Positions 1-64,000 of a stretch of DNA of 64,000 nt are shown here, one piece after another. The stretch is taken from assembly GCA_018003015.1 (NCBI GenBank), contig JAGNEZ010000033.1, positions 1-64,000 on the forward strand, read 5' to 3'. Within the stretch, counting starts at the first letter, position 1. Every line of letters starts with the position of its first letter. Under the pieces are notes generated by a model. That model had not been told where the DNA came from, ran no database searches, and was given only the letters and a program-made list of their open reading frames with translations. The DNA is from Phycisphaerae bacterium (GTDB lineage Bacteria > Planctomycetota > Phycisphaerae > UBA1845 > PWPN01). Both the position numbers and the translations under genes were made by a program.

Positions 1-475
1 CCAGGGCGATGTTCGCGTACGCCCCTCCAGCATGGATCACGTCGGGCCCAACCGCCGGGTAAGCACTGCACGAGCGGCCCTTGAGAACGCCGGCACCGGC
101 CAGCAGCTGAGCTCCGTGGCAGATGGCCGCGATCGGCTTGTTCGCCCCGGCAAAGTGCCGAACCACTTTCAGCACCTTCTCGTCCAGGCGAAGGTACTCC
201 GGAGCTCGCCCACCCGGAATAACCAGGGCGTCATAGTCCTCGGGACTGAGCCCGGCGAACGTCGCGGTCAGGGCGAAGTTGTGACCCGGCTTCTCGCTGT
301 ATGTCTGATCACCTTCAAAATCATGAATCGCGGTTCGAACCTTCTCACCCGCCCGCTTGCCCGGGCAGACCGCGTGGACGGTGTGTCCGATCATGGTCAG
401 GGCCTGGTAGGGGACCATAACCTCGTAATCCTCGACGAAGTCGCCGACGATCATCAGGATCTTCTTGGCCGACAT
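1..475 (-). CDS. DJ-1/PfpI family protein (3' end cut by window edge)
   Basis: The visible N-terminal ~158 residues begin [19 protein letters not shown] and fold as a class I glutamine amidotransferase-like domain. The nucleophile elbow is [10 protein letters not shown], with the reactive Cys, and the usual [12 protein letters not shown] segment lies before it. The family includes intracellular PfpI-type peptidases, glyoxalases/deglycases and stress chaperones, and the exact activity cannot be told here. The start is supported by a strong GGAGGAGG Shine-Dalgarno 7-8 nt upstream. The gene reads off the left edge, so the C-terminus is unseen. It is transcribed divergently from fliM. A CCGATAAT box on this strand near 604-611 could be its -10. 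Confidence 0.9.
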
Positions 476-603
476 GGACACCTCCTCCTGCCATAACTTC
501 CGCTGCTCAATGGGATTGACGATGCCGGCAGCTTATCCGATGCCCTCGGGCGACACAACCGCCCTGGCCAGCCATACCCCTCGTGAGAACTGCCGATCAC
601 GAG

Positions 604-666
604 ATTATCGGACCGGCCCGTCGATCGGACGGGAACTCAAGAGCCCCCCTGAAATTGTCCGATAAA
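604..666. promoter_or_regulatory. Two opposed CCGATAA boxes between the DJ-1 gene and fliM
   Basis: ATTATC at 604-609 is GATAAT on the minus strand, facing the DJ-1 gene. GATAAA at 661-666 on the plus strand ends 12 nt before the fliM ATG. Both are preceded by CC. Neither has a convincing -35 hexamer. They belong to a set of such boxes that recurs in intergenic DNA of this window. The role as -10 elements is inferred from position and sequence only. Confidence 0.4.
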
Positions 667-678
667 CGCAACGCACAC

Positions 679-1686
679 ATGGCCGATGTCCTTGACCAAT
701 CTGAAGTTGATGCCCTGTTGTCCGCGGTGGACGCCGGGGCAGGGGGGACGACCGCCGAACCGGAGGTTCCCAGTCGGGTCAAGCCCCGGACGCAGGACGT
801 CCGCACCTACGACTTCAAGCGCCCCGAGCGGGTCAGCAAGGACCAGATCCGGGCCCTGGAGGCGATCCACGAGAACTTCGCCCGCAATTTCGGCGCATCC
901 CTCTCCAACTTCCTGCGAACCATCGTCGAGGTCCGGGTCGCCACCATCGAGCAGCTTACCTACAGTGAGTTCATCCACTCGCTGCCCAACCCGACCTGCT
1001 TCAACCTCCTGAATACCAGCCCCCTGGAAGGGCAGTTCTGTCTTGAGATCAGCCCGCTGATCGTCTACCCGATCATCGACCGGCTCCTGGGCGGCTCAAA
1101 CGCGGAGCTGTTCATTCCCCAGCGTCCCTTGACCGCGATCGAATGGCGCCTGGTCAAGCGGATCACCGATCGGGCTCTGAATACGCTCACCGAGGTGTGG
1201 TCCAACCTGGTCGAGGTAAACTTCGAACTGGCCGAGACCGAGTCCAACCCCCATCTGGTGCAGATCGTCGCTCCGAACGAAGTCGTGGTCGTGATCGGCC
1301 TCGAGCTCAAGATGGGTACCCGCGCCGGTACCATGACCTTGTGCCTGCCGTTCAACGTCATCGAGCCGGTCATGGGAAAACTGGCTACCCAGAGCTGGCT
1401 TGCCTATCAGCGCAAGGCGGCCAGCGACGAGCAGCGCCAACAGATCAGCCGCCACCTCAAGTCAGCCGAGGTCGGCGTCCGGGTCTTCCTGGCCCAGACC
1501 ATGATCACAGTCAACGAGCTGATCAACCTCCAGCCTGGCGACATTGTCACCACCCGCAAACCCGCGAACTGCGATCTGATCCTTCAGGTCGAAAACCGCA
1601 ACAAGTTCGCCGGGCGGCTCTACCAGTACAAAGGTGCACGTGCCCTGCGCATCATACGCCTCGCGGGGCAGGAAGAGTCGCTGTAG
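679..1686 (+). CDS. fliM: Flagellar motor switch protein FliM
   Basis: FliM is the C-ring switch subunit that binds CheY-P and sets flagellar rotation direction. The protein starts MADVLDQSEVDALLSAVD, which is the conserved N-terminal CheY-binding helix. The CheC-like middle domain follows (RLLGGSNAELF, residues ~135-145). The C-terminal SPOA/FliN-like domain contains LQPGDIV and ends RALRIIRLAGQEESL. At 335 aa it has normal FliM length. The frame is open upstream to 583, but the conserved N-terminus fixes the start at 679. No Shine-Dalgarno is visible; a GATAAA box lies 12 nt upstream, so the leader would be very short. No other flagellar gene is in the window. It converges with the response regulator gene, with a 14 nt gap. 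Confidence 0.95.
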   Translation: MADVLDQSEVDALLSAVDAGAGGTTAEPEVPSRVKPRTQDVRTYDFKRPERVSKDQIRALEAIHENFARNFGASLSNFLRTIVEVRVATIEQLTYSEFIHSLPNPTCFNLLNTSPLEGQFCLEISPLIVYPIIDRLLGGSNAELFIPQRPLTAIEWRLVKRITDRALNTLTEVWSNLVEVNFELAETESNPHLVQIVAPNEVVVVIGLELKMGTRAGTMTLCLPFNVIEPVMGKLATQSWLAYQRKAASDEQRQQISRHLKSAEVGVRVFLAQTMITVNELINLQPGDIVTTRKPANCDLILQVENRNKFAGRLYQYKGARALRIIRLAGQEESL

Positions 1687-1700
1687 GCGGAGACGACGCC

Positions 1701-2066
1701 TCAAACCGGGCTCGTGGCCGCGTCGTGGATGGCAGTCACCACCTCGTCAAGACTGAAGGGCTTCTCCAGCACGCGGAAGACACTCTGCCGTGTCTCCAGC
1801 GGAATCTCCTCCACCAGGCACCCGGTGATGAGGATGGTCAACAGATCGGGAATGGCCGAGGCCAGGGCCCGGGCGACCTCGATGCCGTTGCGGCCGTCGG
1901 CCAGCCGCCAATCGGCGACCAGGAGATTCGGACGAAACTCGAGACCGACCTGGATGCCCTTCTCCACGCTGGAGGCGCTCCGGACTTCGTGAGACTCGCG
2001 CACCAGGATCAGCGTGAGCTGTTCGCAGTAGGTCATCTCGTCATCCACGATCAGTACTCTGCTCAT
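1701..2066 (-). CDS. Single-domain response regulator (CheY-like receiver)
   Basis: This 121 aa protein is a receiver domain only, with no output domain. Acidic residues D8/D9, phospho-acceptor D52 (in LLVADWRLADG), T81 and K102 (VLEKPF) are all in place. The start codon overlaps the stop of the upstream histidine kinase by one base (TGATG), so the pair is translationally coupled and the kinase is the likely phosphodonor. Output would be through protein-protein contact, as in CheY or Spo0F-type regulators. It ends 14 nt from the end of fliM, on the other strand. A functional link to the motor is possible but unsupported. Confidence 0.92.
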   Translation of the reverse strand: MSRVLIVDDEMTYCEQLTLILVRESHEVRSASSVEKGIQVGLEFRPNLLVADWRLADGRNGIEVARALASAIPDLLTILITGCLVEEIPLETRQSVFRVLEKPFSLDEVVTAIHDAATSPV

Positions 2067-3931
2067 CAGCCACTCCCCTGGTCAACGGAGCCTGCTTGAC
2101 GCGGTAAGAACACCGTGAAAGCCGTTCCGCGCTCGGCGTCGCTGATCACTTCGATGGTCCCGCCGTGGTCGGTGGCGATGCCGTGGGCGATGCTCAGGCC
2201 CAGCCCGGTACCGCCTTCTCCGTGTCGGGTGGTGAAGAAGGGATCGAACAAGCGGGCAATCTGGCCGGGAGCGATGCGGGCGCCGTCGTTCGCCACGGTC
2301 AACCGAACACCGCCGGGAGCTCCGTCCGTTCGGACGTCAATGTGCCGGGCCCCCGCCTGGATCGCGTTCCGCAGCAGATTGATGGTGACCTGCTCGATTC
2401 CGGTGGTGCTCATCGCCAGAGGCTCCAATCCTGCATCCAGGTGAATCGACAGCATGCACTGGTTGTCCGCGGCGTACGCCGCCACCGTCTCACATGCCTG
2501 CCGGATCACCGCGTTGAGATCCGCCGGCGCCTTGGTGGAGGTCTGGGCCCGGGCGAACGAAAGTACGCTCTGCACGATCAGCTTGCATCGCTGGGCACAG
2601 CCGACGATTTTCTCCAGAGCGTCGATCATGCCCTCCGGCTCGGTGCGGCGGCTCAGGGCGTACTGGGCCAGCAGCAGGATGCCGCCGACCGGATTATTGA
2701 TCTCGTGGGCGATGCCGCCGGCCAGCGTGCCCATGGCGGCCAGCCGCTCGGCCCGCAGCAGGTTCTCCTTGGACTTCGCCAGCTCGTGCGTACGATGCTC
2801 GACCAGCTCTTCCAAATGATTCTTGTAGCGGTCAAGCTCGCGTTCGGCCTGCTGGCGGGCGGCAATCTCCCGGGCCTGCTGGACATTGCGCAGGGCGAGC
2901 GTCGAGAGCTGGTTGGCGATCAGCCGCAGGGCGTCGCACACCCGCCGGAACCGGGAAAGCGGCATGCGCGTCACTCCAGCCAGCGCCGCCCGGTACTCCT
3001 CGACGTTCACCCCGATCCGGTCGGCGTAGCGCAGCAGCTGCTCCTCGTTTTGGCATTCGTCCAGGACCTGTCCGACCAGCCACTTGGCGATCCTGCGATC
3101 GCCGACGCAGATGCTCGTTCCGCCACCCCAGAGCCCGGCACTCAGGCACGGCTGAATGACCGGGCCGTCGGGTCGTATCTCGCCCAGCTGGGCGTCCGAA
3201 TGCATGCAGTTGAGCCGGCCCTTCTCCGTCCTGCGGACCAGTTCCAGGCAGAGCCGGCAGAAGTTGCTCGGCTTGGTGATCGGCTGGCCGTCGAGATCCG
3301 TGATCAGGGAAGCGACGCCGGTGGCCTCGGCAAAGGCGTCCGAGATGGCCTGGATGTCCTCGAGCTTGAAAAGATCCTCAATGCCCAGGGACGATGTCTC
3401 CCCCGGCAGCTGGGTCAGCGTCTCGATCCGCTGGTGCAGGGCTTCTTCCGACTGGAGACGCTCCGTGATGTCTCGGGCAATGCCGGTCGTCCCAATGATC
3501 TCGCCCCGGTCGTTTCGCACCGGCGTCTTGATCGTCTCTACCCGCGTGATCCCGCCCTGGAGGTCCTGCAAGAGCTCCTCGATCCGGCGGACGGCACCGG
3601 TCCGCATGACCTCAAGATCGTCTTGACGGTACTTCTCGGCCAGTTCCGGCGGCCAGAGATCGTAGTCCGTCCTGCCAACCAGTTCCTCCGTGCTCATGCC
3701 GCACCAGCGGGCGAAGGCTCTGTTGACAGCCACGTAGCGGTAGTCGCGGTCTTTGAGCCAGGCAATGTCAGGGATGTTGTCCAGAATGGCCTTCTGGCGA
3801 GCATCGCTCTCGATGAGCGACTGTTCAATGCGCTGCCGCTCACGATGGGCGTGCTCGAGTTCGGCCACTCGGTCGCGCAACGCCTGGACCTCGTCCAGCG
3901 TCGCCGTCGCGGGCTCGTCGTGTCCACTCAC
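2066..3931 (-). CDS. PAS-PocR sensor histidine kinase
   Basis: A soluble-looking 621 aa kinase. The order is: a short N-terminal coiled coil; a PAS domain (IPDIAWLKDRDYRYVAVN, residues ~50-170); a PocR-type sensory domain with paired cysteines (FCRLCLELV, GRLNCMHSD, residues ~185-350); a second coiled coil; HisKA with the H-box GGIAHEINNPVGGILLL; and a HATPase_c domain with N, G1 (DPFFTTRHGEGGTGLGLSI) and G2 boxes. No transmembrane segment is evident, so the signal is probably cytoplasmic. The PocR domain is known as a small-molecule sensor in propanediol regulation. The start is GTG at 3931, with GGGGAG 8 nt upstream. It lies 45 nt after clpC on the same strand, so read-through from clpC is possible. 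Confidence 0.92.
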   Translation of the reverse strand: MSGHDEPATATLDEVQALRDRVAELEHAHRERQRIEQSLIESDARQKAILDNIPDIAWLKDRDYRYVAVNRAFARWCGMSTEELVGRTDYDLWPPELAEKYRQDDLEVMRTGAVRRIEELLQDLQGGITRVETIKTPVRNDRGEIIGTTGIARDITERLQSEEALHQRIETLTQLPGETSSLGIEDLFKLEDIQAISDAFAEATGVASLITDLDGQPITKPSNFCRLCLELVRRTEKGRLNCMHSDAQLGEIRPDGPVIQPCLSAGLWGGGTSICVGDRRIAKWLVGQVLDECQNEEQLLRYADRIGVNVEEYRAALAGVTRMPLSRFRRVCDALRLIANQLSTLALRNVQQAREIAARQQAERELDRYKNHLEELVEHRTHELAKSKENLLRAERLAAMGTLAGGIAHEINNPVGGILLLAQYALSRRTEPEGMIDALEKIVGCAQRCKLIVQSVLSFARAQTSTKAPADLNAVIRQACETVAAYAADNQCMLSIHLDAGLEPLAMSTTGIEQVTINLLRNAIQAGARHIDVRTDGAPGGVRLTVANDGARIAPGQIARLFDPFFTTRHGEGGTGLGLSIAHGIATDHGGTIEVISDAERGTAFTVFLPRQAGSVDQGSG

Positions 3932-3976
3932 CGGGGTATCTCCCCGCTAACCGCGAGAGCACTCCCCCGGCCGCCG

Positions 3977-6517
3977 TCAGGTCTCGTCGGCTACGTTGCT
4001 GGCGCCGACCGGCTCCGGCGGCTTCTCCTCGACGGGAGGCTCCTGGGCATAACCTTCGAAGTGCAGCTCCGGATCGCCGTCGCTGTTGTCCTTGATGGTG
4101 ACCTTGATGTGGTTGCGGCCCTCGTATTCGCCGCGGAGTATCGCCTCGCTCAACGGGTCCTCGATCTTGTTCTCGATAGACCGGCGGAGCGGCCGAGCTC
4201 CGAACTTCTCGTCGGTCCCGTGTTCGATCAGGAAGTCCTTGGCCTTCTGGTCGAGGATCAGGTGATACCCCTTTTCCGCGAGCCGCTTGGCGACCTTGTT
4301 GACCTCCAGGTCTACGATGTTGACCAGGTCGTTGTGAGTCAGCTTGTGGAACACGACCAGCTCGTCCACCCGGTTGATGAACTCGGGGCGGAAGTAACGC
4401 TCGACCTCGCCCTGCAGCATGGTCTTCATCTTCTGGTAGCTGACTTCCTCGTCACGCTTGCCGAAACCGAACTCGCTCTGGTTGGTGATGCGGTCCGCCC
4501 CGATGTTGCTCGTCATGATCATGATCGTGTTCTTGAAGTCGATGTGCCGCCCGAACGAGTCGGTCAGCCGACCTTCCTCCATGATCTGGAGCAGCATGTT
4601 GAACACGTCCGGGTGAGCCTTCTCGATCTCGTCGAGCAAAACCACGGAGTACGGCCGGCGGCGGATCCGCTCCGTCAGCTGGCCGCCTTCCTCGTAACCC
4701 ACGTAACCCGGCGGGGCGCCGATCAGCCGGCTGACATTGTGCTTCTCCATGAACTCGGACATGTCCAGAATGACCAGGGCATCCTCGTCACCGAACATGA
4801 ACTCGGCCAGGCACTTGGCCAGGTAGGTCTTGCCCACCCCGGACGGCCCGATGAAGATGAAACTGCCCATCGGACGGTTCGGGTCCTTCAGGCCGCTCCG
4901 CGAACGACGCACCGCCCGGGCCACCGCCCGAACCGCTTCGTCCTGGCTGATGACCCGCTTGTGCAGCTCGTCCTCGAGCCGCAGCAACCGCTGAACCTCG
5001 GTCTTCTCCAACCGGGTCAGGGGCACGCCGGTGATGCCCGATACCACCGAGGCAATGACCTCGTCGTCAACCACACCGTCCACTTCCTTCGCCCGGTCTC
5101 GCCACTCGCGCTGCATTTCCTCCTTCTTGGACCGCGAGACCTCGGCCTTGTCGCGAAGCTCCGCCGCCCGCTCGTAGTCGGCGTTCTTGACCGCCTCATC
5201 CTTTTCCATGATCAGCTTCTCGATCTCGCGCTCGATCTCGGTGAGATTCGGCGGCTTGGTCATGGACTTGAGACGAACGGCCGCCCCGGCTTCGTCAATG
5301 ACGTCGATGGCCTTGTCCGGCTGCACCCGGCCGGTGATGTACCGGTCGGACAGCTCCACCGCCTGCAGCAACGCGTTGTCGGTGATCTGAACGCGGTGGT
5401 GAGCCTCATAGCGGTCCCGCAAGCCCTTCAGAATCAGGATCGTCTCGTCGCGGCTCGGCGGCTCAACGATGATCTGCTGGAACCGCCGCTCAAGCGCTCC
5501 GTCCTTCTCAATGTACTTGCGGTACTCGTCGAGCGTGGTCGCTCCGATGCACTGAATCTCGCCGCGACTCAACGCCGGCTTGAGCACGTTCGAGGCGTCG
5601 ATCGCGCCTTCGGCTCCACCCGCGCCGACCAGCGTGTGTAACTCGTCAATGAACAGGATGACGTTCCGGGCTCGCCGGACTTCGTTCATCACCGCCTTGA
5701 TACGCTCCTCAAACTGCCCGCGGTACTTCGTGCCCGCCACCATCATGGCCAGATCGAGGACCACAATCCGTCGGTCGGCCAGCAGCTCCGGAATCTCTCC
5801 ATTGACGATCTTCTGGGCCAGACCCTCGACAATCGCGGTCTTGCCCACACCCGCCTCGCCCAAGAGCACGGGATTGTTCTTCTGCCGCCGGCAGAGTATC
5901 TGAATCACCCGGTCAATCTCACGCTGCCGGCCAATCACCGGGTCCAGCTTGCCCTCGCGAGCCATCTCGGTGAGATCGCGGCCAAACGAGTCCAGGGCCG
6001 GCGTCTTGCTCTTGCCCTTCTTGGCCTCACCCCCGGGACCCGGAGGGCCCCCGCCCGCCGCCGCTTCCTCGCTCTCAATCCCCGCCCCCAGCAGGTTCAG
6101 AACCTCCTCACGAACATCCTCCAGCCGCAGCCCGAGGTTCATCAGCACCTGGGCGGCCACACCGTCCTGCTCACGCAGCAGGCCGAGAAGCAGATGCTCC
6201 GTGCCCACATAGTTGTGATTCAGGCTCCGGGCTTCCTCGATCGCGTATTCGATAACCTTTTTCGCCCGAGGAGTTTGCGGAAGCTTGCCCATCGTGACCA
6301 TGTCCGGGCCACGCTTGACCAGCTTCTCCACCTCCAGCCGAACCTTCCGCAGGTCGACATCCAGGTTCTTCAGAACGTTCGCACCGACGCCCGAGCCTTC
6401 CTTCACCAGCCCAAGCAAAATGTGCTCCGTCCCAATGTACTCGTGGTTGAAACGCTGGGCCTCCTGGTTGGCCAACGCCATCACTTTGCGGGCGCGATCA
6501 GTGAAACGTTCGAACAT
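3977..6517 (-). CDS. clpC: ATP-dependent Clp protease ATPase subunit ClpC
   Basis: This is the AAA+ unfoldase that feeds ClpP. The 846 aa hold two Clp_N repeats (residues ~3-145, [10 protein letters not shown] and [10 protein letters not shown]), a Gly/Pro-rich linker, the first AAA module (GEAGVGKT), a UVR motif in the middle coiled coil ([14 protein letters not shown]), the second AAA module ([27 protein letters not shown]) and a ClpB-type small C-terminal domain. The length and the UVR motif fit ClpC rather than ClpA or ClpB. AAGGAG lies 8 nt before the ATG. A consensus promoter (TTGATG, 17 nt, TACAAT) sits ~110 nt upstream. The partner genes clpS and mcsA-mcsB are elsewhere in the window; clpP is not seen. 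Confidence 0.97.
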
Positions 6518-6628
6518 CAGCCGCTCCTTGCTGCGGTGCCGTCCATCCGTCTGTCATGTGGCCGGGTCTCCTCTGAAGCATCTCCAAGCCGCGTTCCGAC
6601 CACCTAGGGTCCCCCAACTGCACGCTCG

Positions 6629-6657
6629 ATTGTAGCACCCCCTAAGGTACCCATCAA
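6629..6657 (-). promoter_or_regulatory. clpC promoter
   Basis: On the minus strand TTGATG (6657-6652), a 17 nt spacer and TACAAT (6634-6629) form a near-consensus sigma70 promoter. Transcription would start near 6622, leaving a leader of ~105 nt before the clpC ATG. No CIRCE inverted repeat or CtsR-like heptad repeat was seen around it. Confidence 0.75.
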
Positions 6658-6767
6658 CCAAAGGCCCGGCGCGCAACTGGGGGCAAATACACCACTTCCT
6701 GTATATCGGCTGACCAGAGAGCCGAGTTGTGGCCTTTCGCCCGAGGAAGCGGCCAGCAGCGGAAGCG

Positions 6768-7295
6768 TCACGTCCGGGCGAATCGTTCCAGAGCGGCTGC
6801 GATTTCCACACTGAAACGGTGCTCACAATCATACTGAGCGGCCGCCCGCCACGCAGCCCAGGCCCGCCGACCACCCGCCGTCTCGGAGATCAACCTCGCC
6901 CACAGGAGACGCGTCTCCGCGTCCCCGTCATCGACCGACAGGGCCAGCAGCAGAGCCGAGCGAGCAGCCTTCCATTTCCCGTGGGCCAGACAGCCTCGGG
7001 CCAGCCGCCGGAGAATGGCCAGCTCGCGCGGCAACGCCGGATCGAGCAGAAAGCGAATCCTGCTGATCAGCAGGCCCTGGGCCACAAACCACGCCGCCAG
7101 GGCAAATCCACCCGCCGCCAACGCCGCCCACCGCTCGACAACCACCGGGGCAATCAGCAACCCCGCGATCGCAACCTCCGCCGCCAGCGCAAACCAGACC
7201 GCCAGGGCCAGACCCAGCCACCCCCGGCCCAGCATCATCAGACCCGTGCCCGGCACGATCAGGTTCATGACCGTCGCTCGCAGAAACCGCTTCAC
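6768..7295 (-). CDS. Hypothetical membrane protein with helical C-terminal region
   Basis: A 175 aa protein starting (GTG) VKRFLRATVMNLIVPGTG. It has three hydrophobic segments in the first ~85 residues (MLGRGWLGLALAVWFALAA, AIAGLLIAPVVV, ALAAWFVAQGLLI). A soluble Ala/Arg-rich helical tail follows, which could be TPR-like (AARSALLLALSVDDGDAETRLLWARLI). Family and function are not recognised. The GTG at 7295 was chosen because a TATACT -10 box ends 7 nt before it, which leaves no room for a Shine-Dalgarno. The frame is open further upstream to 7361, but that would overlap the divergent promoter of the next gene. Confidence 0.7.
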   Translation of the reverse strand: MKRFLRATVMNLIVPGTGLMMLGRGWLGLALAVWFALAAEVAIAGLLIAPVVVERWAALAAGGFALAAWFVAQGLLISRIRFLLDPALPRELAILRRLARGCLAHGKWKAARSALLLALSVDDGDAETRLLWARLISETAGGRRAWAAWRAAAQYDCEHRFSVEIAAALERFART

Positions 7296-7302
7296 GACCG
7301 GC

Positions 7303-7344
7303 AGTATACCTGTTCCTTGACTTGCCCGGTACGCATCCGATAAT
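7303..7344. promoter_or_regulatory. Divergent promoters between the membrane protein and lipoprotein genes
   Basis: Plus strand: TTGACT (7317-7322), a 16 nt spacer and GATAAT (7339-7344, preceded by CC) point at the lipoprotein gene. Minus strand: TATACT (7308-7303) lies exactly 7 nt before the GTG at 7295, implying a leaderless transcript. The two units overlap, so they may be co-regulated. Confidence 0.6.
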
Positions 7345-7375
7345 GCCACACGTGCCAACACCGGGAGTGCCCTTG

Positions 7376-7972
7376 ATGACAGCCATCCTTCGCCCCAGCC
7401 CTCTTCTCACCATCGCCTCGGCAGCCAGCCTGCTCTGTGCCTTGGGTTGCTCCGACATGGACACCTCGTCCACCGGCTCGCCGACCTTCGGGCGACCGGG
7501 CGACTACGCCACTCGCCGGATCGACGGCCTTGCCCTCCGCGACGTGCGGCCGGCGGCCCTGCGGGCCTTTCGTCAGCATTTCCGCGTCGACCCGAACGCC
7601 TCAGCCGGTGACCGGCTCGTCTCCTACCCGGCGGAAATCACCCAACAGGCCCAACCCGAGCGACTCCGCGATATGTTCGGCGGTAAGAACCGCCATCGCC
7701 AAGTGGCCATACTGGTCCTTAGCCAGGAGGGAACCTCCGTCCTGGCTCAGTGCCAGGTCCGCAACCAACGCCTCGACACCGCCGAACGAGCGGCCTTCGC
7801 CCGGGAGACCGGCGACGACCGGCCCGGCGATACCCCTATCGAGCGGCGGGGCGCCTCCTCGCCTATCGCTCGCGAGGAATGGACACCCGTCGGCCGCGAT
7901 CGCACCACCGAGGCCGAAATTCTCGATTCCATCGTGCACGCAGTGACCGGCAGTCAGCCGGCCGGCGAGTGA
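7376..7972 (+). CDS. Hypothetical lipoprotein
   Basis: A 198 aa protein with a signal sequence (TIASAASLLCALGC). The Cys at residue 25 sits in an imperfect lipobox, so membrane anchoring on the outer face of the inner membrane is likely. The mature part contains DYATRRIDGLALRDV, QQAQPERLRDMFGG and a charged C-terminal third. No known family was recognised. GGGAG lies 8-9 nt before the ATG; a TTG three bases earlier is an alternative start. A good promoter lies 32 nt upstream. The gene stands alone and converges with the symporter gene. Confidence 0.75.
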   Translation: MTAILRPSPLLTIASAASLLCALGCSDMDTSSTGSPTFGRPGDYATRRIDGLALRDVRPAALRAFRQHFRVDPNASAGDRLVSYPAEITQQAQPERLRDMFGGKNRHRQVAILVLSQEGTSVLAQCQVRNQRLDTAERAAFARETGDDRPGDTPIERRGASSPIAREEWTPVGRDRTTEAEILDSIVHAVTGSQPAGE

Positions 7973-8089
7973 GCCCGCCCCTCTGCCTGATCCCACCAAC
8001 CTCCGAAACCGGCAAGCGGCCCGCTGTGCCGGCACCCTCGCGTGGCAAACGCCGTCTCAGAACACCTTCCAGCAACCACGATCCGTGCC

Positions 8090-9850
8090 TCACATGCGCA
8101 CGCCCGAGAAAACCACCATCAGCCCGACGATCATCACCACAAACAACGCCCACCAGAGCAGGACGCTGTTGTACCAGTGGCTCCCGATTTGGCCGAGAAT
8201 GTTGAGCTCGCGCCAGTTGAAGGTCAGATCGTCGGAGACCTGCTCCGGACGCGGGGGCGCGCTGAGCACGCTCACGATGATGCAGACCGCGACGGTGGTC
8301 AGCCAGGTCACAACCGCCTGATTGCCGAAGGGCGAAAGCCACGTCACCACCGCCTCGCTCAGAAACGCCGGCGGACGAGTCACCCCAATCTTGAGCAGGA
8401 CCGCAACCGCAAACCCCACACAGGCCCCGACGCCGGCGCCCACTCCGTTGATCCGCCGCGACAGAATCCCCAACAAAAAAACCGCCCCGAACGGCGGGGC
8501 GAAAAACGCATACAGCATCTGGGTGTACTCGAAAAGCCCCATGCCCAGCCAGACGACCATGTGAGCCAGGACAATGGCCAGCGCCAGGATGGCCACCGAG
8601 GCGATCCGCCCAGTCAGAATCTGCTCGCGGTCCGAGGCCGCCGGCCGCATCCACCGCTTGTAAATGTCCAGCGTGAAGACCGTCGCCGTCGAGTTCAGCA
8701 CCGCCTGGACCGTCGATTGAATCGCCCCGAACAGGGCTGCCAGGAAAAGTCCGCGCAAGCCGCCGGGAATCAGCTGCTGCAGCATCGTCACGTAGCCCTT
8801 GTCCGCCTGACTGCCGGCCTGCTCCCACGGGAGCATCAGGATCTCGGGGTGATGGGCAAATAACACAAGACCGGGAAGAACTACCATCACCGGCAGCAAA
8901 ACCTTGAGGTAGCCCGCGAAGACAATGCCCATGCGAGCATGGTACATGTTCTTGGCCCCAAGGACGCGCTGGATCATGAACTGGTTGATGACGTTGTACC
9001 AGATGCTCACCGTGAAAGTGATGAAAACCAGGCTGGTCCAGGGCACCAAGGCATGGCTGGGCGGCTGGATCACCGACAGACGGTTGTAGTAAGCCTGGTC
9101 CGGAGTGATGTTCCGAACCGCGGCGGCTACAGCGTCGCGCCATATACCCTCGCTGGCCCGGTTCCGCTCAATCATCACCCGGAAGCCCTCGATCACCGAG
9201 CCGGATTCGGGAGCCAGGCTTTGAAGGCCGAGAATGGCCACCATCATCCCGCCGGCCACCATGACCACGACCGTGCAGACATCCGCCCAGGCCGCCGAAC
9301 TGAGCCCGCCGTAAATGGCCCAGACCCCCGAAGCGAAAGCGAGCACCACGATCGCCACCGTCAGGTTCCAGCCGAACAGACTCTGCAGGGCCAGACCGCC
9401 GCCGTACAACGCCCCGCTCAGGAACGCAACCACACCCGTGATCACCGTCACGACGGCAAACAACTGACGCAGAAACGGATTGAATCGGCGCTCCATGAAC
9501 TCAGGCGTGGTGAACACCCGCGAGGCCAGCAGAAACGGAATGAAAAACCAGATCAGAATGCTGAAGGTGGTCAGATTGCCCCATTCGAACATGGCGGCGC
9601 AGACCCCGAAAAGCACCGCCGCTCCTACCGTCCCGATAAACTGCTCGCTGTGAATGTTCGAGGCGATGAAGGAACTGCCCACCACATACCAGGGCAGCGA
9701 ACGGCCGGCCAAGAAGTAGTCGTCCGAGACCCTCTTCTTCCGCCGCCCGGCCAGGTAGCCAATCGCCGAAAGCACCACAAAGTAGCCGATGAAGGCAACG
9801 TAGTCGGAAGCACTGAGCTGGAAACCCTCCAGACCTGTCATGCCGCTCAC
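8090..9850 (-). CDS. Sodium:solute symporter family transporter
   Basis: A 586 aa polytopic membrane protein of the SSS family, which couples Na+ entry to uptake of sugars, amino acids or organic acids. The N-terminal segment (DYVAFIGYFVVLSAIGYLAGRR) and the motif DDYFLAGRSLPWYVVGSSFIAS are typical. About 13-14 hydrophobic segments follow, among them FSILIWFFIPFLLASRVFT and AYYNRLSVI. The length is normal for the family. Its ATG overlaps the stop of the ceramidase-like gene (ATGA), making it the last gene of a four-gene operon. The substrate is probably the compound handled by the upstream enzymes; its identity is not visible. Confidence 0.93.
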   Translation of the reverse strand: MSGMTGLEGFQLSASDYVAFIGYFVVLSAIGYLAGRRKKRVSDDYFLAGRSLPWYVVGSSFIASNIHSEQFIGTVGAAVLFGVCAAMFEWGNLTTFSILIWFFIPFLLASRVFTTPEFMERRFNPFLRQLFAVVTVITGVVAFLSGALYGGGLALQSLFGWNLTVAIVVLAFASGVWAIYGGLSSAAWADVCTVVVMVAGGMMVAILGLQSLAPESGSVIEGFRVMIERNRASEGIWRDAVAAAVRNITPDQAYYNRLSVIQPPSHALVPWTSLVFITFTVSIWYNVINQFMIQRVLGAKNMYHARMGIVFAGYLKVLLPVMVVLPGLVLFAHHPEILMLPWEQAGSQADKGYVTMLQQLIPGGLRGLFLAALFGAIQSTVQAVLNSTATVFTLDIYKRWMRPAASDREQILTGRIASVAILALAIVLAHMVVWLGMGLFEYTQMLYAFFAPPFGAVFLLGILSRRINGVGAGVGACVGFAVAVLLKIGVTRPPAFLSEAVVTWLSPFGNQAVVTWLTTVAVCIIVSVLSAPPRPEQVSDDLTFNWRELNILGQIGSHWYNSVLLWWALFVVMIVGLMVVFSGVRM

Positions 9851-11250
9851 TCGCCTCGTGCAAGCAATGCCCCGATGGTCCGTTCACACGCCGCGATCAG
9901 GCCGGGCAGGGCCGCTCGATCAAAGGGACTCTGCCAGACTTGATAAATGTCGCTGCCGTGCAGCTCCGGGGGGCTGAGATAACCGCACGAACCGTTGACC
10001 AGGTTCAAGACCGCCACCGCCGCCTGCGGGAAGCGCCGCCGCAATTCCACCTGCAGCGCCGAGTAGGCCTCGTTGGACTGGCCGACGAAGACCGCGCCCC
10101 CAACTCGCCAGATCCACACGGGCATCCGGCAACTCGGGCCCGAACCGACAAGACGAAGCACCCGCAACTTGCGCCGCAGACGCTCGGCCAGCACCCGATC
10201 CCCGCAACACTCCATCTCCCGCCGTACCTGCTCCTCCGCGGGCAACGGCTTCAACGGCAGCTCCACGTCGATCCGCTCGGCCAGAACCACCGACGAAGGC
10301 GCGAAAGACTTGCGCGCCCAGACCGCCAACGCCGCACCCGACTCGACCAGCCCCGCGTAGCAGAGGCACTGCCCCGCCGGGAGCATGGACTCCAACGCGG
10401 CCAGCACCGCATATCCCAACCGCCGCCCATTCGCGTCGGCCACGGCCACGTCACCGGTATACTGCTCGCGAGGGGCAAGATCACCGGCCGCACCAAGCAA
10501 GAAGAGGCACGGAGCACCCCCCGTGTCCCGCTCCACCAGGGTCCGCATTGCCCCGACATAGTCCGGCGAAATCAGCCGGTTCTCCCACGCCAGGGTCGTC
10601 GGATGACAGGCGTAGTTGACCAGCGTGGCCTTGAACCGCCCGGCAGTATCGCAGATCCGCCCGACCAGAACCGTGTCGTCCGCCGGATGCGCCGGATTGA
10701 ACCCGCAGACCACCCGCGAACCGCCCGGCTCGGGCAAATCACGATTGGCCGCCAGATCACACCGTCCGTAAGCCCAGGTCATGATCGCCGGAGCCAGCCG
10801 GGCCAGCGCTTCCCGAGCGGCTTCAATCAACCCCGTGCGAACCTGACCCAGAAAGCCCGCAATCAGGTTGCCGCCCGGCTTGTCGGCATCCTCCAGACAG
10901 ATCGATGCCCCGGCGTGGGTGTGAACGCAGGCCACCATCACCCGGGCCGGGTCGAGATGCAACACCTCAATCAGACCGCCACGAACGCGCCACTCATCCT
11001 CCGACCGTTGCCACCAGCCGAGATCCATCGAAGCCAGAAGCAGCGGCGGCCGGCCAGCACCCTCGCTCATCGCCAGAACGGTCGCGTAGAGCGGACGGTG
11101 GACGCCCTCCGCGACATCGTGCGCCGCGGCTACCCACATGCGCGAGTAGATACCGACCGGCGGCGTAATCTCACGCCGGGCCATCCCCGCCCACAGCTTG
11201 GCCGTAGGCGGCACCAGGTCCGCCGGGATCGGTCCGCTGACATCACTCAC
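9847..11250 (-). CDS. Neutral/alkaline ceramidase N-terminal-domain-like hydrolase
   Basis: A 467 aa protein resembling the catalytic N-terminal domain of neutral/alkaline non-lysosomal ceramidases (Pfam PF04734). Matching motifs are GMARREITPPVG near the N-terminus, VACVHTHAGAS (zinc ligands), NYACHPTTL and FLLGAAGDLAPRE. No signal peptide is visible, so the protein is probably cytoplasmic. Planctomycetes carry many cytoplasmic members of unknown substrate, so true ceramidase activity should not be assumed. The start is GTG at 11250, overlapping the SDR stop (GTGA), and its own stop overlaps the symporter start. It likely hydrolyses an amide or ester in the catabolic route of this operon. 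Confidence 0.8.
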   Translation of the reverse strand: MSDVSGPIPADLVPPTAKLWAGMARREITPPVGIYSRMWVAAAHDVAEGVHRPLYATVLAMSEGAGRPPLLLASMDLGWWQRSEDEWRVRGGLIEVLHLDPARVMVACVHTHAGASICLEDADKPGGNLIAGFLGQVRTGLIEAAREALARLAPAIMTWAYGRCDLAANRDLPEPGGSRVVCGFNPAHPADDTVLVGRICDTAGRFKATLVNYACHPTTLAWENRLISPDYVGAMRTLVERDTGGAPCLFLLGAAGDLAPREQYTGDVAVADANGRRLGYAVLAALESMLPAGQCLCYAGLVESGAALAVWARKSFAPSSVVLAERIDVELPLKPLPAEEQVRREMECCGDRVLAERLRRKLRVLRLVGSGPSCRMPVWIWRVGGAVFVGQSNEAYSALQVELRRRFPQAAVAVLNLVNGSCGYLSPPELHGSDIYQVWQSPFDRAALPGLIAACERTIGALLARGE

Positions 11251-12044
11251 CGCCGCTGCCCTCCAGGGCCGAACAGACTCAAGCCGCCGTCCATGGTCAG
11301 CGTCTGACCTACAACCTGCCGGTTCAACGGGTCGCACAGCCAGACCACCTGGCGGGCCACTTCCTCAGGCGAGATCAGTTCACCCACCGGAACCGATTGC
11401 CGCGCTTCCTCGCGACGACCGGGATCCTCCTTGAACAGCCGCCCGCTCAGCCCCGCATCGACATAGCCCGGAGCCACCTCGTTGACCAGAATGCCGTCTC
11501 GGGCCAGGTCGGCGGCCATACAGCGGCACAGCATGCTCACCCCGGCCTTGGAGACACAGTACGCCAGAATGCCCGGGTGCGGCACACGCCCCGCCCAACT
11601 GCCGATGAACACTATCCGACCCCCTCGACCGTGGCGAAGCATCCGCAGCGAACCGCAACGGGCAAGATGAAACGCCCCATCCAGGTTCGCCGACAGCTGG
11701 CTTCGCCACTCCGTGTCGCTCACCTCACGCACACCGGCTTCCTGCACCACCGCAGCATTCGGAACCACCAGCGTGATATCGCCCAGATCACGTTCCACGG
11801 CCTCGATCCAGGCCGCAACCGCCGCGGCATCGGCCACATCGACACGATCGTACCGAGCCCGTCGCTGCAGAGCGACAATCTGTCGCAGCAAGGACGTCGC
11901 TTCCGAGCCCGCGAGCACATCACCCACCGCCACGTCGGCTCCGCATGCGGCCAATGCCAGGGCAATGGCCCGGCCAATATCGCCAAGCCCGCCGCTGATC
12001 ACCCCTACCTGGCCCGTCAGATCCACGCAACCGCCTACGCCCAT
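11247..12044 (-). CDS. SDR family NAD(P)-dependent oxidoreductase
   Basis: A 265 aa short-chain dehydrogenase. The cofactor motif SGGLGDIG is near residues 17-24 (classical TGxxxGxG with Ser in place of Thr). The other landmarks are VPNAAVV (NNAG region), the catalytic Ser in FIGSWAG, YCVSK (catalytic Tyr/Lys) and the C-terminal GQTLTMDGGLS. GGGGAG lies 4 nt before the ATG. It is the second gene of the operon: 54 nt after the lyase gene and overlapping the ceramidase-like gene by 4 nt. It probably oxidises or reduces a hydroxyl of the operon's substrate. Confidence 0.93.
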   Translation of the reverse strand: MGVGGCVDLTGQVGVISGGLGDIGRAIALALAACGADVAVGDVLAGSEATSLLRQIVALQRRARYDRVDVADAAAVAAWIEAVERDLGDITLVVPNAAVVQEAGVREVSDTEWRSQLSANLDGAFHLARCGSLRMLRHGRGGRIVFIGSWAGRVPHPGILAYCVSKAGVSMLCRCMAADLARDGILVNEVAPGYVDAGLSGRLFKEDPGRREEARQSVPVGELISPEEVARQVVWLCDPLNRQVVGQTLTMDGGLSLFGPGGQRR

Positions 12045-12098
12045 GGCGCTCCCCTTGCTGTCGTCCCGGTGAGCGAACCACCCTCCCGCAAGCCCCGG

Positions 12099-13028
12099 TC
12101 AGACGTCACGAACCGCAGCCATCAGCTGATCGAACAACCGATCCACCTCCGCACGGGTCTCCTCGTCGAGCATGAACCCGACCGGCCCGCGAACCAGGGT
12201 GTTGCGAAAAACACCTTGCTTGACAAGCAAGTACTTCTCAACGGCCAGAAAACCGTCCAGCCCGCTCTGCATGCCAATCAGGGATGAGAGCGGCAGGGAA
12301 AGACGATAGGTCCGTTGCTCGTCGCCGGCGACCAGCGCCCCCCAAAGGGCGACAAGAGCCTCAATCAGCTCCCCCCCCGGCATCGTGCCAACAATCCCGC
12401 GCCGATAGCTGTCCACCAGGGCAATCCCACCGCTGCCCTCGAAAACCGCCGCTTCACCGCCGGTCGCCTCCCGCAAGGCGCTCAGCCGCGGCCCGATCGG
12501 GGTCGCCTCCGGCTTGAACAGCACCCGCGAGCCAAACTCACGCTGCATCCGAACCAGCAGATCCACCGGCATCGGACGCCCAACGTAGCCGCTCGCGTCC
12601 TGAACAACCACCGGAATGTCCACCGCCTCCAGAATGCGGTCGTAGTACCTCAGAACCTCCGATTCCATGGCCACGATCGACACCGGGGGAATGGCCATGA
12701 CCGCCGTGGCCCCCACCGACTCGGCGTGTTGCCCCAGACGCACCGCCACCCGCGTACTCTCCGCTCCAACGCTGATGATCACCGCCCCAAGACCGCTGCC
12801 CAGGCGACAGGCGTGCTCGGCCAGCAGCTCGCGCTCGTCAGTCGAAAGCCGCAGAACCTCCGACACCATCGCCATCACAATTCCGTCGGCCCCAGCGTCA
12901 AACAGCCAGTCGATCTCCTTCTCCAGGATGGCATAATCGATGCTCTCATCGTCGTGGTAGGGAGTCTGAAAAACCGGCAGAACACCACGCAGAGCTGGCC
13001 GTTCAGGTTGTGCCGCCGAACCCATCAT
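12099..13028 (-). CDS. Dihydrodipicolinate synthase family lyase/aldolase
   Basis: A 309 aa (beta/alpha)8 protein of the DapA/NanA superfamily (class I Schiff-base lyases). It begins RGVLPVFQTPYHDDESIDY and carries the presumed Schiff-base Lys in VLFKPEATP. The usual YNxP segment is replaced by VVQDASGYVG, which argues against true DapA and for a sugar-acid or keto-acid aldolase or dehydratase subgroup. GGAGGAGGT lies 8 nt before the ATG at 13028; an ATG immediately after is the alternative. It is the first gene of the lyase, SDR, ceramidase-like and symporter operon. Confidence 0.9.
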   Translation of the reverse strand: MMGSAAQPERPALRGVLPVFQTPYHDDESIDYAILEKEIDWLFDAGADGIVMAMVSEVLRLSTDERELLAEHACRLGSGLGAVIISVGAESTRVAVRLGQHAESVGATAVMAIPPVSIVAMESEVLRYYDRILEAVDIPVVVQDASGYVGRPMPVDLLVRMQREFGSRVLFKPEATPIGPRLSALREATGGEAAVFEGSGGIALVDSYRRGIVGTMPGGELIEALVALWGALVAGDEQRTYRLSLPLSSLIGMQSGLDGFLAVEKYLLVKQGVFRNTLVRGPVGFMLDEETRAEVDRLFDQLMAAVRDV

Positions 13029-13062
13029 GTGTAGTACCTCCTCCCCGCCCGGGCCCGGCGAC

Positions 13063-13091
13063 ATTCTATCCCCACAACCGAAACCTGCCAG
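13063..13091 (-). promoter_or_regulatory. Promoter of the lyase-SDR-hydrolase-symporter operon
   Basis: On the minus strand CTGGCA (13091-13086), a 17 nt spacer and TAGAAT (13068-13063) lie ~35 nt upstream of the start codon. The -35 is only moderate. Transcription would begin near 13056. Confidence 0.55.
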
Positions 13092-13209
13092 CAGGCCCCG
13101 GACCGGTCACTACCCCCTCGGTTCCGCCAACGAACAGCCTGCACAACCTCTCGCTTCCCCGCTCTCTGTCCGGGACACCCGTCGTGTTATTCCCCGCAGA
13201 CGCGAGTTG

Positions 13210-13252
13210 AACCGCAACCAACGCCATTGGCTTCGTTTGGCGCTGCGGTTTT
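13210..13252. other. Intergenic hairpin with T-tract between divergent genes
   Basis: AACCGCA (13210-13216) pairs with TGCGGTT (13244-13250), and CGCCA (13222-13226) pairs with TGGCG (13238-13242). The plus-strand 3' side runs into TTTT. It looks like an intrinsic terminator or a structured leader, but no gene ends here, so the role is unclear. The rest of 13029-13458 holds the operon promoter and a weak TACAAT at 13379-13384. No gene is seen there. Confidence 0.45.
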
Positions 13253-13378
13253 CACGAGATCAAGGGCGGAAAACAACCCTCGCAGGCTCAAGAACGCGGG
13301 TGGCCCACCAGGGCCATGGGTCCGTTCGGCAGGGGAACCCACACCCCCCAACGCGTTCATCCTGACCCGCGGTCCGGG

Positions 13379-13384
13379 TACAAT
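13379..13384 (+). promoter_or_regulatory. Possible -10 of the secreted glycosidase-like gene
   Basis: TACAAT at 13379-13384, with a weak TTCATC at 13356-13361 (17 nt spacing). Transcription would start about 70 nt before the ATG at 13459. Confidence 0.4.
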
Positions 13385-13458
13385 GGCCGACCTGGAAGAA
13401 CCGCCGGGGAAAAAAACCGGTCGGCTTCCGCGATTCACAGACCCTCAGGAGCATGCAT

Positions 13459-15621
13459 ATGCGGGCAGCGTTGGCTTCGTTTGGCGCAGTGCTGTACTCG
13501 ATGACGGCGGCGACAGGAGCCGAGCCCGCCAAGGTCGACCGGCAATTCCTCGACTGCAAGACAGTCTTTCAGACCAATACCGGCTACGACCCCAGGCTCG
13601 CCATCGCCGTCGACGGCGTCATCGTCCACCAGCACGGGGCAGCCCCCGAGCGCCTCGGTAAGACGATCAACTCTTGGCGCCGGCGCGGATTCACCGTCGG
13701 CCGCATGTTCTTCGCCGATTCCGACGCAACCAACCAGTACTGGACCGGAAAGTGGGACGGAACCGAACACCCCGACGAGGTCGAACGCGATCAGAAGAAC
13801 GACGTGGTCATGTGCGCCGGCGTCCGCCCGTACATGCTGCCAACGCCCGGCTGGACCAGGTACCTGCAGGAAATGGCAACCCAGTCAATCGACCTAGGCG
13901 CCCAGGCCATCCTGCCTGAGGAACCCCTCGCCCACGCTCACACCGGCTACGAGAACGCCTTCCGTAAGGCTTGGGAACAACGCTACCACCGACCATGGGA
14001 ACCCGAACGAACTTCACCTACCGCCCGATTCCTCACCGGCCAGCTCAAAAACGAGCTCTACCTCGAGCTCCAACGCCAACTCGGCCAGACCGTCGTCCAG
14101 GGCGAGAAACGCACCGGCCAAACCATCCCCTTCGTCTTCCCCGTCCATAGCCTGTACAGCAATGTGGCCGCTCACCTCGTCGCCCCCCTCGGCACCTCGA
14201 CCGCCATCGAACAGATCGACGGCTACATCGGCCAGGTCTGGACCGGCCCGGTCAACTGGGCCCTGCATAACTACAGCTCGCCGGATAAGTCCTTCTTCGC
14301 GTCCGCCTACGTCCTCTATGACTACTTCGACCAGCTGACCCGCGGCACCAACCGCAAGCTGTGGCTCCTCACCGACCCCGTCGAGGACGATCCCAACCAC
14401 AAGTGGTCGGAGTTCGAGGAATGGTACCGGCATTGCGTGGCCGCCGAACTGCTCCTGCCCAACGTCGACGCCTTCGAGGTCATGCCTTGGCCCGACCGCA
14501 TCTTCCTGCCCGGCTATTCGACCGGCGGCAGTACCCCCGCCCCCGAACGATTCCGAATCATCGTCCTCTCCGCCATTCAGGTTCAACAGGAAATCCCCAG
14601 GTCGGGCACGTGGCTGCAGGATCCGATCGATCAGCCGACAGCCGGCATCGGCGTGGCCGTCACCGATACCCTGCTTTGGCATCAACTGGCCTCACCCCTC
14701 CTGGACGGCGTCTACGGCATGTTCCTGCCCCTGGTCAACGAAGGCATCCCCGCCTCCGCCTGCCTCCTGGAACGCGCCTTGGATCCAGGTTACCTCGATC
14801 AGTTTAAGGTCATCGTGCTGTCCTACCAGGAGATGAAGCCGATGGACCTGCGGATGAACACCGCTTTGGCCAACTGGGTCCGACGCGGCGGCTCACTCAT
14901 CGTCCTCGGAACCGGCGGCGAAATCTCCGACGGCTCGCTGTGGTGGAGCAAGCTGCCCATCGGCGATCCGCTCGCCCATCTGCTCAAGACCGAGCTGGGC
15001 TTGGAGCCCGGCGCGGAAGGAGACCGCCAGGTCGGCCAGGGCTGGGTCTATCGCCAGCTCGGCTCGCCGCGACGGTTCGTCGATCCCAGGGTCGCTCGAG
15101 AGGAATACCTGCGGCTCATCGAACGCGCCCTGCGAGCGGCCGGAGGCGCCGCCAAGCTCGCCAGACCCGGCGAATTCGTCATGCGACGCGGCCCATTCGT
15201 CATCGCCCACGCCATCCACCAACCGGTCTCGGTAAAGGGCCCAGTCGTCGATGTCTTCGATCCCGAGTTCCCGCTCCGCGATAAGGCCGAGCTCAAACTC
15301 GGCCAGAGCGGTGTCTATCGCGACGTCACCTCACTCATGACCCCAACCGGACCCGCCAAGCCCTGCGTCCTGCATGCCACCCACCGCCTGCTGAGCGAAC
15401 AATTCGTCGACAACACCACCCGCGCCCTGATCCGCGGCCCGGCCGAAACTCCCGCCATCGTCCGCCTCTTCGCGGCCGGATCCACACCCCAGTCCATCAC
15501 CGCCACCGATGCGAAAGACGCCGCCCTCGAAGTCACCTGGAAAGCCGACGGGCCAACCATCCTGGTCAGGTTCCCCAACGTCCCCGAAGGCGCCACCCTG
15601 ATCGTGAAGTGGACGAGATGA
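13459..15621 (+). CDS. Secreted glycoside-hydrolase-like protein of unknown family
   Basis: A 720 aa protein with a signal peptide (RAALASFGAVLYSMTAATGA). The middle holds a segment that reads like a beta/alpha barrel (IGQVWTGPVNWAL, AYVLYDYFDQLTRG). A GATase1-like segment follows (KVIVLSYQEMKPMD, WVRRGGSLIVLGTGGE), as found next to the barrel in several beta-galactosidase-type enzymes. A small beta-rich domain with VWDGTAP-like character closes it. No catalytic pair can be assigned with confidence. The ATG at 13459 is preferred over 13453 because it lies 7 nt from CAGGAG. It is divergent from the catabolic operon, so its product could supply that operon's substrate; this is inference. Confidence 0.75.
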   Translation: MRAALASFGAVLYSMTAATGAEPAKVDRQFLDCKTVFQTNTGYDPRLAIAVDGVIVHQHGAAPERLGKTINSWRRRGFTVGRMFFADSDATNQYWTGKWDGTEHPDEVERDQKNDVVMCAGVRPYMLPTPGWTRYLQEMATQSIDLGAQAILPEEPLAHAHTGYENAFRKAWEQRYHRPWEPERTSPTARFLTGQLKNELYLELQRQLGQTVVQGEKRTGQTIPFVFPVHSLYSNVAAHLVAPLGTSTAIEQIDGYIGQVWTGPVNWALHNYSSPDKSFFASAYVLYDYFDQLTRGTNRKLWLLTDPVEDDPNHKWSEFEEWYRHCVAAELLLPNVDAFEVMPWPDRIFLPGYSTGGSTPAPERFRIIVLSAIQVQQEIPRSGTWLQDPIDQPTAGIGVAVTDTLLWHQLASPLLDGVYGMFLPLVNEGIPASACLLERALDPGYLDQFKVIVLSYQEMKPMDLRMNTALANWVRRGGSLIVLGTGGEISDGSLWWSKLPIGDPLAHLLKTELGLEPGAEGDRQVGQGWVYRQLGSPRRFVDPRVAREEYLRLIERALRAAGGAAKLARPGEFVMRRGPFVIAHAIHQPVSVKGPVVDVFDPEFPLRDKAELKLGQSGVYRDVTSLMTPTGPAKPCVLHATHRLLSEQFVDNTTRALIRGPAETPAIVRLFAAGSTPQSITATDAKDAALEVTWKADGPTILVRFPNVPEGATLIVKWTR

Positions 15622-15942
15622 GGGGAGGAGTCAGTTGCCCTATGGAGGTGAACGATAGACTGCTGTAGTGTCTAGAGGTGTTATAAGGTGGTATACCCCG
15701 CAGGCTTCGGTGTGGCGGCTCAACCCGGCGATGATGCCATCGGACTCCACGACGGTCGACGAACGACCTGCGCGAAGCGAGCGGATCATGGGCTCCGCCG
15801 CCAGGTATCCGAGCGGCCGACGAGCGTCGGCACGGCTAGCGGTTGTCCCGCAGAATCGGGGGGATTATCGGACACTCGGGTCCGGGCCCAGACCACAATC
15901 CGATAACCTCAGCCGCCTCATCCAATCGCCGATAATCCCGGC
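15622..15942. promoter_or_regulatory. Intergenic region with three CCGATAA boxes upstream of the E1 gene
   Basis: No gene is seen. CCGATAATCCC (15929-15939) forms a perfect 11-bp inverted repeat with GGGATTATCGG (15861-15871). A third copy, TCCGATAAC, is at 15899-15907. GATAAT at 15931-15936 ends 6 nt before the E1 ATG, so it can act as the -10 of a leaderless transcript. The opposite-facing copy could fire toward 15,700. An AT-richer patch (15655-15705) carries no recognised element. Confidence 0.5.
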
Positions 15943-18051
15943 ATGAACCCAGTCGTCCTGGAGTCCCAGAGCGCCGATGCCCTGCCCGGCCACCAGACCA
16001 CCGCCTGCGAAACGGACCGGGTCGCCATGCCGAACGACCCGAGCCGAAAGGCCAACCCGGCTCATGCCTCACCGTCAGCCGGCGTACTCGACGGCATCGC
16101 TCGGTACCTCGTTCGCCAGGCACTGACTATTCGCCGAACCGAGGAGCGACTGTTGTCCCTGTTTGCCGAGGGCAAGCTCTTCGGCACGGTTCACACCTGC
16201 ATCGGCCAGGAGTGGATCGGTGTGGCCGTGGCCAATGCCCTTCATAGCGGCGACGCAGTCTTCACCAACCACCGCGGGCACGGCCACTACCTGGCCCGCA
16301 CCGGCGACGTCGAGGGACTCATCGCCGAACTGATGGGCCGGACCACCGGGGTGTGCGGCGGACGGGGCGGCAGCCAGCACCTGTGCCGCGAGTCGTTCTA
16401 CTCTAACGGGATCCAGGGGGGCATCGTCCCCGTCGCGGCCGGCCTGGCCATGGCCCGCAAGCTGATCACCAGCGGCACGATCGCGGCGGTGTTCATCGGC
16501 GACGGCACACTTGGGGAGGGCGCTGTCTACGAAACCCTGAACATCGCCGCGAAGTGGTCGCTGCCTCTATTGGTCGTCATCGAGGACAACGGCGTGTCCC
16601 AGTCGACCGACCAGTCCCAGACGCTGGCGGGAACGATCGCTGGCCGTGCCCAGGCCTTCGGTATGGATGTGCGGACGGCGGACACCTGGCACCCCGCGGA
16701 ACTGATCAACCAGGCAGCCCTCGCCGCCGACCAGGTGCGACGGAGCGGCCAACCGCTCATCCTCCACGTCCGCACCTACCGGTTGAAGGCCCATTCCAAG
16801 GGCGACGACGAACGCGACCCCGCCGCGGTGGCCGCATACGCCCAGCGCGACACGCTCAACCGCCTCATCGCTCAAAACGGCCCGGAGACGCGGCAAACCC
16901 TGGCCGCCATCGATCAGCGGATCGAACGAGCGGTCACCCGGGCGTCGACAGATCCCTACACCACCGTCGAGATCACCACACTCACAAGGCCGGCGATCGC
17001 TGCGGGGGGGCGATCGCCGGCCCACGCTTGCCTGTGGAAGCCGCTCGACTTCCAGCCGCAGCGCGCGGTGGACGCCATTCGCTCCGCGCTGGGCGATGCC
17101 ATGGCAGCCGACGAACGGATCGTCCTGCTCGGCGAGGATATCCGCGATCCGTACGGCGGGGCCTTCAAGGTGACCGCCGGCCTGAGCACCCGATTCGACG
17201 GGCGCGTCTTCAACACGCCAATCAGCGAAGCCGCGATCACCGGACTCGGAAACGGTCTCGCCCTCGCCGGCCGTCACCCGGTGGTCGAGATCATGTTCGG
17301 CGACTTCCTGCTCTTGGCCGCCGATCAGTTCATCAATCACGCTGCCAAGTTCGCCGGGATGTACAACGGCCAGGTCACCGTTCCACTCGTGATCCGGACG
17401 CCCAGCGGAGGCTACCGCGGATACGGCCCCACCCATAGCCAGTGCCTCGAGAAACACCTGTTGGGCGTTCCCGGCACGCGCGTCCTGGCCCTCCACAAAC
17501 GGTACTGCCCTGGCATTCTCTACCACACCCTGCTCGCGGCACTCGATCGCCCCACGCTGGTCATCGAGAACAAGACGCTCTATGGACGGCGGACCGAACC
17601 CGCGCCGCCCGCCAGCTACACGATCGCGGCTACCGATTCGCCGTTCCCCACCGTTCGCCTCCGGCCGACTGGCCCGCGCCAAATCACGCTGGTCGCCTAC
17701 GGCGGCATGGTTGAACTCGCCGAGGCGGCCATGATCGCCCTTCGCCAGCGAGAAGAACTGTCCGGTGAGCTGTTGATCCCCACCCAGCTCTATCCGCTCG
17801 ATATCGAGCCGATCGTCGAGTCGGTGGGCGAAACCGGGAACGTCCTGGTCATCGAGGAGGGCCAGGGCTTCGCCGGCTTCGGGGGCGAACTGATTGCCCA
17901 GCTGGCAAGCGATCCGCGCCTGACCGGTCTGAAAGCCGCCCGCGTTTACGCGGCCGACTGCACCATCCCGAGCTCGAAACCGGCCGAACTCCAGGTCCTG
18001 CCAGGGGTTGACCGCGCGGTCGGCCAGGCCGTTCGGCTGATCACATCCTGA
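15943..18051 (+). CDS. Thiamine-dependent 2-oxoacid dehydrogenase E1, alpha and beta fused
   Basis: A 702 aa protein joining the E1-alpha and E1-beta parts of a pyruvate/acetoin/branched-chain 2-oxoacid dehydrogenase. Alpha half: TNHRGHGHYLARTGD, GGRGGSQHL and the thiamine-diphosphate motif GDGTLGEGAVYETLN. Beta half from ~residue 370: ERIVLLGEDIRDPYGG, TPISEAAITGLGNGLA, GGYRGYGPTHSQ. E1 decarboxylates a 2-oxoacid and acylates the lipoyl group of E2. No E2 or E3 gene is next to it. The ATG lies 6 nt after GATAAT and has no Shine-Dalgarno, so a leaderless mRNA is likely. An internal ATG at 16027 is an alternative start, since the first ~40 residues are not conserved in character. Confidence 0.93.
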   Translation: MNPVVLESQSADALPGHQTTACETDRVAMPNDPSRKANPAHASPSAGVLDGIARYLVRQALTIRRTEERLLSLFAEGKLFGTVHTCIGQEWIGVAVANALHSGDAVFTNHRGHGHYLARTGDVEGLIAELMGRTTGVCGGRGGSQHLCRESFYSNGIQGGIVPVAAGLAMARKLITSGTIAAVFIGDGTLGEGAVYETLNIAAKWSLPLLVVIEDNGVSQSTDQSQTLAGTIAGRAQAFGMDVRTADTWHPAELINQAALAADQVRRSGQPLILHVRTYRLKAHSKGDDERDPAAVAAYAQRDTLNRLIAQNGPETRQTLAAIDQRIERAVTRASTDPYTTVEITTLTRPAIAAGGRSPAHACLWKPLDFQPQRAVDAIRSALGDAMAADERIVLLGEDIRDPYGGAFKVTAGLSTRFDGRVFNTPISEAAITGLGNGLALAGRHPVVEIMFGDFLLLAADQFINHAAKFAGMYNGQVTVPLVIRTPSGGYRGYGPTHSQCLEKHLLGVPGTRVLALHKRYCPGILYHTLLAALDRPTLVIENKTLYGRRTEPAPPASYTIAATDSPFPTVRLRPTGPRQITLVAYGGMVELAEAAMIALRQREELSGELLIPTQLYPLDIEPIVESVGETGNVLVIEEGQGFAGFGGELIAQLASDPRLTGLKAARVYAADCTIPSSKPAELQVLPGVDRAVGQAVRLITS

Positions 18052-18108
18052 CAAGCTGGAAATCCCGCCCCGGAAGAGAGCCCGCGTCGCGACCCGATGC
18101 CCAAAAGC

Positions 18109-18447
18109 TCACGTCTCGGGTTCAGCGGTCGCCGTCAGGCCACAACTGGCAAACTGTTCCACGTAGAGTTCCGCGCGCTCGCGATGCGTGACCAGCAAGA
18201 GGGCCAGGCCCGTCTGGTGCGCTTCCAACGTTCGAGCGACGGCTTCCTCAGTGTTCAAGGGCGTGAGTTTGCAGATCGCCTTGACGACATCCTCGATGTC
18301 GTTGACGTCATCGTTGTGCAGAACGACGCGCCAAGGCGGAAGCGGTTTTCGCTTGGCCTTCTTCACGGACTGGCGAGGTTGGGTCTTGCCCGGCCGAGCG
18401 CTCACCGGGATGTCTCCGAAAGACTCTTGATTGTTCTGATCGGTCAT
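18109..18447 (-). CDS. clpS: ATP-dependent Clp protease adaptor ClpS
   Basis: A 112 aa adaptor that delivers N-degron substrates to ClpA or ClpC. The conserved core PPWRVVLHNDDVNDIEDVV, the helix EEAVARTLEAHQTG and THRERAELYVEQ are present, with a charged N-terminal extension (~35 residues) as is usual. GAGGAG lies 9 nt before the ATG at 18447; the frame is open further up but crosses the promoter. With no ClpA in view, the ClpC encoded at 3977-6517 is the natural partner; that pairing is inferred. Confidence 0.95.
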   Translation of the reverse strand: MTDQNNQESFGDIPVSARPGKTQPRQSVKKAKRKPLPPWRVVLHNDDVNDIEDVVKAICKLTPLNTEEAVARTLEAHQTGLALLLVTHRERAELYVEQFASCGLTATAEPET

Positions 18448-18495
18448 CGGCGATGCTCCTCGTTCCCGCCCCCGATGCTCCTCGAATCTGGCCCC

Positions 18496-18524
18496 ATTGT
18501 ATCGATGCTTGCCTAACTTGCCAA
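18496..18524 (-). promoter_or_regulatory. clpS promoter
   Basis: On the minus strand TTGGCA (18524-18519), a 17 nt spacer and TACAAT (18501-18496) make a near-consensus sigma70 promoter. Transcription would begin near 18489, about 42 nt before the clpS ATG. Confidence 0.75.
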
Positions 18525-18626
18525 CACACTTCCGGGCGAAAACGTGAACATGACCCAAGCACCCAGAACGATGATCACCTCCTCGTCCTTATAGGACGCA
18601 GATTGGTTTGCGGACCCTTACCCTGG

Positions 18627-18640
18627 AGGGTGAACACCCT
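18627..18640. promoter_or_regulatory. Palindrome AGGGTGAACACCCT
   Basis: A perfect 14-bp palindrome lies ~120 nt upstream of the beta-helix/metzincin gene and ~130 nt upstream of the clpS -10. Its size and symmetry fit a dimeric repressor site, but no regulator is identified and no second copy was noticed. Confidence 0.35.
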
Positions 18641-18761
18641 ACGGTTCAAATAAGTGGGAAGCCGATCAGCGGGCTGTTAAGGGGATGACCTGCCGGACCG
18701 ATATCACCTCGGGGTCGCCGAGCCATCGCCGAGGTCTCGACGACACAGGAATCGCCTATTC

Positions 18762-21110
18762 ATGTTTACGCCCTCGATCCGCTTCCGGATCGCTCATCCT
18801 CGGCTGGCGATGGCGGCCATTGCCATCGTTTGGATCTGCTGCTCCGCGATTCCCGTTGGGGGTTATGTCGAGTTCCAAGGTGCGGGCGAAGACGCGGAGG
18901 TTGCCGCCGAACCAGGCCGATCCGTCGTTCTTCGTGCAGATCCGTGCATCCCGGTTCGTCTCGGCGGGGCTCCTGCCGAATCCACGGAAACGGCACTTCT
19001 GCCGGACGCGTTGGTGCGGGCAGTCGGTGATCCCGCGAACCGACTCGTCACCTTCGACCAAGGTTCGTTCGGCGATGCCCCGCGCACCGTTCATCTCACC
19101 AGGCCGCTGGTCCGCGGAACGAACACCTCGGGCCCCATCACCATCGACGGCAGCCGACTGCCCGGCGGTCTTGTACTCGACGCCTCCGCGTGTCGGGAGG
19201 CAGCCGTCATCGTCGAGGGGGACGGGCGACTGACCGTTCGGGCGGTGACGTTGCGCAACGCGGCGCAGCGCACCATTGTGGTCAAGGACCAAGGACAGAT
19301 CATCCTCCAACACGTCACCATCGAGACGAGCGGCGGGCCGGGCGTGGTACTCTTCGGGCAGGCCTCGGCCACCCTCCGAGACTGCACCCTCTCGGCCAGC
19401 CGCACGCATGGCCTGGAACTGCACGGTCGAAGCTCGGCCTCGCTGGTCAATACATCGATCCTCAACGGCGGCCAGTCCGGCCTGGCCGTCTTCGACGACG
19501 CTGAGGCCGAGGGCTCCGCGTGCCGGCTCGACGGGAACGGCGAGTGGGGGGTTGTCGCGGCCAACCGCAGCCAGGTCAGCCTCACCGGGACAACCATCCG
19601 CGGCGGCCGCTTCGCCAACGTCGATCTGAGCGATATGGCCACCCTGACCCTGACGGAGTGCGTCGCCGAGCACGCCTCGCGCTTCGGCGTCTTTGCCACC
19701 GGCGACGCGGTGCTGACCCTGGTTCGCTCGCGGCTGGCCAGAAGCGGTGGCCGGGGAGTCGAACTCCAGGATCGTGCCCGGTTGGCGGCAACCGACGCCC
19801 AGATTGAGGGTAACACCGACTATGGCCTGGTACTCTTCGGCATGGCTCGAGCCGAGGCCGAGCGCACGCTGTTCACCGGCAACGGCGTTCACGGCGTGAG
19901 CCTGTGCAACAGGTCCAGCGCCGAGTTTGACGTCTGCACCTTCTCTGCCAACCGGTACAGTGGCGTGGCCTGCCCGGATGCCGGCGACGGCGGTGCCTGC
20001 CTGGTGAGCCGGTCCCTCTTTCAGCGAAACGGCATGCGACCGATCTATCGCGGTCCGCTGCACATCGACCCGCTGGTGCCCACGCCCGTCCGCATCGACG
20101 GCCCGCGTGTGGTGTGCATGGCCGATCCCGGTGCTCGGATCGAGCTCTTTCTGGATCGCGCCGGCGAGGCCGCTCGCTTCCTTCGAACGCTCCATGCCGA
20201 TGACGGAGGGCGGTTCGAGGTCGATGTCCGCGACGTGCCCGGTGGTTGGGTGATGACTGCCACCGCGACGGTGATGACCGCGGGACGCGGGCCAGGCAAT
20301 GCCGGCGGCAAGCCGGGCTCAACCAGCGAGTTCAATGTGATTGCAGGTTCGCCCTCGGGACCGATTCTCGCCGCTCTTACCGCCCGTACGGGTCCGCTTT
20401 CCGATGACGGCGGGGATGTGAGTCTCGATGCTCGTCTCCGCCGGTGGCAGCGAGGCACGCGGCTGGTGCTGCAGTTCGATGAGCCGCCCGGCCGAACCGC
20501 CGAAGCTTACCTGCGGTTCCTCTGCCCACGCATCGGAGAGTGGACGTTGAATCAGGTCGCGGCGGAGACACGTACGGGTTCCGCCGATACGCTCGGCCCG
20601 GACCGGCTGGTTGTGCCGGTGCGGTATATGCCCTCGGAAGCGGTCGAGCTGCAGGGTCGCGGCGGGGTGACGTTCATGAAGTGGAGCCCGGAAGGGTGCT
20701 TCATGCAGCCGATGAGGATCACGCTTGCCTCGGCCCCGGATCCGCGAGACTGCTGCCCACGGGTACTCGCTCATGAGATCGGCCATGCTCTGGGGCTGGG
20801 GCACGTCCGCGTGGGCTTGCTCTCACGGATGCAGGGCTCGGCCCGACCGGTTGGCGAGGGGATGGTCAACGACTTCTCGCCGACGTTCACCTACTACGAT
20901 GTCCAGGCCCTGCACCTCCTGCACGATCCCAGGGATACCCCCGGAGCCACACTTCGCAGACTGGCCGAACGCGGCCTTCTTCCTCCTGGCCCGGACATCA
21001 GCGTGGCTCGGGCCGGACCGCCGGTCGCCGATCCGACTTTCAGTCCGCCGGTACCCAAGCTCGACTCTGCTAAGACGCCGACGTTGCCTCCCGCGGCAAG
21101 CGTGAAGTGA
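18762..21110 (+). CDS. Secreted right-handed beta-helix protein with C-terminal metzincin-type protease domain
   Basis: A 782 aa protein. An N-terminal signal segment (LAMAAIAIVWICCSAIPVGG) is followed by a long parallel beta-helix region, residues ~60-440, with repeated short strands such as LTVRAVTLRNAA, VSLTGTTIRGG, LTLTECVAEHAS and AEAERTLFTGNG. A beta-rich linker comes next. The C-terminal domain holds the full zinc signature HEIGHALGLGH (residues 671-681) and a possible Met-turn in LLSRMQG. Beta-helices usually bind or process polysaccharide, and matrixin-like zinc peptidases cleave protein. Seeing both in one chain is unusual. It probably acts outside the cell. AGGA lies 10 nt before the ATG. 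Confidence 0.85.
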   Translation: MFTPSIRFRIAHPRLAMAAIAIVWICCSAIPVGGYVEFQGAGEDAEVAAEPGRSVVLRADPCIPVRLGGAPAESTETALLPDALVRAVGDPANRLVTFDQGSFGDAPRTVHLTRPLVRGTNTSGPITIDGSRLPGGLVLDASACREAAVIVEGDGRLTVRAVTLRNAAQRTIVVKDQGQIILQHVTIETSGGPGVVLFGQASATLRDCTLSASRTHGLELHGRSSASLVNTSILNGGQSGLAVFDDAEAEGSACRLDGNGEWGVVAANRSQVSLTGTTIRGGRFANVDLSDMATLTLTECVAEHASRFGVFATGDAVLTLVRSRLARSGGRGVELQDRARLAATDAQIEGNTDYGLVLFGMARAEAERTLFTGNGVHGVSLCNRSSAEFDVCTFSANRYSGVACPDAGDGGACLVSRSLFQRNGMRPIYRGPLHIDPLVPTPVRIDGPRVVCMADPGARIELFLDRAGEAARFLRTLHADDGGRFEVDVRDVPGGWVMTATATVMTAGRGPGNAGGKPGSTSEFNVIAGSPSGPILAALTARTGPLSDDGGDVSLDARLRRWQRGTRLVLQFDEPPGRTAEAYLRFLCPRIGEWTLNQVAAETRTGSADTLGPDRLVVPVRYMPSEAVELQGRGGVTFMKWSPEGCFMQPMRITLASAPDPRDCCPRVLAHEIGHALGLGHVRVGLLSRMQGSARPVGEGMVNDFSPTFTYYDVQALHLLHDPRDTPGATLRRLAERGLLPPGPDISVARAGPPVADPTFSPPVPKLDSAKTPTLPPAASVK

Positions 21111-21210
21111 GAGGTGGCCGGCGGCCGAGAACAGGCCTCCGCCTGCCGAACAACCGTACTGCTTCGTTGTTGATGGCGCCCAGCCGGCCTCGTATCCATC
21201 ATTCTGCGGC

Positions 21211-22842
21211 TCACCGTGCTATCGGCTCGATCTTGGTCATTTCGACGAACAACTCAAAGAAGTCCGGTTCCTGTTCGAGTTCCACGTGTTCGATCGTGGG
21301 GACGAGTCGCTCGATTCGCTCGCGGCAGGCTCGGTTGAGCAGGGCGGCCTTGGTCCCTTCGATGCTGGCATTACCGATGCGCACGATCCGCTCGTTCGGA
21401 ACCGGCAGAATGAGGCCGATGCGCCGGGCGTTCTCCAGGTTCATCTTGTTGGCAAACGCTCCGGCCAGGAAGAACGTGTCCAACTGATGAACGGTGATCC
21501 CTGCCCGGCGCAGCACGACCGCCTGCCCCACGCCGTTGGCAGCCTTCGCCTGGGCCAGCTCACTGCCGTCCTGCCGGGTGAAGAACAGATTCGAGGACTC
21601 GCAGACGGCAATCCGCGGCTGCCGGTCGCGGAATCGTCCGAGTGCGTCCATCTCCCCGCTGGTCCGCAGTTCGGCCAGGATGTCCACCAGTCCCGATCCG
21701 CAGAGTCCCCGTGGCGGCAGGTCGCCGATCTTGGCGATTCGCCAGGTGCCGTCGCGTCGCTGCAGTTCGGTGATCGCTCCGTCGGCCGCGGGCATGCCGC
21801 AGCCCAGCCGCCCACCTTCAAATGCCGGACCGGCCGGGCACGAAGCGCACAGCAATCGGCCATCCTTGCCCGCCACGACCTCGGTGTTCGTTCCGATGTC
21901 CACCACCATGAAGGAACCGGCCATCTGCTCCTCGGAGAGCGTGCCCAGGACGGCCGCCATGTCGGCCCCGACATGATTGGAGATGATCGGCAGGCCGTAA
22001 ACCCGCGCCGCCGGGTGCGTGGCCAAGCCCAGGTTGGCCGCGTCGGTCCAGAGGGCGGTGCTCGGTCGCCTGCCGGCCTGGTACTCGATCTGGGTGTGGG
22101 ATACGTACGGCTTCTGTCCGATGGTTTGGACGTCCAGCCCGAAGAACAGGTCGCGCATCGTCGGGTTGCCGGCCACGGCCACGGCCCAGATCGACTCCGG
22201 CGACACCGAGGAAGACCGGAAGGCAGCGTTGAGGTGGGCGATGAGGGTGCGGTGGAGCTGCCCCGGCCGCCGCGCGTCGTACGAGATCCGGTGCATGACA
22301 TCGCTGCCGCCGTACTTTTGCGGGTTCTCGAACGCATGCTGGGCGACTTGCCGCCCAGTGGCGAGGTCAACGATGTCCACGACGACGGTGGTCGTGCCCA
22401 GATCGATCGCCGCACCGTGGATCGGGCCTTCGCAGCTTCCGATCAGTTCATCGCCGAACCAGAGCGTGCCGCTGGCCGCCTGCCGGACCCAGGGGTCCAT
22501 CTCGCAGGTCACCGCCCGGCCCTCGGTGACGATCCGCAGATGCCGTTTGAACGTCTCGACCTCGATCACCGCGTCGGGCTGAAGCACGCGCGCCTGGCAC
22601 GCCAGACGGAACACGGGTGCGTTGGGATCCTCGGGCCGAGCCAGGAAAGCCTCCGAGGCAGTGGGGGGGCTCAGGGCCTCATTTCCGCGTCGGACTTCGA
22701 CCAGGCACTCGCGGCACTGGCCCGCGCGAGGACAGGAGCTGGCGATCTCCTGCCGGGCATGGATGGAGCGGTCCGCGGCCTCGAAGAGCGTTTGTCCGAC
22801 TTCGATCTCGATCCGTTCGCCGTCCAGGTTGATTGTTGGCAT
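21211..22842 (-). CDS. RACo-like 2Fe-2S ferredoxin/ASKHA-domain protein (DUF4445)
   Basis: A 543 aa protein. Residues 1-100 are a plant-type 2Fe-2S ferredoxin (MPTINLDGERIEIEVGQTL; cluster Cys37, Cys43, Cys46, Cys82). The remainder is an ASKHA-type ATPase domain with AIDLGTTTVVVDIVDL and MVVDIGTNTEVV, as in reductive activators of corrinoid proteins (RACo), which spend ATP to reduce Co(II) to Co(I) in methyltransferase systems. The ATG at 22842 matches the ferredoxin start; open frame continues upstream but lacks family character. TACAAT ends 9 nt before this ATG, giving an almost leaderless transcript. No corrinoid protein or methyltransferase is nearby, so the partner is unknown. Confidence 0.88.
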   Translation of the reverse strand: MPTINLDGERIEIEVGQTLFEAADRSIHARQEIASSCPRAGQCRECLVEVRRGNEALSPPTASEAFLARPEDPNAPVFRLACQARVLQPDAVIEVETFKRHLRIVTEGRAVTCEMDPWVRQAASGTLWFGDELIGSCEGPIHGAAIDLGTTTVVVDIVDLATGRQVAQHAFENPQKYGGSDVMHRISYDARRPGQLHRTLIAHLNAAFRSSSVSPESIWAVAVAGNPTMRDLFFGLDVQTIGQKPYVSHTQIEYQAGRRPSTALWTDAANLGLATHPAARVYGLPIISNHVGADMAAVLGTLSEEQMAGSFMVVDIGTNTEVVAGKDGRLLCASCPAGPAFEGGRLGCGMPAADGAITELQRRDGTWRIAKIGDLPPRGLCGSGLVDILAELRTSGEMDALGRFRDRQPRIAVCESSNLFFTRQDGSELAQAKAANGVGQAVVLRRAGITVHQLDTFFLAGAFANKMNLENARRIGLILPVPNERIVRIGNASIEGTKAALLNRACRERIERLVPTIEHVELEQEPDFFELFVEMTKIEPIAR

Positions 22843-22851
22843 TGGGCTCCC

Positions 22852-22879
22852 ATTGTACCGTCTGGGATTTCCATGTCGC
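22852..22879 (-). promoter_or_regulatory. Promoter of the RACo-like gene
   Basis: On the minus strand GCGACA (22879-22874), a 16 nt spacer and TACAAT (22857-22852). The -10 ends 9 nt before the start codon, so the predicted leader is only 2-3 nt. Confidence 0.5.
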
Positions 22880-23054
22880 GGGGGATGGTCTTGGAGAAGC
22901 CGACGAGCGGCGGTATCGCTGATGGTGTCGACGGTCAGGGTGACGTTCGGCCCGAGGATCGGCAGGGCGGGCCCAGAACTCGGAAGCTCTGGCATACGCC
23001 GCAGGGTTCACAGGGTCAGCCACGCCGGCAGGAGGCTTTCCATGCTCATGCGGG

Positions 23055-23900
23055 TTACTCGGTGGGCAGGCAAGGCATGGAGGATTCCTTGTCGGTCCAC
23101 TGGGCACAGTGGTTCTTGAAGTCGTTGTTCCAGCGGGCCCGCATTCGCTTCTTCTTCTCGATCGCCTTCTTCTGGGAGATCCACTCCGCGTGTCCGTCGC
23201 AGAAGGCGAAGTTGGCTCCCTTGTTGTGGCGGGCGCCGGGGTACTCGTTCGGGTTCGACGGATCGATGGCGGTATCCCAGGTCCCGTAGACTTGGCTGAA
23301 GAGGTTCTCCTTGGTGACGTCGTTATCGGCGATGGCCAGCATCTCCGCCGGGGCTTTCACCTTCTCTACGGAGGGCTCGCCGTGCACCTTGTCATTGATG
23401 TGTCCACCCAGGCCACGATGGGGGGCCTGGACGTTGGCGACCGCGCCCCAGTCATTGTAGCCGTAGGAGAAGGTGCCTTTCTCGTCCGACCTGGTCACAT
23501 ACGTCATGTATGGAAGGAGGCAGTCCTTGCCGTTCCAGAGCGTCTCCTTGGGGGCGGACGGGCAGGAGAACGCTTGATTCTGTTTCTGGGTGTACTTCAG
23601 CAGGCGGACAGGCCAAAGGATCTGCCACTGGCGGTAGCCGCTGGCGCCGGGCGCGAGGCCCGGGGTGAGATGGTGACCGGGGTATGCCTTGTGGTCGATG
23701 GTGTAGATGGTCAGGGCCACGGCCATCTGGTGCACATTGGACTTGCAGACGGTGCCCTGGGCTTGTTCGCGGGCTCGGGTGAGCGATGGGATCAGAATCG
23801 AGATCAGCAGGGCAATGATCGCCACCACGACGAGGACCTCAATCAGAGTGAAACCTCTCCCTCGCCGCGTGCCGCACGCCTTGGGCAGGCTGGATACCAC
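23055..23900 (-). CDS. Type II secretion/type IV pilin-like pseudopilin with H-X9-DG motif
   Basis: A 281 aa pseudopilin. The prepilin peptidase site is RRGRG/FTLIE, with the conserved Glu at mature position 5, followed by a hydrophobic helix (VLVVVAIIALLISILIPSL). A globular domain follows, and near the C-terminus is HNKGANFAFCDG, an exact H-X9-DG motif, which is a planctomycete hallmark. Such proteins assemble into periplasmic pseudopili or act as envelope proteins after prepilin peptidase processing. GTG at 23900 is chosen because AGGAGG lies 6 nt before it. A TATACT at 23967-23962 on this strand is a possible -10. No secretion-machine genes are adjacent. Confidence 0.9.
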   Translation of the reverse strand: MVSSLPKACGTRRGRGFTLIEVLVVVAIIALLISILIPSLTRAREQAQGTVCKSNVHQMAVALTIYTIDHKAYPGHHLTPGLAPGASGYRQWQILWPVRLLKYTQKQNQAFSCPSAPKETLWNGKDCLLPYMTYVTRSDEKGTFSYGYNDWGAVANVQAPHRGLGGHINDKVHGEPSVEKVKAPAEMLAIADNDVTKENLFSQVYGTWDTAIDPSNPNEYPGARHNKGANFAFCDGHAEWISQKKAIEKKKRMRARWNNDFKNHCAQWTDKESSMPCLPTE

Positions 23901-24058
23901 GTCAATTCCTCCTGGGTCATTCCTGTTCTGGACGGACTGCGTCGTCACTTGTTGCGCTTAAGTATATCGGAAGGTTATGGGTACTTCCAGTCTCTCGAGG
24001 CGCGTTCTTGGAGAATGGGGTGGTACGCCGCGGCCGGTTTCTGCCGATAACATCCAGC

Positions 24059-24697
24059 ATGGCAGTTCATCCCGAGCCTTCGGAGGGTTTGCCCATTGTC
24101 CCGTCGGCCCGCCCTGCCGTTCCGGTCATGGACCCGGCTTCGCCGCTGAGCGAGTCCGATTTCCTGCTGCTTCGGCAGGTGGTGGCCGCTCGCCGGCCGG
24201 TGCGTCGGGCGGCCCGGGTGGCCCACGTCTCCGCGGTCACGATCCTTGCGGTCGGGGTGCTCAGTCTTCCGTGCCTGCTGTGGGTTCCGGGTTGGCTCAA
24301 TATGGGTATCGTATTCGGGATTTGCGTCATCGGGCTCCTCGAGTACTCGGGCGCGGCTCGGATGCGTCACGGGGTGCCCGAAGCGGCCGGCATGCTGGCC
24401 ATGAACCAGCTGGCCCTGCTGGGCTTGATCGTGATTTACTGCCTTCTGCAGATGCTCTCGTTTTCCAGTGAGGAAGTCACGTCCTCGCTGTCCGGCATGG
24501 GGGCAGACATCGAGAAGATGGCCCAGTCGCTGGCCCCGCTGGTCACTTACGGGATGTACTCTCTGATCATCGTTTTGAGTGCCTTCTTTCAAGGCGGTCT
24601 GGCCGTGTACTACTTCAGCCGGCGGCGGCACCTGGAGGCGGCCCGGCAATCGACACCCGCATGGGTAGGTCGCGTGCTGACCGAAGTCGGGTACTGA
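24059..24697 (+). CDS. Hypothetical four-helix membrane protein
   Basis: A 212 aa protein with four hydrophobic segments (VSAVTILAVGVLSLPCLLWV, WLNMGIVFGICVIGLLEYSG, MNQLALLGLIVIYCLLQML, YGMYSLIIVLSAFFQGGLAVYYF) between a Pro-rich cytoplasmic N-terminus and a short basic tail. The third and fourth are split by a polar loop. No family is recognised. The ATG at 24059 lies 7 nt after GATAAC (24046-24051, preceded by GCC) and has no Shine-Dalgarno, so the mRNA is probably leaderless. It converges with mcsB, with only 10 nt between them. Confidence 0.72.
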   Translation: MAVHPEPSEGLPIVPSARPAVPVMDPASPLSESDFLLLRQVVAARRPVRRAARVAHVSAVTILAVGVLSLPCLLWVPGWLNMGIVFGICVIGLLEYSGAARMRHGVPEAAGMLAMNQLALLGLIVIYCLLQMLSFSSEEVTSSLSGMGADIEKMAQSLAPLVTYGMYSLIIVLSAFFQGGLAVYYFSRRRHLEAARQSTPAWVGRVLTEVGY

Positions 24698-24707
24698 GGG
24701 GGGGGCG

Positions 24708-25778
24708 TCAGTTCTTGTTGGTCGTTGCCCGTGCGAGGCAGTCGCGGATCAGTTGGGCGCGAAGGATGGATCGGTGTTCGCCGTCCAGCTTGGTTCCCTG
24801 GCGCTTCTGCAGATGGGCCGACTGGATGGCGAGGAACAGTTCGTTGATCGCGTCCAGATTGACGTTCTGGATGCGTTTGAGTACCACGCCCATGCGGAGA
24901 TGGGACAACAGGTAGAGGGCCTCCTCGGTGCTCATGGTCCTGGCGTTCTGGAGCAAGCCGAACGCCCGCCAGATCTTGTCGTCCAGGATGGCCAGCTGGT
25001 CCTTCTGAAGGACGCGTCGCGCTTCTTGCTCATACTTGACCACCGAGGGGATGACGTTGGCCTTGAACGCGGAGAGGATGTCCTCCTCGTTTTCGCCGAG
25101 GGTGACCTGGTTGGAGACCTGGAAGAAGTCACCGAGGGCGTCGGTGCCCTCGCCGAACAGGCCGCGAACCGCGAGCCGCATGTCTTTGGCCGCCCGGAAC
25201 ACCTTCTCCATCTCTCCGGTCAGCTTGAGGGCTGGAAGGTGGAGCATCACTGAGACCCGCAGGCCGGTGCCGACGTTGGTGGGGCAGGCGGTGAGATAGC
25301 CGTACCGCTGGTGATAGGCGAAATCGACAAGCGATTCGAGGGCGCTGTCCACGCGTGTGGTTTCCTCCCAGGCCTCGTCGAGGTTCAGGCCTCGGCGCAT
25401 GACCTGGATGCGGAGGTGGTCTTCCTCGTTGATCATCAGGGCGAACGTCTCGCTCGAGGCGATGGCCACACCGCGGCTGCCCTCCGCATCGGCGTGCTGC
25501 CGGCTGATCAAGTGCCGTTCGACCAGAAGCTGCCGGTCGAGCGGATCGCTCTTGTCCACATCGACGTAGAAGGTGCTCTGGCCGAAGTTGCACGCGGTGA
25601 CGGCTTCGAAGAGGGTACGTTCGATTTCGGTGCGCTGCTCGCGAGAGGCCCGGCTCAGAAACGGCTGGTCGGCCACGTTCCGAGCGAGACGGATGCGCGA
25701 TGAGATGACCACGTCGCTCAGAGGGCCGCCGGTGGCCAGCCATTCGCCGGTGGATCGTGCCAGTTCGTCGAGGGTCAT
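24708..25778 (-). CDS. mcsB: Protein arginine kinase McsB
   Basis: A 356 aa member of the ATP:guanido phosphotransferase family. McsB phosphorylates arginine residues in proteins, marking them for ClpCP degradation and controlling heat-shock repressors. Family motifs are ISSRIRLARNVADQPF, the ACPTNVGTGLRVSVMLHLP loop and TALFEAV-type helices. The length matches McsB (about 355-365 aa) and there is no creatine-kinase-like N-terminal domain. The ATG overlaps the mcsA stop (ATGA), so the two are translationally coupled, as in Firmicutes. CtsR, the usual neighbour there, is absent. ClpC is encoded 18 kb away. Confidence 0.95.
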   Translation of the reverse strand: MTLDELARSTGEWLATGGPLSDVVISSRIRLARNVADQPFLSRASREQRTEIERTLFEAVTACNFGQSTFYVDVDKSDPLDRQLLVERHLISRQHADAEGSRGVAIASSETFALMINEEDHLRIQVMRRGLNLDEAWEETTRVDSALESLVDFAYHQRYGYLTACPTNVGTGLRVSVMLHLPALKLTGEMEKVFRAAKDMRLAVRGLFGEGTDALGDFFQVSNQVTLGENEEDILSAFKANVIPSVVKYEQEARRVLQKDQLAILDDKIWRAFGLLQNARTMSTEEALYLLSHLRMGVVLKRIQNVNLDAINELFLAIQSAHLQKRQGTKLDGEHRSILRAQLIRDCLARATTNKN

Positions 25779-26260
25779 TGGGCGTCCAGCTCCGCGAGCT
25801 GATCGCGCAGTTGAGCGGCCAGCTCGTACTTCTCGTTTTCGATCGCTTCGCGCAGCTCCCGATGGAGTCGGAGCCGCTTCTGCTGTCGAGGGTCGACGAC
25901 TCTGGACTGCCCGGGTGCCTTGCCGGTGTGCTGGGTATGCCCGTCCTGGGCGCGTTCGATCATGCCGTTCAGCACCTCGCCGAACACGTCGTAGTCGCGC
26001 GGGCAGCCGAGCAGGCCCTGGCTGCGAAACTCGACGAACGACATCCCGCAGTCCGGGCACTTGAGTTGGGCCAGTTGCTGAACGCCGGTCTGCGACATCA
26101 GGAACGAGTTGAGGACGTCGTTGATCGAGATGTGCTGTTTGACGGTGACGCCTTCGTGGGCGGCGCACTGCTCGCAGAGGTGCTTCTCTCGTTTCTCACC
26201 CTTGACCAGGTCGGTCAGGTGGACGGTGGCCGTCTGCTTCTTGCATCGTTGGCAAACCAT
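25775..26260 (-). CDS. mcsA: McsA, zinc-binding activator of McsB
   Basis: A 161 aa protein with two pairs of CxxC motifs (MVCQRCKK plus HLCEQCAA, and LKCPDCGMSF) that bind zinc. A C-terminal UVR motif (AIENEKYELAAQLRDQLAELDAQ region) can dock to ClpC-like proteins. McsA activates and stabilises the McsB kinase. It is the first gene of a two-gene operon with mcsB. Its promoter overlaps the 3' end of the upstream pterin synthase gene. Confidence 0.95.
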   Translation of the reverse strand: MVCQRCKKQTATVHLTDLVKGEKREKHLCEQCAAHEGVTVKQHISINDVLNSFLMSQTGVQQLAQLKCPDCGMSFVEFRSQGLLGCPRDYDVFGEVLNGMIERAQDGHTQHTGKAPGQSRVVDPRQQKRLRLHRELREAIENEKYELAAQLRDQLAELDAQ

Positions 26261-26321
26261 GGTTTCGTTGCAGGATCGCCGGGATCAAGCGATCAGTCCT
26301 TGCTCTCGATCACCCTATTGG

Positions 26322-26350
26322 ATGTTAGACTGCCGACGTTATATCGTCAA
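26322..26350 (-). promoter_or_regulatory. mcsA-mcsB promoter
   Basis: On the minus strand TTGACG (26350-26345), a 17 nt spacer and TAACAT (26327-26322). Both hexamers and the spacing are identical to those of the etfB promoter at 33623-33651. The predicted leader is ~55 nt. No CtsR-type operator is apparent. Confidence 0.75.
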
Positions 26351-26727
26351 GATTGGGACGTTTCTGCAGTATAGCCGGCCACGCATCCGGGTGCTTCCCT
26401 GACATACACGGCTGCCAGCGCGCCCGGGTGACCCATCGCCTCGGCCAGGCGTTGGAAGATGCGTTTGGCGACCAGCTCGGCGGTGGGATTCAAGCCGGCC
26501 ATGAAGGGCGAGCCGTTCAGGACCGCGTTTTGCAGCGGAACGAGTACTTGGCGAAGGGCTTTCTCGGCGGCGGTGAAGTCGACCAGAATGCCGCTGGCGT
26601 CGAGTTGCGGTCCGCGGAAGACGGCCTCGGCCTCCCAATCGTGTCCGTGGAGGGGCTCGAGGGCGCCGGTTGCGAGCGGAACCTGATGGGCTGCGCAGAA
26701 ATGAGCTTTGATCCTGACTTCGTACAT
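26347..26727 (-). CDS. 6-pyruvoyl-tetrahydropterin synthase/QueD-like protein, Glu-type
   Basis: A 126 aa T-fold protein starting MYEVRIKAHFCAAHQ. The zinc ligands are His14, His27 and His29 (PLHGHDW). Canonical QueD/PTPS enzymes have a catalytic Cys three residues before the Leu of LHGH. Here that position is Leu23, and a Glu (E24) stands next to it. This ExLHGH form is the one described for PTPS-III of Plasmodium and some bacteria, where it replaces dihydroneopterin aldolase in folate synthesis. The protein may therefore be a folate rather than a queuosine enzyme. The start at 26727 (or the ATG at 26733) lies ~7 nt after a TAACCT box and has no Shine-Dalgarno. It is divergent from trpE. Confidence 0.85.
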   Translation of the reverse strand: MYEVRIKAHFCAAHQVPLATGALEPLHGHDWEAEAVFRGPQLDASGILVDFTAAEKALRQVLVPLQNAVLNGSPFMAGLNPTAELVAKRIFQRLAEAMGHPGALAAVYVREAPGCVAGYTAETSQS

Positions 26728-26734
26728 CGCCATT

Positions 26735-26805
26735 AGGTTACCCGTCTGATCGGTGGGTGGGCAAGACCTGCCCGGTTGACCGTACCCGGCAGGGGGGGCT
26801 ACCAT
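26735..26805. promoter_or_regulatory. Divergent promoters of the PTPS-like gene and trpE
   Basis: Minus strand: TTGCCC (26764-26759), an 18 nt spacer and TAACCT (26740-26735), ending 7 nt before the ATG at 26727. Plus strand: TTGACC (26776-26781), an 18 nt spacer and TACCAT (26800-26805), ending 7 nt before the ATG at 26813. The two -35 boxes are 11 nt apart. Both transcripts are predicted to be leaderless. Confidence 0.65.
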
Positions 26806-26812
26806 GCCGTTC

Positions 26813-28321
26813 ATGGCACAGTACTTCCCCGATTTTGCGGAGTTTGAGCGGCTGGCCCAGCGCGGCAATGCTGTTCCGGTCTACTGCCAGTTGCTGGGCG
26901 ACAATCTAACCCCGGTAACGGCCTTTGCGGCCATCGCTCCGGACAGTCCGTACGCGTTTCTACTTGAGAGTGTGGTTGGTGGCGTCGAGGTGGCCCGGTA
27001 CTCGTTTCTGGCCGCCCATCCCCAAGTCACTTTTGAAGCCACACGCGACCAAGTGACCATCGAAGGTCCTCAAGGCCGCCAGCAGCAGAGCACCGGCGAT
27101 CCGCTCCGACGGCTGGCTGACCTGGTGGCCTCCTATCGGGCGGTGCATTTGCCCAACTTGCCGCGTTTCGCCGGTGGGGCGGTGGGGTACGCCAGCTACG
27201 ACACGGTTCGCTACTACGAGCCGTTGCCGACGCCCCCGACGGATGATCGCCATCTGCCCGATTTGCTCTTCAACCTCTACGACACGATGGTGGTGTTCGA
27301 CCATGCGAGCAAGACGATTCTGGTCATCAGCCACGCCCACGTGGAAAGCGAGGGAGTTCGGGGTGGGTATGACCGGGCGTGTGAGCGGATCGAGGCCATG
27401 GTGCGGAGACTGGCCGCTCCGCAGTTGACCCGTGTCGGGCGGGTTACACCTTCGGGCGATCCCTCGCTTGCATTTACCAGCAACTTCCAGCGTCCAGCGT
27501 TTGAGAAGGCGGTCGAGGGGTGCAAGGAGTACATCCGGGCCGGTGACATCTTCCAGGTTGTGCTTTCGCAGCGGCTGCTGGTCAAGACGGTGGCTGAGCC
27601 CTTCGATATCTACCGTGCCTTGAGGGTCGTGAACCCGTCGCCGTTCATGTTCTACCTGAAGACGCCGCGGGTGATTCTCGTCGGGGCGTCTCCCGAGATC
27701 ATGTGCCGCGTCGAGGACGGGATGGTGACCAATCGTCCGCTGGCCGGTACCCGGCGTCGCGGCCGCAACGAGCAGGAAGACCAGGCTCTCGAGGAGGAGT
27801 TGCTGGCCGATCCGAAGGAACGGGCCGAGCACATTATGCTGGTTGACCTGGGCCGCAACGACGTGGGCCGGGTCGCCGAGTTGGGCAGCGTCGAGCTCAA
27901 GAAGATCATGACCGTCGAACGCTACAGCCATGTGATGCACATCAGCAGCACGGTGCGTGGGAAGCTTGCGGCAGACAAGAGCGCATTCGATGCCCTGCGA
28001 GCCACGCTGCCCGTCGGGACCGTCAGCGGCGCCCCCAAGGTCCGGGCCATGCAGATCATCGACGAGTTCGAACCCACTCGGCGGGGTCCCTACGCCGGGG
28101 CCGTTGGCTACGTTGATTTTGCCGGCAACATGGATACCTGTATTGCGCTGCGAACCATCGTCATCACGCCGGGCGATACCTTCGGCAAGCACCACGCGTA
28201 TGTTCAGGTCGGTGCCGGAATCGTGGCCGACTCAGAGCCCGACAAGGAGTTCGAAGAGACGGTCAACAAGGCCAAGGGCATGCTTCGGGCGATCGAGATC
28301 GCCGAGAGGGGTTTTGAGTAG
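26813..28321 (+). CDS. trpE: Anthranilate synthase component I
   Basis: A 502 aa chorismate-using enzyme for the first step of tryptophan synthesis. The N-terminal regulatory segment has FLLESVVGGVEVARYSF, with the LLES element typical of Trp feedback sites in TrpE. The catalytic part has NPSPFMFYLKTP, GTRRRGRNEQED, DLGRNDVGRVAELGSV, GTVSGAPKVRAM and the final GAGIVADSEPDKE. These fit TrpE better than PabB. The component II gene trpG is not in the window. The ATG at 26813 is preferred because it lies 7 nt after a good -10. An in-frame ATG at 26804 falls inside that -10 but follows a G-run that could serve as a Shine-Dalgarno. Confidence 0.95.
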   Translation: MAQYFPDFAEFERLAQRGNAVPVYCQLLGDNLTPVTAFAAIAPDSPYAFLLESVVGGVEVARYSFLAAHPQVTFEATRDQVTIEGPQGRQQQSTGDPLRRLADLVASYRAVHLPNLPRFAGGAVGYASYDTVRYYEPLPTPPTDDRHLPDLLFNLYDTMVVFDHASKTILVISHAHVESEGVRGGYDRACERIEAMVRRLAAPQLTRVGRVTPSGDPSLAFTSNFQRPAFEKAVEGCKEYIRAGDIFQVVLSQRLLVKTVAEPFDIYRALRVVNPSPFMFYLKTPRVILVGASPEIMCRVEDGMVTNRPLAGTRRRGRNEQEDQALEEELLADPKERAEHIMLVDLGRNDVGRVAELGSVELKKIMTVERYSHVMHISSTVRGKLAADKSAFDALRATLPVGTVSGAPKVRAMQIIDEFEPTRRGPYAGAVGYVDFAGNMDTCIALRTIVITPGDTFGKHHAYVQVGAGIVADSEPDKEFEETVNKAKGMLRAIEIAERGFE

Positions 28322-28389
28322 GTTGCAGTGACGGTGAGGCGAGCTCCCCCGTTTGCCGGTTGCCGCGATGTCCGGCCGAGGTCCAAGAG

Positions 28390-29529
28390 GTGTCCCGCAA
28401 GAAGCGACTGCGACGTCGGAATCCGCCTGGAACGCCGCCGGGCACGCTGGTGGCCGACCCCTCCGCGTCCAGGCCGGTGATCCGCGTCATCGCCTACGGC
28501 GACGAGGGTTACACGGAGCAGACCGTTGAGGACGTTGCCGTTTTGGGCGGGTACTTGGATCGCTGGCCGGTCACCTGGGTGAACGTCGACGGCCTCGGCG
28601 ATGTCCAGATGATCGGGCGTCTGGCCGACATCCTCGCCCTGCATCGCCTGGCGGTCGAGGACACGGTCAACACTCATCAGCGAGCCAAGGTTGAGCAGTA
28701 TCGCGATCATCTGTTCCTGGTGGCCCACATGGCCACCTACAATGACGGCCTGGAGACTGAGCAACTGAGTTTGTTCTTGGGCCGGAACTTCGTGGTCACG
28801 TTCCAGGAGGGCCGCCCCGGCGATCCGTTTGACCCGGTGCGCGAGCGAATCCGGAACGACGTCGGTCACGTGCGGAAGGCGGGTGCCGATCACCTGGCGT
28901 ACTGCGTCATTGACGCGGTGATCGACGGCTACTTTCCGGTGCTGGAGACGACCGGCGAGCGGCTGGAGGAAATCGAGGATGAGATCCTCACTTCCCCCAC
29001 CGGCAAGACCGCGTCCCGCGTTCACCGGATCAAGCGCGACCTGATGACGCTGCGGCGGACGATCTGGCCTTTGCGTGAAGCCATGAACTCGCTGCTTCGC
29101 GATCCCTGCCCCTATATCGTCGACGAGACCCGGCTGTACCTTCGCGACTGCTATGACCATACCGTCCGGATCATCGATTTCGTCGAGACCTGCCGGGAAC
29201 TCGGCTCGGACCTGATGGATCTGTACCTATCGAGCGTGAGCCAGCGGATGACCGAGGTGATGAAGGTGTTGACGATCATTGCCACGCTTTTCATTCCCCT
29301 GACATTCATATCGAGCATTTACGGTATGAACTTCCACACCGAGAGGTCGCCGTGGAACATGCCGGAGCTGAGCTGGTACCTCGGCTATCCCTTCGCCCTG
29401 ACCCTCATGGCGGCCATGGCGATCGGCATGCTCGCGTACTTCCGCCGCAAGGGCTGGTTGGGTTCGCCCGCCGACCCATCGACGGGCCGCGACTCGATCG
29501 ATCGGAGGGACGATTCCACCGGCCGGTAG
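28390..29529 (+). CDS. corA: CorA family magnesium/cobalt transporter
   Basis: A 379 aa protein. The cytoplasmic alpha/beta domain (residues ~30-230) is followed by a long stalk helix and two C-terminal transmembrane helices (VLTIIATLFIPLTFISSIYG and ALTLMAAMAIGMLAYF). The selectivity signature YGMNF sits between them. CorA pentamers carry Mg2+, Co2+ or Ni2+ across the inner membrane. GTG at 28390 (VSRKKRLRRRN) is favoured, with GAGG 8-9 nt before it; an in-frame ATG-type start at 28360 is possible. It follows trpE by 68 nt on the same strand and converges with the acyl-CoA dehydrogenase gene. Confidence 0.95.
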   Translation: MSRKKRLRRRNPPGTPPGTLVADPSASRPVIRVIAYGDEGYTEQTVEDVAVLGGYLDRWPVTWVNVDGLGDVQMIGRLADILALHRLAVEDTVNTHQRAKVEQYRDHLFLVAHMATYNDGLETEQLSLFLGRNFVVTFQEGRPGDPFDPVRERIRNDVGHVRKAGADHLAYCVIDAVIDGYFPVLETTGERLEEIEDEILTSPTGKTASRVHRIKRDLMTLRRTIWPLREAMNSLLRDPCPYIVDETRLYLRDCYDHTVRIIDFVETCRELGSDLMDLYLSSVSQRMTEVMKVLTIIATLFIPLTFISSIYGMNFHTERSPWNMPELSWYLGYPFALTLMAAMAIGMLAYFRRKGWLGSPADPSTGRDSIDRRDDSTGR

Positions 29530-29595
29530 ACAGGGGGCGACCGGTTTTGGGGCCGAGGCAGAGGCATGGGGCCGGGATGGGGCTGCGGTTGGGCT

Positions 29596-31344
29596 CTAGG
29601 CCGGGCCGGGTGGGCCGGCGATCATCTCATAGGCCTGTATGGCGGTCTGGTCTCCGCTCTGGATCAGGGCGATGTCGCGGCGCAGGGTGGCCACGCCGGT
29701 CTCGATGAACCGTCGGGCGACCACCTTCTTGCGGTCGTTGGCTGCCGCCTGGCGGAGAAGCAGGTGTCCGACCAGCACGGTGATGGCGCAATCGACCAGC
29801 CTGCGGCCGTACAGGTCCATATACTCGTTGCCCTGGGTTTTGATGAACTTGATGGCCTCCAGGACCAGTTGTTTGGCCTCGAGGAGCCCGGCCTTGAGGG
29901 CGAGCAGCGGTTCGCCGGTACAGTCCGCCGCCTCGAGCTCTTCGATGCGCTTCTCGAACGAGCCGGAGCAGACCCCGCGGACTGCGGCCACGATCTGGAG
30001 CTGGCTGGTGCCTTCGTAGATGGTGGTGATGCGGGCGTCGCGCAGATACCGCTCTGCCGGGTAGTCGGCCATGTAGCCGGAGCCGCCGAGCACCTGGATG
30101 GCCTCGTTGGCCACCCGGATGCACATTTCTGAGGCGTAGTACTTGCTCATCGGCGTGAGCATGCCGTTGAGACGTTTGAAAGTTCGCAGGTCGTTGCGGA
30201 GCTGCTTGACCTCGTTCGGGTCGCTGGGTGTGTGCCGTTCGAGAACGCGGAGGATGTTGTTTTCGAAGTCGCACACCCGGCTGGTCTCGTAGACCAGGGC
30301 CCGGGCGGCCTCGATCGCGATTCTCATCTCCGTGATCATGTCGGCCACGGCTGGCAGCTTCTCGATCGGGACGCCGAACTGTTTGCGGGTACTGGCGTAT
30401 TTCCGGGCCACGTGGTAGGCGGCCTCAGCGATACCCATGGACTGGGCGGCGATGCCCACGCGAGCCCCGTTCATCAGGGCCATGACATAGGTGATCAGTC
30501 CCCGCTGTCGCTCGCCGATCAGCTTGGCCGGTGCGTCGTCGAAGACCAACTCGCAGGTGGGCGAGCCGTGGATGCCGAGTTTCTTCTCCAGGTGGCGGAC
30601 CTTGATCCGCTCGCTCCGCTCGGAGAGGAAGAGGCTGAGTCCTCGGCCGTCACGGGTATCCGGCTCGCTGCGGGCCAGGGTGAGGAGGATTTCCCCGCAG
30701 CCGTTGGTGATGAACCGTTTCACCCCGGTCAGTCGCCACTGCCCGTCGTCGTCCTGCCAAGCCCGGAGGCTGACCGATTGGAGGTCGCTGCCAGCATCGG
30801 GTTCGGTCAGCACCATGGCCCCGGTCACTTCGCCGTTGGCGAACCGCGGGAGGTACTCGGCCCGGATCTGCTCGTCGGCGAAGGCGTTGATGGTTTCCGC
30901 GATGCCCTGCAGGCCGAAGAGGTTCATCAGGGACGCGTCCGCCCGGCTGATGATCTCGATGGCCATGGTGTAGATCAGGTTCGGGCAGTTGATCCCTTGA
31001 TATTCGCGAGGGAGGGTGAGCCCCATCAGATCCGCCTGGGCGAGCAGCTGGAGGTTCCTGCGAACGCCCTCGTTGAGCGTGACGGTGCCGTCCTCGTTGA
31101 GCGAATTGCCCTCGCGGTCAATCTGCTCGGCCCGGGGGGCGATGTGGTTGCCGGCCAGGTCGCCGACGACCTTCAGAATCCGCCGGTAGTTGTCCAGTGC
31201 GTCCGCGACGTTCCGCGGCGCATATTCGCGCCCCGGCCCGTCCACGCGGGTGAAGTTGTCTTCCTGCAGCGCGGCCAGCTCGGCCATGATCAGGTGCTCG
31301 AACAGGAACTTGATGTCATCGTTGTCTTCAAAGAAGTTGGGCAT
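29596..31344 (-). CDS. Acyl-CoA dehydrogenase family protein
   Basis: A 582 aa FAD flavoenzyme that inserts a double bond into an acyl-CoA and passes electrons to ETF. Family segments: VTGAMVLTEPDAGSD, RLTGVKRFITNG, KLGIHGSPTCEL, ARKYASTRKQFG, QVLGGSGYMADYP and YEGTSQLQ (catalytic Glu region). At 582 aa it is longer than the usual ~380, with an N-terminal extension and a C-terminal helical domain, like the AcdA/FadE-type long members. It follows etfA by 94 nt in an etfB-etfA-acd operon, which identifies ETF as its electron acceptor. The substrate chain length is not evident. Confidence 0.94.
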   Translation of the reverse strand: MPNFFEDNDDIKFLFEHLIMAELAALQEDNFTRVDGPGREYAPRNVADALDNYRRILKVVGDLAGNHIAPRAEQIDREGNSLNEDGTVTLNEGVRRNLQLLAQADLMGLTLPREYQGINCPNLIYTMAIEIISRADASLMNLFGLQGIAETINAFADEQIRAEYLPRFANGEVTGAMVLTEPDAGSDLQSVSLRAWQDDDGQWRLTGVKRFITNGCGEILLTLARSEPDTRDGRGLSLFLSERSERIKVRHLEKKLGIHGSPTCELVFDDAPAKLIGERQRGLITYVMALMNGARVGIAAQSMGIAEAAYHVARKYASTRKQFGVPIEKLPAVADMITEMRIAIEAARALVYETSRVCDFENNILRVLERHTPSDPNEVKQLRNDLRTFKRLNGMLTPMSKYYASEMCIRVANEAIQVLGGSGYMADYPAERYLRDARITTIYEGTSQLQIVAAVRGVCSGSFEKRIEELEAADCTGEPLLALKAGLLEAKQLVLEAIKFIKTQGNEYMDLYGRRLVDCAITVLVGHLLLRQAAANDRKKVVARRFIETGVATLRRDIALIQSGDQTAIQAYEMIAGPPGPA

Positions 31345-31363
31345 AGTATTGTCAGCTCATAGG

Positions 31364-31405
31364 GTTCGGCGGTCGGCAATCAGCGGTTGGCGGTCGGCGG
31401 TTAGC
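31364..31405. repeat. Heptanucleotide tandem repeat, six units
   Basis: Six consecutive 7-mers: GTTCGGC, GGTCGGC, AATCAGC, GGTTGGC, GGTCGGC, GGTTAGC (consensus RRTYRGC). The array lies in the 94 nt gap between etfA and the acyl-CoA dehydrogenase gene. Similar arrays occur at 32495-32515 and 35065-35105. Confidence 0.75.
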
Positions 31406-31438
31406 GAGCCGCCGGGCTGGTGCCGGTCGTCAGACTCG

Positions 31439-32479
31439 TCACTTCGTTTCATTTCCCCTCGATCGGATTGCCTCGATCAGCATGGGAATCACCTTGGCGG
31501 CATCTCCGACGATGCCGTAGTGGGCGACCCCGAAGATCGGGGCGTTCTTGTCCCAGTTGATGGCGATGATCTTGGCCGATTCCTCCATGCCTGCGCGGTG
31601 CTGGACGGCACCGCTGATGCCGCAGGCGATGTAGAGTGCCGGCCGCACGGTCGTGCCGGTCTGTCCGATCTGGTGTTCCTTGCCGACGAATCCGCCGTCC
31701 ACCGCTGCGCGTGACGCGCCGACGGCTCCGCCGAGCACGCCTGCCAGATCATGGATCAGCTTGAAGTTGTCCTTGCTGCCCATTCCGCCGCCGCCGGCAA
31801 TGATGATTCGGGCGCTTTTCAGATTGACCTTGCGCTTTTCCCGGTGTCGCTCGATGACCTTGACGGCGAGGTCGAAATCCTCGAACGCGATTTTCTCGTC
31901 CACGATCTCGCCGCCGCGCCGGGGATCGCCTTCCTGCATTCGCATCACGCCCTCGCGAACCGTGGCCATCTGCGGCCAGCGATCGTAGTTGATGATCGTG
32001 GCGATGATGTTGCCGCCGAACGCCGGGCGGATCTGCAGGAGCAGGTCCTTGTGGACGGTGCTGGTCTTCTTGTCCTCGTAATCACCGAGGTCCAGATCGG
32101 TGCAGTCGGCGGTCAGGCCGGCCCGCATCTGCGAGGCGATACGCGGGGCCAGGTCGCGACCCAGCGGTGTGGCCCCGTAGAGCACGATTTGCGGCTTGTG
32201 CTTTTCGATGAGCTGGCACATCACCCGGGCGTAGGGATTGGTGCGGTAGTGCTCCAGGCGGGTGTCGTGCACGTGGTACACGCGGTCTGCCCCGTGGGCG
32301 ATCAGCCGGTAGGCCAGTTCGCGAACGTTCCAGCCGGCCAGCACCGCGCCCATTTTCACGCCGAGCCGGTCCGCCAGTTCCCGCGCCTTGCCGCACAACT
32401 CCAGCGAGACGTCGTTGAGACTCTCGTCTTCCTGCTCGGCAAACACCCAGACTTCGCCGTTACGATTCGGTTCGATCAT
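31439..32479 (-). CDS. etfA: Electron transfer flavoprotein alpha subunit
   Basis: A 346 aa FAD-binding subunit of ETF, which collects electrons from acyl-CoA dehydrogenases. The N-terminal ETF domain has VWVFAEQEDESL and ATPLGRDLAPRIA. The C-terminal FAD domain has the signature GISGAVQHRAGM, plus GQTGTTVRPALYIA and NWDKNAPIFGVAHYGIVGD. The length is normal for the family. It lies 153 nt downstream of etfB and upstream of the acyl-CoA dehydrogenase gene in the same operon. Confidence 0.96.
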   Translation of the reverse strand: MIEPNRNGEVWVFAEQEDESLNDVSLELCGKARELADRLGVKMGAVLAGWNVRELAYRLIAHGADRVYHVHDTRLEHYRTNPYARVMCQLIEKHKPQIVLYGATPLGRDLAPRIASQMRAGLTADCTDLDLGDYEDKKTSTVHKDLLLQIRPAFGGNIIATIINYDRWPQMATVREGVMRMQEGDPRRGGEIVDEKIAFEDFDLAVKVIERHREKRKVNLKSARIIIAGGGGMGSKDNFKLIHDLAGVLGGAVGASRAAVDGGFVGKEHQIGQTGTTVRPALYIACGISGAVQHRAGMEESAKIIAINWDKNAPIFGVAHYGIVGDAAKVIPMLIEAIRSRGNETK

Positions 32480-32494
32480 GGAAAACCTGTTCGC

Positions 32495-32515
32495 TATCAG
32501 CTATCAGCGTTCAGC
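32495..32515. repeat. Heptanucleotide tandem repeat, three units
   Basis: TATCAGC, TATCAGC, GTTCAGC in the etfB-etfA gap, immediately upstream of the etfA start. It is the same 7-bp family as the array at 31364-31405. Confidence 0.6.
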
Positions 32516-32536
32516 TTCGACTCTCTTGGATCCGGG

Positions 32537-32564
32537 AGTGGGACTCGGTTCGGTCGGTCCCACT
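32537..32564. other. Hairpin in the etfB-etfA intergenic region
   Basis: AGTGGGAC (32537-32544) and GTCCCACT (32557-32564) form a perfect 8-bp stem with a 12 nt loop. No T-tract follows on the coding strand, so it is more likely an mRNA-stability or processing structure than a terminator. The gap (32480-32632) holds no gene. Confidence 0.45.
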
Positions 32565-32632
32565 GACGCGGCGATTTCACCCTCGCCTGTTCTCCGGCGG
32601 ACGGCTGGAAGCTGACCACCGCGAGTTCCGCC

Positions 32633-33547
32633 TCATCCCAACGTCCGGTCCACGATCAGCTCGTGGATCAACTGCCTCACGCCCTCCTTTGTCGGGGCGA
32701 TTTCCGTGTATCCTTCCTTGGTGAGCACGATTGACTGGATGCGATGTACCTTGGTGGGAGAGCCCGCCATGCCGCACCATTTCAGATCGGCGTTGACCTT
32801 GTCCAGATCCCACTGCTCGATCAGCAGGTCTTCCTTAGCCAGGGCTGCGGTCCGGCGGGCGCACTCGGTCTGCTTCTGGGTCTCGGTCGAATGGGGCATG
32901 TCCTCCGCCACTTCCCTGGCAATCTCGATCGGTGCCCGGGCACGCTTGTAGCGCATGAGCCGTCGAACCGCCGCCGGTCGGGGTTCGTTGGCCGTGTCCA
33001 GAACCGTGACCAGAACGGGCAACCGTGTCTCGAGGATCTCCCAGCCGTTGCCGACATTCCGTCGGAGTCGAGCGGTCCGGCAGTTGAGCATGGCCAGACC
33101 CTCGTAATAGGTTACCTGGGGAATGCCGAGTTTCTCGGCCATCTGGGGTCCGACCTGGGCGGTATCGCCGTCGATGGCCTGACGGCCGCAGAGAACGAAG
33201 TCGTACTTGCCGACGGTTCGCACTGCTTGGCTGAGAATGTAGCTTGTCGCCAGTGTGTCGCTGGCGGCCGCCCGGCGATCGGTGATGAGGATGGCTCGGT
33301 CTGCGCCCCGGAAGAGGCATTCGCGAAGCACTTCGCAGGCGCTGCCTGGCCCCATGGTGATGGTCGTCACCGTGCCACCGTGGGCGCTCCGGATTGCCAG
33401 AGCGGCTTCCAGGGCGTTGAGATCCTCCGGGTTGAAGATTGCCGGAAGGGCTTGCCGGTTGACGGTCCCGTCTTCCTTCATGGCGTCCCCGGTGATATTG
33501 CCCGTGTCGGGGACCTGTTTGACACAAACGACACAGTCATAGCCCAC
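32633..33547 (-). CDS. etfB: Electron transfer flavoprotein beta subunit
   Basis: A 304 aa AMP-binding subunit of ETF. It starts (GTG) VGYDCVVCVKQVPDTGNI, has NPEDLNALEAAL, VTTITMGPG, DFVLCGRQAIDGDTAQVGP and an extended C-terminal part. It is longer than the common ~250-260 aa. CAGGAG lies 8 nt before the GTG at 33547; the frame continues upstream without family character. It is the first gene of the etfB-etfA-acd operon, with a strong promoter 76-104 nt upstream. Confidence 0.95.
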   Translation of the reverse strand: MGYDCVVCVKQVPDTGNITGDAMKEDGTVNRQALPAIFNPEDLNALEAALAIRSAHGGTVTTITMGPGSACEVLRECLFRGADRAILITDRRAAASDTLATSYILSQAVRTVGKYDFVLCGRQAIDGDTAQVGPQMAEKLGIPQVTYYEGLAMLNCRTARLRRNVGNGWEILETRLPVLVTVLDTANEPRPAAVRRLMRYKRARAPIEIAREVAEDMPHSTETQKQTECARRTAALAKEDLLIEQWDLDKVNADLKWCGMAGSPTKVHRIQSIVLTKEGYTEIAPTKEGVRQLIHELIVDRTLG

Positions 33548-33622
33548 GATGATCGCTCCTGCCTTCCTGTTGGCGGTGGATTCCAAACGCCGCAGGGGAG
33601 TTCCAAGCAGCGCAGGGCAAGG

Positions 33623-33695
33623 ATGTTAGCCGGACACTGCCGAATCGTCAAGGACCGTCGGGAGGCTTGATTGGGCGGAGCCGGCCCGGTAGTGT
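33623..33695. promoter_or_regulatory. Divergent promoters of etfB and the guanine-deaminase-like gene
   Basis: Minus strand: TTGACG (33651-33646), a 17 nt spacer and TAACAT (33628-33623), facing etfB; the hexamers and spacer length are identical to those of mcsA. Plus strand: TTGATT (33667-33672), a 17 nt spacer and TAGTGT (33690-33695), facing the deaminase-like gene, ~54 nt before its start. Confidence 0.68.
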
Positions 33696-33755
33696 TTAGG
33701 GCTCAGGGGGCACCGCGTGCGGTGCCTTGCAGACGTGTCGAAGACGGAGCGGGTC

Positions 33756-35018
33756 ATGCAAGAGCTGGCCGGAACCCTGCTTCAGCCACGGTCCGCCGAA
33801 CGGTGCGACGTGACCCCTGGGGCGTTTCTTCGGATTGCGGACGACGGACGGATCGCCGCGGCTGGCCCGGGACGGGTCAAGGCCGGCAAGGTTCTGGGAG
33901 GCCAGGGATGCTGGATCATTCCCGGTTTCATCGATGCTCACTTGCATCTGCCCCAGTGGGACCGACGGGGAATCGACGGCCTCTCTCCACTCGACTGGCA
34001 GGAACGGGTGGTTTTCCCGGCCGAGGCCCGGTTCCAGGACGCCGCCCTGGCTGAGAAGCTTACCGAGGATTTCGTCACTGGGCTGATCGCCCACGGCACG
34101 ACCACCGCGGCGGCCTTTGGCAGCCCGTTTGCCGAGGGCACCGACCGGTCCTTCAAGGTCTTTGCCCGCCGGGGTTTCCGAGTGGTGTTCGGCCAGATGC
34201 TCCACGACGTCGACTGCCCGCCGGGGCTTTGCCAGGAGGCCGACAAGGTCCTGGATGAGTCTCGAGCCCTGGCCGCCAGATGGCACGGGGCCGAGAACGG
34301 GCGGCTCAGTTACGCCTTCAGCCCGCGCATGCCCAATTCCTGCAGTGACAAGCTGATGCGCGGGGCCGCCGCTCTGGCCAAGATGCTCAAGTGTTACGTG
34401 CAGACCCATGTGGCCGAGTCGGCGGCTGAGGTCCACGCCGTCCGGCAACGGTTCCCCGACAACGTGGACGATGTTGATGTTTTCGCCGAGACGGGTCTGC
34501 TGACCCCCCGAACGCTGCTGGGCCACGGGGTCTTCCTGGATCGCAACCAGCGGCGGCAGGTGGCCGAGGCCGGCACCGCCCTGGTCCATTGTCCGACGGC
34601 CAATCTGTTTCTGGAGAGCGGCCTGATGGACTATGTTGCCCACCGGGCGGCCGGGATCCGCATCGCCTTGGGCAGCAGCGTGGCGGGGGGGTACGAGCTG
34701 TTCATGCCCCAGGTCGCCGTCGCGTGCCTTAACACCGCCAAGACGGTGAAGGTTCATGCCATGCCCAGGCGGTCGCATACGGTGCCGTCGCCGGCCGAGG
34801 CCTGGTGGCTGCTGACCCGAGGTGCGGCCGAGGCCTTGGGCATGGCCGACCGCATCGGCTCACTGGAGCCGGGCTTCGACGCCGATCTTCTGGTGGTCCG
34901 GCCTGAGCCCTGGATCGCCGGACTTCCGACCGAGCAGCAAGCGTCGGCTCTGCTCTACACCTTGAAGCCTCAACACATTGAGCAGGTGTTTATCGCGGGT
35001 AAGCGGGTGAACCCGTAG
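33756..35018 (+). CDS. Guanine-deaminase-like amidohydrolase with altered active site
   Basis: A 420 aa amidohydrolase resembling guanine deaminase. It has the metal-binding DAHLHLPQWDRRG with LSPLDWQERVVFPAE, the THVAESAAEV His, LLGHGVFL His and HCPTANLFLESG. The guanine deaminase element LGTDVAGG, whose Asp is a catalytic metal ligand, is LGSSVAGG here (Ser308 in place of Asp). Classical deaminase activity is therefore doubtful; the protein may use another substrate or be inactive. GGAG lies 8 nt before the ATG at 33756. The frame is open to 33717 but lacks conservation. The gene stands alone, divergent from etfB. Confidence 0.85.
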   Translation: MQELAGTLLQPRSAERCDVTPGAFLRIADDGRIAAAGPGRVKAGKVLGGQGCWIIPGFIDAHLHLPQWDRRGIDGLSPLDWQERVVFPAEARFQDAALAEKLTEDFVTGLIAHGTTTAAAFGSPFAEGTDRSFKVFARRGFRVVFGQMLHDVDCPPGLCQEADKVLDESRALAARWHGAENGRLSYAFSPRMPNSCSDKLMRGAAALAKMLKCYVQTHVAESAAEVHAVRQRFPDNVDDVDVFAETGLLTPRTLLGHGVFLDRNQRRQVAEAGTALVHCPTANLFLESGLMDYVAHRAAGIRIALGSSVAGGYELFMPQVAVACLNTAKTVKVHAMPRRSHTVPSPAEAWWLLTRGAAEALGMADRIGSLEPGFDADLLVVRPEPWIAGLPTEQQASALLYTLKPQHIEQVFIAGKRVNP

Positions 35019-35304
35019 TCGGGGGGTCCGCGTGAGGGCATAGCCCCGGCGCCAAACGAACCCAAATCAGCAGCAGCGATCAGCAATCGGCGGTCAGCGA
35101 TCAGTAACGCCGGCAGGTGGAGTCGGGCTGGGGAGGGCTTTCGGGATGTCAAAGAGCCGGGAGGTACGTTGGTGGATCGGCCTCCGCAGTTACAACACAT
35201 GTCCCGTCCCGGAGAGGGAAGAAGTCCCGAGCGCCTTGTTCTTGGTCGTCAAGACGGAGTATCCAGATTGCCCGCGGGCTTCGGCGAGCGTCGGCTCTCA
35301 ATAA
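35019..35304. other. Intergenic stretch with repeats, no gene
   Basis: It contains GCGCCAAACGAA (35049-35060, the reverse complement of a motif repeated near 13,230 and 13,480), the third heptamer array (35065-35105) and, at its right end, the start of the CTCAATAA repeat. No convincing coding sequence is present on either strand. Confidence 0.5.
35065..35105. repeat. Heptanucleotide tandem repeat, about six units
   Basis: AATCAGC, AGCAGC (6 nt), GATCAGC, AATCGGC, GGTCAGC, GATCAGT. It is the same RRTYRGC family as the arrays at 31364 and 32495. It lies 3' of the guanine-deaminase-like gene. Confidence 0.7.
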
Positions 35305-35322
35305 ATGGACCTGTCCCGTTTT
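35297..35322 (+). repeat. GGACCTGTCCCGTT-type repeat, left copy
   Basis: CTCAATAA (35297-35304) followed by GGACCTGTCCCGTTTT (35307-35322). The right copy at 35778-35810 reads CTCAATAACG, an A-run, then GGACCCGTCCCGTTA. The two direct copies bracket the gene fragment at 35305-35721. Confidence 0.6.
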
Positions 35323-35721
35323 CTTGGCTTCTATTACGGTGGGTACAGATGGGGGCACAAGGCGGAGCGGTTCACGGAGCGCCAGATCGGCTTTGCCCAC
35401 ATGCCCCGCGATCGGTATGTCGGCCTTGCGGCCGGCGGGAACTCAGGTCGCTTGTTGACGCGGACGGCGACGATGCGGTCATCTGACATGACCGTCAACG
35501 CGCGGGTGGATCCTGGTGGAGGCGAGTTGAGGGTCCGAGTCGTCGACAAGGGAGGCCGACCTCGTGCGGGCTTTGACTGGCAGGACTGCACGCCGATCAA
35601 GGGCGACCGGGTCGATCATCCGATTGCGTGGAAGGGTGAGAACCGCATTCTGAGGGGTGAGGTCGTGCGGTTTGAGTTTCGATGGAAGCAGGCGACCATG
35701 TACAGCTTCGATCTCAAGTAG
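35305..35721 (+). pseudogene. C-terminal fragment of a secreted glycosidase-like protein
   Basis: A 138-codon open frame whose product (GFAHMPRDRYVGLAAGG, LRVRVVDKGGRPRAGFDW, GDRVDHPIAWKGEN, ending FRWKQATMYSFDLK) resembles the C-terminal beta-sandwich end of planctomycete GH32/sialidase-like proteins. The catalytic part and signal peptide are missing. The first codons lie inside a repeat, and there is no Shine-Dalgarno. It is best read as a gene remnant left by recombination between repeats. The family assignment is from memory of similar C-termini and is tentative. Confidence 0.55.
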
Positions 35722-35757
35722 TTCGATGGCAAATTGCGGACCGTCAATAACGCAAGA

Positions 35758-35810
35758 ACGGGTCCGGCTATCACGCCCTCAATAACGAAAAAAACGGACC
35801 CGTCCCGTTA
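35758..35810. repeat. Inverted repeat and right copy of the GGACCYGTCCCGTT element
   Basis: ACGGGTCCG (35758-35766) is the exact inverse of CGGACCCGT (35795-35803). AATAACG and CGTTAT extend the symmetry outward with mismatches. CTCAATAACG (35778-35787) plus GGACCCGTCCCGTTA (35796-35810) is the direct copy of the element at 35297. The arrangement is like a small REP/MITE-type unit. The rest of 35722-35870 holds no gene. Confidence 0.55.
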
Positions 35811-35870
35811 TCACCCCCCAGAGAGACGGGTGGTGGATGCACAGCGTGTGCCGGTGGGTGCGGGGGTGGG

Positions 35871-36569
35871 TCAGGCCTGGGTCTCGGCCATCATTGGCCC
35901 GGGCTTGTCCTGCGGCGCGGTTGGGGGGAGGCAGGTGGTCTGGAGATCGGCCATGAATCGGGCCAGGGATTGGTACCGTTCTTCTGCCAAGACCCGGGAC
36001 GACGGGAACCGAAGGCAGTCGCGGATCCAGGTCGGCCAGTAGCGATACTCTTGTTGTCGCCGCCAGACTTCGACCAGATCCAGAAGCGACTTGCCTTCGG
36101 TCAGCTGGCGTCGGACCATGCCCCAGATTGCCTGAGGCCCGATTTCATCCAGACTCTCCGCCTCGGCCAGGATCTGGACTTCAGGGAGGCGAGCTTGGCG
36201 GTCGCTGCATTCCCGCACAATGCGAGCGGCCAGCTGCAGCCCGCGTGGCGGAAGAAGGCCCTCCAGATGCTCGATCATCCACTGTGATGCCATCTCGCGC
36301 TGCCGGGTGCTGGTTCGTTTGAGCAGCAGGTCGGAGGATCGGATCTGTCCGGCTCGGAGCTGCAGCAGCCAGCCGATGTCGTGATAGAGTGCTGCCAGGG
36401 CCAGGGCGGCTCGGTCGAGCACGTGCCTTCTCACTTCAGGGAAGCCGGCGATGACTTCGGTCAGTCTGGCCACGCGGGCGGAGTGCTCCCAGATTGTCAG
36501 ATCCGGCAGCCCGCTGGCCGTTGCTGGACAGAGATCATTCTCGGCTCTGGCCCATAGATCCGTGAGCAT
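35871..36569 (-). CDS. HD-domain phosphohydrolase
   Basis: A 232 aa protein with the HD metal-binding set: His in WEHSARVARLTEVI, the HD pair in LAALYHDIGW, a His in MIEHLEGLLP and an Asp in AESLDEIGPQ. HD enzymes hydrolyse phosphate esters of nucleotides or cyclic dinucleotides; no second domain reveals the substrate. The C-terminal ~60 residues (WPTWIRDCLRFPSSRVLAEER) form a helical tail. A GAGAG lies 6 nt before the ATG. On this strand a TTGACT (36625-36620) precedes a TATGCC and a GATAAT box, so a promoter is likely but its -10 is ambiguous. It lies downstream of nadB on the same strand with a 72 nt gap. Confidence 0.85.
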   Translation of the reverse strand: MLTDLWARAENDLCPATASGLPDLTIWEHSARVARLTEVIAGFPEVRRHVLDRAALALAALYHDIGWLLQLRAGQIRSSDLLLKRTSTRQREMASQWMIEHLEGLLPPRGLQLAARIVRECSDRQARLPEVQILAEAESLDEIGPQAIWGMVRRQLTEGKSLLDLVEVWRRQQEYRYWPTWIRDCLRFPSSRVLAEERYQSLARFMADLQTTCLPPTAPQDKPGPMMAETQA

Positions 36570-36590
36570 GGTTAACTCTCGTGCTGCAGG

Positions 36591-36625
36591 ATTATCGGCA
36601 TAATCATCCCCGGACGAGGAGTCAA
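36591..36625 (-). promoter_or_regulatory. Putative promoter of the HD-domain gene
   Basis: TTGACT (36625-36620) is followed after 17 nt by TATGCC (36602-36597) and after 23 nt by GATAAT (36596-36591, preceded by GCC). Either could be the -10. The GATAAT copy belongs to the recurring CCGATAA set. Confidence 0.45.
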
Positions 36626-36641
36626 CTGCCTTGGGCGACGG

Positions 36642-38282
36642 TTATTCCTGGAGGCGGATCTCCAAGCCATCGTTCTTGCGCTGCAGGACGAGGTGCCGGC
36701 CGTCGAGTTTGGTGTCGGGGTGCGGGAAATCGGTTCGGAAGTGCACGCCGCGGGATTCCTCCCGGCGGGTGGCGGCCGCGGTCATGAGGCGGGCGACGGT
36801 GAGCATGTTTTGCGTTTCCCAGCCCTCGTGGTCGTCAAAGACCTTGTCCATGACGTAATGGCCCCAGAAGCCGATGATCTCGCTGGTTTCGGCCAATCGT
36901 GGGCCGTATCGCTCGATGCCCACGTTTCGCCACATGAGGCTACGGAGCGAGTTGCGGACGTCGGCGAGGTCGAGCATGGTTCGGCCGGATGGCTGCAGCT
37001 TGCTCTGGAGTTGTTTGGGGAATCGCGGCTGGCCGCTCTGCTGGGCGGTCTGGCCGGCGATGGCACCGGCGACGGCCCCGAAAACAAGCCCTTCCAGCAG
37101 GGAGTTGCTGGCCAGGCGGTTGGCTCCGTGTACACCGCTGCTGGCGGCTTCTCCGCAGACGAACAAGCCGGGCATGCCCGACCGGGCCTCGTGATCGACT
37201 TGGGCGCCGCCGACCATGTAGTGGGCGGCCGGTCGGACGGGGATCGTTTGGGTGCTGATGTCGATATCGAATTCCTCGCACAATCGGCTGATGGTGGGGA
37301 ACCGCTTGCGGAATTTTTCGCTGTTCAGGTGACGGGCGTCGAGGTACATGCAGGTGGCGTTCTGCTTGGCCATCTCGCTGAGGATAGCTCGGCTGACGAC
37401 GTCGCGGGGGGCGAGTTCTGCCTGGGGGTCGTATTCGGGCATGAATCGTCGGCCCTGGCGATCGACGAGATAGGCTCCCTCGCCGCGGACCGCCTCGCTG
37501 ATCAGTGCTCGGCTGGCCCCGGCGATGTACAGGGTGGTCGGGTGGAACTGGATCATTTCCATATCCCGCAAGGGCACGCCTGCCCGGTAGGCGATGGCGT
37601 GGCCGTCGCCGGTGGCCACCTCAGGGTTGGTCGATTCCCGGTAGAGCTGCCCGCACCCGCCGGTTGCCAGGATCGTCTGGCGAGCCCAGAAGATCTGGTG
37701 GCGGAAATGGCGGTGGTAGGTTGCCACGCCGCAGCACCGCCCGTCGAGGTCGATCAGGTCGATCGCGAAGCAGTCCTCGAAGACGCGGACGTTCTCTTTG
37801 CTGCGGACGACCCGGATGAGGGTCTCGGCCACTTCGCGTCCGGTAGCGTCGCCCATTGCGTGGATGATTCTGGGGGCTGAGTGGCCGCCTTCGAGACCGA
37901 GGAGGAGCTCTTCTCCGCGTCGGTCAAACAAGCCGCCCCAGTCGATGAGTTCGTGGATGCGTTCCGGCCCCTCGCGGACCATGCGATCGACGGCCGCCCG
38001 GTCGCACAGGCCGCAGCCGACGGTCAGGGTGTCCTCGATGTGGCTGTCAAAGGTGTCGTCGGGAGCGGTGACGGTGGCGATGCCGCCCTGGGCCCAAGCG
38101 GTGTTGGACTGCTCGATGCGGTCCTTGGTGACCAGGAGGACGGAGCCGTAGCGGCTGGCCTCGATGGCCGCCCGCAGGCCGGCCACGCCGCTGCCGATGA
38201 TCAGTACGTCGGTGAAGAGGTTTCCGGTCCGCTGCACGTCGAAGTTGGTGAGGTACCGCCGTGTGTCGTAGAGTTCTGCCAT
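36642..38282 (-). CDS. nadB: L-aspartate oxidase
   Basis: A 546 aa FAD enzyme that oxidises L-aspartate to iminoaspartate for NAD synthesis. It has the Rossmann motif IIGSGVAGLRAAIEAS, NTAWAQGGIATV, SAPRIIHAMGDATGRE, MIQFHPTTLY, PVRPAAHYMVGG and HGANRLASNSLLEGLVFG. The last two distinguish NadB from succinate dehydrogenase A. The ATG at 38282 starts MAELYDTRRYL; it lies 10 nt after TACCAT of a consensus promoter and lacks a Shine-Dalgarno. Its partners nadA and nadC are not in the window. Confidence 0.96.
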   Translation of the reverse strand: MAELYDTRRYLTNFDVQRTGNLFTDVLIIGSGVAGLRAAIEASRYGSVLLVTKDRIEQSNTAWAQGGIATVTAPDDTFDSHIEDTLTVGCGLCDRAAVDRMVREGPERIHELIDWGGLFDRRGEELLLGLEGGHSAPRIIHAMGDATGREVAETLIRVVRSKENVRVFEDCFAIDLIDLDGRCCGVATYHRHFRHQIFWARQTILATGGCGQLYRESTNPEVATGDGHAIAYRAGVPLRDMEMIQFHPTTLYIAGASRALISEAVRGEGAYLVDRQGRRFMPEYDPQAELAPRDVVSRAILSEMAKQNATCMYLDARHLNSEKFRKRFPTISRLCEEFDIDISTQTIPVRPAAHYMVGGAQVDHEARSGMPGLFVCGEAASSGVHGANRLASNSLLEGLVFGAVAGAIAGQTAQQSGQPRFPKQLQSKLQPSGRTMLDLADVRNSLRSLMWRNVGIERYGPRLAETSEIIGFWGHYVMDKVFDDHEGWETQNMLTVARLMTAAATRREESRGVHFRTDFPHPDTKLDGRHLVLQRKNDGLEIRLQE

Positions 38283-38292
38283 TGCAGGAGAT

Positions 38293-38321
38293 ATGGTACG
38301 GTGGGGTGGCGGAGGTTTCAA
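38293..38321 (-). promoter_or_regulatory. nadB promoter
   Basis: On the minus strand TTGAAA (38321-38316), a 17 nt spacer and TACCAT (38298-38293). The -10 ends 10 nt before the ATG, so the leader is only ~3 nt. Confidence 0.7.
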
Positions 38322-38357
38322 TCCGGGCGTTCACTGATGCCGACCCATCCGGGTGCC

Positions 38358-38363
38358 GATAAT
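38358..38363 (+). promoter_or_regulatory. CCGATAAT box upstream of the NEW3-like gene
   Basis: GATAAT preceded by TGCC, divergent to the nadB promoter and ~58 nt before the preferred start at 38422. No good -35 is seen. Confidence 0.4.
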
Positions 38364-38421
38364 TCTAGAGACTGCGCGCCCGAAGGGTGCGAGATGGTGT
38401 CTGGATAGCCGTGGATCGTTG

Positions 38422-41139
38422 ATGATGCTGACCGGTTGGCTGGTCACTGTTGCTTGGCTGTGGGTCCTGGGCCAGGGTGCGCCCGTCTTGCCGTTGGGGA
38501 CGAGTGATGCGGTGCCGGCCGCTTCCCAGCCGGCGGAGGTGACGGGCGACGCCGGTCTGGACCGATCTCCCCTGGCTGCCCGGCGTGTGGTGAAGACGTT
38601 TGATTTCGACGAACAATCGGCGGGCAATTTCGGGAGCGTCCCAGTCGGCTGGCGGAGGCACGAAGGCGTCGGCTTTCCGCTTTTTCTGGAAGGACAATTC
38701 GACCTTCAGGAGGGGCACGGCAAGCCGCCGTGCTATCGTCTGGACCTCAACGGCGGCTCCCTGGCCTACCACTATCAGGGGCGTGACATCGCCGTTCGCC
38801 CGAACTGTGACTACCTGGTCATGGTTTGGGTCAAGACGAGCCGCTTAAGCAGTGCCCGGGCTTTTGTCTCGGCGGAGTTTCTGGATCGCAAGAATGTGCC
38901 CATCCAGGGGACCGACCAGCGCAGCGAGCTTGTCGGGGGAGAGAGTGAAGGCACCGATTGGCGAGCGCTGACGCTTCGGATGCGTTGCGATCTCCCGGAG
39001 GTGCGATACTTGGGGGTGAGTCTCTGGCTCGTGCAGAAGCGGGCGTGGGATTCCGGGCCGACGCCGCTGAGGGCGATTGAACGGGAGGATATCCGGGCCT
39101 CGGCATGGTTTGACGACCTGACGGTATATCGAATGCCGCGAGTGTCACTGACCACTTCCCACCCGGGCGGTGTCTTTGGAGGCCACGAGCCGGTGGAGGT
39201 GTTTCCTGAGGTCAGCGACCCGGATGGTCTGAATCTTGTTGCCCGGCTTAAGGTCGATTCGACGGATGGCCGTTGTCGCGATGAGCGGACCGTCCCGGTC
39301 AGAATGACCGAGCAGAAGCCGGTGGAGCGGTTTCTGTATCCCGACTTACCGGTTGGGCTCTACCGGGTTGAGCTGATCGTGAGCACGCAGGATGAGGTTT
39401 TGGTACGTCGGGCGTGCACTTTGGCCCGGGTGGGGGATCGGAACAGTGCCCCGGTGGCCGTGGGTCGGGGTTTTGGCGTTGTGTTGAGGAGTATTGAGCC
39501 TGCGGCGGTTCGTGCCCAGAGCGAGTTGCTCCAGGATCTTCGTCTGGAGCTGGTCAAGGTTCCGGTCTGGTATGCCCAGCGTGCCATGGCCGGTCAGTTG
39601 TCCATTGGGCTTGCCCTGGATGCTTATCTGGAGGCGATTCGGGCCACGCACGCTGATCCGGTGGGCGTGATGATGGATGATCGTTTCTATGAGGCGGCCT
39701 CGGCTCGCGGCCAGATGATGTCCATGCTGGACGTGTTCAGCGAGGCTCCCTTGGGCTGGAAGCACCTGATCGCCAGCATCTGGACGCGATATGCCGGTCT
39801 CATCCATGTCTGGCAGGTGGGCAACGACGGGGATGCGTGGGTCGCCCTGGACGATCGTCTTCACGGCCTGCTTCCGGGCCTGCGCAGGGAAATGACCGAG
39901 CTCATGGCCACCCCGATGCTGGCCGCGCCTTCCTCGCCGTTGTACATCCCGTCCGCGGTGCCGGCCGACTACCAGTCGTTGTCGTTGCCGTCTCTGGTTC
40001 CGGCCGAGGATGTCGAGCAGTACCTTGCCCCGTTGCTGGCCGCCTCGAAGGACCGCAGTCGATTGTGGGTTGCGGTGGCACCTTTGCCGGAGGGCCCGTA
40101 CCCCCGGGAGCAGCGATTGGCGGAGTTCGGGCGGAGGCTGATTGAGGCGGCGTTTCAGAATCCCGGGGCGGTTTTCGTGGACGCGCCGTGGGACGTCCGG
40201 GTCCGCTCGTACGGTGTTCAGGTGGACCCCCGTGAAGAACTCCTTGTCTTCCGGACGGTCGCGGATGTTCTGGGTGATGCTCAGCCACTTTCCCGAACCA
40301 CGCTGGACGGCCAGATTCAGTGTGTGGTTTTTGAGCGGCAGGGTCAGGCGATCCTGTGCGTATGGGACGGCACGGCGCCCCCCGAGGGCCGCGTGCACGA
40401 ACTCACGCTGGGCGAAGGGGCTCGCGTCGTCGACCTTTGGGGTCGCGGGGGTGACGTGCCCGCGGTCGGGCGTCGCCAACTGTTGCGTGTGGGGCCGGCA
40501 CCGGTGTTTGTGACGAACACGTTCGCCTGGCTCGTCGAGTTCCGGCGTCTGTTTACGGTTGCGCCTACCACGCTCGAACCCAACTTCGACAAGACCGAGA
40601 TGGAGGTCAGCTTCCGCAACACGTATCGCGAGCCGATCAGCGGGCAGGTGCGACTGGTACTGCCGGCTGGCTGGGAGGTGCGTCCCGACCGGTTGTCCTT
40701 CTCGCTCGGAGCGGATGCGGTCTTTCGAGAGAGGGTGGTGATTCGTTTTCCGCTCAATGCTCCGGCAAGGGTCATGCCCCTGGTGGGCGAGTTCGTTGTC
40801 GACGCCAATGCTCGCTACTCCTTCACCACGCCCGCGTGGTTCGATTTTGGACTGGAGGGCATTGATCTCAGTGCGATCAGCTACCGCTCCGGCGATCGGG
40901 TCACGGTGCGGGTGTCCATGGCCAACCGGACCCCGAAGGAGCTCTTTTTCGAGGGTTACCTGGTTATCCCCGATCGCCCGCGATTGCAGCAGCTCTTTCA
41001 CAATCTGCAACCGGGCCAGAGCTTGACACGGAACTTCGTGATCCGCGACGCCGCCGAGTTGGCGGGCAAGAGTCTCCGCGTCAGTCTGAAGGAGACGCAA
41101 GGTTCGCGGATCTGGAACCGGATTGTGACCGTTCCGTAG
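38422..41139 (+). CDS. Large secreted protein with NEW3-like C-terminal domain
   Basis: A 905 aa exported protein: signal peptide (MLTGWLVTVAWLWVLGQGAPVLP), then a carbohydrate-binding-like beta-sandwich (VVKTFDFDEQSAGNFG to SAWFDDLTVYRMP, residues ~45-240). A central region comes next that could be a degenerate TIM barrel (LRLELVKVPVWYAQR, WKHLIASIWTRYAGLIHVWQVGND, GAVFVDAPWDVR). C-terminal immunoglobulin-like domains of NEW3 type close it (TEMEVSFRNTYREPISGQVRL, VSMANRTPKELFFEGYL). Catalytic residues are not evident. ATG 38422 is chosen to begin the signal peptide; the frame is open from 38353. Its role is probably polysaccharide binding or processing. Confidence 0.75.
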   Translation: MMLTGWLVTVAWLWVLGQGAPVLPLGTSDAVPAASQPAEVTGDAGLDRSPLAARRVVKTFDFDEQSAGNFGSVPVGWRRHEGVGFPLFLEGQFDLQEGHGKPPCYRLDLNGGSLAYHYQGRDIAVRPNCDYLVMVWVKTSRLSSARAFVSAEFLDRKNVPIQGTDQRSELVGGESEGTDWRALTLRMRCDLPEVRYLGVSLWLVQKRAWDSGPTPLRAIEREDIRASAWFDDLTVYRMPRVSLTTSHPGGVFGGHEPVEVFPEVSDPDGLNLVARLKVDSTDGRCRDERTVPVRMTEQKPVERFLYPDLPVGLYRVELIVSTQDEVLVRRACTLARVGDRNSAPVAVGRGFGVVLRSIEPAAVRAQSELLQDLRLELVKVPVWYAQRAMAGQLSIGLALDAYLEAIRATHADPVGVMMDDRFYEAASARGQMMSMLDVFSEAPLGWKHLIASIWTRYAGLIHVWQVGNDGDAWVALDDRLHGLLPGLRREMTELMATPMLAAPSSPLYIPSAVPADYQSLSLPSLVPAEDVEQYLAPLLAASKDRSRLWVAVAPLPEGPYPREQRLAEFGRRLIEAAFQNPGAVFVDAPWDVRVRSYGVQVDPREELLVFRTVADVLGDAQPLSRTTLDGQIQCVVFERQGQAILCVWDGTAPPEGRVHELTLGEGARVVDLWGRGGDVPAVGRRQLLRVGPAPVFVTNTFAWLVEFRRLFTVAPTTLEPNFDKTEMEVSFRNTYREPISGQVRLVLPAGWEVRPDRLSFSLGADAVFRERVVIRFPLNAPARVMPLVGEFVVDANARYSFTTPAWFDFGLEGIDLSAISYRSGDRVTVRVSMANRTPKELFFEGYLVIPDRPRLQQLFHNLQPGQSLTRNFVIRDAAELAGKSLRVSLKETQGSRIWNRIVTVP

Positions 41140-41229
41140 CGGCAATGCCCCGACTCTCGGCCAGCGCGAATCTCTGATCGGATACTCGGGCCGGGGTCGG
41201 ATGGGGGGCTGTCGAAAGAGAGCTGACTG

Positions 41230-42042
41230 TCAGAAGGGCGGAGTGCAGTCTGGAGGCAGGGTGACTCCCTGGCCGGACAGGCAGTCTCGGAGGATCCTGA
41301 GGTCGGCGGCATCCACGTCCCGGTCCTCATCAAGATCTAGGCAATGGCACCGGGGTCTTTCTTCCTCGGTGAGGTACACGCCGGACCCGGTCAGGCAGTT
41401 CTGGTAGAGGGCGAAATCGTCCAGGTCGGCGTCGCCGTCCCCATCGGCATCCGGTGAGAGCCGAAGGCACTGAACTTGAGGCTCGACGTAGCCCACGACC
41501 TGGACGCCGTCTCGGAGGATCCAGTCGTCTTTGTCCAGGTCGACCTGGGTTACCGGCCCATCCGCGGGCAGGAGGTACCACTGCCGGGTCTGGTCGTTCC
41601 ACACCGTATGGGTGACGCTCCCGGTGGTCGAGGTGATGGTCAAGTCGATCGGCATCCGAAACAGCGGGTAGTTCGGTGTGCTTTCCTGCTGGCACTGGTT
41701 CACGTAGCAGCGGACGTAGTACCGCCCGCCGAGCCCGACCTGTTTCCAGCCGTAGCGGTAGGAAGGCCCGCCGCCGCCGTAGACCCACTGGCTGAAGAAC
41801 CAGGTGAGATCCTGCTCCGAGACCTGTTCCACGATGGTCTTGAAGTCTCCCGTGTTGCCGATACTAGGGGATGTCCAGAGGGCCTCGGCCGCCGTCGCCC
41901 GAGAGCAGAGTCCGTCCTTGCCGTCCTGGTTCAGCGGGCAAGACGGGTCGTCACCGACCTGACCCAGGACTGCAGCTGCCGCGCTCCATCCGAGGATGGC
42001 TGCCAAGCCCAGTCTGCGGGGTCGAAGAATCACGGATGTCAT
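41230..42042 (-). CDS. Secreted remnant of an M1 peptidase C-terminus with dockerin-like repeats
   Basis: A 270 aa protein with a signal peptide (LGLAAILGWSAAAAVLGQ). It passes directly to the segment that in M1 metallopeptidases follows the catalytic domain (EQDLTWFFSQWVYGGGGPSY), then a beta-sandwich. The C-terminus has two EF-hand-like dockerin repeats (DADGDGDADLDDFALYQNCL and LDEDRDVDAADLRILRDCL). The HExxH zinc site and nearly the whole catalytic domain are absent. The gene looks like an in-frame internal deletion of a larger secreted aminopeptidase. ATG 42042 is used because GGAG lies 6 nt ahead. It is divergent from the sulfatase gene. Confidence 0.75.
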   Translation of the reverse strand: MTSVILRPRRLGLAAILGWSAAAAVLGQVGDDPSCPLNQDGKDGLCSRATAAEALWTSPSIGNTGDFKTIVEQVSEQDLTWFFSQWVYGGGGPSYRYGWKQVGLGGRYYVRCYVNQCQQESTPNYPLFRMPIDLTITSTTGSVTHTVWNDQTRQWYLLPADGPVTQVDLDKDDWILRDGVQVVGYVEPQVQCLRLSPDADGDGDADLDDFALYQNCLTGSGVYLTEEERPRCHCLDLDEDRDVDAADLRILRDCLSGQGVTLPPDCTPPF

Positions 42043-42238
42043 GGGCATCTCCGCGGTGTGACGTTCGCCGAGTTGGCTGGGCCTTGCCGATTCGCCCGTC
42101 GGTTCTCCTCCTGGTATCATGCTACCTTCCGGACGGTGATTCTCCAAGCAGGCGACGCGGATGGAGGCGAGGGTAGTCACTGTTTGGCGCTTGTTCGGTC
42201 CGGGTGGCCACTCGTCGGGAGAAGCGGGGAGATCCGAC

Positions 42239-43576
42239 ATGATCCGATGGCCGGTGATGATCGTCGCGGCGTTCCTGACGGTTCCGTGTCTCGGTTACCA
42301 GTCGCCGTCGCGGCCGAATGTGATTCTCATTTTGGCGGATGATCTGGGTTACGGTGATCTGGGCTGCTACGGCCAGAAGCTGATCGACACGCCGCGGCTG
42401 GACCGTATGGCCGCCGAGGGCATGCGTTTCACTCAGTTCTACGCCGGCAGCACGGTCTGTGCACCCTCGCGCTGCTGTTTCATGACCGGCCTGCACACCG
42501 GGCATGCCCGCGTTCGCGGCAACAGTCTGGTTCCCTTGCGGCCGGAAGACACCACGGTGGCCGAGGTCCTGAAGCGGGCGGGATACGCCACCGGCATCGT
42601 GGGCAAGTGGGGTCTTGGCGAGCCCGACACGACTGGTGTGCCCAACCTGAAGGGTTTCGACTTCTGGTTTGGCTATCTCAATCAGGTTCACGCGCACAAC
42701 TACTACCCGGATTATCTGTGGCGCGATCAGGAGAGATACCCGCTAGCCGCCAACCGTGATGGCCGCAAGGGTTGTTACACCCACGACCTGTTTACCGAGG
42801 AGGCCCTTTCGTTCCTGCAGCGGAATTGCCACCGCCCGTTCTTCCTGTACCTGAGCTACACCATCCCGCACGCCAACAACGAACTTGGCGCCAAGACCGG
42901 CGACGGCATGGAGGTGCCGGATTACGGGTCATACCGCGATCGCGAGTGGACCTCTGCGCACAAAGGCCGGGCGGCGATGATCACGCGCATGGACCGTGAC
43001 GTGGGTCGCCTGCTGGACCGGCTGGAGGAGTTGGGGCTGGATCGTCGTACGCTGGTCTTGTTCACCAGCGACAACGGGCCGCACAAGGAAGGGGGCACGA
43101 AACCGGCGTTCTTCAATGCCGGCGGTTCGCTACGGGGCATCAAGCGGGACCTGTACGAAGGGGGGATCCGCGTGCCGCTGGTGGTGCGGTGGCCTGGACA
43201 GGTTCAACCGGGTCAGGTGAGCAAGCATGTGTGGGCCGCATGGGATTTCCTCCCCACCATGGCGGATCTCGCCGGTGTGAAGGAGCCGGCTGGTCTGGAC
43301 GGCATCTCCATGATGCCCACGATCCGCGGCCAGCCGCAGAGGGGCCACGACTTCCTGTACTGGGAGTTCCATGAGGGTGGTTTCTTCCAGGCGGTGCGGA
43401 TGGGCGGGTGGAAGGCGGTTCGCAAAGGACTCACCGGCAGGATGGAGTTGTACGACCTGGCGGCCGACGTTGGCGAGCAGCACAACGTAGCGGCGGCGCA
43501 CGCGGACATTGTGGCCCGGATCGAGGAGTACCTGAAGACTGCGCGTCGCGAATCTACCGAGTGGAAGCCGAAGTGA
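42239..43576 (+). CDS. Arylsulfatase (formylglycine sulfatase family)
   Basis: A 445 aa sulfatase with a short signal peptide (MIVAAFLTVPCLG). It has the metal site ILADDLGYGDLGCYG, the modification signature CAPSRC with Cys74 as the formylglycine precursor, GKWGLGEPD, and the second metal site FTSDNGPHKEGG. It releases sulfate from sulfated polysaccharides or other sulfate esters, probably in the periplasm. It must be matured by a formylglycine-generating enzyme or an anaerobic radical SAM maturase (anSME); neither is in the window (the radical SAM gene that follows is of the TIGR01212 type). GGGGAG lies 7 nt before the ATG at 42239. Confidence 0.96.
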   Translation: MIRWPVMIVAAFLTVPCLGYQSPSRPNVILILADDLGYGDLGCYGQKLIDTPRLDRMAAEGMRFTQFYAGSTVCAPSRCCFMTGLHTGHARVRGNSLVPLRPEDTTVAEVLKRAGYATGIVGKWGLGEPDTTGVPNLKGFDFWFGYLNQVHAHNYYPDYLWRDQERYPLAANRDGRKGCYTHDLFTEEALSFLQRNCHRPFFLYLSYTIPHANNELGAKTGDGMEVPDYGSYRDREWTSAHKGRAAMITRMDRDVGRLLDRLEELGLDRRTLVLFTSDNGPHKEGGTKPAFFNAGGSLRGIKRDLYEGGIRVPLVVRWPGQVQPGQVSKHVWAAWDFLPTMADLAGVKEPAGLDGISMMPTIRGQPQRGHDFLYWEFHEGGFFQAVRMGGWKAVRKGLTGRMELYDLAADVGEQHNVAAAHADIVARIEEYLKTARRESTEWKPK

Positions 43577-43686
43577 ACTGGAGGCGTCGAGGCCGGAGAA
43601 CGGACAGTGAAGAGGCGTTGGCCGTTACTGTTCCGCTGGTCCACCGCTCGCGCCTCGTGTACTCATTCCCCACTTTCGGTGTTCGA

Positions 43687-43715
43687 TTCTCACCTTCGTC
43701 CGACTCCACTATAAT
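43687..43715 (+). promoter_or_regulatory. Promoter of the TIGR01212 radical SAM gene
   Basis: TTCTCA (43687-43692), a 17 nt spacer and TATAAT (43710-43715). The -10 is a perfect consensus and ends 8 nt before the ATG, so the mRNA should be leaderless or nearly so. Confidence 0.6.
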
Positions 43716-43723
43716 CATCTCGA

Positions 43724-44701
43724 ATGGATGAGCTGCGTTACTACAGTTTCAGCCACTACCTGCGTCGCAGGTTTGGCTGTCGGGTGCAGAAGGTGACGCT
43801 TCACGCGGGTTTCACGTGCCCCAACCGGGACGGCCGGGTGGGCCATGGCGGATGCGTGTTCTGCAACAACGCCGGCTTCAGTCCCAACCTGCGCGTCGGC
43901 TCGGCCGAGGTCCGCGAGCAACTGGCCCGGGGGATCGAGAGCAACCGCGGACGCAGGATCGGCAAGTTCATCGCCTACTTTCAGGCTTACACCAACACCT
44001 ACGCTCCGGTCGAGGAGTTGAGGGTTCTCTACGACGAGGTCTGGAAGCACCCCGAGGTTGCGGGGCTGGCCATCGGCACGCGGCCGGACTGTGTGGATGA
44101 CCGGATCCTTGATCTGATCGTCGGCTATCTGTCGCGCGGGATGGTCTGGATCGAGTATGGGCTGCAAAGCGCCCACGACAAGACACTCGAGCTGGTCAAC
44201 CGCGGCCACGACTACGCTTGTTTCGAGAAGGCGGTGTTGGTGACATCGGGGCGGGGGATCGAGGTTTGTGCTCACACCATACTTGGCTTGCCCGGTGAGG
44301 ATCGCGAGATGATGCTCGAGACTCACCGCCGATTGGCTCGCCTGCCGATCAGAGGGATCAAGATCCACCTGTTGCACATCATGAAGAACACGGTCATGGC
44401 TCGCCAGTACGCTCGGGGCGGAATCCGGCTGTTAGCTCGCGGTGAATACGTCTCGCTGGTTTGCGACATGCTTGAGCAACTACCCCCGACGGTCGCCATC
44501 CAGCGGATGCACGCCGATGCTCCGCGTGACGTCCTGGTCGCCCCCGACTGGTGCCTGGACAAGGCCGGTATTCTGGAGGACATTCGCCGCGAGCTGTTGC
44601 GGCGCGACAGCTGGCAGGGCAAGGCCCTGGGGTTCTCGATAGCGGACATTCCCACCGTTCCGCCCAGCTCGCTGGCTCGACCGACCGGCGTAGCTTCATG
44701 A
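43724..44701 (+). CDS. TIGR01212 family radical SAM protein (YhcC-like)
   Basis: A 325 aa radical SAM protein. The cluster motif is C32-X11-C44-X2-C47 (TCPNRDGRVGHGGCVFC), the spacing typical of the TIGR01212/YhcC group. It continues with YFQAYTNTYAPVEELR, GLAIGTRPDCVDD, IEYGLQSAHDKTLELVNRGHD and HTILGLPGEDREMM. The family is related to Elp3-like enzymes and its reaction is not established. The ATG at 43724 has no Shine-Dalgarno and lies 8 nt after TATAAT. It follows the sulfatase by 147 nt but has its own promoter, so co-transcription is not required. Confidence 0.93.
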   Translation: MDELRYYSFSHYLRRRFGCRVQKVTLHAGFTCPNRDGRVGHGGCVFCNNAGFSPNLRVGSAEVREQLARGIESNRGRRIGKFIAYFQAYTNTYAPVEELRVLYDEVWKHPEVAGLAIGTRPDCVDDRILDLIVGYLSRGMVWIEYGLQSAHDKTLELVNRGHDYACFEKAVLVTSGRGIEVCAHTILGLPGEDREMMLETHRRLARLPIRGIKIHLLHIMKNTVMARQYARGGIRLLARGEYVSLVCDMLEQLPPTVAIQRMHADAPRDVLVAPDWCLDKAGILEDIRRELLRRDSWQGKALGFSIADIPTVPPSSLARPTGVAS

Positions 44702-44804
44702 GCGTATGACTTGCGCCCCCGGCTTTCCGGTTGAGGGGTTCCTGGCGCGGCGTTGGCTGTCTACCGCCGAGGGGATTCGCGCTCTCGCCGGGCCGTGCGG
44801 GGGC

Positions 44805-44833
44805 TTGCCGGTGAAGTCTGCCGGGCGTATCGT
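44805..44833 (+). promoter_or_regulatory. Promoter of the first Gfo/Idh/MocA gene
   Basis: TTGCCG (44805-44810), a 17 nt spacer and TATCGT (44828-44833). Transcription would start near 44840, ~39 nt before the ATG, which has its own AAGGAGG. Confidence 0.6.
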
Positions 44834-44878
44834 AGCCGGCGCTGTTGCCGAGGAACGCTGATTTAAGGAGGACTGAGC

Positions 44879-45907
44879 ATGACGCGCGTTGGTCTCATCG
44901 GTGCCGGGTTCATTGGGCGAAACCACTTCAACCAGTACGAGAGGCTTGGGGGGCGAGCGAAGGTCGTGGCCCTGTGCGACAAGGAGGCTGATCGCCGGTC
45001 TGGTGACTGGTCCAAGGTCGGCGGCAACATTGCCGATGCCCAGGGTACGCGACGTGACCTGGGCGACATTCGCCAGTATGCGGAGTGGAAGAAGCTGCTC
45101 AAGGATTCGGAGGTGGACATGGTCGACATTTGCGTGCCGACCTATCTGCATGCTCAGATCGCCATGGCTGCCCTCAAGGCCGGCAAGCACGTTCTGTCCG
45201 AGAAGCCGATGGCCCTGAACGTGCGCGACTGCAACAAGATGCTGGCGGTGGCGGCCGAGTCACCGGGCAAGTTCATGATCGCCCAGTGTATTCGCTTCTG
45301 GCCGGAGTGTGTCTGGCTCAAGGAGGCCGTCGATGACAAGCGATTCGGCGAGTTGAAGGCCCTGCACCTCCGCCGCCAGGCGAGTACCCCGACGTACTCG
45401 GAGGGCAACTGGATTCAGAACCCGGAGTTGTCCGGTGGGGCGATTCTCGACCTGCACGTGCATGACGTAGACTACGCCCTGTTCATGCTGGGCAAGCCCG
45501 AGTGGGTGTGTGCCCAGGCGTATTGGCGGGCCGGTGGCGGCCACGATCGCGTTCATGCGCTGTGGCACTATCGTCCCGACCTGGTCGTTCAGCTCGAAGG
45601 GTTCTGGGACATGTTCCCGGCCTACTCGTTCAACATGGGCTTCACCGCCCGGTTCGAGAATGCGGCGGTGGTCTTTGATTTGGTCGGCGGCAAGCCGCTG
45701 ACGGTTCAGAAACCGGACGGCTCGATCGAGACGCCGCCGATGCGTCCCGACGACGGCTACTTTAACGAGATCTGCTATTTCCTGGATTGCATCGAGAGGA
45801 ACGAGACGCCCAAGGTGAGCACGCCTGCCGAAAGCCGTGATGCGGTTGCCATTGCGTTGGCGGAAGTCAAGAGCGCGCTGACCGGCAAGGTGGTGGCGAT
45901 CAAGTAG
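44879..45907 (+). CDS. Gfo/Idh/MocA family oxidoreductase
   Basis: A 342 aa NAD(P)-dependent sugar or inositol dehydrogenase-like protein. The N-terminal Rossmann fold starts TRVGLIGAGFIGRNHFNQ, with the family EKP motif in VLSEKPMALNVRD. The C-terminal alpha/beta domain holds a GAILDLHVHDVDYALFMLG segment, which carries the usual catalytic D/H. The substrate is unknown; planctomycetes have dozens of paralogues. AAGGAGG lies 7 nt before the ATG. It converges with the beta-helix gene (16 nt gap). Confidence 0.95.
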   Translation: MTRVGLIGAGFIGRNHFNQYERLGGRAKVVALCDKEADRRSGDWSKVGGNIADAQGTRRDLGDIRQYAEWKKLLKDSEVDMVDICVPTYLHAQIAMAALKAGKHVLSEKPMALNVRDCNKMLAVAAESPGKFMIAQCIRFWPECVWLKEAVDDKRFGELKALHLRRQASTPTYSEGNWIQNPELSGGAILDLHVHDVDYALFMLGKPEWVCAQAYWRAGGGHDRVHALWHYRPDLVVQLEGFWDMFPAYSFNMGFTARFENAAVVFDLVGGKPLTVQKPDGSIETPPMRPDDGYFNEICYFLDCIERNETPKVSTPAESRDAVAIALAEVKSALTGKVVAIK

Positions 45908-45923
45908 GGCGGGCTGTACCTGC

Positions 45924-47150
45924 CTACCCCGGCTTGGAGAGGACGTTTTGGTTCGGCAGGGAAATGCTGCCGCAATGGACGGCTTCGACCGGGCCGAGGA
46001 TCTTGCCGGCGGCTTGCTCAATACTGATGTTGGCGCCGGTGGTGGCCTCGAGCCGGCCGACGTCGCCCAGGAACCGGCCGACGAACATCGACCCGCTGCT
46101 CGCCCAGATGGTATAGCCGAAGGTGCCGCGGAGTTCGATGTCGTTGCAGGTGAAGGTGCTCGCCTTTTGCAGGGCGATGGCCATTTCGTTCTCGCCCTGG
46201 ATGGTGACGCGGGCGTCCTCGCCGAGGATGTGGCCATCGTGTTCGAGGCCGACGGGCGTGTTCCGTTTCACCCTGGCCTGGAGCACGACTTGCGTGCCGT
46301 GCAGGTCGATTCTCCCGCTGTTGTTGACCGCCAGGGTGTTGGATTGTTCGCCCCAACTGGTGATGCAAGCAGTCTTACAGCCCAGACCGATCACGCCGTA
46401 GTAGCTCGCCGACAGGCTCCCGTTGCCGATGTCCAGGGAGGCGTTTTCGCGTTCTCTGAACTCGACCAGGCCATGATCGGTGGCGACGATTCCGGAGAAG
46501 GTCTCCTGGCCGCCGCGGTCATGAAGATGCTCGTTGAGTCGGATGTCGCCGAAGAGGGACACCTTGCCTCCTCGTGTGGCATAGATGGCTGCGTCGGACT
46601 GGCTTCGGGTGCGGAAGGTGATGTTCTTCAGGGTGACATGCGCCGGTCCGGTGACCTCGACGCCGCGTCGCTGGCGGGTGGAGCCGGTGCCGACTTGCAC
46701 ATTCTCCAGTCTCCAGTCGCCTTCGCAGGCGTAGACCATGGCCGAGCCGCCTTCCCAGGCCAGCGTGGTCGCATTCCCCTTGTCGTCACGGCCGCCGGCC
46801 AGCAGGACGCACACTCCTGGTCGCATCCGGCGCATCAGCTCGAGCCGATCGGCGGCCATACCGATGCCGCCGGTGTTGCGATGCGTGCCGGGGGCGAGCT
46901 TGATGGTTACGGTTCGCGTCAGTGGGTCGGGCAGCAGAGCGACGGCCGCCGAAATCGACTTGAGGGGGTGCCCTTGGGAGCCCGCGTTCCCGTCGTTACC
47001 CAGGGCAGGGTCGACGTGGATGGTCTCCGGTATCGACAGGCCAGGTGGGGTGGTGGCACTCCGTGCCCGGGTTCCGGGGGTCTGTGCCTTGGCGGCGATC
47101 AGGATAGCTGCGGACGCGGCCGCGAAGAGAATGATTCGGTCTGTTGACAT
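45924..47150 (-). CDS. Secreted parallel beta-helix protein
   Basis: A 408 aa protein with a signal peptide (RIILFAAASAAILIAAKAQ). The mature start IHVDPALGNDGNAGSQGHPLKSISAAV is the DUF1565-like opening found in many right-handed beta-helix proteins. A long series of short strands follows (VHVTLKNITFRTRSQ-like, KVSLFGDIRLNEHLHD, VTIQGENEMAIAL, IELRGTFGYTIW). It probably binds or cleaves a polysaccharide in the periplasm or outside; no catalytic residues could be assigned. AGGAAA lies ~9 nt before the ATG. Confidence 0.82.
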   Translation of the reverse strand: MSTDRIILFAAASAAILIAAKAQTPGTRARSATTPPGLSIPETIHVDPALGNDGNAGSQGHPLKSISAAVALLPDPLTRTVTIKLAPGTHRNTGGIGMAADRLELMRRMRPGVCVLLAGGRDDKGNATTLAWEGGSAMVYACEGDWRLENVQVGTGSTRQRRGVEVTGPAHVTLKNITFRTRSQSDAAIYATRGGKVSLFGDIRLNEHLHDRGGQETFSGIVATDHGLVEFRERENASLDIGNGSLSASYYGVIGLGCKTACITSWGEQSNTLAVNNSGRIDLHGTQVVLQARVKRNTPVGLEHDGHILGEDARVTIQGENEMAIALQKASTFTCNDIELRGTFGYTIWASSGSMFVGRFLGDVGRLEATTGANISIEQAAGKILGPVEAVHCGSISLPNQNVLSKPG

Positions 47151-47495
47151 GGCTTGGTTTCCTCATGTACCTGGTGGTGATTGGCCGGCGGCTTCCTCTC
47201 GGGGCCTGGACCCGGTTCTCACCGTCGTTGACTATGAGAACGTGTCTTCCAAGGTAGTCCGGTTCCAGGCTGGAAGCCAGGGACGTGGTCGTCGTGTCGA
47301 GTCTCTCGTGACGAGCCTATCATGGGTCGGGCCACGGAGCGGTAACGAGTCGGTAACCACTATCGTGTCAGCCCTCGCCCCGAGTCCGTTGGTCGAGTGC
47401 CGTCGTCTCCTCGATGTCGAGAAGGATCACCGGGCAGTCAACCGAGACCGTGTATGCGACTATACTGCGCCGGCGTGCCCAGGAGTAACCCGTCC
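47151..47495. promoter_or_regulatory. Divergent intergenic region with a TATACT box for the GH30-like gene
   Basis: TATACT at 47461-47466 on the plus strand lies ~30 nt before the GH30-like ATG; its -35 position (TCAACC) is weak. AGGAG at 47483-47487 is the Shine-Dalgarno. No promoter could be picked for the beta-helix gene on the other strand, and no other gene or structure was found. Confidence 0.45.
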
Positions 47496-49517
47496 ATGAA
47501 GCAGGCATCCTCTCATCGTCCGATCCTCATTTCGGCGCTTCTGGTTGCGTCCTGCAGTCCTGTCGTGCTGGCCCAGCTCGAAGCCATGTCCAACGGCAAT
47601 CTGCGCGGGATACGGATCGACGGGGAACTGATGGCTTTCACTGCCGGCATTCGGGTGACCGCTGCTGGGGGCTCGAAAGGTGGACCGACGGGTGTGGGGA
47701 GAAGTGGCGGCGGCCGGTACTCGCGTCAGGGTATGGACTTGGTGGTGACGGGCGACCTTTCCTCCCCTCCCGGTGGGCCGGGGCGCAGGGGACGCCGGGG
47801 GACTGCAAGCTACCGGACGGTCTACAGGCAGACGGCTGCAGATGCCATCCATGTGGACATCCAGATGGATGCCATCGCTGAGACGCCGATGGGCGGGGTG
47901 AGCTTCGTGGTCACTCTTCCGGGTGTCGACTACGCCGGCAGTTCGGCGTATCTGATCGAGCCTGTGGACACTCAGATTGCCCTGGCCGCGACCCGTCCTT
48001 CTGTTCCGAACCTGTACCTTCGGGCTTCGGCCAAGGGTGTTCGCGTTGGCTGTCCGCGTCGGCAGTTCGAGATCGCTTTTGATGCTCCGCGGGAGGTGAT
48101 CATTCAGGACGATCGGACCCGCGGTAACGGCGACATTGAACTCGCGTTTCCTCTGAGTAAGGGCAGTCTGGCCGCCGATCAGCACATTCGCTCGGGCTTC
48201 TCCATCAAAGCCACTGGCGAGGTCGACAGGTCGGCGGTGGCGCTCGCGATGGACGCCTCGCGGCCAGGCTGTGCCTATGACGGGATCGGCGGCAATTTCC
48301 GGATTCAGAGCTGGGCTGACGCGGCGCACATTGAGTACAACCTGGATCATCTGCGTGTCGCCTGGGGTCGCGTGGCCATGCCGCTGGACCGATGGCAGCC
48401 CGACGAGGATGCGGATCCGGTGGCGGCGGCCGCGGCGGGGCAGCTGGACGGCGCCGTTCGGCAGGCGATGGAAATGGCGGGAGCACTGGCCAAGCGCAGA
48501 ATCCCCACGATTGCCAGCGTTTGGTCGGCCCCTCGCTGGGCGTTGGGCAGCGACGACGGGAAGGGCGGACAGAAGCGGCTCAATCCTGAGAAGTGGGACA
48601 GGGTTTGCGCGGCGATTGGCGGTTACCTGGAGTACTTGGGGCAGCACTATGGGGCCGAGCCGGTGCTCTTCTCGTTCAATGAGTCCGACATGGGTATCGA
48701 CGTGCTTCAGAGCCCCCAGGAGCATGCGGAGGCCATCAAGCGGCTGGGGGGCCATTTCGCCTCGCGCCGGCTGGCGACGAGAATGATCCTGGGGGATACC
48801 GGCAATCCCACTGCCACCCACTTCATCGAGCCGGCTATGGCGGATCCGGAGGTGGTCAAGTCTATCGGCGCCGTCTCGTTCCATTCCTGGTGGGGCGGCA
48901 CTACTGAGCAGTACACTCGATTCAGCGAAGCCGCCCGCCGGTTGCAGGTACCCCTGATCGTTGGTGAAGGTGGCGTCGATCCCTTCGCTTACCGGGTTCG
49001 AGACGTGTTGATCGAATCCTGGTATGCCCTCGAGGAGATCAGCCAGTACGTGGAGATTTGCCGTGTGGCTCAGCCGCGGTCGATTCTGCATTGGCAGCTC
49101 ACGGCGGACTACTCCGTTCTGACCGGTGGCCTTGATGGCCGCCCGCTCGAGCCTACGCAGCGATTCTGGCAGCTCAAGCAACTGGGCATGACCTCCGTGG
49201 GTGCGGCGTCAGTGCCGATGACCTGCGACAGGCCTGGTGTGGTCTCCTGCGCCTTTGTTGATCGCGGATCGTACGTGGTCCATCTGGTCAACAAGGGAGC
49301 GGCTCGAAAGGCCGGGATATCCGGTTTTCCGAGGGGAATGGGGGCGGTGCGAGTCTATGTGACCGATGGTCGGCGTGGCATGCAGGAAAGCGGCCGCGTG
49401 CCGGTCGTCGACGGCAAGGTGGAGCTATCGCTCGACAGGATGAGTCTGACGAGTGTTGTGGCGAAACCCGACGGGGAGGAAGGGGCCTTGCCAAGCGGCG
49501 GCGGCGGATCCGGGTGA
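47496..49517 (+). CDS. Secreted GH30-like glycoside hydrolase
   Basis: A 673 aa protein with a signal peptide (RPILISALLVASCSPVVLAQ). A beta-sandwich N-terminal region rich in Gly/Arg is followed by a clan GH-A type barrel. Family-like landmarks are GIGGNFRIQSWADAA, RVAWGRVAMPLDRW, PTIASVWSAPRWALG, FSFNESDMG (proposed acid/base Glu396) and PLIVGEGGVDPF (proposed nucleophile Glu491). A small beta-domain closes the protein. The two Glu are ~95 residues apart, as expected for a retaining GH-A enzyme. The target would be a beta-linked glycan. AGGAG lies 8 nt before the ATG. The frame is open from 47397 but the signal peptide sets the start. Confidence 0.82.
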   Translation: MKQASSHRPILISALLVASCSPVVLAQLEAMSNGNLRGIRIDGELMAFTAGIRVTAAGGSKGGPTGVGRSGGGRYSRQGMDLVVTGDLSSPPGGPGRRGRRGTASYRTVYRQTAADAIHVDIQMDAIAETPMGGVSFVVTLPGVDYAGSSAYLIEPVDTQIALAATRPSVPNLYLRASAKGVRVGCPRRQFEIAFDAPREVIIQDDRTRGNGDIELAFPLSKGSLAADQHIRSGFSIKATGEVDRSAVALAMDASRPGCAYDGIGGNFRIQSWADAAHIEYNLDHLRVAWGRVAMPLDRWQPDEDADPVAAAAAGQLDGAVRQAMEMAGALAKRRIPTIASVWSAPRWALGSDDGKGGQKRLNPEKWDRVCAAIGGYLEYLGQHYGAEPVLFSFNESDMGIDVLQSPQEHAEAIKRLGGHFASRRLATRMILGDTGNPTATHFIEPAMADPEVVKSIGAVSFHSWWGGTTEQYTRFSEAARRLQVPLIVGEGGVDPFAYRVRDVLIESWYALEEISQYVEICRVAQPRSILHWQLTADYSVLTGGLDGRPLEPTQRFWQLKQLGMTSVGAASVPMTCDRPGVVSCAFVDRGSYVVHLVNKGAARKAGISGFPRGMGAVRVYVTDGRRGMQESGRVPVVDGKVELSLDRMSLTSVVAKPDGEEGALPSGGGGSG

Positions 49518-49811
49518 AGGAGATGTCCACGTGAGGTTCGGCAGTTATCGTGGTAACCGGTAGGAGAATGACCTATATGGTGTTCAGAATCAGGGTGGGT
49601 TGAGAGGTGGTTCATGCCGGTCAGGAACGATGCTGGCCGTGCTCGTGGATGGGGACGGGCGTCGTGCCGTTTGGGGCATGCCTGGTACTCTCAGTACTGG
49701 AGATCAACAACGAAGTCCTGGCCCGCGAGCCGGACGGTCTGGACTGTCTCTGGCCATGGAGCCGGGGATCGCGCCGATGACGGAACACGATCGGTAGTTA
49801 CCCGATTTTGC
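49518..49811. other. Intergenic stretch, nothing recognised
   Basis: Short open frames exist on both strands but lack Shine-Dalgarno sequences, family character or consistent codon use. No terminator hairpin could be picked after the GH30-like gene. Confidence 0.4.
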
Positions 49812-49840
49812 TTGACAACGCATCGAGACTGAGGTAGGTT
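49812..49840 (+). promoter_or_regulatory. Promoter of the PEP-CTERM gene
   Basis: TTGACA (49812-49817), a 17 nt spacer and TAGGTT (49835-49840). The -35 is a perfect consensus. Transcription from ~49847 gives a leader of ~120 nt before the ATG at 49970. Confidence 0.72.
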
Positions 49841-49969
49841 GGACTTGTACAGCCCGGACCTCTCACGTCGAGTCCGTGAGCGTACTCGGAGGGCGACCCC
49901 GCGGTGGGGGCAACCAGCCGTACCAGAGTGGTCAAACAGTAAGTTCATCTGTTAGAGGAGAAAGATGCC

Positions 49970-50728
49970 ATGTGTGTGCGTACTGCCAAATGGATGACCG
50001 TCGTGACGTTGGCCTTGAGTCTGGCCGCCCCGGTCGCGTTCGGTCAGATGATCAGCAGCGTGGTTGAGACCGGGGGTGACAACGAGCCCACGGACACGAT
50101 CGCGGCGAAGTGGACGGGCCAGACGTTTGCCATCACGGTGGCCAATGAGCCCTTCCCGGGCGCGGTTGTTGGCGAGAATTTCACTGTGCCGGCCTTCGGC
50201 AGCCTTGCGCCCACGTTTGTGGACCGGGCGCACCGTTACTCCGATGATCTCGCCAACGGCCTGCCGGTCCCGGCGTATCTGGTCGGTGGCGAGTACATCA
50301 TGTCCGGCAACGACAACCGCGACAACGCCCCGTACAACTTGGCGGTCACGGTTGGCCAGCCGGTGACGGTGTACATGCTCATCGACAACCGGTTGTCGGA
50401 CGGGGACAATCTCACTCCGCCGACCTTCGACTCGACTCACATGCAGTGGATTCTGGACGAGGGCTGGCTGGCCACTGCGAACGGGATGAACCGCTTCAAG
50501 AACACCGCTGTTCCCGACGAAGTCGCCATTGACGAGAGCTCTGACGGCACCATCAACCAGTGGTATTCGGTTTACCGCAAAGACTTCGCGGCTGGTACGC
50601 TCAACCTGCTGCAGGCCGACAACGGCGGCCGGAACATGTACGGTGCGGTGATCACGCCGGAGCCCTCCTCGGTTGGCCTTCTGGCGATTTTTGCCGTGTT
50701 GGGTCTGGTTCGCCGTCGCACGCGGTAG
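49970..50728 (+). CDS. PEP-CTERM sorting domain protein
   Basis: A 252 aa exported protein. Its signal peptide is WMTVVTLALSLAAPVAFGQ. The middle is a beta-rich domain with no recognised family (WTGQTFAITVANEPFPG, VTVYMLIDNRLSDG, WYSVYRKDFAAGTL). The C-terminal PEP-CTERM tail is complete: Pro-Glu-Pro in TPEPSSVG, a hydrophobic stretch (LLAIFAVLGLV) and RRRTR. Such proteins are processed by exosortase for surface or matrix display; no exosortase gene is in the window. GAGGAG lies ~9 nt before the ATG. A strong promoter and terminator bracket the gene as a monocistronic unit. Confidence 0.93.
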   Translation: MCVRTAKWMTVVTLALSLAAPVAFGQMISSVVETGGDNEPTDTIAAKWTGQTFAITVANEPFPGAVVGENFTVPAFGSLAPTFVDRAHRYSDDLANGLPVPAYLVGGEYIMSGNDNRDNAPYNLAVTVGQPVTVYMLIDNRLSDGDNLTPPTFDSTHMQWILDEGWLATANGMNRFKNTAVPDEVAIDESSDGTINQWYSVYRKDFAAGTLNLLQADNGGRNMYGAVITPEPSSVGLLAIFAVLGLVRRRTR

Positions 50729-50767
50729 TTGCAGCGATCCGAAGACCGAGTAGGTGGAGTAGTCATT

Positions 50768-50807
50768 GTTCACCCGGCGTGCTCGCCCGCGCCGGGTGAA
50801 CTTGTTT
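50768..50807 (+). terminator. Rho-independent terminator of the PEP-CTERM gene
   Basis: GTTCACCCGGCG (50768-50779) pairs perfectly with CGCCGGGTGAAC (50790-50801) around a 10 nt loop, followed by TTGTTT. It lies 40 nt after the stop codon. The opposite strand has no T-tract, so it serves the plus strand. Confidence 0.85.
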
Positions 50808-50901
50808 ATGAGGCCGACCGGCCGATGGGGTCGTGGATGGATCGATCGAGGAGGGCAGGCGGCCGCGTTGGCGTTCAAGCTCTTGGCGGTTTTCTGAGGC
50901 G

Positions 50902-53148
50902 TTAGTGTCCCGGCTCGGCGGGTCCACGCCAGACGCTTCCGCCGAAGGTTGCGAGGTAGATTGTTGTTGGGTCCGATGGATCGAACGTGACCCGCTGGAT
51001 GTTGCGGAACGGCAGATCGTCGAACGGGAGCCACGTTTTCCCGTCGTCGCGGCTGAGCCACAGGCCGGGGCCCGGGGCTCCTTCACACAAGGTCATGTAG
51101 ATCCACCCCTGGTGGTGTGGACTCAGGGCGGCGCCGAAGTGCTCTGGTCCCTTGCGGGCGAGGAGGCTCCATGACCGGCCTCCGTTGCGGGTTCTGTACA
51201 GGCCTGCCTGCTCGTGCGGCCGGGCGTTAGCCGCGGCCAGGTAGACGACCCTGCTGTCGGCCGGGTCGACCGCGAAGTCCTTGGGCCACAACAGCGGCTG
51301 GGACTCGTTCAACAGCCGCCAGGTCGAGCCGCCGTCGCTCGAGGCGAACAGGCCTGCCCCGTCGGCCAGCCAGCCGTTCCCTTGGCGCATGGCGGTCACC
51401 AAGGCGAGCAGGGTGCCGTCGCGATGCAGTTGCACACGGCAGACTCGCCGGTTGTCCTTGGAGCCCACCTGCCCGGCGCGGCTCCACGACTGACCGTCGT
51501 CGGTGGACTTGTAGACGCCGTGGCCGAAAACGCCGGCGTAGAGAGTTCGATTGCCCTTGGGGCTGTTTGGGTCGAGGACGATGGCGGTGCAGGGGGCTTC
51601 CGGAAGCCCTTTGCTGACGGTGGTCCAGTGTTCTCCGTGGTCCACGCTGAGGCAGACGCCGCCTGGCCCCTTGGAGTTGTGTCGGCCGCTGATGATGTTG
51701 TCGTTGGGGATGTCGTGGACGTTCGAGAAGGCTCCCCAGACCTTTCCGCGCATCTCCGGGTCGAAGGCCAGCTCGTAGCAGGTGTTGCGCCAGGGTGCCT
51801 TCTCGCCTTCCGCCCACCAGCGCCATGTACGGCCGGCGTCCATCGAACGGGCGAAGCCGATGTCGGTGTAACAGATGTAGCGGCGGGCAGGTTCGAACGG
51901 GTCGAGGTAGTAGTGCCACGTGGTCGTCACCACGAGGCCGGTGCACTCGAAGAAGCCGGCCTGCTTCGCCTGCCGGGTGTGGCCGTTGTACCATTGCCTG
52001 CCGCCGTTCGTGGTGATGATGCAATTGCCCGAGTCGGTCTGGATGAGGATATCCGGGTCGGTTGCGCAGATGGCGACGTTTTCCGGTATGGACTGGTAGT
52101 ATTGGCGGTCGCCGACGGTGGTGTAGTCGGGCTCGACGTTGTAGCCTGGGAATCGCGGATCGGGGAAGAAGGTTGGCCGGAAGGTGTTGCCCCCGTCGTC
52201 GGAGCGATAGACGGCTGTTTGGTGGGGTGGAATGACGCCGGTATTGGCGTTGAGGGCATAGACGGTGAGTGGTCGGACACTGGTGGTGAGCACGCGGTAG
52301 TATTGAGCCACGGGATGGTGGGCCCACTGGTCGGCCGGCTTGACGTCCTTGTTGAGTCCAAGCCCGGGCACGCTTTCCCATGTGTCGCCGATGTTTGTGG
52401 AGCGATACACGCCGCCGGCGAATTGTCCTCCTTCGTTCTTGCTGGGGATGGCGCAGTAGAGCATTCCTGCCTTTCCCTCGCGGTCGAATCCACCGGTGAA
52501 TCCGCGGACGTTCTTCCAGGGCAGGCCGGTGCTTTTCTCTGTCCATGTTCTGCCGTCGTCGTCGGATCGCCAGATACCTGCGTTGGTGGCGGCCAGGATC
52601 GCCCCGCGGTCGCCTGATCCCGCCTGGCGGAAGCAGAAGCCGACGGCTTCGCCCTTCGGGCCGTCGCATCGCACCCAGTTTGTGCCGCCGTCATGTGATT
52701 GCCAGACCTCCTGGTTCACGCCGGTGAGCATGGATTGGGGTCGGTGGGGGTTGATGGCGATCTCGCCGACGAGATCGCCGCGCAGGTTTCCGATGGCCTT
52801 CCAGGTCTCGCCGCCGTCGCGGCTGACTGCGAGCCGGCCGGACCATCCGTTAGCCGCGAAGATGGTATCTACCTCTTGAGGATGAAAGGCGGGGCGGCAG
52901 CGGATGTTGCTGAGCAGCTGGCCTTCGTGGATCATGCGCCACGTTCGTCCCGCGTCGCGGGAGACATAGGCCGCGCTCATGTCGCAATTGACCATCATGC
53001 GCCGGGGATCCACCGGGCTGATCGCCGGTGTGAACATCGCTCCGCCGCCGGCCAGCCCCTCGGGCTGCCAGGTGATTGGCTCGGCGGCGGTCGCGATGGA
53101 GGCTTCGACGGTGAGCACGACGAGAAGGCGGGTCAGAGCGACTCTCAT
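50902..53148 (-). CDS. Secreted Asp-box (BNR/sialidase-type) beta-propeller protein
   Basis: A 748 aa protein with a signal peptide (LTRLLVVLTVEASIATAAEP). At least twelve Asp-box motifs (S/T-x-D-x-G-x-T-W) run along it, such as SRDAGRTW, SRDGGETW, SHDGGTNW, SDDDGRTW, SDDGGNTF, SMDAGRTW, STDDGQSW, SSDGGSTW and SRDDGKTW. The count fits one or two stacked propellers, as in xyloglucanases (GH74) and VPS10/sortilin-like proteins. No clear sialidase Arg triad was identified, so hydrolase activity is uncertain. GAGGAG lies 6 nt before the ATG at 53148; the frame is open much further up (53496) without signal-peptide character. Confidence 0.85.
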   Translation of the reverse strand: MRVALTRLLVVLTVEASIATAAEPITWQPEGLAGGGAMFTPAISPVDPRRMMVNCDMSAAYVSRDAGRTWRMIHEGQLLSNIRCRPAFHPQEVDTIFAANGWSGRLAVSRDGGETWKAIGNLRGDLVGEIAINPHRPQSMLTGVNQEVWQSHDGGTNWVRCDGPKGEAVGFCFRQAGSGDRGAILAATNAGIWRSDDDGRTWTEKSTGLPWKNVRGFTGGFDREGKAGMLYCAIPSKNEGGQFAGGVYRSTNIGDTWESVPGLGLNKDVKPADQWAHHPVAQYYRVLTTSVRPLTVYALNANTGVIPPHQTAVYRSDDGGNTFRPTFFPDPRFPGYNVEPDYTTVGDRQYYQSIPENVAICATDPDILIQTDSGNCIITTNGGRQWYNGHTRQAKQAGFFECTGLVVTTTWHYYLDPFEPARRYICYTDIGFARSMDAGRTWRWWAEGEKAPWRNTCYELAFDPEMRGKVWGAFSNVHDIPNDNIISGRHNSKGPGGVCLSVDHGEHWTTVSKGLPEAPCTAIVLDPNSPKGNRTLYAGVFGHGVYKSTDDGQSWSRAGQVGSKDNRRVCRVQLHRDGTLLALVTAMRQGNGWLADGAGLFASSDGGSTWRLLNESQPLLWPKDFAVDPADSRVVYLAAANARPHEQAGLYRTRNGGRSWSLLARKGPEHFGAALSPHHQGWIYMTLCEGAPGPGLWLSRDDGKTWLPFDDLPFRNIQRVTFDPSDPTTIYLATFGGSVWRGPAEPGH

Positions 53149-53452
53149 AGGATTCTCCTCTGTCTGTGAAAGTCCGTTCTCGTTTTCGCAGCCAGACTCG
53201 GGTATGTGGGAAGGGTCGGTTCCGGGCCCGATCTGGTCGCGCTTTCGTGCTGTGGACCGTGACAGCCGGCATGGGAGGCGATTCTCCGATCGTCGTGAGA
53301 GGACGTCGGTGGTCGTGGGGCAGCCGATGGCGGAAGCCTCGTCCATGGTTGGAATGTGTTCCGGTTCGGTCCTGGCGCTCCCGCGACCGTCGGTTGTGGC
53401 GGCCGTGGCTCGGACGGGGTGAAGTGTCGTGCCGGCCGGGGGCAACGGATTG
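53149..53452. other. Intergenic stretch, nothing recognised
   Basis: It lies between the Asp-box gene and the DUF4097-like gene, both on the minus strand. Neither a promoter nor a terminator stands out. Short open frames on both strands lack support. Confidence 0.35.
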
Positions 53453-54394
53453 TCAGAAGGAGTCGATCTCGATGGTGCCGACGTCGGATCGGACATCGAC
53501 GGTCGCTCCGCCGCCGTTGAGCTTGCCCCCCACGTAGCCCGAGTTCCTGGCGATCTCCGAGGTGGCGTCGAAGTCCTGCTCGTGGAAGTGTACGAAACCC
53601 ACCTGAGTCAAGGCCATGAGGTCGGCCTGAACGTCCTTGGGAAGCTGCAAGCTGATGTTACCGGCATCCACGCGGACCTGGGCTTCATCGGTGGCGGCCA
53701 GGGAGACGATCTGCAGGCTGACCGAGCCTGCTCCGACGGTCACGTTGGCGCTTCCGCGATGGGCCTCGATGGTGACCGATCCGGCCTGAGCGCTGGCGGT
53801 GACGTCGGCCTGGGCCCGGATGGAGCGAATGGAGCCGGCCGAGGCGGTGAGCGTGCTGGCGGTGTCCAGTTCGATAGCTCGGATCGGCCCGGCGAGTTGG
53901 GTCACGTTGACCGCATGGGCCGGCGGCAAGGTGATCTGAAGGCGGTACTGGGCGACCTGCGTGTCGCTCAACAGGGCAGTGACGCTGACCTCGTCGTCGT
54001 CATTGAAGGTGAATTGGATCTGGCTGGTGTCACTGGTCGCTGCTGGTGGAGAGACGGCCTTGATGAGCAGGGTATTGTCGGGTGCGGCGGCGGGTGTGAC
54101 CGTGACTTCCATCTGGGCGAGCAGTGCCTCAGCGGCCTCGGTGGTGGACGCGATGGCCGTCTTGGTGATCCTGATCGTTGCCTCGGTGGCGGTGGGATCC
54201 ACGGTAACGCGCGTGCTGCCATTGTCGTTCTCGATTTTGACGATCGCCCCGGCGGGCACGGCGGCGGTCTGGGTTTCCGTGGATTCCTTCTTTGCCGGGG
54301 GGATGAAGGTGACGTTGCAGGTGAACGTACCGCCCATCAGAAGGGCACTGACCGCACCGAGCACACTGAGCTTGAGCAGGAGCCACCGTGTCAT
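53453..54394 (-). CDS. Exported DUF4097-like beta-strand repeat protein
   Basis: A 313 aa protein with a hydrophobic N-terminal signal (WLLLKLSVLGAVSALLMGG). A repetitive beta-rich domain follows in which each repeat exposes short polar strands (IRAIELDTASTLTASAGS, IRSIRAQADVTASAQAGS, VTIEAHRGSANVTVGAGS, VSLQIVSLAATDEAQVRVDAGN). It ends LNGGGATVDVRSDVGTIEIDSF. This resembles DUF4097/putative adhesin solenoids. The Cys after the hydrophobic stretch (GTFTC) is not a good lipobox. GAGAGGA lies 7 nt before the ATG at 54394. A possible -10 TATGAT is at 54521-54516. Confidence 0.75.
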   Translation of the reverse strand: MTRWLLLKLSVLGAVSALLMGGTFTCNVTFIPPAKKESTETQTAAVPAGAIVKIENDNGSTRVTVDPTATEATIRITKTAIASTTEAAEALLAQMEVTVTPAAAPDNTLLIKAVSPPAATSDTSQIQFTFNDDDEVSVTALLSDTQVAQYRLQITLPPAHAVNVTQLAGPIRAIELDTASTLTASAGSIRSIRAQADVTASAQAGSVTIEAHRGSANVTVGAGSVSLQIVSLAATDEAQVRVDAGNISLQLPKDVQADLMALTQVGFVHFHEQDFDATSEIARNSGYVGGKLNGGGATVDVRSDVGTIEIDSF

Positions 54395-54515
54395 GTTAGA
54401 TCCTCTCTTTGCATGGTTGATCGGACTCGAATCGGGTGGCCGAACGGCCCCTTTGCTGGGCGCGATCGGCCTAACCGCGCATAGCATCTCTTCTGGGTTG
54501 ACCGCTTCCTGCATT

Positions 54516-54521
54516 ATCATA
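54516..54521 (-). promoter_or_regulatory. Possible -10 of the DUF4097-like gene
   Basis: TATGAT on the minus strand, overlapping GATAAT; the -35 position is poor. The predicted leader is ~115 nt. Confidence 0.35.
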
Positions 54522-54609
54522 GTCTCCAGGTGTCTGGCGGCCACGTACGGGAGTATCGGGAGTCGGAGCGCATGTCCTGGAGGCGATTTGGTGGCGGATG
54601 CCTGACGGG

Positions 54610-55557
54610 TCAGGGCGTCAGATCGGCGGTCATGTTCACTTGCTCGTCGAACACGGGTTCAACCCGGCCGAGCACCTCGATGCCTGGCTGGCTTTTCAGC
54701 TCTTCGAGGACAGCCGGCGAGGCCAGAAACTGGTCGATGCGTAATGTATTGTGGATACGAATGATACGAGCCGTGTTGGCGTCCTGCGGGGACGTTGCCT
54801 GGAGGGCGAAGTCGAGTGCTTGGCGATCGGTTTCCGCCACCATGGGCACCGTGGCTCGTTCGAGACAGGCGCTGGTTAAGGCATTCTCATAGGTGGCACG
54901 GAAATCGGGTTTGCTGCACAGTCGGCGGGTGGTGATCTCTGCGAGGCCGATGCCGACCGCGTTGCCGTAGGATGCGGCCGTCAGATTGCGAACGATGATG
55001 ATGCGGATAGTGGGGGTCGGGGGCTTTGGCTGTCCGCGGATTCCCAGCTGGCCGATCACGTGGGTGTCCGTCCCCCGGGCCGCTGATGCTGTTGCCGATT
55101 TTGTCCACGATGAGGATATTGAGATCGTTCACCGGCAGGGCGGGGGCATTAGCGCGGGCGATCTCCGGCAGGGGGGCTCCTACCCGGGGACATCTCGGGT
55201 GGGGCTGGGGCACATCTCGGGTGGGGATGGTCTTGATCCGCATGGTTTCGTTGCGGGCGTTTTCCACGACGGCCAGAACGAGGCGCATGTTGCCGTGTTT
55301 GAGGATCTGGCGGGCGATCCGGGGCGTGGTATCACGGAGTCCCAGTACGCCGAGCTGGTGAATCACGAGAGCCTGAGCGCGTGTGCCCAGGCAATGGCGA
55401 GTATCCTCATGATGCCGCTTTCGTAGCGTCCGAGGAACGAGGTGTGCGGTTTGAGGCGGTTGATGAGGGTCAGTTCTGCGCGCACGGCGCCGCTGACGTT
55501 GGTGAGGTGTTCAGCCGGGATTTGCCTGTGCACCCGGGAGAGTTGCGCGTCCTGTTC
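54610..55557 (-). pseudogene. Decayed LarA-superfamily (nickel-pincer isomerase-like) gene
   Basis: Three frames must be joined to read a LarA-like protein: (1) from ~55557 a frame giving LINRLKPHTSFLGRYESGIM, which matches the NRVKPHTDF...ESG segment; (2) from ~55395 a frame giving ALVIHQLGVLGL, VLAVVENARNETMRIKTIP and LPVNDLNILIVDKIGNSISG; (3) from ~55075 a frame giving VIGQLGIRGQ, RNLTAASYGNAVGIGLAEITTRRL and ARIIRIHNTLRIDQF, down to the stop at 54610. The N-terminal ~half of Lar_N is missing. Two frameshifts and a truncation make function unlikely, though sequencing errors at the two shifts cannot be excluded. Confidence 0.72.
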
Positions 55558-55683
55558 TCATGGCGGCAGTCCAGCCGGTGAGGTCATCCGAGGGCTAGGT
55601 GCGCCGGTACCACCTATTGGAAGCTGGAGAGCGGATTACATCGGTTGGGGCGGGCCATGCGGAAGGTGACGAGCGGGCGCCGG

Positions 55684-55980
55684 TTACGACGCCTGGGCCA
55701 GCGGCTTGGTGTTTCGCGGAATGGGCGTTGCCTTGTCCTTGGCGGCTTCCGGCGCCGACCCCTCGTCCATTCGGTCCTCGTGGCTAAACTCGTATTCCTC
55801 CATGCCCTCGTTCAGCCAGCGGAGGATATCGTCTTCGGTGGGGTGGGGGTTGTACTCAGAAACCCGGAACACGCTTCTACACTTGGAGCAGGTGGCCCGA
55901 TGTCCGACAGCCGTTGCGGGTACCGTGTACGTGCCCCGGCAGGTGGGGCACCGCGTCGTGATGGTGGTTCTGTTAAGCAT
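55684..55980 (-). CDS. Small zinc-ribbon protein
   Basis: A 98 aa protein with an N-terminal MJ0042/zinc-ribbon-like finger: TRCPTCRGTYTVPATAV and ATCSKCRSVFRV, four Cys in two CxxC pairs. A short helical, acidic middle (EDDILRWLNEGMEEYE) and a Pro/Lys-rich tail follow. Fingers of this kind often sit at the N-terminus of planctomycete regulators; here there is nothing else. GGAG lies 7 nt before the ATG at 55980. The function is unknown. Confidence 0.72.
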   Translation of the reverse strand: MLNRTTITTRCPTCRGTYTVPATAVGHRATCSKCRSVFRVSEYNPHPTEDDILRWLNEGMEEYEFSHEDRMDEGSAPEAAKDKATPIPRNTKPLAQAS

Positions 55981-56077
55981 GGCTCCGCTCCAGGCATTCA
56001 TGGCTTCCTTCCGGATCCGCCTGGCTTCGTGCCTCTACTTGTTACTACGCCCCCCGATTGGCATAGTTCCATGTGTG

Positions 56078-56743
56078 TCAGTCGGACAGAAACGGGTTGA
56101 ACTTAACTTCTCTTTCGATGGTGGTCACCGGTCCGTGGCCGGAGTACACCTGGGTTGCCGGAGGGAGGGTCAGAAGATGGCGGTGAATGTTGGAGATCAG
56201 CCGGGCGTGTTGGGAACCGGGGAAGTCCGTACGGCCGATGCTTCCGGCAAACAGGGCATCTCCGGTAAACACCACGCCTGCGTCGCGGCAGTATAGGGAA
56301 CGTCCCCCAGGCGAGTGGCCGGAGGTGTCCAGCACCGTCCATTGCAGTGTTCCCAGCGTCAGATACAGGTTCGGCTCGAGGTGTTCGGTGACCGGAGTCT
56401 GAATCTGCAGATGGATGCCGAACGGGTCTGACAGGTTGAGCGTCGCGTCGGTGAGCATGGGCTCGTCGTCGGCGGCGATCATGAGTTTCGCGGCGGGATG
56501 GCGGCGTGCTACGGTATCGACGCCGGCGATGTGGTCTCCGTGGCCGTGGGTGAGGAGCATACGTTCCAGCTGGATGTTCTGGGTCTCGAGGTAGGTGAGG
56601 ATCCGTGCCGCCTGATCGCCCAGGCCGGGGTCGATGACCCAGCCGATGCGCTGGTTATCGGATCCTGGCGTGCTGAGGACATAGGCGTTCTCGCCGAACA
56701 TGGTGTCGATGAACGCTTTGATGTCGAGGTCCGCTTGGGACAT
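56078..56743 (-). CDS. MBL-fold metallo-hydrolase (glyoxalase II-like)
   Basis: A 221 aa metallo-beta-lactamase fold protein. The metal motif is LLTHGHGDHIAG, with the downstream ligands in DTSGHSPGG, VFTGDALFAGSIGRTDFPG and VYSGHGPVTTI. This set matches the YcbL/glyoxalase II-like group of hydroxyacyl-thioester hydrolases. The N-terminal ENAYVLS segment is typical. AAGGAGG lies 6 nt before the ATG at 56743. It has its own promoter and is divergent from the TauE/SafE gene. Confidence 0.93.
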   Translation of the reverse strand: MSQADLDIKAFIDTMFGENAYVLSTPGSDNQRIGWVIDPGLGDQAARILTYLETQNIQLERMLLTHGHGDHIAGVDTVARRHPAAKLMIAADDEPMLTDATLNLSDPFGIHLQIQTPVTEHLEPNLYLTLGTLQWTVLDTSGHSPGGRSLYCRDAGVVFTGDALFAGSIGRTDFPGSQHARLISNIHRHLLTLPPATQVYSGHGPVTTIEREVKFNPFLSD

Positions 56744-56797
56744 GTCGCCCTCCTTGCCCGGGTCGCGGGGTTGGACACAGGGTTGCCTGGTCGCGTA

Positions 56798-56826
56798 TCT
56801 ATAGGGAAAGCGGGCCTGTTCCGCAA
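56798..56826 (-). promoter_or_regulatory. Promoter of the MBL hydrolase gene
   Basis: On the minus strand TTGCGG (56826-56821), a 17 nt spacer and TATAGA (56803-56798); the leader is ~50 nt. Confidence 0.6.
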
Positions 56827-56834
56827 GAGGTCGG

Positions 56835-57665
56835 ATGCCTGGCTTGCAGGGATTAGCCGCGACGATGGGACATGAGCAACTGCTGCTGTTGACGATCGGC
56901 CTGGTGGCGGGTGTGGTCGGCGGACTGCTGGGCGTGGGCGGGAGCATCATCATGATTCCGGCCATGACGCTGTTGCTGGGGCCGAGTCAGCACCTGTACC
57001 AGGGCGCCGCCATGATGGTGAATTTCTTCGTGGTCCTGCCGGCCTTCTACCATCATCGGAAGATCAAGGCCGTGTTGGAGCCGATCGTCAAGCCGATGGT
57101 GCCTTTTGCGGCGATTGGTGTTGTGATTGGCGTCTGGCTGAGCTGTGGCGAGTGGTTTCGCGGAGATCGCCAGATCTACCTGACGAAGGTGTTCGGCTGC
57201 TTTTTGGTTTACGAGGTTGGCTACAACCTGTACCGCCTGCTGAGCAACCGGCGACTGCCTGAGATGGACGAGGCTGCGGCGAAGGGGCTTCCGGCGTGGA
57301 AGGTGGCCTTGGCGGTCGGATTGCCGACCGGCCTGGTCGGTGGGCTGTTGGGCGTGGGTGGAGGCGTGGTTGCGGTTCCGCTGCAGCAGCTCATCCTCCG
57401 GGTGCCGTTGAACCGGGCGATCGCCAATTCCGCCGCGACCATCATTCCGCTCAGCGTGATTGGTGCCACTTTCAAGAACCTGGAGAACGCCGCGGCGGGA
57501 GTGCCGTTCAGGAGTGCGTTGCATCTGGCTTTGCTGTTGGCGCCGACGGCCATCCTGGGCGGTTATCTGGGGGCTCGCCTGACCCACGTGGTCCCGCGTC
57601 GTGCCCTGCGGATCGCCTTCATTGTCTTCATGTCGTATGCGGCCGTCATGCTGATCCGCAAGTGA
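56835..57665 (+). CDS. TauE/SafE family permease
   Basis: A 276 aa membrane protein with the duplicated TauE/SafE module. VAGVVGGLLGVGGSIIMIPAM is near the N-terminus and the related PTGLVGGLLGVGGGVVAVPLQ comes after a ~160-residue gap; about eight transmembrane helices are expected. The family exports or imports sulfonates, sulfite, sulfoacetate or related organic anions. An in-frame ATG at 56865 (MGHEQLLLL) is an alternative start; AAGAGG is 4 nt before 56835. It converges with the kinase gene (8 nt gap). Confidence 0.92.
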   Translation: MPGLQGLAATMGHEQLLLLTIGLVAGVVGGLLGVGGSIIMIPAMTLLLGPSQHLYQGAAMMVNFFVVLPAFYHHRKIKAVLEPIVKPMVPFAAIGVVIGVWLSCGEWFRGDRQIYLTKVFGCFLVYEVGYNLYRLLSNRRLPEMDEAAAKGLPAWKVALAVGLPTGLVGGLLGVGGGVVAVPLQQLILRVPLNRAIANSAATIIPLSVIGATFKNLENAAAGVPFRSALHLALLLAPTAILGGYLGARLTHVVPRRALRIAFIVFMSYAAVMLIRK

Positions 57666-57673
57666 TCGCATGT

Positions 57674-59194
57674 TCAGGGCTGGAACAGGTTTTGGGGGAT
57701 GGGTCTGCCGACGGTGCCCTCCTGGCCCAGTTTGGCGTTGACCAGGCGATGGTAGTCGCTTCGTGCGGCGTCCCAGAAAGGCCGCACCGGCTCGCCGGCC
57801 AATCGGAGGGCGGCGGTGGCGCTGCGTGCCGCGAAGGCGGCGTCGGCGGCGGCGTCGTCGACGCACACGGAGGCGGCGCTGGCGGCGGCCGCCGCTGCGG
57901 CCCGAGCGGCCTCCATCGCGGCGCGTGAGTCGCTGGTCTTTTCCTGGGCGCAGGCGGCCTGCAGGGAAGCCGCCCGCAAGGCACGAATGCGCGACAAGGC
58001 TCGTGAGACCGAGCCGCCGGTAGCGCCGTCGGCCGACTCCTGGAGGGTGGCCTCGGCCATGGTCAGGGCGCTTTCGATTCGCGGATCGCGGTTCAGATCC
58101 TGAACCCGGCGGGCGCATCGGCAGGCCCAGCAGACAATCGCCCGCTGGGGGAGGAGCATGAGCTGTTTGCGGATGGCGGCCACATCGACGCGGACACCGT
58201 GTTCCGGTCCCTCTTCCGGCTCGGCCGGGGGTTCGATCGTTGGCTCGGCGAGCAGGGCTTCGCCCAGCTCTCCCGCGTTAGCGAAGCGGGCCTTAGGGTT
58301 TTTGGCCAAGCTCTTGAGCACGACGCCGGCCAAGTCGCGCGAGACGTCGGTTCGCCAGGTTCGCGGGTCGGGTGCCGGTTCGCTGATGTGCTTGAGCATG
58401 ATGGCGAACGGGCTTGCCTCCTCGACCTCGAACGGCAGCCGGTTGGTCAGCAGTTCAAAGAGGGTAGCTCCGAGGGAGTAGACGTCGCTGGCCGCGGTGA
58501 CCCGCTTGCCTTCGCACTGTTCGGGGCTCATGTATCCGGGTGTGCCGATCTGCTGGCCGACGCCGGTTAACCAAGTCGTGCCTTCGGTGACCATGATGGT
58601 GCCGAAATCGGCGACCTTGATGCGTCCGTTGGCGTCGAGCAGGAGGTTGGAGGGTTTGATGTCGCGGTGAACGATTCCCAGCTTGTGGGCGGCGTGGACG
58701 CCTGCGGTCGCCTGGACGATCAGGGAGATGGCCTCCTGGACGGGCAGGTAGTGCCGCTGGGTGCGGGCGGCCAAGAGGCGATCCTGCAGACTCCCGCCGG
58801 GCAGCAGCTCCATGACGATGGCTCGGACTTGCCCTTGGACGGGAAAATCGAGGATGTGTACGACGTTCTCATGTTGAATCTGGGCCATACCGCGGGCCTC
58901 GCGCTCGAAACGGCCGGCCAAGGCCCGATCAGCGGCATACTGTGGTTTGAGGATCTTGAGGGCCACCCGCCGATCGCTGGCGGCGTCCAGTCCCTCGTAG
59001 ACCCGGGCCATGCCCCCCTCGCCGAGGAGTCGGCTGACCACGTAGGGTCCCACGGTCTGACCGATGAGCTCGTCGCCCGTGCCGTTTGACCCGGTGGTCA
59101 CGGTTCGCCGATGGAGAACCACGCGGAGATCATCGAGGAGCGGATCCTCGCTAGCGCCGCCGGGTGTCTGAAGGGATGTGGGCTCGTCGGACAT
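57674..59194 (-). CDS. Soluble Ser/Thr protein kinase with alanine-rich C-terminal domain
   Basis: A 506 aa Hanks-type kinase (residues ~45-320). It has the Gly loop LLGEGGMARVYEG, catalytic IVHRDIKPSNLLLD, DFGTIMV, GTPGYMSPEQ and DVYSLGATLFELL; all catalytic residues are present. No transmembrane helix follows. Instead a helical, Ala-rich domain (CWACRCARRVQDLNRDPRIE, AAMEAARAAAAAAASAASV, AFAARSATAALRLAGEPV, residues ~340-490) ends the protein. It recalls the alanine-rich putative immunity protein fold and may be a sensory or dimerisation module. The promoter is at 59219-59247 and the leader is short. Confidence 0.93.
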   Translation of the reverse strand: MSDEPTSLQTPGGASEDPLLDDLRVVLHRRTVTTGSNGTGDELIGQTVGPYVVSRLLGEGGMARVYEGLDAASDRRVALKILKPQYAADRALAGRFEREARGMAQIQHENVVHILDFPVQGQVRAIVMELLPGGSLQDRLLAARTQRHYLPVQEAISLIVQATAGVHAAHKLGIVHRDIKPSNLLLDANGRIKVADFGTIMVTEGTTWLTGVGQQIGTPGYMSPEQCEGKRVTAASDVYSLGATLFELLTNRLPFEVEEASPFAIMLKHISEPAPDPRTWRTDVSRDLAGVVLKSLAKNPKARFANAGELGEALLAEPTIEPPAEPEEGPEHGVRVDVAAIRKQLMLLPQRAIVCWACRCARRVQDLNRDPRIESALTMAEATLQESADGATGGSVSRALSRIRALRAASLQAACAQEKTSDSRAAMEAARAAAAAAASAASVCVDDAAADAAFAARSATAALRLAGEPVRPFWDAARSDYHRLVNAKLGQEGTVGRPIPQNLFQP

Positions 59195-59218
59195 AGGCGC
59201 AACTCGCTACACGGCTTA

Positions 59219-59247
59219 ATATTACGTCCGGGCGACCCAGTGAGCAA
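59219..59247 (-). promoter_or_regulatory. Promoter of the Ser/Thr kinase gene
   Basis: On the minus strand TTGCTC (59247-59242), a 17 nt spacer and TAATAT (59224-59219). The leader is ~18 nt. Confidence 0.65.
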
Positions 59248-59412
59248 GGCATGTTTCGGACGGCTCACCGGGCGTGGCAGGAGTGGTCCGCGACTGGTGG
59301 TCCGGGGCTATCGCAGGTTCGTCCGACGGAGTAAACTCTGGCGTTTGCATTGGCCGCCGGCTGGTGCGAAGGCCAAGTGGGGCGGCGCTTGCGGAAAGGG
59401 GCTTGAAAGGCC

Positions 59413-60366
59413 ATGGCAGACGTCATTCGGATTGGCATGATTGGCTGTGATACTTCGCACTGCGGGGTCTTCGCCGGCCTGTTTGGCGATGAGAAGGCCC
59501 CGGAGGATCTCCGTGGGCTTCGAGTGGTGGCCGCTTATCCCTCGTTCAGTCCCGATTTGAAGTCCAGCGTTGGGCGGGTGGAGGGATACAAGAAACAGCT
59601 GGCCGAGAAGCACGGTGTCAAGATGGTCAGCTCGATCAAGGACCTGGTGGGGCAGGTTGACGGAGTGATGATCGAGAGTGTGGACGGTCGCCGGCATCTG
59701 AAGGAGCTGGAGCCCGTGGCGGCCGCCGGCAAGCCGTGTTTCATCGACAAGCCGTTCGTGGCCAGCCTGGCGGATGCCAAGGAGGCCGTGCGGATCATCA
59801 AGGCTGCGAACCTTCCCTGTTGGAGCGGCTCGTCGCTGCGGTTTGACAGCGCGGTCGTCGGTTTCCTAGAGGAGCAAGCCAAGAAGCGCGAGAAGGCCGC
59901 GAGCCAGCCGAGCGGAAAAGACGTTCGGAAGGGCGAGGTGCTGGGTTGTGACGCCTACAGTCCGGCCGAGCAGGAGCCGACCAATCCCGGCTTTTTCTGG
60001 TACGGGATTCACGGGGTGGAGATTCTGTATGCGTTCATGGGCCGGGGTTGCCGCAAGGTTCAGTGCTCGACCACGCCGGACGCGGATCTGGCGGTCGGGG
60101 TTTGGGAGGATGGTCGGATTGGTTCGATGCGTGGGATTCGGCATGGGCCGTACAGCCTTGGGGCGACGGTGCTGCATTCGGAGGGGTTCACATGTCTGCC
60201 CTCGAAGGGTGACTACTACAAGGGGCTTGGTCGGCAGCTGGTGAAGTTCTTCAAGACGCGGCGAGCCCCGGTGCCGATCGAGGAGACGTTAGAGATCTGT
60301 GCGTTCATCGATGCCGCGTTGCGGTCCGGCCAGCAAGGCGGCTGCGACGTGGAAATCGATCTATAG
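59413..60366 (+). CDS. Gfo/Idh/MocA family oxidoreductase (second copy)
   Basis: A 317 aa Gfo/Idh/MocA-like protein with a modified Rossmann start (RIGMIGCDTSHCGVFAGLF) and the IDKPF element in place of EKP. The C-terminal domain has FFWYGIHGVEILYAFMG. The GCDTSH variant of the nucleotide loop is seen in planctomycete paralogues of unknown activity. An AAAGG lies close to the ATG. It is followed 15 nt later by secA on the same strand, so the two may be co-transcribed, although no functional link is known. Confidence 0.93.
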   Translation: MADVIRIGMIGCDTSHCGVFAGLFGDEKAPEDLRGLRVVAAYPSFSPDLKSSVGRVEGYKKQLAEKHGVKMVSSIKDLVGQVDGVMIESVDGRRHLKELEPVAAAGKPCFIDKPFVASLADAKEAVRIIKAANLPCWSGSSLRFDSAVVGFLEEQAKKREKAASQPSGKDVRKGEVLGCDAYSPAEQEPTNPGFFWYGIHGVEILYAFMGRGCRKVQCSTTPDADLAVGVWEDGRIGSMRGIRHGPYSLGATVLHSEGFTCLPSKGDYYKGLGRQLVKFFKTRRAPVPIEETLEICAFIDAALRSGQQGGCDVEIDL

Positions 60367-60381
60367 ACGAAGGGTCAGCAC

Positions 60382-63300
60382 GTGGGCATTCTTGACATAC
60401 CGGGCACGCTGTTTCGCAAGGTCATCGGTTCGCGCAACGACCGGCTTCTGAAGAAGTTCCGATCCGTTGCAGACGGCGCCGAGGTCTTTGAAGACCAGAT
60501 GCGGCAGCTGACTGACGCACAGCTCCGGGCGTGCACCGACACACTCAAGGGGCGTTTCGCCGCCGGTGAATCGCCGGTGGCGATCCTGCCCGAGGCGTTT
60601 GCCGTGCTCCGCGAGGCCTCCGACCGGGCCCAGAAGCACCGCCATTTCCACTGCCAGCTCATTGGCGGGCAGGTGTTGTACAGTGGCAGCGTGGCTGAGA
60701 TGAGGACTGGCGAAGGCAAGACGATCGTCTGCCACTTGGCCGCCTATCTGCGGTTTCTGCAGAACAAGAAGGTTCACATCGTCACGGTGAACGACTACCT
60801 CGTCCGTCGTGACGCCGAGTTTGCCAAGCCGATTTTCGCGATGTTGGGAGCGACGGTGGGGTACATTCAGGCCCAGGTTGACCCTGGCGGGCACGAAGGC
60901 ATTCGGCAGCAGGAATACGGCTGCGATATCACTTATGGGACCAACAGTGAGTTCGGCTTCGATTATCTTCGGGACAACATGAAGACGCAGTACGAGGCCC
61001 AGGTTCAGGGTCGGCTGGACTACGTCATCATCGACGAAGTGGACTCGATTCTGATCGACGAGGCCCGCACGCCGCTGATCATCAGCGGTCCAGCTCACGA
61101 CGACGTCGGCCGCTACAAGTGGGCTGACAGTCTGGCTCGTTCGCTGGTCCGCCAGCAGCAGACGCTCAACACCGAGACCGCTGCGCGCATCAGGTCCTGG
61201 GGCGACAAGCCTCCCGAGGAACTGGTCCGCAACCCGAAGTTCCAGGATGCCATCAAGCGGTTCAGGGTTGATCCCTACATGCTGATCGAGGACGAAGCCG
61301 AGGCCCTCCAGCACGTTCAGCTTTTCGTCGTGCAGGAGGATCGCAAGCAGGCCCACCTGACCCACGAGGGTGTCGCCCGGGCCCAGGACGAGGCCGGTAT
61401 CGGCAGTTTCTACGTTGGGGCGAACATGGAGTGTCCGCACCTCATCGAGAACGCGTTGCGGGCTCACACCGTGTACGAGCGCGACAAGGAGTACGTGGTT
61501 CAGGATCGCCAGATCATCATCGTGGACGAGTTCACTGGCCGGCTCATGCACGGGCGCCAGTGGTCCGATGGCCTGCATCAGTCGGTCGAGGCGAAGGAAG
61601 GTGTGCCGGTCAAGGAGGAGACCCAGACGCTGGCGACCATTACCATCCAGAACTTCTTCAAGCTCTATGAGACGCTGGCGGGCATGACTGGCACGGCCAT
61701 GACCGAGGCCAACGAGTTCATGAAGATCTACAAGCTTGAAGTGGTGGCCATTCCGACCAACCGTCCGGTCAACCGCGCGGATCACAACGACCGGATCTAC
61801 CGCACATTCAACACCAAGTACGAGATGATCGTCGAGGAGATCCACGCCATGCACCGCCGGGGCCGGCCGGCCGATCCGTTCCTGCTGGCCGAGGTCTTCA
61901 AGCGGTTCAGGCCGCTGATCGCGGCCGACGGTCGCTCGTCCGAAGCCCGGAGCAAGCTGGACCGGCTGGACGAGGCTCTTCGGCGGTTCGACGAGGCCGA
62001 GGAGGCCGACGAGAAGACGGTTCAGTTCATGACCGAGGCGTACGACATGGTCATGGGTAATCTGGCCCACGGGCGGCCGATCCTGGTCGGCACCACCAGC
62101 GTGGAGAACTCCGAGAAGCTGGCCGTCCTTCTTCAGCGGACCTACGGAATCGAGCATGAGGTGCTCAACGCCAAGCAGCACGCTCGCGAGGCGGAGATCG
62201 TGGCCAAGGCCGGCCAGCGCCATCCACCCACGCGTGGCAACGACAAGAGCCTGCTGGGTAACGTGACCATCGCCACGAACATGGCTGGTCGCGGGACGGA
62301 CATCAAGTTGGAAACGGGTGTGGTCTGCGAGCACTGCAAGGTGGGCGAGGATGTCCGCAGGACTGCCCCGCACTATCCGGAATCGTCGCTGGCCTTGTTC
62401 CCCGTGGGCAGCACCAAGTGCTGTATCCACTGTCCCGAGTACGACCCGCGCACGAAGTGCGCTCATTGCTTCAAGCCTCAGCTCGACTCCCGGTTTCCCG
62501 AGGTCGGCCGCAAGATCTGCCCGGTGAACTCGCCGTGTGGCCTGCACATCGTTGGTACCGAGCGGCACGAGGCCCGGCGTATCGACAATCAGCTTCGCGG
62601 GCGATCCGGTCGGCAGGGCGATCCCGGTTCGAGCCGGTTTTTCCTTTCGCTCGAGGATGACCTGCTCAAGCTGTTCATGCCCGATTGGATGCTCAAGATG
62701 ATGGAGCGACTCGGATTCACCGAGGGTGTCAGTCTCGAGGACAAGAGGATCACCAAGGGTATCGAGCGGGCCCAGAAGAAGGTCGAGGAGCGCAACTTCT
62801 CCACCCGCAAGCACCTCCTCGAGTGGGACGAGCCGATGGACTACCAGCGGCGGGCGTTCTACCGCGAAAGGCAGCAGATTCTCGAGGGTCGCAGACTCAG
62901 CGATCTGATCTGGCGGATGATCGACGACACCGTCAAGGAGGTTGTCGCCAGCTACCTCGCGGACGACTACACGGCCAAGCGGATCAGCGAATGGGTGAAG
63001 AGCACGCTGGATGTCAACATCAGCTCCGATTCGCTGCGCGACGATGACGCGACCTATCTCGAGAAGCGGATTCGCCAGAAGGCCAAGGACGAGATCCGCG
63101 ACATGGTACGCACCTCGCTCGGCGAGTACATCGACGAGGAGGAGGCGCCGGAGGCGTGGGACGTCGGTGGTCTGCTCAAGTGGGCTCAGCGGCTGTTCCC
63201 CGTGGCTCTTACCCAGAACCACATGCGGAAGATGAGTCCCACCGAGATCGAGGACGCCCTCTACGAGGCGGCCGACGCCCACTACGACAAGATCGATCTC

Positions 63301-64000
63301 TCGCCGATCGAGGTCTATCTCGATCCCCAGTATGGGCGCGGCGCTTTGGCCGACTGGGTCCGGTCCAAGTTCGGCATTGACTTCAAGCGGGAGGAGATTC
63401 TTTCCGGTACGGTGGCGGAAGTGACCGAGCTGATCACCCGGAAGGCGCGCGAGACATACAAGCTCCGCGAGGTTCGCTATCCGATCGAGGCGATCATCAA
63501 CCGGGCCTTTGGAACGACGGGCACCGACAGCGTCTATTCCCTGCAGATCATCACCGACTGGGCGAACTCCAAGTACCGTGTGGGCTGGACGCCGGAGCGG
63601 CTGGCCGGCAAGAGCATCGACGCCATCGCCCGCGATCTCGAGAGTGTCAGCCTGGCGTTTCTCGAGGGCGGGCTGACCAAGGAGATCGACGACGCCGACA
63701 GCCGCTACCGCCACAATGCCGAGGGGTTGACTCAGTGGGCCCAGGAGCGGTTCAGCCGGGCGCTCGATCCGAAGAAGCTGACCGAACCCGACGCCGAGGC
63801 GAAGAAGGTGCTTCAGCAGGCCGGGTACGAGCTGGTCCGGTGGGAACTGACTCACCTGGAGCGGTATGTTCTGCTGCGTATTTACGACCAGGGCTGGAAG
63901 GACCATCTCCTGGAGATGGATCACTTGAAGTATGCGATCATGCAGCGTCCCATGGGTGGCGATCAGACCCACCCGCAGAGCCAGTACGCGATCGAGGGGC
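60382..64000 (+). CDS. secA: Preprotein translocase ATPase SecA (3' end cut), with cysteine-rich insertion
   Basis: SecA drives Sec-dependent export at the inner membrane. The start is GTG at 60382, with AAGGG 8 nt ahead. The motor has MRTGEGKT (residues 107-114), VNDYLVRRDAE, GTNSEFGFDYLRDN and DEVDSILIDEART (from 218), then PILVGTTSVENSEKL, NMAGRGTDIKL and GTERHEARRIDNQLRGRSGRQGDPG. Between the last two lies a ~60-residue insertion with CxxC pairs (Cys649/652, 680/681/684, 693/696, 713/719), likely a zinc ribbon. A helical insertion also precedes GRPILVGTTS, and the scaffold region is enlarged: 1,206 residues are visible and the end is not reached, against ~850-950 in most bacteria. WKDHLLEMDHLK marks the helical scaffold. 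The opposite strand is also open here but is a shadow. Confidence 0.96.
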   Translation, partial: MGILDIPGTLFRKVIGSRNDRLLKKFRSVADGAEVFEDQMRQLTDAQLRACTDTLKGRFAAGESPVAILPEAFAVLREASDRAQKHRHFHCQLIGGQVLYSGSVAEMRTGEGKTIVCHLAAYLRFLQNKKVHIVTVNDYLVRRDAEFAKPIFAMLGATVGYIQAQVDPGGHEGIRQQEYGCDITYGTNSEFGFDYLRDNMKTQYEAQVQGRLDYVIIDEVDSILIDEARTPLIISGPAHDDVGRYKWADSLARSLVRQQQTLNTETAARIRSWGDKPPEELVRNPKFQDAIKRFRVDPYMLIEDEAEALQHVQLFVVQEDRKQAHLTHEGVARAQDEAGIGSFYVGANMECPHLIENALRAHTVYERDKEYVVQDRQIIIVDEFTGRLMHGRQWSDGLHQSVEAKEGVPVKEETQTLATITIQNFFKLYETLAGMTGTAMTEANEFMKIYKLEVVAIPTNRPVNRADHNDRIYRTFNTKYEMIVEEIHAMHRRGRPADPFLLAEVFKRFRPLIAADGRSSEARSKLDRLDEALRRFDEAEEADEKTVQFMTEAYDMVMGNLAHGRPILVGTTSVENSEKLAVLLQRTYGIEHEVLNAKQHAREAEIVAKAGQRHPPTRGNDKSLLGNVTIATNMAGRGTDIKLETGVVCEHCKVGEDVRRTAPHYPESSLALFPVGSTKCCIHCPEYDPRTKCAHCFKPQLDSRFPEVGRKICPVNSPCGLHIVGTERHEARRIDNQLRGRSGRQGDPGSSRFFLSLEDDLLKLFMPDWMLKMMERLGFTEGVSLEDKRITKGIERAQKKVEERNFSTRKHLLEWDEPMDYQRRAFYRERQQILEGRRLSDLIWRMIDDTVKEVVASYLADDYTAKRISEWVKSTLDVNISSDSLRDDDATYLEKRIRQKAKDEIRDMVRTSLGEYIDEEEAPEAWDVGGLLKWAQRLFPVALTQNHMRKMSPTEIEDALYEAADAHYDKIDLSPIEVYLDPQYGRGALADWVRSKFGIDFKREEILSGTVAEVTELITRKARETYKLREVRYPIEAIINRAFGTTGTDSVYSLQIITDWANSKYRVGWTPERLAGKSIDAIARDLESVSLAFLEGGLTKEIDDADSRYRHNAEGLTQWAQERFSRALDPKKLTEPDAEAKKVLQQAGYELVRWELTHLERYVLLRIYDQGWKDHLLEMDHLKYAIMQRPMGGDQTHPQSQYAIEG

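Follow-up and report, generated by a model that had tools for sequence, protein, structure and literature searches.

The 64,000-nucleotide stretch of Phycisphaerae DNA analysed here (the window) carries a gene for a single exported protein in which a right-handed beta-helix is followed by a domain of probable metzincin type, and we hold with moderate confidence that this protein is a zinc endopeptidase, secreted or retained at the surface, and that its beta-helix recruits the substrate or acts as its gate. The pairing of the two folds had been proposed in a sequence-only reading of the DNA, and the export signal, the Pfam matches, the structural model and the zinc motif now agree on it. The long right-handed helix named there is borne out by Beta_helix matches of Pfam in 12/12 orthologs, a confident model and structural matches to solved helices, and the complete HEIGHALGLGH zinc motif that had been read there is kept in all 12 proteins. 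On the other hand, the beta-sandwich located between the helix and the protease domain was absent from that reading, and the single conserved face of the helix is a new finding of this analysis. The coordinates of all features are given in Table 1.

Table 1. Features of the target gene and its divergent neighbour, in window positions.
Feature	Position	Strand	Basis
Whole gene, 782 aa	18762..21110	+	ORF list; orthologs
Export signal, N-terminal hydrophobic segment, residues 13-30	18798..18851	+	hydropathy; model helix 13-28
Right-handed beta-helix, residues 95-421	19044..20024	+	Pfam, model, fold matches
Conserved face on one strand stack of the helix: H216, E219, W262, D288, R307, F311, R331, E334, Q336, F359, H377	19407..19892	+	
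Best conserved junction RPIYRGPLHIDPLVPTP, residues 426-442	20037..20087	+	pairwise identity
Small beta-sandwich (read as Ig-like), residues 441-529	20082..20348	+	model strands
Linker with invariant TG-x-LSD (543-548), candidate pro-segment	20358..20438	+	12/12 orthologs
Matrixin-like metzincin domain, residues 560-742	20439..20987	+	profile, fold, model
Zinc-binding motif HEIGHALGLGH, residues 671-681	20772..20804	+	12/12 orthologs
Met690, candidate Met-turn methionine, third His +9	20829..20831	+	12/12 orthologs
Proline-rich disordered tail with FSP-type motif	20988..21107	+	pLDDT <50; motif in 9/12
ClpS, divergent neighbour	18109..18558	-	Pfam

Protein layout and conservation

Judging from its orthologs, which share 37-91% identity, and from dN/dS, the open reading frame is a genuine gene. 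All 12 orthologs present an N-terminal hydropathy peak (15-residue mean of at least 1.86), and a hydropathy scan revealed no second hydrophobic segment past residue 100 with a 19-residue mean above 1.73. In the full-length AlphaFold model, built from an alignment of 12 sequences (mean pLDDT 76.1), regular coils occupy approximately residues 95-421, followed by the sandwich at 441-529 and a mixed domain from residue 560, with linker residues 543-551 modelled at low confidence. The Ig-like label of the sandwich is our own reading of the modelled strand pattern. Residues C392 and C665 are both present in 12/12 orthologs, and a disulfide between the two domains is put forward as an idea only. Within the disordered tail, a [TI][FY]SP motif was found in 9 of the 12 orthologs. 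The longest open reading frame opposite the protease gene (18756-20195, minus strand, 479 aa) is taken to be a shadow frame arising in coding sequence of high GC content.

Mean pairwise identity among the 12 proteins was 0.42 for the helix, 0.60 for the sandwich, 0.52 for the catalytic domain, 0.62 for the surroundings of the active site and 0.18 for the N-terminal 78 residues, and it reached 0.82 at the helix-sandwich junction (residues 420-442, containing RPIYRGPLHIDPLVPTP), where conservation is highest in the whole protein. With respect to the closest ortholog, identical at 714 of 782 residues, dN/dS was 0.23 overall. It rose to 0.70 over the N-terminal 78 residues and, among the three folded domains, was lowest in the catalytic one (0.17).

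A matrixin-like C-terminal domain

Residues H671, E672, H675, G678, H681 and M690 are invariant in the 12 orthologs, all of which carry HExxHxxGxxH with its general-base Glu. A chance origin of the motif was rejected, as 2e-5 occurrences are expected at the protein's composition and the motif is kept in 12/12. The candidate Met-turn methionine, Met690, is located nine residues past the third His in every ortholog, within a segment (residues 682-705) modelled at pLDDT below 50. An hhalign comparison with a profile made from 21 matrixin domains of Phycisphaerae gave a probability of 96.1 (E 3.3e-9) over the active-site and C-terminal helices, leaving the Met-turn unaligned. When modelled alone (pLDDT 69.0), the domain followed the order strand, long helix, four strands, active-site helix, hairpin and C-terminal helix, and the predicted secondary structure showed the order of metzincins (strand, helix A, strands, active-site helix, C-terminal helix).

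A profile of the domain searched against PDB sequences with hmmsearch had stromelysin-3 as its top match (E 0.011; positions 19-141 of 192, 123 positions in all), the remaining matches being mostly MMPs and other metzincins. Foldseek searches of the domain model against the PDB returned nothing at E <= 0.001, with glycosidases and BcsB among the top rows and archaemetzincin at rank 6. After realignment of Foldseek's candidates with VIA-align, the 50 matches listed were all MMPs except for two serralysin-type alkaline proteases (Z 7.1 to 6.2), headed by MMP-8 (Z 7.1, 124 residues, 3.7 A, for a model of pLDDT 69), values that, by the tool's own caution on Z below 8, may signal merely a common arrangement. 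The Pfam M10 match of the 782-aa protein (16.9 bits, E 0.0058) sits on the zinc motif and is below the curated cut-off of 24, and 11/12 orthologs match this family at E <= 0.1 (best 3.7e-4). The metzincin models of NCBIfam produced weak matches alone, and all named peptidase families of Pfam and NCBIfam scored below their curated cut-offs. Because the match is below the Pfam M10 cut-off, we call the domain matrixin-like and not a member of M10. Taken together, the profile and fold comparisons point to a C-terminal domain of metzincin type, with the matrixins as its nearest relatives.

A conserved face on the beta-helix

In the 782-aa protein, Pfam detected Beta_helix (E 3.4e-26) and NosD (E 7.4e-9), and NCBIfam yielded a weak beta-helix match. 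Residues 150-400 were modelled mostly at pLDDT above 90, and the matches listed among solved structures include the helices of alginate epimerases and tailspikes, at Z of approximately 31-36 (best 35.9).

To analyze conservation around the helix, ten coils were stacked and each position was scored by the number of the 12 sequences sharing the commonest residue, with inward and outward positions assigned from the alternation along the strand. Segment 177-407 has 23 invariant residues, glycines included, of which 19 lie on a single strand stack, C, and the helix therefore has one conserved face. Turn and outward positions of this stack averaged 10.2/12, compared to 7.25 for inward positions and 5.88 for all other residues, and none of 10000 random draws matched the mean conservation of the face. 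The turn residues on stack C vary from coil to coil (H, S, W, A, F, R, Y, H, S); as the coils carry different residues at the face sites, conservation of the face goes beyond a plain repeat consensus. By this pattern of conservation the beta-helix is more than a plain spacer. The polysaccharide binding suggested in the sequence-only reading is one putative role of the helix, whose conserved face would suit a ligand groove and, equally, a docking surface for the protease domain.

Distribution and genomic context

Of 13 genomes sampled from the family of the window (Planctomycetota, Phycisphaerae), 12 carried a single ortholog each in whole-genome searches, the 13th genome being 55% complete. 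With the catalytic-domain profile (E <= 0.001), 12 of 114 genomes of the order matched, all of them within the family's 13, and the other 101 genomes of the order gave no ortholog. In a draw of 392 genomes across the phylum, six matched: the genome of the window itself and five marginal cases (E 4e-4 to 1e-3), in four of which the match is limited to 27-37 residues around the motif, and in one to 98 residues. A scan of genome contigs produced 11 loci from 16 pattern matches, all in Planctomycetota, Phycisphaerae or Phycisphaerales MAGs. The gene is thus lineage-restricted and single-copy. Distances between the proteins correlated with those of TrpE (10 genomes; Mantel r 0.80, p 0.0004), and after removal of the near-identical G001 the values were r 0.49 and p 0.077; this agreement is no more than suggestive of vertical inheritance.

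ClpS is encoded upstream and divergently in 7 of the 11 loci examined, and at the same place in a locus from the window's genus (L013) left out of that count. Downstream, a convergent gene for diaminopimelate epimerase was found in 7/11 loci, Pfam having been run on two of them. As both neighbours are housekeeping genes, they say little about function. Elsewhere in the window, the gene at 15943-18051 (+) encodes the alpha and beta parts of an E1 dehydrogenase fused in one protein (Pfam), and a relative of it lies near the target gene in 4/11 loci. At 24708-26260 (-), around 6 kb from ClpS, an ATP:guanido phosphotransferase adjoins a UVR-motif protein (Pfam), a pair that resembles the McsB/McsA arginine kinase pair. 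The 722-aa protein encoded at 13453-15621 (+) has no Pfam match at E <= 0.001.

Regarding the occurrence of the same architecture in other proteins, 40 other zincin frames were inspected (the five marginal phylum matches, five from a further search and 30 loci, with some frames cut by locus ends), and Beta_helix was absent from the 25 Pfam families listed, out of 38. The genome of the window is rich in beta-helix proteins (46 Beta_helix matches at E <= 1e-5), and among its 25 other beta-helix frames, some of them incomplete, HExxHxxGxxH was found in none and HExxH in one. On contig C72 of this genome (L124/L125; ORF L125:46-2604, plus strand), a 1598-aa open frame with beta-helix matches contains a zincin-like motif, HELNHVVDSH, between helix-like stretches, and in an 852-aa part of it Pfam sees a weak Beta_helix alone. 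This frame is possibly a second, different protein combining a helix with HExxH.

Proposed function and alternative explanations

In the mechanism that we favor, the protein would be an exported metallopeptidase with a presumably active catalytic domain, and the conserved face of the helix would hold the substrate, a glycoprotein or a matrix-bound protein, for the protease located behind it. Alternatively, the helix may cover the active site until the substrate opens it, by analogy with the beta-helix of M26 metallo-IgA1 proteases. Since this is a single-copy gene of one bacterial family, its product would more likely trim envelope or matrix proteins of the bacterium itself, or act on a substrate common in the environment, than attack animal tissue. 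The attack on proteoglycans that had been suggested from the sequence loses its footing, given a single-copy lineage gene present in 12/13 family genomes and uncultured MAG records without any sign of an animal host. As for the invariant TG-x-LSD preceding the domain, our guess is that it could form a short pro-segment. A bolder version would have a lineage-wide metzincin family, independent of M26 and with a non-cysteine pro-segment, in which a helix of around 330 residues offers one invariant face as an obligate substrate groove or gate, possibly as a two-headed glycoprotein processor with the sugar on the helix and the peptide in the metzincin; we regard it as unlikely.

The conserved face could instead be an intramolecular dock or scaffold for the protease domain, within a protein that would act as an adhesin, in the matrix or at the surface, and be processed or released through its own protease domain. 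The helix-sandwich junction as best conserved stretch (0.82 mean pairwise identity), the face residues, which are particular to each coil and unlike a repeated consensus, and the disordered, proline-rich tail would all suit such a protein, but none of the 12 orthologs has an LPxTG anchor in its last 60 residues and no cleavage site is known, and we consider this explanation possible though rather unlikely. We find it quite unlikely that the helix has carbohydrate-processing activity of its own, as a lyase, epimerase or hydrolase, with the metzincin cleaving the protein moiety of the glycoprotein on which the helix acts: the fold is near those of alginate epimerases, polysaccharide lyases and tailspikes, and E219, D288, E334, H216, R307, R331 and H377 are conserved on one face, whereas Pfam assigns only the generic Beta_helix and NosD, without a lyase or hydrolase family, and the structural matches, at 8-16% identity, are evidence of fold only.

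The invariance of the general-base Glu and of all the zinc ligands in 12/12 orthologs, together with the lowest dN/dS of the three folded domains, argues against a metzincin-like domain devoid of peptidase activity, in which zinc would serve binding or structure, and against a site belonging to some other group of zincins. Scores below the curated cut-offs of all named peptidase families and a weakly modelled Met-turn speak for this explanation, which we consider very unlikely.

Comparison with known systems

The catalytic domain resembles those of matrixins/MMPs and karilysin (M10A) in the order of strands and helices, the RW at the domain start, the zinc motif and a C-terminal helix with an invariant Asp. 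It differs from them in its score below the Pfam M10 cut-off, the absence of a PRCG cysteine switch, the beta-helix in front and a conserved NDFSP stretch past the Met. The cysteine-switch pro-domain of animal matrixins was discarded, as PRCG appears in 0/12 orthologs. We had also assumed a resemblance between the TGPLSD segment and the karilysin pro-segment; as a profile of the segment and the residues after it, run against PDB sequences (E <= 10), gave three unrelated matches and neither karilysin nor any other metzincin, this likeness drops and the invariance of the segment alone stands. Serralysins (M10B) likewise join a metzincin to a beta-solenoid in one protein, their solenoid being a C-terminal calcium-binding RTX roll, whereas here the domain order is reversed and GGxGxD (RTX) repeats are present in 0/12 orthologs.

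Mep72 carries carbohydrate-binding modules and is not known to have a beta-helix. It is reported to be a secreted metzincin of Pseudomonas aeruginosa biofilms (PMC4334185), and in this respect it is comparable to our protein, which matched the NCBIfam Mep72 model at E 0.07 (11.7 bits, cut-off 645).

The nearest known case is that of the M26 metallo-IgA1 proteases of Streptococcus pneumoniae and Gemella haemolysans, in which an N-terminal beta-helix gates the zinc protease and moves around 10 A, admitting the substrate (PMC7695701, PMC9637739). Both systems are exported single proteins with an N-terminal beta-helix followed by a zinc metalloprotease; M26, however, has HEMTH within a protease fold without other known structural relative, as well as G5 and LPXTG parts, whereas here the motif is HExxHxxGxxH of metzincin type and no LPXTG is found in the C-terminal 60 residues. 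M26 was not among the Pfam matches up to E 1, and the motif is HEIGHALGLGH, not HEMTH. The earlier impression that this architecture had not been described has to be narrowed, because the M26 precedent makes the pairing of a beta-helix with a zinc protease already known (PMC7695701, PMC9637739), and it stands for the metzincin or matrixin version, of which no report was found in the open-access literature searched (including PMC6697440 and PMC12587646). Should the helix indeed gate the metzincin or feed it, the gating role of a beta-helix known from M26 would have arisen with an unrelated protease fold, and its mechanism could be studied more easily in a compact 782-aa protein from an environmental lineage. 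A function would also be assigned to a conserved gene in Phycisphaerae that are uncultured.
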